29,033 nucleotides of DNA. Origin: a virus. Made by a program: the position numbers and the translations under genes. Under the pieces are notes generated by a model, which saw only the letters and a list, made by a program, of their open reading frames with translations, had not been told where the DNA came from and made no database searches. The first letter of the stretch is position 1, and each line of letters begins with the position of its first letter. The stretch is from positions 1 to 29,033 of the IMG/VR virus record IMGVR_UViG_3300002144_000083; one strand, given 5' to 3'. This document shows, in pieces, positions 1-29,033 of this stretch.

Positions 1-288
1 TTCAAATCGCCTAGTGCATTGTTAGATGGCGATGAAGCTAAGCTTGAAGCATTGTATGAAAAACAATATGATCTATCCGAATGGACAGATCCTGCGAACT
101 ACAAATCATATGATGAACTGAAAGCACGTTTGAACTTAGTGCTAGGTGAAGCTGCTCCACGTACTGTACAACAGCGTGTTGATCTTGATACACGTACTGA
201 ACCAGTATCTATGAAGACAGCAGAAGCAGTATCAGCGGATGAAGATGATACTATGTCTTACTTTGCTAAATTGGCAAACGACGACTAA
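1..288 (+). CDS. 32: gp32 single-stranded DNA-binding protein, C-terminal fragment
   Basis: The reading frame is open from base 1, so the gene begins outside the window and about 95 C-terminal residues are present. The segment with LYEKQYDLSEWTDP followed by KSYDELKARLNLVLG lines up with the end of the T4 gp32 core (DLSEMT...KSFEEL...VMG), and the frame ends in an acidic tail (DEDDTMSYFAKLANDD). In T4 this acidic tail contacts the other replication proteins, while the missing N-terminal core binds ssDNA and zinc. The TTG at base 19 is internal and is not a start. No T4 gene 59 homologue follows; the next gene is unrelated to it by eye. Confidence 0.85.
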   Translation, partial: FKSPSALLDGDEAKLEALYEKQYDLSEWTDPANYKSYDELKARLNLVLGEAAPRTVQQRVDLDTRTEPVSMKTAEAVSADEDDTMSYFAKLANDD

Positions 289-304
289 TTGAAATGAGAT
301 ATTA

Positions 305-880
305 ATGTTTGATAGAAATAAATTCATTATTGATTGGTATGATCATTTTCAGCAACCTACTGGTTACGAACATGAGATTGTTATTCCGCTTGAAGACGGC
401 AATGAAATAAAACTGATTGCTAGATATATGGCGTATGTAAAGAAAGAAGATTTTATATTTTCTTTACTCAATAATGAAAAGCAAACATTAGAACAGGTGT
501 CAGGCATTTATGACAATCTTAGATTAGATGAACGCTCTGGCACCGATATCGAACTGGTGGAAGTTTCTTGGAGATATGAAGGAACTATCCATCAGCTTCA
601 GCTAAAAATGGATCAGCGTGTCTATATTCTTAAAAGATTTTTACCATTTCTTAAAATATTCTTGAAAGAAGGATACGGTGGACCAACACCACAAAAAGAT
701 ATTATGGTTGTTGCATATCCACACGGATTTAAAATTATGACTGATTGGGGAGATGGTTCTGCTGCCCAAGGGCAACATCAAAGAGCAAAACTTAGTCAAC
801 GAGTAGGCATCGGAGCACTCAAAGAGTGTGGTTGGTGCTTTGGTAAGTATGATCAAGACGGTAAACTACAGCCTTTATAA
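305..880 (+). CDS. Unrecognised conserved-looking phage protein next to gp32
   Basis: This 191-residue soluble protein has no signal peptide or membrane segment. It starts 16 bases after the gp32 stop and probably shares its transcript. I do not recognise a family. Visible features are an N-terminal FIIDWYDHFQQP segment, a mixed charged middle, a basic-hydrophobic stretch (YILKRFLPFLKIFLKEGYGG) around residues 107-126, and a C-terminal part with two nearby cysteines (ECGWCFGKYDQDG). It occupies the place of T4 gene 59 (helicase loader), but its sequence does not resemble gp59. Its 3' end converges with the tape-measure gene, the two stops being only a few bases apart. A DNA-metabolism role is a guess from position only. 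Confidence 0.75.
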   Translation: MFDRNKFIIDWYDHFQQPTGYEHEIVIPLEDGNEIKLIARYMAYVKKEDFIFSLLNNEKQTLEQVSGIYDNLRLDERSGTDIELVEVSWRYEGTIHQLQLKMDQRVYILKRFLPFLKIFLKEGYGGPTPQKDIMVVAYPHGFKIMTDWGDGSAAQGQHQRAKLSQRVGIGALKECGWCFGKYDQDGKLQPL

Positions 881-882
881 TC

Positions 883-903
883 TTTTATTGTGCTCCAATA
901 AAA
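883..903. terminator. Possible weak bidirectional terminator hairpin
   Basis: TTTTATTG and CAATAAAA form a perfect 8-bp inverted repeat around a 5-base loop, placed exactly where the plus-strand gene (stop at 878-880) and the minus-strand tape-measure gene (stop at 885-887) converge. The stem has a single G-C pair and no long T run follows it on either strand, so it would be a weak terminator or an RNA 3'-end stabiliser. Confidence 0.35.
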
Positions 904-2504
904 TCAAATCTACTGCCACCATTAAACATATCTTGTGCAGAAAGCTCTTGATCTATAACAATACCACCAGAATTAACTGTGGTATTGTTATTATTATAAG
1001 TTCTTGCATCAAGAAGTTGTTGCTGAAACTTTTCTAGATCTTGTCTTTTTTCATTAAGATTGCCTAATTGTTTTGCAGTATCATAGTCAATTCTTTCTAA
1101 TGCAACTGCTGTTCCGCTGCCTCGAGAATTAACTCTAGATTCCGCCTTTGTTAAAAATCCATCAATTCCCATAGCATAAGAAAGACCATCGCCAACTCTG
1201 GCTTTTACCTTTTGTAAAGATGCTAATAATATGGAATCAGGAAGACCAGCGATCCAATCACCAAACTTAATAAACCCTGTTTTTAATTGTGCTATTGCAA
1301 GGATCCATTCCTTTTCTAATTCTAAACCAATCTTTGTTGGCATTGTCATAAACCATATAGCTAGATTTTCCATCGAAGCCATAAAATTATTTTTAATCCT
1401 ATCGTATATGCCTGCTAACATACCTGGAATGTCGAGATCTTGTAATGTCTCTAAACCAAATCCTAATTTTTCATTAAAGAACTTTTTAATACTTGTCCAT
1501 TTTTCAGAAACAAAACCAGTCAGATTTGTCCAACCAATACCAATGGTATCGGTTGCCCACGTAAGTTTTTCATTAAACCAAGTTTTTACATCTTCCCATT
1601 TTTCAGACACATAATTAGTTAGATTTGTCCAACCTTCTGCTATCTTATCCCCCGCCCAAGAAAATAAACCCTTTACCCACACAATAGCTTCATCAACTTT
1701 TGTTGTGATCCAGTCTTGTAGTTTGAATGCTGGTGCGCCTTCTTCTGACCAGCCAAATAATCCTCTTATAAAACCTATTGCTATATTGACAGGCGCAAAG
1801 ATTATGTCTGTTAGTTTACCCAACAAACCAAGCGCCGTTTTGTCTTCTTCGCCAAAAGAGAATAGATCAGTAACCACTTTAACTGCTTCTTTCAAACCAA
1901 GAAACAGTTTTGCTATAATTTTATTAAACTCTTCTGTGAAACTGAAATCCTTCAATATATCTGCTTCTTTATCAAACCCCATCTTTTTTAGCAGCCAAAC
2001 AATACCGTCTTTGATAAGATCAAGTGGAATAGTAACAACGGAGTTGAAGAATCCAGTAACAGCTTTTTCTAGGCCATCCCAGATATCGCCATTTGCAAAT
2101 GATTCCCAACTAGCACTGATTGCGCTAATAGCGCCAATGATAATAGTAAGTGGCAAAAATAGCTTAGTACCAAATCGTGCAAATTTTAAAATGCTTTTAC
2201 CAATCTTACCAAATGTCGCAACAATTCCTGTTAACCAAGATGTCATGTTTGTAAAAATACCAAGTATCGAATCCAAAATCGATATTCCAGTACCTTTTAT
2301 TACGCCTTTATCTAAAACATTTTGTACCAAGCCAGAACCGCCTTTTTTAGCTCTTGAGCTTTTGAGCTTTTCTTCTAGACTGTCTCCGCCTTTAGGAGTT
2401 AACACATTAATCAGTTTTGAAAGATTACTAGAAGTCTTTTCACTAGTTACATTATTTTTCTTGAGTTGTGCTACAACATCTTGTAATGTTACTGTATTTG
2501 CCAT
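885..2504 (-). CDS. 29: gp29-like tail tape-measure protein
   Basis: This 539-residue protein is close in size to T4 gp29 (590). It is mostly helical and amphipathic, has a hydrophobic stretch (FLPLTIIIGAISAISA) near residue 120, and carries a contiguous tandem duplication of 33 residues (EGWTNLTNYVSEKW and IGWTNLTGFVSEKW units), as is common in tape measures. It lies directly after gp26 and the putative frameshift chaperone, the universal place of a tape-measure gene. Its ATG immediately follows the TAA of that frame (TAAATG), suggesting translational coupling. A tape measure fixes tail length, fills the tube lumen and is ejected ahead of DNA. The C-terminal region is rich in Asn and Gly and has no recognisable lytic domain. 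The assignment rests on composition and context more than on direct motif identity. Confidence 0.75.
   Translation of the reverse strand: MANTVTLQDVVAQLKKNNVTSEKTSSNLSKLINVLTPKGGDSLEEKLKSSRAKKGGSGLVQNVLDKGVIKGTGISILDSILGIFTNMTSWLTGIVATFGKIGKSILKFARFGTKLFLPLTIIIGAISAISASWESFANGDIWDGLEKAVTGFFNSVVTIPLDLIKDGIVWLLKKMGFDKEADILKDFSFTEEFNKIIAKLFLGLKEAVKVVTDLFSFGEEDKTALGLLGKLTDIIFAPVNIAIGFIRGLFGWSEEGAPAFKLQDWITTKVDEAIVWVKGLFSWAGDKIAEGWTNLTNYVSEKWEDVKTWFNEKLTWATDTIGIGWTNLTGFVSEKWTSIKKFFNEKLGFGLETLQDLDIPGMLAGIYDRIKNNFMASMENLAIWFMTMPTKIGLELEKEWILAIAQLKTGFIKFGDWIAGLPDSILLASLQKVKARVGDGLSYAMGIDGFLTKAESRVNSRGSGTAVALERIDYDTAKQLGNLNEKRQDLEKFQQQLLDARTYNNNNTTVNSGGIVIDQELSAQDMFNGGSRFDFIGAQ
1464..1661 (-). repeat. 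Tandem 99-bp (33-residue) duplication inside the tape measure
   Basis: Two directly abutting 99-bp units occupy 1563-1661 and 1464-1562. Their products share 21 of 33 residues by my alignment, including the blocks GWTNLT, VSEKW and FNEKL. The duplication keeps the frame. Confidence 0.85.
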
Positions 2505-2690
2505 TTATTGCCGTGCTTCTTTTCTGTTCTGTTCTTCGGTTTTTAGATAGTCAATTAATAAAGAAATATAAACTTCACGCTCCCATGGTATCATTTCGTC
2601 TATCTCACTTAAACTATATTTATGGTGCTGCATTAGAGAAAAATTAGTTTGGAAGTGAGTTGATAAATCATTGTGAGATAGACATACTAG
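2505..2690 (-). CDS. Tail assembly chaperone extension, reached by -1 frameshift from gp26 (gpGT-like)
   Basis: A 61-codon open frame lies between the gp26 stop and the tape-measure ATG, in the -1 frame relative to gp26. It reads LVCLSHNDLS through MQHHKYSLSEIDE and IPWEREVYISLLIDYLK to a charged EARQ end, and its TAA abuts the tape-measure ATG. It has no start codon near its beginning. The in-frame ATGs (2631-2633 and 2592-2594) lack a convincing Shine-Dalgarno sequence. The TTTTTTC heptamer at 2690-2696 would join it to gp26 to give a 295-residue fusion alongside the 234-residue short form. This matches the lambda G/GT tail chaperone layout upstream of the tape measure. The long form may stand in for T4 gp51, which was not found as a separate gene. 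The family is inferred, not matched by search. Confidence 0.7.
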   Translation of the reverse strand, partial: LVCLSHNDLSTHFQTNFSLMQHHKYSLSEIDEMIPWEREVYISLLIDYLKTEEQNRKEARQ

Positions 2691-3391
2691 AAAAAACTTT
2701 GCATACCTTGCAATTTAATATTGTTATTATGTTTACATTCAACGCATTCAAATTTCACATCATGCGATAATGCAGGCATAGATTCGACAAACTTTTGAAG
2801 TTTATCAAACTGTTCTCTGTTCATTGATTCGATAAATTCTTGAATTTCTTCTGCAGTTTCATCGTTAAGATCAATTCTTTCGTCGCCTGTATGAATAGCA
2901 GATAGACATGATCTTAAAATAGAAAACACTTGATCGGTCGTATTAGATGATTCTGGACCAATTTTAACCAAATCTAAGAATGAGGGCCATTTCATTTCAA
3001 TACTAATATTCTCATCTATTTCAAGAAATGTGTCTAGTTTAGGAACTTTCATCTCTAAACTATCTAAGTCAATTTTTACTTCATTTTGTTCTTTACATTC
3101 TTCACAATTAACACCAACAGTAGATGTTTCGCCTACTGATTTTGATCTAAGTTTAGTAAACATATATTCAACATCAAATGTAGCAAGCGATTCTTTGTTT
3201 ATTCCATTCTCAATACAAGCATCTAGAGTATCAACAATGGCATTTAACATTTGAATGTTGTCGTTAGATTCCATTGCAATCATTAATACCTTCTCTTCTT
3301 TTACAAGAAATGGCCTAAATCTTACTGCTTGTTGGGTAGAAGGAACAACCATATTATATTTTGGTGTTCCATTAATTTTAGGTAGTGCCAT
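2687..3391 (-). CDS. 26: gp26-like baseplate hub or tail assembly chaperone protein
   Basis: This 234-residue protein resembles the T4 base-plate family that includes gp26 (208 residues in T4). The N-terminus MALPKINGTPKYNMVVPSTQ and the FRPFLVKEEKVLMIAME segment are typical. Two CxxC pairs (C96-C99 and C216-C219) could form a zinc site. The region from about 135 to 205 is helical (WPSFLDLVKIG, REQFDKLQKFVESMP). A good Shine-Dalgarno (AAGGATGA) precedes the ATG. The gene sits between the gp19-fold tube protein and the tape measure. It ends in Phe-Phe on a slippery heptamer, so it probably makes both this short form and a C-terminally extended form. gp26 is needed for hub assembly in T4; a role as tape-measure chaperone is inferred. 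Confidence 0.8.
   Translation of the reverse strand: MALPKINGTPKYNMVVPSTQQAVRFRPFLVKEEKVLMIAMESNDNIQMLNAIVDTLDACIENGINKESLATFDVEYMFTKLRSKSVGETSTVGVNCEECKEQNEVKIDLDSLEMKVPKLDTFLEIDENISIEMKWPSFLDLVKIGPESSNTTDQVFSILRSCLSAIHTGDERIDLNDETAEEIQEFIESMNREQFDKLQKFVESMPALSHDVKFECVECKHNNNIKLQGMQSFF
2690..2696 (-). promoter_or_regulatory. Programmed -1 ribosomal frameshift site T TTT TTC
   Basis: On the minus strand the gp26 frame reads AGT TTT TTC TAG, giving a perfect X XXY YYZ slippery heptamer immediately followed by the gp26 stop codon. Slippage by one base back continues as TTT TTT CTA GTA TGT into a 61-codon open frame. A weak Shine-Dalgarno-like AAGG lies at 2706-2709, nine bases upstream, where internal Shine-Dalgarno elements can stimulate frameshifting. 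I see no strong downstream hairpin. Confidence 0.7.
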
Positions 3392-3403
3392 AATAATTCA
3401 TCC

Positions 3404-3976
3404 TTATATTTTTTGCCAGTTAGTATACGATAACTGCACATTAAGCTGGACTAGTCCATCCAATTCATTACTTAGTTCGATCACGCTCATTGTTGTAGGA
3501 AATGCCTCTAAAAGTTTACACTGATATATAATTTTTTCTCTGGTTCTTATATCAATATCTATATTGATTCCAAATATTCTATCTACTGGAAAATCAAAAG
3601 CCATGCCTTTTTGAAATTGTCCAATAATAACATCCTGCTTATATGCAGCAGGATATGAAATTTCGTGCGTATCTTGGTTAATGACTAGATTTTGCCATTC
3701 CTCAAAATATTCTTTTATTAGATAATCGTTCATAACATAAAAGATCATACTTACATCATCTGATGCAAAGCCTGATGGCATTTTACGACCTTTAATGCCA
3801 ATCAATCTCTCTTGTGTTAAAATCTGTCGCCCCGGCAAGTTTACATTGCTGCATAGAACATTTAGATTGGTGGTATCGTATTTGCCTAAAGAGGGCAAGG
3901 TAACAACAAAACTGTTACTTCTCGCAAAGCCTCTCCCTCTACTAACTGAGGCCTTTAGTTGTTCAATACTAGCCAT
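3404..3976 (-). CDS. T4 gp19-fold tail-tube-like protein, probably a gp54-type tube initiator
   Basis: The 190 residues follow the T4 gp19 tube pattern in order: GRGFARSNSFVVTLP near residue 14, a buried strand with NVLCSNVNLPGRQI near 38, GRKMPSGFASDDVSMIFYVMND near 63, the helix YFEEWQNLV near 89, then SYPAAYKQDVIIGQF and a closing strand with LVQLNVQLSYTNWQ. T4 gp54, which starts tube polymerisation on the baseplate, shares this fold. The place beside gp26 and gp29 and the short length favour an initiator-like role over the major tube. The gene 2 neighbour leaves the tube terminator gp3 as an alternative. The start ATG overlaps the end of the upstream gene by 8 bases, implying coupled translation. 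Confidence 0.7.
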   Translation of the reverse strand: MASIEQLKASVSRGRGFARSNSFVVTLPSLGKYDTTNLNVLCSNVNLPGRQILTQERLIGIKGRKMPSGFASDDVSMIFYVMNDYLIKEYFEEWQNLVINQDTHEISYPAAYKQDVIIGQFQKGMAFDFPVDRIFGINIDIDIRTREKIIYQCKLLEAFPTTMSVIELSNELDGLVQLNVQLSYTNWQKI

Positions 3977-4559
3977 TGATTATCTTTCTTGAATCTCTAT
4001 ACACTTGATTTGCATTACCCTTTTGCCAATCAGCAGTCGGAAGAAACGTAGCAATCTCCCACTCAGGTGCTGGAACGAATGCAAACTTACTCGCTAACTG
4101 TGAAGTTAGATAGTGTTTGACACAGGGCTTATAATATTTCATCTTAGCCGCACGCTGTAATAAATTATATGATAGCTTAAACTTTGTTGACTCATCATAT
4201 CTTTTATTGCTTGTAACATCTAACAAAGCATCTAAGAACTTTGCTCTAAGCGCTGGGGGTAGATAGTGTAGATTCAGCCCTAAGAATCCATCTTTAGCTG
4301 GACCTAATACGATCACCAGTGGGAAAGAGTCATAGTACGGTAGCGTTTCTTTGTGTTTAGGCTTATAGAAGAACATGAACATATTACCAACAATGGTTCT
4401 GTTCTTAATCTCAATAGGCTCTTCTTTCATAAGCTGACTGCGACTTATCGCACGAAGGGCCCCAGCACGTTTGCGGAACCAAGCACGTGACTCTGCAGTC
4501 CGTGGTGTAATGCCTTTTCTAAAGGCTTCATATTCTAATGTTTTAAATAAATTGCTCAT
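3969..4559 (-). CDS. 2: gp2-like DNA end protector
   Basis: The 196-residue protein has the hallmark stretch of T4-like gp2 proteins: NMFMFFYKPKHKETLPYYD followed by FPLVIVLGP, then GFLGLNLHYLPPALRAKFLD, and a C-terminal WEIATFLPTADWQK. T4 gp2 binds the ends of packaged DNA, protects them from host RecBCD and takes part in head completion. Its adjacency to gene 4 repeats T4 synteny (3-2-4-53). T4 gp2 is longer (274). The ATG at 4559 is the only reasonable start, because an in-frame stop (that of gene 4) lies six codons upstream. No Shine-Dalgarno is visible, and a TATAAATA late promoter ends five bases before the ATG. Confidence 0.7.
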   Translation of the reverse strand: MSNLFKTLEYEAFRKGITPRTAESRAWFRKRAGALRAISRSQLMKEEPIEIKNRTIVGNMFMFFYKPKHKETLPYYDSFPLVIVLGPAKDGFLGLNLHYLPPALRAKFLDALLDVTSNKRYDESTKFKLSYNLLQRAAKMKYYKPCVKHYLTSQLASKFAFVPAPEWEIATFLPTADWQKGNANQVYRDSRKIING

Positions 4560-4564
4560 GGTGT

Positions 4565-4572
4565 TATTTATA
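4565..4572 (-). promoter_or_regulatory. T4-type late promoter in front of the gp2-like gene
   Basis: An exact TATAAATA lies on the minus strand, only five bases (ACACC) from the ATG at 4559. T4 late transcription starts about six bases beyond this box, so a transcript from here would begin at or next to the start codon. Confidence 0.6.
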
Positions 4573-4574
4573 TC

Positions 4575-5087
4575 TTATTTTACGGGTTTTTTCTTAGCAG
4601 CCTTACGAAAAGGCTTTAAAGGTTTAAGTGGCTTCAATGCTTTGTCTGATTGCTTTGGCATAATACCCATATCAACTAAAGTCTTTTCTGTCCAGATCTC
4701 AAATATCCAGTTCCTATCAAGCGCATATTTGATTGCTGCTTCCCATTTGTTTTTATTCTTAACATATGTAAGAGCCTCAGTGATGTATCGTTTAGACTTG
4801 TCTGGTTTTTTAGGCGGTGCTGTTTCTTTTGCTGGCTTTACTTCAATGATATATGTCTTGCCTTCATTTGTAGTGAACTTTAGATCAACATAGTATCTAT
4901 GATACTTCTTATCAACGTCATAATAGTATGGAACAACCACTTCTTCTGATGACCACTCTTTCACATTAGCATTCTTGTCTAGCCAAGCAAAGCAATATCT
5001 CTCCCACCCAGAACGATAAACCACATTTGTTGGGTCACCTTTATACTTAGACACGTTGATTGGTCTATATTTTCCTTTATATGTCAC
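4575..5087 (-). CDS. 4: gp4 head completion protein (TnsA-like nuclease fold)
   Basis: The 170-residue protein matches T4 gp4 (150 residues) closely: GKYRPINVSKYKGDPTNVVY near the N-terminus, then RSGWE, WLDKN, PYYYD, and KYHRYYVDLKF. A PD-(D/E)xK-type constellation is visible: E29, D68, then E82-V-K84. gp4 acts late in head maturation, before tail joining. The start is GTG (5085-5087), chosen because the product then begins MTYKGKY like T4 MAYSGKW, with a Shine-Dalgarno AAGGG six to ten bases upstream. The C-terminus is a Lys/Pro-rich tail (LKPLKPLKPFRKAAKKKPVK) absent from T4 gp4, probably a DNA-contacting extension. It is the first gene of the leftward operon. Confidence 0.9.
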   Translation of the reverse strand: MTYKGKYRPINVSKYKGDPTNVVYRSGWERYCFAWLDKNANVKEWSSEEVVVPYYYDVDKKYHRYYVDLKFTTNEGKTYIIEVKPAKETAPPKKPDKSKRYITEALTYVKNKNKWEAAIKYALDRNWIFEIWTEKTLVDMGIMPKQSDKALKPLKPLKPFRKAAKKKPVK

Positions 5088-5092
5088 GAAAA

Positions 5093-5097
5093 CCCTT
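5093..5097 (-). promoter_or_regulatory. Shine-Dalgarno AAGGG that supports the GTG start of gene 4
   Basis: AAGGG lies five bases from the GTG start of gp4 on the minus strand. It overlaps the first base of the rightward TATAAATA box, so the two control elements share DNA. Confidence 0.7.
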
Positions 5098-5104
5098 ATA
5101 AATA
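5097..5104 (+). promoter_or_regulatory. T4-type late promoter for the rightward baseplate operon
   Basis: An exact TATAAATA lies 34 bases upstream of the gp48 ATG. This sequence is the box recognised by the T4 late sigma gp55. Initiation would fall near 5110, followed by a Shine-Dalgarno AAGGGCG at 5129-5135. Confidence 0.8.
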
Positions 5105-5120
5105 TTAGAAATGTTTAAAC

Positions 5121-5128
5121 TATTTATT
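5121..5128 (-). promoter_or_regulatory. Probable late promoter (AATAAATA) for the leftward operon
   Basis: AATAAATA on the minus strand differs from the late consensus by one base and lies 33 bases upstream of the gene 4 GTG. It is downstream of, and faces, the rightward promoter, so the two transcripts would overlap at their 5' ends. Chance occurrence in AT-rich DNA is possible. Confidence 0.45.
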
Positions 5129-5138
5129 AAGGGCGAAA

Positions 5139-6068
5139 ATGGCTTTACAATTTCCTATGGATACTAATATAAAGTATGAAGCAAAAGTTAGTTTTCAAGC
5201 TCTTAAATTGAAAGCTATTGATGTTGCTACGTTGTTTTCTTCTGCTGGCATTAAAATAGTGGGAACAGGAGGTAGAGGTTCTGAGGTAGAACATCGTTCA
5301 TTAAATGGTGATGATGCAGGAGTTAACACTATTGTGGGTACTGGACAAGAAATTGAGGCTAGACTGGGTACCTGTACGCTGTTTCTTCCTCAATCTATTC
5401 AATTTAATGATGCTGCTCAGTATGACAATATGGATTTGGGTATTTTAGGCGCAGGAACAGAACCCGGACTAAGAGCAGGATCAGCACTAATACCCAATCT
5501 CATAGACGAAACAGTAAAAGGAGTAAGATCCATTATTGATGGTATTACTGGCGGCGTGGCATTGGGCACACCTCTTGGTAGATTAGCAGTAACAAGAGCA
5601 GCTAATCTTATTCCTTCTGGAGAAGCAAGAGGCGCAGTTCGTTCTGGTACAAGAACAGCTATTAATCCAAATACCAGAGCGTTGTTTAAACAGATTCCAT
5701 TAAGAGAATTTACATTCAATTTTAAAATGCTGCCTTCTTCTAAAGAAGAAACAAAAAATATTAAAGATATTATTAAGTTTTTTAGAACAGAGATGTATCC
5801 CGAAGTAATTAAAATGGGAAGTGGACCAGGAGCAATATCAGCTGGGTATGAGTTTCCAAACGTATTTGAAATTAACATGTATTATGGAGATGTTAATAAT
5901 CAGTTGGCATCAAGAATTCTTCCTTCTTATCTAAGAAACTTTACCACAACATATAATGCTAGTGGTATGGGATTTTATGAGGGTGGTGATTTTACTGAAG
6001 TTGATATAACAATGACGTTTGTAGAATCCAGCACACTACACAAAGCTCTTATTGCAGAGGGATACTAA
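5139..6068 (+). CDS. 48: gp48 baseplate tail-tube cap protein
   Basis: The 309-residue protein has the C-terminal half typical of T4 gp48: LREFTFNFKMLPSSKEETKN (about residues 189-208), a helix with IIKFFRTEMYPE, then YEFPNVFEINMYYGDVNN and a last strand DFTEVDITMTFVESSTLHK. T4 gp48 (364) sits on the baseplate hub and, with gp54, nucleates the tail tube. The N-terminal half is shorter than in T4 and includes a Gly/Ala-rich segment with GTGGRG and NTIVGTGQEIEAR. A clear Shine-Dalgarno (AAGGGCG) precedes the ATG, and the stop overlaps the gp53 start (TAATG). It is the first gene of the long rightward tail operon, under an exact late promoter. Confidence 0.8.
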   Translation: MALQFPMDTNIKYEAKVSFQALKLKAIDVATLFSSAGIKIVGTGGRGSEVEHRSLNGDDAGVNTIVGTGQEIEARLGTCTLFLPQSIQFNDAAQYDNMDLGILGAGTEPGLRAGSALIPNLIDETVKGVRSIIDGITGGVALGTPLGRLAVTRAANLIPSGEARGAVRSGTRTAINPNTRALFKQIPLREFTFNFKMLPSSKEETKNIKDIIKFFRTEMYPEVIKMGSGPGAISAGYEFPNVFEINMYYGDVNNQLASRILPSYLRNFTTTYNASGMGFYEGGDFTEVDITMTFVESSTLHKALIAEGY

Positions 6069-6817
6069 TGTATTTTAGAAATTTTCCAGTCGTAGATTAC
6101 AAATTTGGCAATAATGAAGCCGCCGTATTGTTTCCTAATATATCAGCTTATGTTAATATTCTTGATCAAGTAAAACAAGAGATATCTTTTTATCAAAAGT
6201 ATACGATCTTAGATGGCGATAGACCTGACATTGTTTCTCAAAAACTATATGGTACTACTAATTATCATTGGACTTTTTTTGCGATGAATGATGGGCTTAG
6301 AGAGTCTGGTTGGCCGATGCCAGAAAGAGATCTAAGACAAGTTGTAAAGGATAGATTTCCTCATAGAGTTGTAACAACTCAAACCAATATTGCTAATATT
6401 TTTATACCAAATGATAATGTTGTGGGAAAAGTATCTGGCACCACTGGTAGAGTTATTGAAAGAAATTTAAATTTGGGGCAATTAGTAATTCTTACAAATA
6501 AAGATGCTAATGGCAATTCAAATAACTTTGGTGCTACTGAACAGTTAGCTGCTGGTGATACTCTCGAAGAACAAATTGTTAGTATTATTACTGCAATTAA
6601 AGAAACCGCTCAATATAATTCTGTATTATATTATAAGAATGCGAGTGGTGATATTGTTGATATCGATCCGTACAATCAAATACTAACAGGTCTTACTCCA
6701 GTAACAATTATGGAAGATTATGTAAACTTTAATGATAATTTAAAAAATATTGTTGTTATTAAACCTGATAAAATTACTAGTGTTGCAAATGAATACTTTA
6801 AGCTTTTGAGAGAATAG
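6068..6817 (+). CDS. 53: gp53 baseplate wedge protein
   Basis: Residues 1-100 follow the gp53 family: an N-terminal MYFRNFPVVDYKFG, then YTILDGDRPDIVSQKLYGTT and NYHWTFFAMNDGLRESGWPM, equivalent to T4 GNPQLYWVLLMCND. gp53 joins adjacent wedges around the hub. At 249 residues it is longer than T4 gp53 (196); the extra part (about 115-210) includes a small beta-rich insert with VVGKVSGTTGRVIE. The C-terminus (IVVIKPDKITSVANEYFKLL) corresponds to the T4 C-terminal helix. The start codon overlaps the gp48 stop by one base, so translation is likely coupled. Confidence 0.88.
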   Translation: MYFRNFPVVDYKFGNNEAAVLFPNISAYVNILDQVKQEISFYQKYTILDGDRPDIVSQKLYGTTNYHWTFFAMNDGLRESGWPMPERDLRQVVKDRFPHRVVTTQTNIANIFIPNDNVVGKVSGTTGRVIERNLNLGQLVILTNKDANGNSNNFGATEQLAAGDTLEEQIVSIITAIKETAQYNSVLYYKNASGDIVDIDPYNQILTGLTPVTIMEDYVNFNDNLKNIVVIKPDKITSVANEYFKLLRE

Positions 6818-6818
6818 T

Positions 6819-8180
6819 ATGCCAGATCCCGCAGATCAAAGCCAATACATAATTGAACGTATTGATTTAACAACAAATAGACTTGATTTAGATGAAGTTT
6901 TTGATATTAGAAAATCGGTTGTTGAATTAAATATATACGAGAATATTGAATTGCCGTATCTGACGGGCACGATAGCTATGGTAGATGATGTGGCATTTAA
7001 AAGCACGATCGGTATTAAAGGTACCGAAAGAATTGTGATTGGATTAAAGGCTACAAAAAATTCACCAGTGCTTACTAAGAATTTTATGATTACAGGAATC
7101 AAAAGAGAAGTTTCTGTGAATGAAAGAACTGATGTTAGAGTGCTTACTTTAATTGAAGAACATGCTTATTTGAGTGCTATTCAAAAAATTAGTCAAGCAT
7201 ATACTGGTAGACCATCAGTAATCATAGAAAGCATACTTACTGGGCATCTTGGCAAGTATTTGGAATCTTTTTCTAATGAAGCTGTTCAAAATAAAATGAG
7301 AGTAATAATTCCTAATTGGAATCCATTACAAGCTGTTGATTGGTTAAGAGATAGAATGGCTTTTAGTAATGGTAGCCCATATTTTCTTTTTTCGACATTA
7401 AGAGACAATCTCATTCATTTAAGTGATCTTGATTTATTAATGGCAGCTGATGCTTGGAACGAAAAGAATGTTTATACCTATGGTCAAACTTCTCACAATT
7501 TTACATTAGATTCAAAAGATCAGGCACGAAAATTGTTTCATGTCAAATCTTATAAAGCAATTAATATCGAAAGCACATTAAAGATGGCGCAGAGTGGTGC
7601 TGTTGGATCTAAATTTGAAGTTATGGATTTAACTTCTGGTGATCAATTATTTGGACAAGACAATTTTCATTCTGGTAAAGAAACTCTAAATAATTTTATT
7701 AATACAGCGCTCAATAAATCAGAAAATACTTCATTTGGATTTGATGACAGTCTATTGATTGGAGCATTAGAATCAAAAGAGATTAGTAGTTATCCATCAA
7801 GAGTCTTTAGTTCTGTTGTTGCGTCTAGACAATTCTATGAAGATGATGATAATAAAGTGCCAATGTCTGGATATCATGATGAGAATGCAAATGCTAATAT
7901 GTACAAATTAAAAATAAAATCTGCGGCACTTAGATCTATTTTAACAAATAATATGTTTTCTATTTCTGTTCCGGGGCAACCATATCTATTAGATGCTAAT
8001 GCTGGTGTTGGTTCAACAATAAAATTAGACTATGCACAGCCAACATTAGATCCAAGAAATGCCAGATCAGTTGATAAAAATAGATCAGGTAAGTTTTTGG
8101 TCTATAGAGCAAGACACAAATTTGCTGAAGGTCTATATGATACTCATATGGATATCGTAAAACTAACAGGATCAGTATAA
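6819..8180 (+). CDS. 27: gp27-like baseplate hub subunit
   Basis: The 453-residue protein opens with YIIERIDLTTNRLDLDEVFD and a strand ELPYLTGTIAMVDD, as in phage hub proteins of the gp27/gpD type. MRVIIPNWNPLQAVDWLRDR (about residues 160-180) is the characteristic helix of the second tube-like domain, followed by PYFLFSTLRDNLIHLSDL. The C-terminal SGKFLVYRARHKFAEGLYDT is the closing hub strand. In T4, gp27 (391) forms the trimeric ring that bridges the tube to the gp5 spike. The gene is directly followed, with a one-base overlap, by the gp5-like gene, the same functional pair as in T4. Sequence identity to T4 is low, but order, size and motifs agree. Confidence 0.8.
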   Translation: MPDPADQSQYIIERIDLTTNRLDLDEVFDIRKSVVELNIYENIELPYLTGTIAMVDDVAFKSTIGIKGTERIVIGLKATKNSPVLTKNFMITGIKREVSVNERTDVRVLTLIEEHAYLSAIQKISQAYTGRPSVIIESILTGHLGKYLESFSNEAVQNKMRVIIPNWNPLQAVDWLRDRMAFSNGSPYFLFSTLRDNLIHLSDLDLLMAADAWNEKNVYTYGQTSHNFTLDSKDQARKLFHVKSYKAINIESTLKMAQSGAVGSKFEVMDLTSGDQLFGQDNFHSGKETLNNFINTALNKSENTSFGFDDSLLIGALESKEISSYPSRVFSSVVASRQFYEDDDNKVPMSGYHDENANANMYKLKIKSAALRSILTNNMFSISVPGQPYLLDANAGVGSTIKLDYAQPTLDPRNARSVDKNRSGKFLVYRARHKFAEGLYDTHMDIVKLTGSV

Positions 8181-9298
8181 TGAAAGCAATAAGTACTGAA
8201 TACTATGGTGATGAAACCAGATGGTTTATGGGTGAAGTCAAATCAACTTCAGATCCTGATAAGCTTGGTAGATTGAGAGTAAGAATTTTTGGCTTACATA
8301 CTGGTGATACGTCTAAGATTAAAGACACTGATCTGCCTTGGGCAAATGTCGTTCTACCTGTTACTCAAGGTGGTACGTCTAATACAACCCAGCCTACTGG
8401 TATCCAAAAAGGCGCTAAAGTATTTGGTATATTTGTTGACGGTAAACAGTCGCAGGTACCTTTGGTACTAGGATCAATTCCTCATAATCCAACTTTTAGA
8501 GTTAAATTTGATGGACCAACAGACGCATTTGTTTCTCCTACTTCCGCAAAACTTATACCACAGCATAAAGCTGGTGATAAAATTACAGCATCCATTGGTA
8601 AAAGACTATTAGATTCTGGTGTTGATCCAGGTAAAGTGGGTACACCTTTAACACAAACACAAGCGACAGCGCTTAATGGTGTTGTTGCTGGATCAGGTAA
8701 TATCAAAGCTGATCTAATAGGACAAGGCAGACAAGAACAGACATATAATTTTCTAAAAGAGTATTTTCAAAAAAGAGGGCATAATAATCCTGGATTTGTT
8801 GCTGCCGCATTTGTCGGCAATTTTATAAATGAATCGTATCCTAATTTAGATCCATCAACTGGTGAAAAGAACCCATTAATTCCAGGCAGTAGAGGCGGTT
8901 TTGGTATTGCTCAATGGACTGGCCCTAGAAGAGTTGCGCTAGAAAACTTTGCGGCACAACATAATGCTGATGTAGCAAATCTTGCACTACAATTAAATTG
9001 GACAACTTATGAATTAGAGGATAAACTGAGTTATGTTTATACATACTTACAAGAAGATCAGACAATAGAGTCTGCAACAGAAACCGTATTTGCTCACTAT
9101 GAGAATCCTCAAGTTTCGGTAGACTTTAGAACACAAAATGCAGAAGTAAAAACCTGGAGAATATATCAAAGAGCTGGCGGTATTGCCAATTTTTTAAGAA
9201 CAAACTCACAACAAAGTACATCAATTAGATCATATAAACAAGAATATGAAGAGAGACTTAGTGATGCAAAAGCTGTATATAATGCGTATGGGGGCTAA
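8180..9298 (+). CDS. 5: gp5-like hub protein with OB domain and tail lysozyme
   Basis: Residues 14-105 form the OB fold of gp5/VgrG spike proteins (RWFMGEVKSTSDPDKLGRLR, DLPWANVVLPV, GAKVFGIFVDG, QVPLVLGSI). A linker of about 80 residues leads to a C-terminal tail-lysozyme domain (about 185-335) of the Phage_lysozyme2 type, with FVAAAFVGNFINES, where E218 is the likely catalytic acid, and GFGIAQWTGPRR. It would cut peptidoglycan glycan strands during penetration. T4 gp5 (575) has a different lysozyme (T4L-like) and carries the needle on the same chain. Here the beta-helix is missing and is found two genes downstream. The start ATG overlaps the gp27 stop. Confidence 0.85.
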   Translation: MKAISTEYYGDETRWFMGEVKSTSDPDKLGRLRVRIFGLHTGDTSKIKDTDLPWANVVLPVTQGGTSNTTQPTGIQKGAKVFGIFVDGKQSQVPLVLGSIPHNPTFRVKFDGPTDAFVSPTSAKLIPQHKAGDKITASIGKRLLDSGVDPGKVGTPLTQTQATALNGVVAGSGNIKADLIGQGRQEQTYNFLKEYFQKRGHNNPGFVAAAFVGNFINESYPNLDPSTGEKNPLIPGSRGGFGIAQWTGPRRVALENFAAQHNADVANLALQLNWTTYELEDKLSYVYTYLQEDQTIESATETVFAHYENPQVSVDFRTQNAEVKTWRIYQRAGGIANFLRTNSQQSTSIRSYKQEYEERLSDAKAVYNAYGG

Positions 9299-9301
9299 TT
9301 T

Positions 9302-10681
9302 ATGGCAACATTAACAGCTATTAATTCTAGACTAAAGAACCTTTCGGTAGTATCAGGGTTTGATAAACTTGCATCACAAGCAATTACTATTGCCACATCA
9401 GTACAAGCTCTAAATTCTTCTAGTCTCGGTATTACTCTTAATGAGAACATCAGTGGTGTCCAATCATTAAACACTACGATAAACTCAGCATACGCAATTG
9501 GCTTACTGACTAAGAATCTTACTGGTCTACAAAGTCAAGTTGTAAAAGATGTAAGTGGTTCTAAAACACAACTAGATGCTATTACAGGAGCAACAGTTGA
9601 TAACGCCTTTTTGGACTTTGTATTTGCAAGTGCGACGGCAGAAGGCATAAAGTCTGCTATCAATACAGTTGCGACTCCATCAAATCAACAATTAAATACC
9701 ATTCTAACTAACGTGGTGCCTAAACAATTCTCTGGTCAAGTTTCCGATCTTGTGACCAAAAACTTTACTCAATTTTCTTCAGAATTAACTTCTGCCGTAT
9801 CATCATTTAGTGGAGCATTTAGTGATATACTAGGGTCTGCTACAGGAAATATTTTACAAGATATTATTCTACAGACAGATACTGGTCCATTAAACATAAT
9901 TCAGAATCTTGGTATTTCATCAGCCGCATCTGGGCATTTTTTAAATTTATTACAAACAGAAGGCATAGCCAAAGCTGCTATTAGTATAGCTGCACTAACT
10001 GGTAAATCTATTACGGATATTGAAATTGCTTTAGGATCTGTACCACTATCTCTGAGTTCACAGATTCAAAAAAGAAATGTATCTGCATCAACAACTGGCG
10101 TATATGACGTATCAAGTAAAAACAATGAGTGGAATGGCGCTAGCACTCCAGATAATTATTTTGATATTATTGCAACACAAGAACATTTGATGATTGAGTT
10201 GATTAAGTCTTCAAGAGAGATTACCGAAGTTGTGTTTTTTGGTCACGAAATGACTGAAGATCAGATTTTAACATCAAAAGAAATACACAAATCATATATC
10301 GCTGATGGTAATGATGGTATTCCTTTTCATTATACAATTTTGCCTAATGGTAATCTACAAAGAGGTAGAGCATTGTCTCGTGAAGGAACCTTCTCTACCA
10401 CACATAATAAATACTCTATAGGCGTAGTAATACCACATGTTAAAAATTCGCCTGCTACAACTAAGCAAGGTGAAACAGTGAAACTATTTCTTGAAGCTTT
10501 CTATCAAGTTTGGCCAGGGGGTCAAGTGTTTGATGCAAGACTAGACACAGATAATTCATCAGTTCCTGTTGGTGTGAATATTACCAATTATGTTTCATTA
10601 TTTAAAAAGATTAATTATGGTAGTGCTGCAAGATCGTTTTCTACTCAACAGTTAATTGCTGCATCACAAGGAAATGTATAA
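9302..10681 (+). CDS. Hub-associated protein with amidase_2/PGRP-like C-terminal domain
   Basis: The 459 residues split in two. Residues 1 to about 270 are Ser/Thr/Ala-rich, low-complexity and probably helical (repeated TNVV/ITNV-like and SALSS-like stretches). Residues about 290-440 resemble N-acetylmuramoyl-L-alanine amidase type 2 domains: ITEVVFFGHEMTEDQ with H315, then IPFHYTILPNGNLQRGR with H343 and Y344, and THNKYSIGVVIP with H368. The usual final GHRD...CPG segment is represented by FDARLDTDNSSVPVG, without the expected His and Cys. An amidase fold is well supported by motif order, but activity is doubtful. The gene lies between lysozyme and needle genes, so the product is probably part of the puncturing device or hub. 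Confidence 0.7.
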   Translation: MATLTAINSRLKNLSVVSGFDKLASQAITIATSVQALNSSSLGITLNENISGVQSLNTTINSAYAIGLLTKNLTGLQSQVVKDVSGSKTQLDAITGATVDNAFLDFVFASATAEGIKSAINTVATPSNQQLNTILTNVVPKQFSGQVSDLVTKNFTQFSSELTSAVSSFSGAFSDILGSATGNILQDIILQTDTGPLNIIQNLGISSAASGHFLNLLQTEGIAKAAISIAALTGKSITDIEIALGSVPLSLSSQIQKRNVSASTTGVYDVSSKNNEWNGASTPDNYFDIIATQEHLMIELIKSSREITEVVFFGHEMTEDQILTSKEIHKSYIADGNDGIPFHYTILPNGNLQRGRALSREGTFSTTHNKYSIGVVIPHVKNSPATTKQGETVKLFLEAFYQVWPGGQVFDARLDTDNSSVPVGVNITNYVSLFKKINYGSAARSFSTQQLIAASQGNV

Positions 10682-12093
10682 TGTCAACTAAAAACGTTGA
10701 AAATCTGACAAGTAGATCTACTCTTCAAGGTAGCGGTCAAGTTGCGACCTCTGGAAAAATTACTCAAGGTTTTGGAGATCAGACAGGCATTCATCCTGCT
10801 CCAGGCAGTGAAGGTGAACCGACTACTAATAAAGGTGGCAAACTATTAAATACTTTTGGTGCTCCAATTCCTGATGATACAATTCAAGGTAATGAAGCAG
10901 AGTATGGTCAAGTATATGAATATGCGACACCTCAAGGTCACGTTATTGAATATAACGACACTAGTTCATCTGAAAGAATTATGCTTAGACACAAGTCTGG
11001 CACAGGTATCAATATTGGACCAGATGGTTCTATTATCATCTCGTCTAAAAGAAGAGTAGATGTTGTTAACGAAGATTATATTTTATCTGTAACTGGTGAT
11101 GGTAAGTTATCTTTTCAAGGCAATCTATCATTAAGTGTCACTGGTGATTTTAATGTTGATGTTGGCGGTGAATTTAAGGTGACTTCTCAAAAGAAAACAG
11201 AGAGAGTTAATGGACCATCTACTACAACAATTTATGGTGATGAGCAAAATATTGTAACAGGAAACCAATCAAATATTGTCACTGGAGGTGGCTTTGTTCA
11301 ATATCTTGAGGGTCTTAATACTATAGTAAAAGGCGAAACAAGATATGCTGTTGAAGGGGATTTCACTATAGCAAACTCTGGTGTTCTTACTATGACAGCC
11401 CAACAAGAGATCGTATTAACATCACCAGAAGCTAACATTGCCGCTAATAATCTATCCGTGTTTGGTTCAACAGGCACTATTGGTGGTGATAATATTATCG
11501 CTTATGTAAAAAATATCTATGGCACATCAAGCACATTTACTGCTGGTGTTACTGCGCCCACGTTCCATGGAGACTTAGATGGAACTGCCGCACTAGCAGT
11601 AACTTCAGATAATACTAATCATCAGAACTATGATGACCCTCCTGGTGCTCATGGCGGTGGAGGAGGAGTTGGAGCTCCTGTTGGATATAGTGTAACTGAT
11701 ACAGCAACCGATATTACTGCAACCGCACAACCTACAGCTGCTATTATGACAGATTATCAAACGAAAGGCTCTAAAGGAGTTCGTAAGGTAGTTATTGATC
11801 CTGATAATATTATTAAAAATAATATTAATTTAACAAAAAAAACTGGTGGGGTGACAAATAAAGAATTGGATGGTGCTCAGATTAGAGCCAAACTAAGAGA
11901 TCCTGCTCACAGAAATAATTCTGAATTTATTACATTTGCTCTATCTCAAGGGTTATTATCTCCTGATTATGCGAAAACATCTCCTCCTAATATTTCTAGC
12001 ATCGAAGATACTTCTAATATTGTTATTCAAGGTCAGACTACGATGGGTAGCCCTTCGCCAGCACTCACCTCTAAAAGAATAAGAGCTGTATAA
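10681..12093 (+). CDS. Beta-helical spike/needle protein (gp5 C-terminal-like)
   Basis: The 470-residue protein has a central repetitive beta-helix (about 95-260) built of short strands: GINIGPDGSIIISSKRRVDV, DYILSVTGDGKLSFQGN, LSLSVTGDFNVDVGGEFKV, TTTIYGDEQNIVTGNQSNIV. This matches the needle part of T4 gp5 and VgrG-type spikes. The N-terminus has an OB-associated look (GQVYEYATPQGHVIEYND, SERIMLRHKSGTGI). After the helix comes PPGAHGGGGG near residue 320, then a distinct C-terminal region (about 380-430, ELDGAQIRAKLRDP and FITFALSQGLLSPDYA) that I cannot name. The needle is thus a separate polypeptide from the OB-lysozyme protein. The product would trimerise as the membrane-piercing tip. 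TAATG overlaps occur at both ends. Confidence 0.8.
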   Translation: MSTKNVENLTSRSTLQGSGQVATSGKITQGFGDQTGIHPAPGSEGEPTTNKGGKLLNTFGAPIPDDTIQGNEAEYGQVYEYATPQGHVIEYNDTSSSERIMLRHKSGTGINIGPDGSIIISSKRRVDVVNEDYILSVTGDGKLSFQGNLSLSVTGDFNVDVGGEFKVTSQKKTERVNGPSTTTIYGDEQNIVTGNQSNIVTGGGFVQYLEGLNTIVKGETRYAVEGDFTIANSGVLTMTAQQEIVLTSPEANIAANNLSVFGSTGTIGGDNIIAYVKNIYGTSSTFTAGVTAPTFHGDLDGTAALAVTSDNTNHQNYDDPPGAHGGGGGVGAPVGYSVTDTATDITATAQPTAAIMTDYQTKGSKGVRKVVIDPDNIIKNNINLTKKTGGVTNKELDGAQIRAKLRDPAHRNNSEFITFALSQGLLSPDYAKTSPPNISSIEDTSNIVIQGQTTMGSPSPALTSKRIRAV

Positions 12094-13193
12094 TGCCCAA
12101 AAACTTTTTGCCTGATTTAAGATTTCTTCCTGAAAAATCTAGCACTATTACAGCTAGAACAAAAATCTCTGATGGAGTAACTGTTGGTTCTTTTCTCAAC
12201 GGCACAACACTAGATCATATTCCTGCGCTTGCTGATAGAAAACAACTTGTAAGAAACTTGATTCCTCATGCCCAGATTATAAAAGCAATCAGAGACAATG
12301 ATAAGAGATTTGCGTCACATCAGTTGGTTGTGGTCGAAGGCATTTATAAACCATCAAGCGAAGAACAGATTACTGAAACTGAGGATAATCACAACTTTCT
12401 TGCTACGACAGGGCGTGGTATTGTATACGAACTAAGACGTAATGGTAAAACAGATAATAATAAAACATTTGAGCTGGCTAGATATTTACAAGTCTATCAT
12501 AAAACATATGATAAACTAATTTTAGATTATGATACGTATGTTCAAGGAGAATTAAACGTACAAATTATTATACAAGTGCCATTAATTCCTGTTAATTATC
12601 AAGTCAAGTTTAAAGGTATTACTGAGACAAGATTTAATAATGTGCCTCAAGCAGTAAATCAATTAGTAGAAATTACTGAGACTCCAAATACGTCAGTTAA
12701 ATTTCCTGCTGAGCAGCCTGATGAAGTATCGGGCTACTTTACTGTCGGTGATCTACATGCAAAATTCCTTAGTAGTTATGGCGGTGATCCTTGGCAGTCG
12801 TATGCGGCTGATGATAGAACATCAAGAGATAATGTTATTAAAGATAATATTAAAAAGATTAGATCTGGTGAAGTTGTTGTTATATCAGCGGGATATAACG
12901 ATACTGTTTCTACAAACGATACTCCAGCGGCTATTGGAGCAAGAGTTAAGAGTATTGTACAAGCATCGGTACAATTAAGGCATGTTATATCTTTCTTATT
13001 ATTTCCTATCACCACAAAAACTTCTGCTTCTGCAGAAAGACAAAGAGATGCAAGGCAGTCAATTATTACTAATTTAAATACGCTAAATAATATTAGAATA
13101 ATTGATTTGAATTCGAGTCAATACACACTGGCATTTGATGGGCAATCTCTTACAAAAGAGTCTTATATTGCGATATCAAATCTCCTAATTTGA
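12093..13193 (+). CDS. Baseplate-cassette protein with degenerate SGNH-hydrolase-like C-terminal domain
   Basis: This 366-residue protein closes the hub operon. Residues 1-205 form an unrecognised N-terminal domain (start MPKNFLPDLRFLPEKS). Residues about 212-366 have the block order of SGNH/GDSL esterases: YFTVGDLH (G219-D220-L221, where a Ser is expected), VVVISAGYNDT (G267-Y268-N269-D270, the block III GxND), LRHVISFLLFP, and FDGQSLTKESY (D349...S352, where His of DGxH is expected). The structural Asn and Asp remain, but the nucleophile Ser and the catalytic His seem lost. The gene starts inside the needle stop (TAATG). It may bind glycan rather than cleave it. The fold call is by eye. Confidence 0.6.
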   Translation: MPKNFLPDLRFLPEKSSTITARTKISDGVTVGSFLNGTTLDHIPALADRKQLVRNLIPHAQIIKAIRDNDKRFASHQLVVVEGIYKPSSEEQITETEDNHNFLATTGRGIVYELRRNGKTDNNKTFELARYLQVYHKTYDKLILDYDTYVQGELNVQIIIQVPLIPVNYQVKFKGITETRFNNVPQAVNQLVEITETPNTSVKFPAEQPDEVSGYFTVGDLHAKFLSSYGGDPWQSYAADDRTSRDNVIKDNIKKIRSGEVVVISAGYNDTVSTNDTPAAIGARVKSIVQASVQLRHVISFLLFPITTKTSASAERQRDARQSIITNLNTLNNIRIIDLNSSQYTLAFDGQSLTKESYIAISNLLI

Positions 13194-13195
13194 GT

Positions 13196-13203
13196 TATAA
13201 ATA
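13196..13203 (+). promoter_or_regulatory. T4-type late promoter before gene 25
   Basis: An exact TATAAATA starts three bases after the preceding stop and 22 bases before the gp25 ATG. It gives the wedge genes their own late start. A perfect 7-bp inverted repeat, AAATAGT (13199-13205) with ACTATTT (13210-13216), overlaps the box and would form a small hairpin in through-transcripts. Confidence 0.8.
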
Positions 13204-13225
13204 GTATAAACTATTTGGGAATAAC

Positions 13226-13672
13226 ATGGTTACTAGAAGAGTACTATCGACAGAAGACGGCAATCTACAAAAAAGCGTGTTGATTTCATCACGTTCGGTA
13301 GATTATGTCGATATTGATCTAGCTTTTGCAAATAGGCCATCTGGTGATGTATATAAAAAGAGAGATGCTGCGGCTGTAAAGCAGTCAATTAAAAATATTT
13401 TATTAACCAATCATTATGAAAAACCTTTTCAACCATTTTTTGGATCTAATCTCAGAGGAATGTTATTTGAATTAGCAGATAATTTATCTACAAGTGAAGT
13501 TAAATCAAATATTATTACCGCAATAAAATCATACGAACCTAGGGTCGAAATATTAAATTTAGATGTGAATATTATTCCAGATCAAAACGATATGAGAATA
13601 TCAATTGTTTTTAAAATTATTAGTATTGAAGAAATTGTAACATTTACTACAAACTTATCGAGGCTAAGATAA
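13226..13672 (+). CDS. 25: gp25 baseplate wedge protein
   Basis: The 148-residue protein is a member of the GPW/gp25 family, with length near T4 gp25 (132). It shows YVDIDLAFANRPSGDVYKK, the helix AAVKQSIKNILLTNHYEKPF, QPFFGSNLRGMLFELADNLS, then AIKSYEPRVEILNLDVNI, and a closing strand. gp25 joins the gp6 dimer at the wedge core and initiates the sheath. It is preceded by a dedicated late promoter and a GGGA Shine-Dalgarno, and its stop overlaps the gp6 start (TAATG), the same 25-6 order as in T4-like phages generally. Confidence 0.95.
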   Translation: MVTRRVLSTEDGNLQKSVLISSRSVDYVDIDLAFANRPSGDVYKKRDAAAVKQSIKNILLTNHYEKPFQPFFGSNLRGMLFELADNLSTSEVKSNIITAIKSYEPRVEILNLDVNIIPDQNDMRISIVFKIISIEEIVTFTTNLSRLR

Positions 13673-15495
13673 TGGCAACTACTATTAAGTCAACCAATTT
13701 AGACTTTACTGCAATAAAAAATAATTTAAAAACTTTTCTGGCGCAGAAGAGTGAATTTGCTGATTATAACTTTGAAGCCTCTGGATTATCCAATATCCTT
13801 GATGTTCTAGCATATAATACACACTACAATGGTCTCACTGCTAACTTTGCATTGAACGAATCGTTTCTTGGAACAGCACAGTTAAGAAGCTCTCTTGTCT
13901 CTCTTGCTGAGGGCATTGGGTATATACCGAAGTCTATGACTGCTTCGAGAGCTGTTGTTAACTTTTCTGTCAATCTGGCTAACGTAGTACCTCGGGCTTC
14001 AAATTTATCGCTTTCTCCTGGAGTATTATTCCAAAGTTCTATAGACGATATCGTTTATACATTTCAATCAAGAGAAACGGTAACTGCTATAGACGATGGC
14101 TCTGGCATATATCAATTTAGAACAGCAACTGGCTCGTCTAATATTACTCTTTATGAGGGCAACAGAAAAACTAAAACATTTATTGCTGATGTTTCTTCTC
14201 AAGATGCTCTCTATATTATTCCTGATCCTAACATGGACATTGATACCGCAATCGTTAGAGTATATGAAACAGCAACAACGTCTGCTTTTACTACATATCA
14301 AAACATCAAAACTGCGACTCTGATTAATTCTCAAACAGCATTATACATTTTAAAAGAATCCCCGAATGGGTATTTTGAACTATCGTTTGGTGATGGTGTA
14401 ACATTTGGTGTTACTCCAAGATCGGGGTATAAGATTGAAGTAGACTATCTATCGGTTAAAGGTTCTATTTCTAATGATGGAAGCATATTTACGCCAGTCT
14501 CTCTGATAAATGTTGGTGGTACCAATTATATTCTCACTTCTTCTACAGTCACAAATTCTTTTGGTGGTGATGAAAAAGAAGGCATCGAATCGATTAGAAC
14601 CAATGCACCATTTCAATACGCCACACAGAATAGAATGGTAACAGCAGCAGACTATTCATCATTGGTATTAAGAAACTTCTCAACACTAATTAAAGACATT
14701 AAATCTTTTGGTGGCGAAGATGCTCTTGAGCCAGAATATGGCGCTGTATATATGTCTATAGTATTTGAAGACGATGTTCCATCAAGCATTAAATTGACAA
14801 CTAAGACTAGTATTCAAGATCTTGTCAACCAATTATCAGTGGTATCGTTTAGACTTAAATTTATTGATCCTATTACCACATACATTGAAACAAATACATT
14901 CTTTCAATTTAATCCCAAACTCACAACTCTATCGCTAAATACTATTACTGATGCTGTTAGCAGTATTATTAGAAGTTATTTTACAAATAATACTGGACAG
15001 TTTGATCAAGCATATAGAAGATCAAATATACTTACCTTAGTTGACGAAGTTTCTCCTGCTGTACTATCTTCAAGAATGGAAGTAAAGATGCAGCAAAGAG
15101 TTATTCCTAGGCTGGATGCCCAGAACGATTTTACTTTAAGATATCCAGCATCTATTGCAGCGCCCGATGATAAAATCTATATTGTTAGCAGCACAGCATT
15201 TATTATTGCTGGTTTAACCTGTAAAATTAGGAACCAATTAAATAGTAATAAACTTCAAGTCGTAACACTAGATGGTATAACTGTAGTAGTAGATAATATA
15301 GGAAGTTATGAATCTGCTTCTGGCATCTTATCGATGGTAGGATTTACACCAAGCAGTATTGTTGGTGGAGTAAACTATATTAAGATCAGTGTATCTCCTG
15401 CTAATCAGAGCGCTATTGCTCCTATAAGACAAGATATTCTGGTGTTTGATGAAGATCCGTCATTCGCTTCCGCCGTAATCGTAACATCGACATAG
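13672..15495 (+). CDS. 6: gp6 baseplate wedge protein
   Basis: At 607 residues it is close to T4 gp6 (660). The N-terminus is diagnostic: IKSTNLDFTAIKNNLKTFL, then FEASGLSNILDVLAYNTHYN, NFALNESFLGTAQLRSSLVS and GYIPKSMTASRA, the conserved baseplate_J-like core. The middle has YFELSFGDGVTFGVTPRSGY (about 233-252) and the C-terminal half has YATQNRMVTAADYSSLVLRN, also typical. gp6 forms the interwedge ring of the baseplate and, with gp7 and gp25, the conserved core bundle. The gene is cotranscribed with gp25 and the next gene. Confidence 0.93.
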   Translation: MATTIKSTNLDFTAIKNNLKTFLAQKSEFADYNFEASGLSNILDVLAYNTHYNGLTANFALNESFLGTAQLRSSLVSLAEGIGYIPKSMTASRAVVNFSVNLANVVPRASNLSLSPGVLFQSSIDDIVYTFQSRETVTAIDDGSGIYQFRTATGSSNITLYEGNRKTKTFIADVSSQDALYIIPDPNMDIDTAIVRVYETATTSAFTTYQNIKTATLINSQTALYILKESPNGYFELSFGDGVTFGVTPRSGYKIEVDYLSVKGSISNDGSIFTPVSLINVGGTNYILTSSTVTNSFGGDEKEGIESIRTNAPFQYATQNRMVTAADYSSLVLRNFSTLIKDIKSFGGEDALEPEYGAVYMSIVFEDDVPSSIKLTTKTSIQDLVNQLSVVSFRLKFIDPITTYIETNTFFQFNPKLTTLSLNTITDAVSSIIRSYFTNNTGQFDQAYRRSNILTLVDEVSPAVLSSRMEVKMQQRVIPRLDAQNDFTLRYPASIAAPDDKIYIVSSTAFIIAGLTCKIRNQLNSNKLQVVTLDGITVVVDNIGSYESASGILSMVGFTPSSIVGGVNYIKISVSPANQSAIAPIRQDILVFDEDPSFASAVIVTST

Positions 15496-15502
15496 AAATA
15501 AT

Positions 15503-16483
15503 ATGACTAAAGATTACACTTTAAAAGATAATTTTCGTAGAGATTACTCATTTACTGACAATCATCAGATTGAGCAGGTACTACCTGATTATTTTAAAAC
15601 AGAATATCCAAATTTAATTAAACTATTAGAGTATTATTATCAATTTGAAGACTCAGATCAAGCTCCTAGTAGACTCATTCACGATATTATTACGAATAGA
15701 GATATCACTGCGGTAGATTTGACTTTACTTAGTTTTATTGAAGACGAACTTCTGTTGGGTCAATCATACTTTGAAGGGTTTGTCAATAAAAGAGCAGCGG
15801 CAAAATATTCAAATACCCTTTATAGATCTAAAGGTACTCTTTATTCTATTGAACAATTCTTTAGGACCTTCTTTGGCGTAACTCCTGATGTGAGATATAC
15901 TAAAGAAGATAGATTTATGGTTGGTGTTGACACATCTAGAATTGGTTCCGAATCTCAGAAGTTTCTGACTGATGATAAACTATATCAAGTATTCGCTATT
16001 CTAATCAAAACAAACATTCCTATCCAAACATGGAGGGAAGCATATAAACTATTTGTCCATCCAGCAGGTATGTATTTTGGTGGTCAAGTATTACTAGAAG
16101 GTATTGGAAATATTGGGTTTGCCCAACTAATGCCAGATTATATTAGAAGCGTTGACTATCCTGTTGTTCAAGGTGTTGCTACTCTTACACAAGTTCTCAC
16201 AACAACAGATCTTACTGGTATCGTAGACTCTGATGGCAGAGGCGTATACGGAAAACTTAGAATTGATCTCGCTTCAACTGTTAAAGCATATCAGAATATT
16301 CCTCTTGAAGAGATTGATCGTTATTATGATACAATCGCAGAATTCATTGGAACAAACTCTCCAACAATGGATGAAGACTCCGTTGTCGGTGATGCAAGGG
16401 TAGCCCGCTTTGATATGGCTCGTATTGAGTTTGATACGATGGATGAAGTTAAATACACTTGGTATGACTCAGATTCAGCGTGA
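15503..16483 (+). CDS. Baseplate wedge protein in gp7 position
   Basis: This 326-residue protein lies between gp6 and the gp10/gp8 genes, where T4 has gp7. It has an N-terminal helix region, EQVLPDYFKTEYPNLIKLLE then YYYQFEDSDQAPSRLIHDII, followed by DITAVDLTLLSFIEDELLLG and YRSKGTLYSIEQFFRTFFGV (about 109-128). This pattern is common in wedge proteins of marine T4-like phages and corresponds to the core-bundle-forming start of gp7. It is far shorter than T4 gp7 (1032), so the peripheral part of gp7 is absent or carried by another protein, perhaps the 1694-residue one. The C-terminus is acidic. Seven bases separate it from gp6. Confidence 0.75.
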   Translation: MTKDYTLKDNFRRDYSFTDNHQIEQVLPDYFKTEYPNLIKLLEYYYQFEDSDQAPSRLIHDIITNRDITAVDLTLLSFIEDELLLGQSYFEGFVNKRAAAKYSNTLYRSKGTLYSIEQFFRTFFGVTPDVRYTKEDRFMVGVDTSRIGSESQKFLTDDKLYQVFAILIKTNIPIQTWREAYKLFVHPAGMYFGGQVLLEGIGNIGFAQLMPDYIRSVDYPVVQGVATLTQVLTTTDLTGIVDSDGRGVYGKLRIDLASTVKAYQNIPLEEIDRYYDTIAEFIGTNSPTMDEDSVVGDARVARFDMARIEFDTMDEVKYTWYDSDSA

Positions 16484-16490
16484 AAATGAT

Positions 16491-16498
16491 TATAAATA
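16491..16498 (+). promoter_or_regulatory. T4-type late promoter before the gp10-like gene
   Basis: An exact TATAAATA begins seven bases after the preceding stop and ends 27 bases before the next ATG. This short intergenic space holds no other visible element. Confidence 0.8.
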
Positions 16499-16525
16499 TA
16501 ACTAATTAAAGATACAGGTTTAGCA

Positions 16526-17542
16526 ATGGCAAGACAGAATATTCATAAAGGTACTGTAGCGAATGACGGAACGGGCGATACGCTTCGTTCTGCCGCGGGT
16601 AAAATTAATGACAACTTTGTAGAACTGTACACTCTACTAGGCGGCGATAGCGCTCAAGTTACTCAAAACGTATCTCTGAGAGATAGTGGCGTTGCTTATT
16701 TTGGTGACACCAATAATACAATATTGGGATTCGTAGAAGGTAACTCCAGAACAGTTATTCTGTTACCTGATTCGGATGGTATTATTGTTACGACAATCGG
16801 TAATCAAACTCTTACAAATAAAATATTAACATCTGCAGTATTAACTACGCCACAGATTAATGATACGAGTGCTACACATCAATATATTTTTGCTCCTAAT
16901 GAACTAGTAGCTGATAGAACTATTACACTACCATTACTTACTACCAATGACACATTTGTATTCCAAGCGCATACTCAAACACTTACAAATAAAAGATTAG
17001 ATAGTGCCGAATTAAACACTCCAATTATTGTTGGTCATATTCTTGATGAGAATGAAGCTCAAATTATTCAAATTGATCCTAGTGCAAGTGCTGTTAATCA
17101 TATTAAGATTAGTAACTCAGCAACAGCTGGTATTCCTCAAATTGCATCCCATAGCGATGTTGACTCCGATGTTGGTCTTGGATTATCAGCAAAGAATGGC
17201 GGTCTAATTCACTTCCAAACAGGGTTACGTTATACAACAACCAATATTGTTTCTGATGCTCAAAATGTCAGACTAGATCGTCCTATGACGATTTTTAATG
17301 CTGGTGGTAATATTACTGCCGTTCTTGCTAATGGTCTTTATCCAGGGCACGCTATTATTATGGTGAATCAAGGTGTAGCAGATGTAACGATAACACCTGT
17401 TTCTTTGGCTCCAGCAACATCATTTACCCTTCGTCAAGAAGGTATTACTCAAGTTATTTGGTCAGGTAACGACTGGCACATACTAACAGCTAAACTTTTT
17501 GATTCGAGCGACCTAGACGCTCTTGTTTATGTAACCATATAA
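16526..17542 (+). CDS. gp10-type baseplate/fibre protein (gp9/gp10 N-terminal domain)
   Basis: The first 40 residues, with NIHKGTVANDGTGDTLR then KINDNFVELYTLLG, match the N-terminus of T4 gp10 (NINIGNVVDDGTGDYLR...KINENFDELYYELG) and, more loosely, gp9. In T4 this part anchors the protein to the wedge (gp7 and gp8). The remaining 300 residues are beta-rich and fibre-like, with two TLTNK motifs (NQTLTNKILTSAVLTTP and TQTLTNKRLDSAELNTP), a repeat common in marine phage fibres. It lacks the long C-terminal domains of T4 gp10 (602). It likely links fibres or pins to the wedge. It has its own late promoter and is followed 10 bases later by gp8. Confidence 0.78.
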   Translation: MARQNIHKGTVANDGTGDTLRSAAGKINDNFVELYTLLGGDSAQVTQNVSLRDSGVAYFGDTNNTILGFVEGNSRTVILLPDSDGIIVTTIGNQTLTNKILTSAVLTTPQINDTSATHQYIFAPNELVADRTITLPLLTTNDTFVFQAHTQTLTNKRLDSAELNTPIIVGHILDENEAQIIQIDPSASAVNHIKISNSATAGIPQIASHSDVDSDVGLGLSAKNGGLIHFQTGLRYTTTNIVSDAQNVRLDRPMTIFNAGGNITAVLANGLYPGHAIIMVNQGVADVTITPVSLAPATSFTLRQEGITQVIWSGNDWHILTAKLFDSSDLDALVYVTI

Positions 17543-17552
17543 GAGATATAAT

Positions 17553-18899
17553 ATGCCAGCAATTCTTACAGATAGATTTAAAAAAGAAGTTATACTAAGT
17601 CTTCAAGCGGACTTAGCTGATTCTGCCAATGACTATTATGTTGCTGTTGGTAGACCACTAGATTGGGATAGTGCTGATGTCGCACCAACTCCTGAAAATA
17701 GTATCAAAACAATAAGAGATGCTCAATTCAATATGATTTCTATAAAGAGCGTTGAAGCAAACTCTTTTGTTATTCCGAGATATAGTTGGTCACTTGGCGC
17801 AGTATATCAGAGTTATAATGATAATATTATTGGGCATCCATCAAATAGTTATTATGTTATTACAGACGAAAATCAAATTTATATTTGTCTTGAATCAGGT
17901 AAAAATACCGCAGGTCAACAAATTAGCTCTACGGTAAAACCAACAGGAACAACAACAGTTCCGTTTCAGACTGCAGATGGATATCGTTGGAAATTCTTAT
18001 ACTCGATTGGCGCTTTGAGATCATCACAATTTTTATCAGCTAACTATATGCCTGTTACAAAATTTGGAGCATTTGACTCAGCTGATGCCGCGGATCATGT
18101 TGAGCAAGTTGGTGTCCAAAATGCTGCTATACCTGGTCAAATTGTTGGCTATCAAATGATTAGCGGTGGTACAGGATATACGACAGTACCTACTGTTACT
18201 ATTATTGGTAATGGAACAGGGGCGAAAGCTGCAGCTACTATTAGTGGTGGCGCTGTATCAAAAATTAATGTAACGGATTCAGCTGGGTCGTTTACTTACG
18301 GAACAAATTACACATACGCTCATATTGAGATTACGGGCGGTAATGGTACTGGAGCATTAGGTCGACCTGTTGTTGGTCCAGTAGCTGGGTTTGGAGCAGA
18401 CCCGAGAGACGACTTAAAGTCAACAGCAATCATGTTTACTTCAAAACCAAATGGTAATGAAGGATCTAGTTGGGTTGTTGAAAATGACTTTAGACAAGTA
18501 ATGCTTGTTAAAAATATTAAAATTGCTGACTCTGATGCTAATTATGTTAGTGTTGTTGGCAATGCAATGAGAAGAATGCAGTTTAGTGCTATTTCTTCTG
18601 CGTTTACTGCAGATAAAACAATTCTCGGCAACACTTCATTAGCCAAAGCTTATGTCGTGAAATCTGATTCTGATGAAGTATGGTACATTCAAGATTCAAG
18701 CACACAGTTTAGACCATTTACTTCAGGAGAAACTGTAGAAGAATTGAATGGTAATGGCAGCGGTATATTGGAAACTATTACTTATGTAAAAGGTGATGTT
18801 GATTATAATACGGGTGAAGTAATGTATATAGATAATAGAGCAGCAATCCAAAGATCAGCCGATCAAACCGAAGATATTAAGATTATTATCCAACTTTAA
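17553..18899 (+). CDS. 8: gp8 baseplate wedge protein
   Basis: The 448-residue protein matches T4 gp8 (334) at both ends. Near the start are LTDRFKKEVILSLQADLADS, YYVAVGRPLDW and the helix IKTIRDAQFNMISIK, followed by VIPRYSWSLGAVYQ, NSYYVITDENQIYICLES and TADGYRWKFLYSIGALRSSQ. The end has GEVMYIDNRAAIQRSADQTE, equivalent to T4 GEMIYMENRPPIIMAMDQTE. gp8 dimerises and joins gp7 and gp10 in the wedge. The extra length lies in a Gly-rich beta insert (about residues 195-275) with ISGGTGYTTVPTVTIIGNGT and ITGGNGTGALG, a repeat type seen in marine phage gp8 proteins. Confidence 0.9.
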   Translation: MPAILTDRFKKEVILSLQADLADSANDYYVAVGRPLDWDSADVAPTPENSIKTIRDAQFNMISIKSVEANSFVIPRYSWSLGAVYQSYNDNIIGHPSNSYYVITDENQIYICLESGKNTAGQQISSTVKPTGTTTVPFQTADGYRWKFLYSIGALRSSQFLSANYMPVTKFGAFDSADAADHVEQVGVQNAAIPGQIVGYQMISGGTGYTTVPTVTIIGNGTGAKAAATISGGAVSKINVTDSAGSFTYGTNYTYAHIEITGGNGTGALGRPVVGPVAGFGADPRDDLKSTAIMFTSKPNGNEGSSWVVENDFRQVMLVKNIKIADSDANYVSVVGNAMRRMQFSAISSAFTADKTILGNTSLAKAYVVKSDSDEVWYIQDSSTQFRPFTSGETVEELNGNGSGILETITYVKGDVDYNTGEVMYIDNRAAIQRSADQTEDIKIIIQL

Positions 18900-18919
18900 T
18901 GGAATAATGGAAGACAAGT

Positions 18920-21900
18920 ATGACAAAAGCGTTTACATCAGAAATTTTTCAATCAACTTATAGAGATGATTATAGAGACAGTGATAATTATCACAGAGTG
19001 TTGTTTAATAGCGGGCGGGCTTTGCAAGCACGTGAACTTACACAACTTCAAACAATTATGCAAAAAGAACTTGGAAGACTCGGTAAACATATATTTCAAG
19101 AAGGCGCTGCTGTAAATCCAGGTGGTGTTACTGTTAATACCGAATATGAATTTGTAAAACTTGATACGACTGTCAATCAACTTCCTGCAACAATTACTGA
19201 TCTTGTTGGTGTTGAGTTTACGTCTGCTGGTTCAATCTCTTTCAGAGTTCTAGAAGTTGTCCCTGCGACCTTAAGTGATCCAGATACTCTTTACATCACA
19301 TATACTAATACTTCTAGTGGTACAAGTGGTACAGTTCCTATTAGAGTTGCTGCAGGCGACGGATTAAACGGTGGCGAATTTACTTTAACAGTACAATCAA
19401 CCAACACTGTTACTAATCCAGCAACAGGTCAAGGCTGTAGAGCATCTATTCATGGTGGAGATTTCTTCGCTAAAGATCATTTTGTTTTTGCATCAAGACA
19501 ATCTAAAATTATTTCAAAATATTCTAATAGACCAACTGTTAGTTTAGGATTTAAAGTAACCGAAGACATTATTACTTCTTCTGACACTAACGCTCTGTTT
19601 GACAATCAAGGCGCAACACCAAACTTGGCATCACCTGGTGCCGATAGATATAGAATTAAACTTACTATTGCAACCGGCAATGAAATTAATTCTGATGAGA
19701 ACTATATTGAAATTGCAAAAGTAGTAAACGGTTTAATCACATCACAAGTGACCGCCGTTGATAATTATAATCAGATTGATAATGTTCTTGCATTACGCAC
19801 AAAAGAAGAATCAGGCGACTATATCGTAAAACCATTTGAGTTATTGTTTGAAACTAATGACTCCGATATTTCAAGTCTTGATTTTATTCTTAGTTCTGGT
19901 ACCGCCTACGTAGATGGATATAGAGCCGCAACTACAGGCGATACTATTATTTCTGTTCCTAAACCACGTACTACCGCTTCTGCCAATAACCAAGTTGTTG
20001 CTGCTAACTACGGTAGCTATATTGTTGTGAGCGGCAAAGGTGGATCAAAAGGTATTCCAGACGTAAATACTTTCCAAGAAATGAATCTTCGTAGTGTTGC
20101 TACATACGGTGGTTCAACTATTGGTACAGCAAGAGTTCGACATGTTGAAGAAGATGGCGCAAACTATAGATTGTATTTGTTTAACATTCAAATGAATTCT
20201 GGGCAAAACTTTGCTGATGTAAAGTGTATTGGTGATAGTGCAACAGATTTCTGGAACCTAGTATTAGAGAACAGTAAAGCAGTTATTAAAGATGCTGCTA
20301 ACGGTGGTTTGTTATTCAATCTTCCTACTAATAGACCACAATCAATATCAGATATTTCATTAACTACTCAAAGACGTTTCTCTACACAAACAAATGCTAG
20401 TGGTGAAGCTACTATCTCTTTGACTGCAACAGGCGAAACTTTCTCAGATACAACACTGTGGACAATGGGCTCTACGGATTCAGATGTTGACATTAATGTA
20501 ATAGTTACTGGCGCAGGTTCTCAATCAGCAAATATTACAAACGCTGCACTAAGTCAAAATCCATATGAAGTTCTTGCTTATGTTAATAAATCGGCAGGTA
20601 TCGTAAGAACAAAAACAATTACTGAAAGAACACAAACTATTACTCCAGATGGTAGTGGCAACTGTACTTTAGATAAAGCAGACATTTACTCTTTCGAAGT
20701 CATTAAAGACACTGATTCGGATGGTGATAGCATCACAACTATCTATGAAATAGATAATGGTCAAAGAGATGATTATTATGATCTCGGCAAAATAAATCTT
20801 ATAGCGGGCAACTCTGCTCCTTCTTCTGTATATATCAAGTATAAGTATTTTGAGCATGGTGCTGGTGGTGATTTCTTTGCTGTAAACTCGTATACTGGCC
20901 AAGTTACATATGAAAATATCCCAAGCTTTACAAAATCTGATGGTTCAGTTGTTAATCTAAGAAACGTATTAGATTTTAGACCGGTTGTTAATAGTTCAGG
21001 TGATTTTGGCTCTGGCTCAAAAATCAACGAGTTGCCAAGACCTACCGATTTAATTACATTCGATGTAAACTATTATCAAGGTCAAGCAGCAAAAGTTGTA
21101 ATCACAACTGATGGTAAAATCAGAGTTGTAAGAGGTGCAGCTGATATTGTGCCTAGTTTACCTAAATCTCCAGAAAACTCATTAGACTTATTTAATGTTA
21201 TTATGAATCCTTATGTTCTGGATAATAATGATGTTAGTAGTGAGATGCTTACGTATAAAAGATTTACTATGGCAGACATTGGTAAAATGGAACAAAGGAT
21301 TTCGAAACTAGAAGAAGTTACTTCTTTATCATTGCTTGAACTAGAAACTTCACAATTTGATGTTTTTGACTCTGCAGGTTTAAGCAGAAACAAATCTGGT
21401 TTCTTTGTTGATAGTTTTAAAGATCAATATGGTTCTTTTGTGGCCTCTGCTGATTATAAAGCTTCTATTGATCCGTCGAGAAAACAACTAAGACCAATGT
21501 TCACAAACAGAAATACTAATCTGTATTACGATAGCGACAATCTCGGAAACTCTAATGTTGTTATCAAAGGCGATAATCTATATCTAAGTTATAACGAAGT
21601 TGGTTATATTGAAAACAACTATGTGACTGGTGTAGAGAATGTTAATCCGTTTTCTGTCGTTCTAAAAAGAGGCTTTATGGAGTTGTCTCCGACTTCTGAC
21701 GAATGGTTTGAAACAGAATATGTTGAACCAATCGTCGTAGATGGTGGTTTTGCTCAAGGCAATGTCAACGGCAGAATTTGGGATGACTGGAGCTTTAACT
21801 GGTCTGGTGCGGAAAACATTTCGTCGGGTGAAGTTCTTGGTGATACTCTCACGGGTGCAACTCAACAAGGCAATGCTGTTAGAACAGGTAATACAACAAC

Positions 21901-24004
21901 AACTCCACAATTCAGAACAGATCAGTCTGTAAAAGTAGAAGGTCTTAGAACAAGAACTGACTGGATTGACGAAGAAGGCGTTGAAGTTAACCGCACATTT
22001 ATTCCTTTTATGCGAACACGTAAAATCTTTTTCCGTGCTCAAGGTTTAAAACCAAATACAAGACACTATCCTTTCTTTGCTAATAAGGATGTAGCTAACT
22101 GGATCAAACAAGAATCGTTTAGAAGAATTTCGACACTTGATTCTGATTACTCAACTGGGTATAATGACTTAACTCAACATCCGAATGTTCCTACAGCTAC
22201 ACTACTCACAAATGGTGAAGGCAGATTGGAAGGTTCTTTCTTCTTGCCTAATACCAATAATATTAAATTTCAGTCTGGTGATAGAACATTTACGCTTATT
22301 GATATTAGTGCTCTTAATGAAGAGAACTGCACATCTCTTGCTTCGGCAAAATATTATGCTCAAGGCGTAACAATCCATAGACAACAAACTGTTCTTTCTA
22401 CACGACTTGTTGATCTTGTTGTTACTCAGAATAGAGTTCAACTAGAAAGCTTAGTGCAAACCGTACCAGCCGGCGGTGGTAAAGATCCATTAGCACAATC
22501 GTTTATTGTTGAAGAAACTTCTGGAGTGTTTATCACGAGCATTAATGTTAGATTTAAAACAAAACCAGCAGAAGGTTCAACTCCTGTAGTTGCTCAACTA
22601 AGACCTATTGTGAACGGTGTGCCTTCAGCTACTTCTTTTGTTCCAGGCTCAACAGTATTTAAATCACCAGATGCGATTATAACATCTGATGATGGCACAT
22701 CTATTACCACATTCACATTTGATGAGCCAGTATATCTAACTGGCGAAGAAGAATTTGCTATTGTTCTTTTGTCTGACTCTAACGAGTATAATGTATATGT
22801 CGCAGAAGCTGGAGAATTCTTATTGGGTTCAACAGAGAGAAGACTTACCAAACAAGCAACTCTAGGGTCATTGTTTAAATCGCAAAATGGTAGAACATGG
22901 GAACCAGACCAAACTAAAGACCTGACATTTTCTTTACTTAGAGCAGACTTTATTACAAGTGGTTCTGCTATTGTAGAAAATAGTTCTCCTTCAATGATCA
23001 ACGTATCTAATAATATTACTACCACAACATCATCTGCTACAGTAAGAATGCGAATTCAAGACCACGGTTTTATTATTGGGGACGATTTCTTGATTGAGAG
23101 CGCTTCCACAGTAGGTGGTATTGCTGCTAATAATATTAATGGTGTTAGAACAGTAACAGCTATTGACGGAGACAATCTTCAGTTTGTTGCGGGAACTGCA
23201 GCTACATCTTCAACTACTGGTGGCGGAAGCTTCAGAGTTGAAAGACAGAATATGTTTGAAACTATGTTGATCAAAGTAGAAAATATTCTACCACCCGCAA
23301 CAAACATTTCAGTATCTGGCAAATTGACTTCAGGTAAATCTTTAGCTGGATCTGAAACTGCTTATCAAAAAGAAACAACTTACAAGACATATCCTGTAAA
23401 TAGAAACATATATCTACAAACACCAAAACTTCTTTCGACAAAAAGAAATGCTGATGGTAATCTAGGCGCTAATGTAAGATCTTCTACATTCAAAATTGAT
23501 TTTGCTACAGCATCTAGTTTAGTTTCTCCTGTTGTAGATATCCAAAGAACTTCAGTTTCTACTATTCATAATAGAATTGATAAACAAGTAGCATCTGGTA
23601 CAGGAGGTAATATCCCATTATCATTTGTTGCAGAAACAAATGCTAGAGGTGGTTCTTCACTCGCTAAACATCTTACTAAGCCTGTGACACTTGCTGAAAA
23701 AGCAAGAGGGTTAAAAATTATGTTGAGTGCCAATAAACCTTCATCTTGTTCGTTTGATGTTTATTATCGTACTAACAATGCAGGTAGATTACTAGATCAA
23801 GAATATGTTCTGATTGAACCAGAAGCTTCAATGCCTTCTGATGATAATCCAACCATATATAGAGACTATAGATATCTTCCAGGCGGCATTGGTGGTAATT
23901 TGATTGACTTTGATCAATTTCAAGTTAAGATTGTTATGAAATCATCAAATAGTTCTAAAGTACCAAAGTTCGGAGATCTAAGAGTGATTGCGTTGACGGT
24001 ATGA
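18920..24004 (+). CDS. Very large virion structural protein with DUF4815-type N-terminus
   Basis: This 1694-residue protein is the largest gene in the window. The N-terminus (YRDDYRDSDNYHRVLFNSGR, ALQARELTQLQTIMQKELGR, LGKHIFQEGAAVNPGG) is the signature of the DUF4815 family found in marine T4-like structural proteins. The middle holds a YKYFEHGAGGDFFAVNSYTG type block and short helices with MADIGKMEQRISKLEEVTSL (about 783-802, a probable coiled coil). Later parts are beta-rich, including FVEPIVVDGG-like and ALSQNPYEVLAYV strands, an RTRKIFFRAQGLKPNTRHYP segment, and KDPLAQSFIVEETSGVFITS near residue 1190. No enzymatic motif is seen. Position after gp8 suggests a baseplate-periphery or proximal fibre component, perhaps covering functions of the missing outer gp7 part. 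Role is inferred from context. Confidence 0.8.
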   Translation: MTKAFTSEIFQSTYRDDYRDSDNYHRVLFNSGRALQARELTQLQTIMQKELGRLGKHIFQEGAAVNPGGVTVNTEYEFVKLDTTVNQLPATITDLVGVEFTSAGSISFRVLEVVPATLSDPDTLYITYTNTSSGTSGTVPIRVAAGDGLNGGEFTLTVQSTNTVTNPATGQGCRASIHGGDFFAKDHFVFASRQSKIISKYSNRPTVSLGFKVTEDIITSSDTNALFDNQGATPNLASPGADRYRIKLTIATGNEINSDENYIEIAKVVNGLITSQVTAVDNYNQIDNVLALRTKEESGDYIVKPFELLFETNDSDISSLDFILSSGTAYVDGYRAATTGDTIISVPKPRTTASANNQVVAANYGSYIVVSGKGGSKGIPDVNTFQEMNLRSVATYGGSTIGTARVRHVEEDGANYRLYLFNIQMNSGQNFADVKCIGDSATDFWNLVLENSKAVIKDAANGGLLFNLPTNRPQSISDISLTTQRRFSTQTNASGEATISLTATGETFSDTTLWTMGSTDSDVDINVIVTGAGSQSANITNAALSQNPYEVLAYVNKSAGIVRTKTITERTQTITPDGSGNCTLDKADIYSFEVIKDTDSDGDSITTIYEIDNGQRDDYYDLGKINLIAGNSAPSSVYIKYKYFEHGAGGDFFAVNSYTGQVTYENIPSFTKSDGSVVNLRNVLDFRPVVNSSGDFGSGSKINELPRPTDLITFDVNYYQGQAAKVVITTDGKIRVVRGAADIVPSLPKSPENSLDLFNVIMNPYVLDNNDVSSEMLTYKRFTMADIGKMEQRISKLEEVTSLSLLELETSQFDVFDSAGLSRNKSGFFVDSFKDQYGSFVASADYKASIDPSRKQLRPMFTNRNTNLYYDSDNLGNSNVVIKGDNLYLSYNEVGYIENNYVTGVENVNPFSVVLKRGFMELSPTSDEWFETEYVEPIVVDGGFAQGNVNGRIWDDWSFNWSGAENISSGEVLGDTLTGATQQGNAVRTGNTTTTPQFRTDQSVKVEGLRTRTDWIDEEGVEVNRTFIPFMRTRKIFFRAQGLKPNTRHYPFFANKDVANWIKQESFRRISTLDSDYSTGYNDLTQHPNVPTATLLTNGEGRLEGSFFLPNTNNIKFQSGDRTFTLIDISALNEENCTSLASAKYYAQGVTIHRQQTVLSTRLVDLVVTQNRVQLESLVQTVPAGGGKDPLAQSFIVEETSGVFITSINVRFKTKPAEGSTPVVAQLRPIVNGVPSATSFVPGSTVFKSPDAIITSDDGTSITTFTFDEPVYLTGEEEFAIVLLSDSNEYNVYVAEAGEFLLGSTERRLTKQATLGSLFKSQNGRTWEPDQTKDLTFSLLRADFITSGSAIVENSSPSMINVSNNITTTTSSATVRMRIQDHGFIIGDDFLIESASTVGGIAANNINGVRTVTAIDGDNLQFVAGTAATSSTTGGGSFRVERQNMFETMLIKVENILPPATNISVSGKLTSGKSLAGSETAYQKETTYKTYPVNRNIYLQTPKLLSTKRNADGNLGANVRSSTFKIDFATASSLVSPVVDIQRTSVSTIHNRIDKQVASGTGGNIPLSFVAETNARGGSSLAKHLTKPVTLAEKARGLKIMLSANKPSSCSFDVYYRTNNAGRLLDQEYVLIEPEASMPSDDNPTIYRDYRYLPGGIGGNLIDFDQFQVKIVMKSSNSSKVPKFGDLRVIALTV

Positions 24005-24005
24005 T

Positions 24006-24227
24006 ATGACCCCTATAAAAGTTGAAGGACACTCTGATCTTGTTCGTGATGATAATACTGGGGCAATAGTTAATATAAATAAACCAGAAGCTGATCTTGC
24101 CAGAAAAAGAAAACAAAGCTGGCGAGATCAGATACAAGAACAGCAGCAACTAAAAACTGATGTAGATCAACTAAAGAATGATATTAGTGAAATAATGAAT
24201 TTACTGACCAAACTAGTAGAGAAATAA
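24006..24227 (+). CDS. Small coiled-coil protein between structural genes
   Basis: The 73-residue protein starts two bases after the upstream stop. Its N-terminus (IKVEGHSDLVRDDNTGAIVN) is of a type conserved in marine T4-like phages. The second half is a charged helix with heptad pattern (QQQLKTDVDQLKNDISEIMN, LLTKLVEK), so it probably oligomerises. Function is not known. The position between the large structural gene and the fibre suggests a connector or chaperone. Confidence 0.75.
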   Translation: MTPIKVEGHSDLVRDDNTGAIVNINKPEADLARKRKQSWRDQIQEQQQLKTDVDQLKNDISEIMNLLTKLVEK

Positions 24228-24230
24228 TAG

Positions 24231-26624
24231 ATGTCAAAACAAATCGTAAATATTAGTGACACAGTTAAAACCTTTCAAGAAAAGGTTAATATCATCTCTG
24301 CCGATCTTGGTTGGAGAGGTAATCTTACAACTGCTGAAGATTCTGATGTCATTGGCGCCATTAACGAACATGATGCGGAACTAGGTACCATTACAGCACT
24401 TGCTATGGGAACTACTGCTTCTACAGTGTCTGGAGCTATAGCCGAACTAGATGATAGATTAGACTCAGCTAATAATACTCAGATCAATTCTCCTAAGTTG
24501 TTTATGCGAGATTCTGCAGCTGATAATATTATTAAAGGCGATTTGTTTGTTCATAGTAATGTTGATGTTAGAGGCAATCTACAAGTTGACGGCACACTTA
24601 CAGTTGATGGCGTTGTCAACTTTAAAGCTGGTTCATCTGGCTCTGTAACACTTGGTGATGCAAATACCGATAACGTTGTGTTTAATGCGGATGTCAACTC
24701 AAATATTATTCCTAATACAGATAATACATATGATCTAGGTACCTCTTCACAAGAGTGGAGACACCTTTACATTGATGGTACTGCTAACATTGATAATGTT
24801 ATTGCGGATTCAGCCACTATCAGTAGTCTTAAAGCTTCTAATCTAACAGATAATCGTGTAGTTATTGCTGGTACAGCTGGTAAGATTGAAGATGATGCTA
24901 AACTTACATTTAATGGCACAAACTTATATGTTAATGCTACTGCTCAAGTAACTGGCGAAGCTACACTAGCTAGTGCTACTGTAAGTGATTTAACGAATAC
25001 GAGAATTGTTCTTGCTGGTACAGCTGGAGCACTTCAAGATAACACCAACTTTACTTTTAACGGAACACAACTAGCAGTAGGTTTAACAAACTTTACGGTC
25101 CAACATGCAACTGGTAACACTTTAGTTGCAGGTACACTAGGTGCTGGCGAAACTACGTTATCATCTGCTACAGTAAGTGATCTGACCAATACGAGAGTTG
25201 TTCTTGCTGGTACAGCTGGAGCACTTCAAGATAATTCCAAATTAACGTTTAATGGTACTACTCTCGCTGTAACTGGCAACGTAAGCGTAACTGGTACAGT
25301 AGACGGTCGTGATGTATCAGTAGATGGTACATTACTAGACACTCATGATGCTGAACTAGGTACGATTACATCTGGTGCTATGGGAACTATAGCATCTACA
25401 GTTTCAGGTGCGATAGCAGAACTAGATTCAGACCGAGATGTTGCTGTTACATTTTTAGGCACAAGATCACTTAATACTATTGCAACAGATGTAACAAGTG
25501 GTATTAATGAACTAAAGACCAGAGTTGATTTGCTTGATAGTGGATTAGGTGTAAGTATTGACTCAGCTTTCTCATTGATCGGACCAATGGGAACATTAAC
25601 TACAAGTGCTAAAAATACTCTTGTGTCATCTATAAATGAAGTTCACGCTCTTGTAGATCAGACAACCGATTTCACTAGTAAGTTTAGTGTCACCGATGCG
25701 GGTGGTGGTGGATCACTATCATATAACAATACAACTGGTGTGTTTACATACACAGGACCATCTACAGCTACAACTTCTGATTTAGGTATAATTAAGATAG
25801 AAGATGGTACTGTTCAGACCACAGCTGCTAATACAGTGACCACTACGGCTAGTAGAACTTATGGATTACAAATAAATGCATCTGACCAAGGCGTTGTTAA
25901 CGTACCTTGGACTGATACTGTCTATTCCTTGCCAGCAGCTACAACTACTGTCAGAGGTGGTATTGAGCTAGAAGATGATACTGTGCAGAGCACAGCTGCT
26001 AATACAGTGACCACCACGGCTAGTAGGACTTATGGATTACAAGTAAATGCAGCTGCCCAAGGCGTTATTAACGTACCTTGGACTGATACTGTCTATTCCT
26101 TGCCAGAAGCCACGGCTACTGCCAGAGGAGGTATCGAACTCTTTAGTAATACAGATCAAAGTGTAGCTGCTAATACAGTGACCACTACGGCTAGTAGAAC
26201 TTATGGTATCCAGCTAAATTCGGCTGGTCAAGCTGTTGTAAACGTTCCGTGGGTAGATACAAATACTGATACAATATATTCCTTACCAGCTGCTACAACG
26301 ACCGTCAGAGGTGGTATTGAGTTAGAAGATGATACTGTTCAGACCACAGCTGCTAATACAGTGACCACTACGGCTAGTAGGACTTATGGATTACAAGTAA
26401 ATGCGGCTGGTCAAGGCGTTATTAACGTTCCGTGGGTAGATACAAATACTGATACAGTATATTCTCACCCTAATCATACTGGTGATGTCACATCAACTGG
26501 TGACGGAGCAACTACTATTGCTGCTGATGTCGTAAACGCAGCCAAACTAACTAGTGCTGTAACTCTAATCATATATAACTCAGCTGGTACAGCAGTAAAG
26601 ACACTCTATGGCGCAGGCTCTTAA
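24231..26624 (+). CDS. Modular tail fibre protein
   Basis: The 797-residue protein is Thr/Ala/Gly/Asn-rich and built of repeats, as in phage fibres. The N-terminal part includes two GxMGTxASTVSGAIAELD modules (about residues 55-75 and 383-400) and YDLGTSSQEWRHLYIDGTAN, a motif common in marine phage fibres. Three SDLTNTR(I/V)VLAGTAGALQDN-type modules follow, the first more divergent. Residues about 515-740 are four copies of a unit with AANTVTTTASRTYGLQ, VINVPWTDTVYSLP and TTTVRGGIEL. The C-terminus (VVNAAKLTSAVTLIIYNSAG) is short. The N-terminus probably attaches to the baseplate. No receptor-binding domain or chaperone is identifiable. It starts right after the small coiled-coil gene. Confidence 0.82.
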   Translation: MSKQIVNISDTVKTFQEKVNIISADLGWRGNLTTAEDSDVIGAINEHDAELGTITALAMGTTASTVSGAIAELDDRLDSANNTQINSPKLFMRDSAADNIIKGDLFVHSNVDVRGNLQVDGTLTVDGVVNFKAGSSGSVTLGDANTDNVVFNADVNSNIIPNTDNTYDLGTSSQEWRHLYIDGTANIDNVIADSATISSLKASNLTDNRVVIAGTAGKIEDDAKLTFNGTNLYVNATAQVTGEATLASATVSDLTNTRIVLAGTAGALQDNTNFTFNGTQLAVGLTNFTVQHATGNTLVAGTLGAGETTLSSATVSDLTNTRVVLAGTAGALQDNSKLTFNGTTLAVTGNVSVTGTVDGRDVSVDGTLLDTHDAELGTITSGAMGTIASTVSGAIAELDSDRDVAVTFLGTRSLNTIATDVTSGINELKTRVDLLDSGLGVSIDSAFSLIGPMGTLTTSAKNTLVSSINEVHALVDQTTDFTSKFSVTDAGGGGSLSYNNTTGVFTYTGPSTATTSDLGIIKIEDGTVQTTAANTVTTTASRTYGLQINASDQGVVNVPWTDTVYSLPAATTTVRGGIELEDDTVQSTAANTVTTTASRTYGLQVNAAAQGVINVPWTDTVYSLPEATATARGGIELFSNTDQSVAANTVTTTASRTYGIQLNSAGQAVVNVPWVDTNTDTIYSLPAATTTVRGGIELEDDTVQTTAANTVTTTASRTYGLQVNAAGQGVINVPWVDTNTDTVYSHPNHTGDVTSTGDGATTIAADVVNAAKLTSAVTLIIYNSAGTAVKTLYGAGS
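24369..25429 (+). repeat. Dispersed fibre modules (AELD and LTNTR types)
   Basis: Two near-identical 84-base blocks encoding HDAELGTIT...GAIAELD begin near 24369 and 25345. Two closely similar blocks encoding SDLTNTR(I/V)VLAGTAGALQDN begin near 24984 and 25176, with a more divergent third copy near 24840. Confidence 0.75.
25797..26472 (+). repeat. Four tandem fibre repeats of about 171 bp
   Basis: A 41-base core beginning GCTGCTAATACAGTGACCAC recurs at 25824, 25995, 26166 and 26349. Spacing is 171, 171 and 183 bases (57, 57 and 61 codons). Cores 1 and 3 are identical and the others differ at one or two positions, while flanking parts diverge more. The longer last spacing comes from a four-codon insertion (VDTNTDT). 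Confidence 0.9.
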
Positions 26625-26626
26625 TA

Positions 26627-27553
26627 ATGGCAGTCAGAAGACCCCTAAAACTAGACGGGAGTAATAACCTTGTCGAGATGTCGGATGCAGATATTAATGC
26701 TATTAAAGCACAATGTCTATATCTCTATGGGGCTAGCCCATCTGTAAATCTTTCACAAGTAGCATCAGATGGTAACTTAGGTACTATTAATGATACTCGT
26801 AAGACAGCTGGCGCATATTCAACAAACATCACAGCATTTGTTGCTGAAACATCAACAGCAGAACCTGGCACAGTAACAGTAAGCTATGCCAGAACAAGTT
26901 CTGCTTCAGATAATACAACTGAGCCAGCTGATACAAGTAGCGTAGCATTTCCATTGTTTAATGACTCCGGCAATATAAAATCTATGACTGCTACAGATTT
27001 ATATGATACGTTTATATACAGTGCTATTGATACGCTAACTGATGGTTCTGATAGACCAGGAACATATAGAATACATACAGCAACATCTTTGACTGGTCAT
27101 ACTCTTGTTTCTGCAACTCCAGTATTTTCTGATACTCGTGCCGACACTTCTTTATATTCTGCAGCAGGTATTGCAGAAGCACTTGATCAACCATTTACAG
27201 TAACTGATTTCTATCTGTTTAAAGTAGATGCTGGATCAGCTACAGCTTACACAGTACCTATGTATGCAAGATCAGCCGACTATGATCTACAACAATATTC
27301 TACTGCTAGCTTTGATACTCTGCTACAAAACTTTATGAGACATGCTGCATCAGAAGTTGTGGGAACACGTATCTCATATAACATCAACGGTACTGGTAAC
27401 AACAGAGGTTCTGGTATGACTGATACCATTCTGAACGGCGCTGGTAACTATCAACAGCGATTTGTTAATGCAAATGACTATCGTTCACAAGAGTTTCCAG
27501 ACGGTACAGCTATAACTGCTGCTACATATTATTTAAGAATTACGCAAGTATAA
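26627..27553 (+). CDS. Conserved virion structural or fibre-accessory protein
   Basis: This 308-residue protein has an N-terminus (MAVRRPLKLDGSNNLVEMSD) of a kind seen downstream of fibre genes in marine T4-like phages, with ADINAIKAQCLYLYGASPSV next. The middle is Thr/Ser-rich and beta-like; the C-terminal part has SYNINGTGNNRGSGMTDTIL and ends in YYLRITQV. No enzymatic motif is visible. It begins two bases after the fibre stop and is probably cotranscribed, so a tail-fibre tip or adhesin role is possible but not shown. Confidence 0.72.
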   Translation: MAVRRPLKLDGSNNLVEMSDADINAIKAQCLYLYGASPSVNLSQVASDGNLGTINDTRKTAGAYSTNITAFVAETSTAEPGTVTVSYARTSSASDNTTEPADTSSVAFPLFNDSGNIKSMTATDLYDTFIYSAIDTLTDGSDRPGTYRIHTATSLTGHTLVSATPVFSDTRADTSLYSAAGIAEALDQPFTVTDFYLFKVDAGSATAYTVPMYARSADYDLQQYSTASFDTLLQNFMRHAASEVVGTRISYNINGTGNNRGSGMTDTILNGAGNYQQRFVNANDYRSQEFPDGTAITAATYYLRITQV

Positions 27554-27563
27554 GGATTTTACA

Positions 27564-28094
27564 ATGGACGGCTATGAATTCGTAACAGCTAGATTTGCAG
27601 ACAACGCAAGAAATACTGTAGAAGCTCTTTGGACAAGAACTCTTGAAGATGGAACAGTTGAGACTATTCCCGAATATATTGAGGCTAAATTAAATAGTGC
27701 TGGTGAAGCCGTAATCACCTCACCTCAGTGGGAAAAACTATTAACTCACATTGATATTGATGGTCTTCATGAAAATACTGGTAGATTTATTGGTGAGCAA
27801 AGACTACAATATGAAGATGCTGTTATGGTAATTGCCAGAAAACGTGGTATGATATATGAAGTCGATTCTATTAATAGTAACCTGTATAAATCTTTAGCTG
27901 AAACTATTTTTAAAACATTTAGTGAAGAAGACGATAAAGAAAAATTATTTATGTTAAAACTTCAAATGTTTGAACTAGATGTTGTTAAAGCAAGTAAAGA
28001 TAGAGAAACCAAAGCAAAATTAAGAAAAGCTACAAACATGATTGAAGCTATTAAATGGGCTTGTATTCTACATGAAAAGCCTATTGAAGAATAA
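27564..28094 (+). CDS. Unrecognised protein at the end of the fibre operon
   Basis: The 176-residue protein has a short beta-like start (GYEFVTARFADNARNTVEAL, then an acidic EDGTVETIPEYIEAKLN) and a strongly charged helical C-terminal half (FSEEDDKEKLFMLKLQMFEL, then KDRETKAKLRKATNMIEAIK). A good Shine-Dalgarno (AAGGAT) precedes the ATG. Position suggests a fibre assembly factor, but I recognise no family. It converges with the glycosyltransferase gene, with a 14-base overlap at their 3' ends. Confidence 0.72.
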   Translation: MDGYEFVTARFADNARNTVEALWTRTLEDGTVETIPEYIEAKLNSAGEAVITSPQWEKLLTHIDIDGLHENTGRFIGEQRLQYEDAVMVIARKRGMIYEVDSINSNLYKSLAETIFKTFSEEDDKEKLFMLKLQMFELDVVKASKDRETKAKLRKATNMIEAIKWACILHEKPIEE

Positions 28095-28851
28095 TGCCAA
28101 AATCTTTATTAACAATATGCAATAAGTGTGCTGCAGCTGTTGGTGTATTAAATTGGTGATCTAAAATAAAGTTCCACGGTAGATTTATATTTGTAAATGG
28201 TAAGTTATAATTTTCAATAAGATATGATAAACATACTTCATTATTAAGAAACCACACTTTAGTTATATCATCTGGATATAGATTATCGGTTTGCGCTTCA
28301 TTAAACCTTTTCTTACAATGGTCCAATCTGTCAGAAAAAGCCAAAGTATTAATACAAGATCTATTCATACCAACAACACCAGTATTAATACATTCATTAT
28401 TTCCGCTAATGTCGCTTAAAAGTAACATGGCTTTTTTAGCACAGGTTTTAGAAAACATATCCATTGAATGAAATAGATTATGTTTAAGCCTAAATCTCAT
28501 ATCATATTCATCTTGAGTTGATAATATACTATATGCACATATCACATTTAAATCAAACTTCTCAAAGAAGCTGACCTTAGTTCTCGAAATTATATCAAAA
28601 TCTATATATAGGACTTCATCATAATATTGACCAAGTTCTTCTATTTTTAAAAGCTTATTAAATTGTATCTTATCATAATTAGTTTCATTTGAACCAAATA
28701 GTTCATAATCGGCACCACATATATTGGCATAAGCTTTCTGATTATCAACAAGTTGATTTTTATACTTAGCAAACTGTTCTTTTTTAAAATCAGGAACAGA
28801 AGAATGTTCATCCACATTATCTGTGTATATACTAAAGATTATTCTTTTCAC
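28081..28851 (-). CDS. GT-A-fold glycosyltransferase
   Basis: The 256-residue protein begins with a Rossmann-like strand (MKRIIFSIYTDN) and has a DxD metal/nucleotide-sugar motif in EVLYIDFDIISR (D84-F85-D86), preceded by KIQFNKLLKIEELGQYYDEV, as in GT8-like enzymes. Other landmarks are ECINTGVVGMNRS, where INTGV is the usual acceptor/loop motif, and a final HLLHIVNKDFG with possible metal-binding His. It would transfer a sugar from a nucleotide-sugar donor; the acceptor is unknown. Candidates are virion fibres or host surface glycan. The start is GTG (28849-28851), which could also be the adjacent GTG. The gene overlaps the upstream partial gene by 20 bases. Confidence 0.8.
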   Translation of the reverse strand: MKRIIFSIYTDNVDEHSSVPDFKKEQFAKYKNQLVDNQKAYANICGADYELFGSNETNYDKIQFNKLLKIEELGQYYDEVLYIDFDIISRTKVSFFEKFDLNVICAYSILSTQDEYDMRFRLKHNLFHSMDMFSKTCAKKAMLLLSDISGNNECINTGVVGMNRSCINTLAFSDRLDHCKKRFNEAQTDNLYPDDITKVWFLNNEVCLSYLIENYNLPFTNINLPWNFILDHQFNTPTAAAHLLHIVNKDFGIILQ

Positions 28852-29033
28852 ACCACTGCCTTACATGGTTAAAGTCTTTACTTACACAGTGAATAAACTC
28901 AGATGTTCTTGATACATAACTCCATTTATCCATAAAGAAATGCCAATCATTTCCTAATTCTTGCCAAGCCAGTTCTTTTACAATAGTTTTATACCCCCAG
29001 ATAGTTTCATTATCATAGCCAAACATATATCTA
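28832..29033 (-). CDS. Partial gene upstream of the glycosyltransferase
   Basis: The frame is open to the window edge, so the 5' end may lie outside; an internal ATG is at 29024-29026. The visible C-terminal part is aromatic-rich (WGYKTIVKELAWQELGNDWH, FFMDKWSYVSR, EFIHCVSKDFNHVRQWCEKN) and ends NNL. I do not recognise it with confidence. The 20-base overlap with the glycosyltransferase gene and same orientation suggest a glycan-related operon partner. Confidence 0.6.
   Translation of the reverse strand, partial: RYMFGYDNETIWGYKTIVKELAWQELGNDWHFFMDKWSYVSRTSEFIHCVSKDFNHVRQWCEKNNL

Follow-up and report, generated by a model that had tools for sequence, protein, structure and literature searches.

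A probable -1 frameshift giving short and long tail-assembly chaperones from gp26 of marine T4-like phages

In a marine T4-like myovirus, the gp26 gene for the tail-assembly chaperone (TAC) very likely uses a -1 frameshift to produce a short and a long form of its protein, a pair that T4 carries as two paralogous genes. The analysis concerns a viral DNA of 29,033 nucleotides (IMG/VR record IMGVR_UViG_3300002144_000083, hereafter the window) and its relatives. Judged from sequence, gp26 very probably makes two tail-assembly proteins in the window phage and in nearly all single-copy relatives examined. The sequences show the site, the -1 frame, their conservation, the coding constraint, the codon constraint on both flanking signals in the family and the homology to both T4 proteins, whereas we infer slippage itself, its rate, its stimulation by the flanking signals and the chaperone function.

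The gp26 locus in the window

The features of the locus are collected in Table 1. The window gp26 matches PF12322 with 208.5 bits (gathering score 24.5), and its ORF ends in ATG CAA AGT TTT TTC TAG on the minus strand. An earlier note, made from the letters of this DNA, had described a perfect heptamer against the gp26 stop, a -1 frame open for 61 codons whose TAA touches the tape-measure ATG, and predicted products of 234 and 295 residues. The heptamer, the frame and its junction with the tape-measure gene all lie where they were described, and both sizes agree with the frames. The -1 frame starts with CTA GTA TGT, counted from the C that ends the heptamer, terminates with TAA at 2507-2505 and remains open for 8 further codons upstream. 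The same note had seen no start codon bearing a Shine-Dalgarno (SD) sequence in this frame. Consistent with this, a scan of the window's -1 frame finds no start codon before codon 20, and the ATG at codon 20 lies within the conserved domain and has an SD energy of +2.0 kcal/mol, equivalent to lacking an SD, compared with -6.7 kcal/mol at the start of gp26 itself.

Table 1 Features of the gp26 locus in the window
Feature	Position	Strand	Evidence
gp26 / TAC-N, short form, 234 aa	2687..3391	minus	PF12322 E=1.3e-61; phrog_150; AlphaFold pLDDT 87
Slippery heptamer T TTT TTC (putative)	2696-2690	minus	Sequence; family conservation
Zero-frame stop TAG, directly 3' of heptamer	2687..2689	minus	Sequence
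-1 frame extension, 61 codons + TAA; gp51-type C-domain of predicted long form (TAC-NC, 295 aa)	2505..2690	minus	phrog_634 E=8.6e-27; pN/pS 0.215
Tape measure protein	885..2504	minus	phrog_58 E=1.4e-7; ATG (2504-2502) abuts -1 frame TAA
SD-like element AAGGT, first base 13 nt upstream of heptamer	2705..2709	minus	Family peak; codon-level selection in family
Downstream helix, 5' arm TGTCTATCTCAC	2673..2684	minus	0/5000 synonymous draws as high
Downstream helix, 3' arm GTGAGATAGACG	2597..2608	minus	Pairs with TGTCTATCTCAC

X XXY YYZ occurs 37 times and T TTT TTN four times in the 9393 codons of the window, and one heptamer alone is therefore unremarkable. What is remarkable is the conservation of the heptamer together with the open -1 frame across relatives. 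Readthrough of the TAG was also considered and is ruled out, since the conserved domain sits in the -1 frame. Elsewhere in the window (8180-12093), a gp5-like hub/lysozyme module is apparently spread over several ORFs, comprising 8180-9298 (gp5-type N-terminus, phrog_430), 9302-10681 (amidase) and perhaps 10681-12093.

Conservation of the site and coding constraint

The sample of 393 sequences combines IMG/VR entries, GTDB contigs and annotated phage records. Among the 366 complete loci with a single PF12322 copy, 360 carry an in-frame T TTT TTN no more than 9 codons from the gp26 stop, and each of these 360 loci has a -1 frame that stays open for 48-77 codons. The six exceptions to the exact heptamer consist of five variants and one masked sequence (L379). 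One variant has G for T (L338), and what follows its site is almost identical to the sequence in L307, whose site is intact; another reads G TTT TTT (L351). In the remaining three phages (L388-L390), one of them a member of Ackermannviridae, CTTTTC or GGTTTTC stands in place of TTTTTTN, the latter being the site of phage T7 gene 10. A diverged -1 domain (phrog_9633) is found downstream of gp26 in L388, L389 and L390. Six gp26 loci (L358, L364, L369, L370, L373 and L381) are located on contigs assigned to archaeal MAGs (Euryarchaeota, Nitrosarchaeum), which are likely misbinned phage contigs.

Codon usage at the site was compared in 205 representatives, less than 80% identical in the -1 domain and drawn from the motif-bearing loci (98% of all). 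The codon before the site ends in T in all 205 (background about 0.33-0.75), and the first Phe codon is TTT in all 205 (background 0.69), with log10 P of about -49 and -42, respectively, values that are uncorrected for phylogeny and apply to motif-bearing representatives only. The seventh base varies freely and is C in 214 of the 360 sites. Tandem re-pairing on X XXY YYZ predicts just such a combination of an invariant T and TTT with a free seventh base.

The -1 frame itself evolves as a coding sequence, with 1220, 638 and 2368 substitutions at codon positions 1, 2 and 3 and a pN/pS of 0.215, against 1.06 and 2.40 in the other (control) frames. Conservation of both heptamer and downstream frame, with synonymous-biased changes, is what the earlier note had named as support. 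The observations that it named as counter-evidence did not materialize: early stops are absent from the -1 frame in 360/360 loci, no loss of the heptamer was found in close homologues, and a separate start with an SD is not the rule among relatives.

Fold of gp26 and function of its products

When the modelled window gp26 (pLDDT 87) is searched with Foldseek, the HK97 TAC (2ob9_A) ranks first by probability (0.93) among the PDB matches, with a weak E of 0.24 and a TM-score of 0.50 by target. This fold match, made with a predicted structure, supports the TAC assignment of gp26, short of proof. Sequence comparisons of single sequences, which have low power, show no similarity to lambda gpG and gpT, and none was detected to P2 E'. 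P2 GpE (PF06528) matches the -1 domain over only 11 columns (E 0.13), which falls short of sequence homology. In addition, a PDB sequence search with the gp26 profile and a PDB search with the gp51 model both returned no match.

In the preferred reading, the gp26 products are chaperones. Alternatively, the frameshift may be real and its products structural proteins of the baseplate hub rather than tail-length chaperones, as database names and older T4 genetics, which put gp26 in the hub, would have it. We regard this as unlikely, because PMC3004832 counts gp26 and gp51 among the hub assembly chaperones and reports that gp51 is missing from the particle, the gene adjoins the tape measure, and the HK97 TAC fold match points the other way, as do the title of Vladimirov 2022 and the papers citing it.

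Relation to T4 genes 26 and 51

The earlier note had proposed that the long form perhaps replaces gp51, and the results bear out a link between them. The -1 frame product matches phrog_634, a family named after gp51, and its 61 residues in the window align with the C-terminus of T4 gp51. T4 gp51 contains PF12322 over residues 1-201 followed by the C-domain in a single frame, whereas T4 gp26, the product of its divergent neighbour, has PF12322 alone. T4 possesses two PF12322 genes, in line with the separate genes 26 and 51 that the note mentioned, and gp51 is a two-domain protein that joins a gp26-like domain to this C-domain, a feature that the note had missed. Two PF12322 copies are present in 13 T4-type loci and one copy in all other loci. 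The 3' end of T4 gp26 was inspected and has no slippery site (GAG TTC TTT GAG).

In a quick, unrooted tree with long branches, gp51, split gp26 and the frameshift forms fall apart from one another; the tree, in which the truncated gp51 ORF of L100 bears a gp26 label, is used solely for this separation and not for the timing or manner of the split. A joint alignment of gp26, gp51 and C-domain sequences placed the C-termini wrongly and was left out of the analysis. On these comparisons, T4-type phages use two genes for what others would make from one. The frameshift is likely the older state, as it is widespread in other tailed phages. Two side observations concern the T4-type genes. In a T4-like contig (L100:3501-4246) the gp51 ORF is interrupted after about 126 codons, and T4 gp26 weakly matches (E 9e-4) the gp28 family (phrog_1140; L091:6849-7382 and L091:4303-4929), so that gp28 is possibly another remote paralog of gp26/gp51.

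The downstream frame could also be a separate small gene 'gp51', translated either from a start codon of its own or by ribosomes that reinitiate once past the gp26 stop; it is annotated as its own CDS in many cyanophages, most database annotations imply as much, and in 48/205 representatives an ATG occurs close to the beginning of the -1 frame. However, 131/205 representatives have no start codon in this frame by codon 6, only 8/205 combine such a start with an SD of -5 kcal/mol or below, and the first start in the window is the SD-less codon 20 inside the conserved domain. Moreover, T4 gp51 has both domains fused, and a separate gene leaves the invariant T TTT TTN and the helix unexplained. 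We consider this explanation very improbable.

SD-like element and downstream RNA helix

Two signals that the earlier note did not describe flank the heptamer. Words resembling an SD show a family-wide peak 12-15 nt upstream of the heptamer, where the window has a weak element (-4.0 kcal/mol). Codon choice in the family favours this element, with GAG preferred over GAA (odds ratio 5.0, p 1e-15) and an SD pairing z of -1.02 at the element vs +0.06 at other such sites in gp26. Since codons are chosen for SD-like pairing, the signal is not merely an effect of the conserved Glu-Gly.

Downstream of the heptamer, the folding energy relative to synonymous-codon draws has a mean z of -2.29, compared with -0.48 and -0.46 in gp26 controls (109 sequences less than 60% identical; Wilcoxon p 8e-14). 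In the commonest form of the helix, the 5' arm lies 6-7 nt after the heptamer. A helix score of at least 20 is reached by 49.5% of 190 alignable sequences vs 4.3% of synonymous draws, the registers having been identified on the same sequences that were later used to count them. The 3' partner differs by clade, being formed by the PWERE codons in 56 sequences, by register 71 in 15, and by the SEID codons in the clade of the window. The helix of the window, TGTCTATCTCAC paired with GTGAGATAGACG around a loop of about 64 nt, is not equalled in strength by any synonymous draw (Table 1). It is kept in close relatives, and L062 and L045 show a G-C to C-G double change at one outer pair.

When the partner is slid as a control, 64.5% of cells are paired in the commonest register vs 38-61% in the slid positions, which gives this register moderate backing. 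In a global covariation map of the 190 sequences no helix stands out cleanly, since registers vary between clades and the clades have common ancestry; the per-sequence synonymous test was used in its place. An Rfam search of window 2400-2900 found no match. Both flanking signals exceed the synonymous-codon expectation in the family, and both would stimulate slippage. We lean towards reading them as parts of a three-part cassette of marine T4-like TAC genes (SD-like element, T TTT TTN and helix), in which the helix would have been rebuilt repeatedly, with its 5' arm fixed ~6 nt after the heptamer and 3' coding partners that differ by clade, and in which termination of the long form may also feed translation of the tape measure, tying their amounts.

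Transcriptional slippage, in which RNA polymerase would slip on the T run and an extra base in the mRNA would fuse the frames, is hardly credible. Runs of 7-9 T at 125/360 sites would suit it, but 235/360 sites, the window included, have six T only, compared with the runs of nine on which bacterial polymerase slips according to a review; the seventh base is commonly C, and the RNA helix and SD-like element point to the ribosome.

Proposed mechanism and implications

In the proposed mechanism of ribosomal frameshifting, most ribosomes would halt at the TAG and release the 234-residue short form (gp26, TAC-N). A minority would be delayed by pairing of the SD-like sequence with 16S rRNA and by the RNA helix ~6 nt downstream. 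In these ribosomes, both tRNAs would shift back by one base and re-pair on T TTT TTC; the reading of 61 more codons would then give the 295-residue long form (TAC-NC), with the gp51 domain as its C-domain. If lambda G/GT is a guide, the short form in many copies and the long form in few would bind to the tape measure and bring in tail-tube subunits. A point against the mechanism comes from a review, according to which U_UUU_UUA and U_UUU_UUU shift far less readily in E. coli than A_AAA_AAG does, a comparison that does not include TTTTTTC.

A tape-measure-type ORF starts between -30 and +12 nt from the -1 stop in 164/194 loci. With the two positions so close, translation of the long form and of the tape measure may be coupled. 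The tape-measure start at window 2504 has almost no SD (-1.7 kcal/mol).

The TAC genes of T4-like phages have been known since the 2022 work of Vladimirov, Gautam and Davidson (PMID 34826709). As reported by papers citing that work, some T4-like phages have one short and one fused long TAC gene (PMC10885494), and poly-T sites act as signals for -1 shifting in the TAC-N genes of this group (PMC12846349). The gp26 frameshift thus belongs to a known kind. A literature search, with most subscription papers outside its reach, found no description of this SD-like element or helix, and the stimulatory cassette may be new. The present reading would correct hundreds of marine phage records, in which the small annotated 'gp51' would be the end of a frameshifted gp26 and not a separate gene, and would offer a large and diverse natural set for the study of how -1 frameshifting is stimulated in bacteria. 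A review describes G-T frameshifting as conserved 'except T4' (PMC5009743). This exception would then be a lineage that has the pair as two genes, with many T4-like relatives keeping the frameshift.

Comparison with known systems

The earlier note had recognized the layout of lambda G/GT, and the locus shares with it an in-frame X XXY YYZ near the end of the short gene, an open -1 frame, and the tape measure immediately downstream. As in lambda, -1 slippage towards the 3' end of a short gene, itself the immediate upstream neighbour of the tape measure, would yield a short and a long chaperone. The two systems differ in the heptamer, and no sequence similarity to gpG/gpT was detected. In the E. 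coli dnaX cassette, an SD-like element lies upstream of the homopolymeric heptamer A AAA AAG, a compact hairpin follows a few nt downstream, and slippage leads to a shorter product. The gp26 family shares with dnaX the upstream SD-like element (at the family level), a homopolymeric heptamer and a stem a few nt downstream; however, the heptamer here is T TTT TTC, the helix encloses a ~64-nt loop, and slippage would lead to a longer product.

The TAC locus of the Vandenendeviridae phage Adele (PMC12846349) resembles gp26 in its contractile-tail context, a conserved poly-T -1 site at the 3' end of TAC-N and an open -1 frame, but it belongs to another family and its motif is given as GTTTTT. The T4-like TACs of Vladimirov 2022, as described in citing papers, likewise have short and long forms. 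In T4, the products of genes 26 and 51 would be equal to the short (gp26) and long (gp51) forms of the window, and they are encoded instead by two divergent genes without a slippery site.
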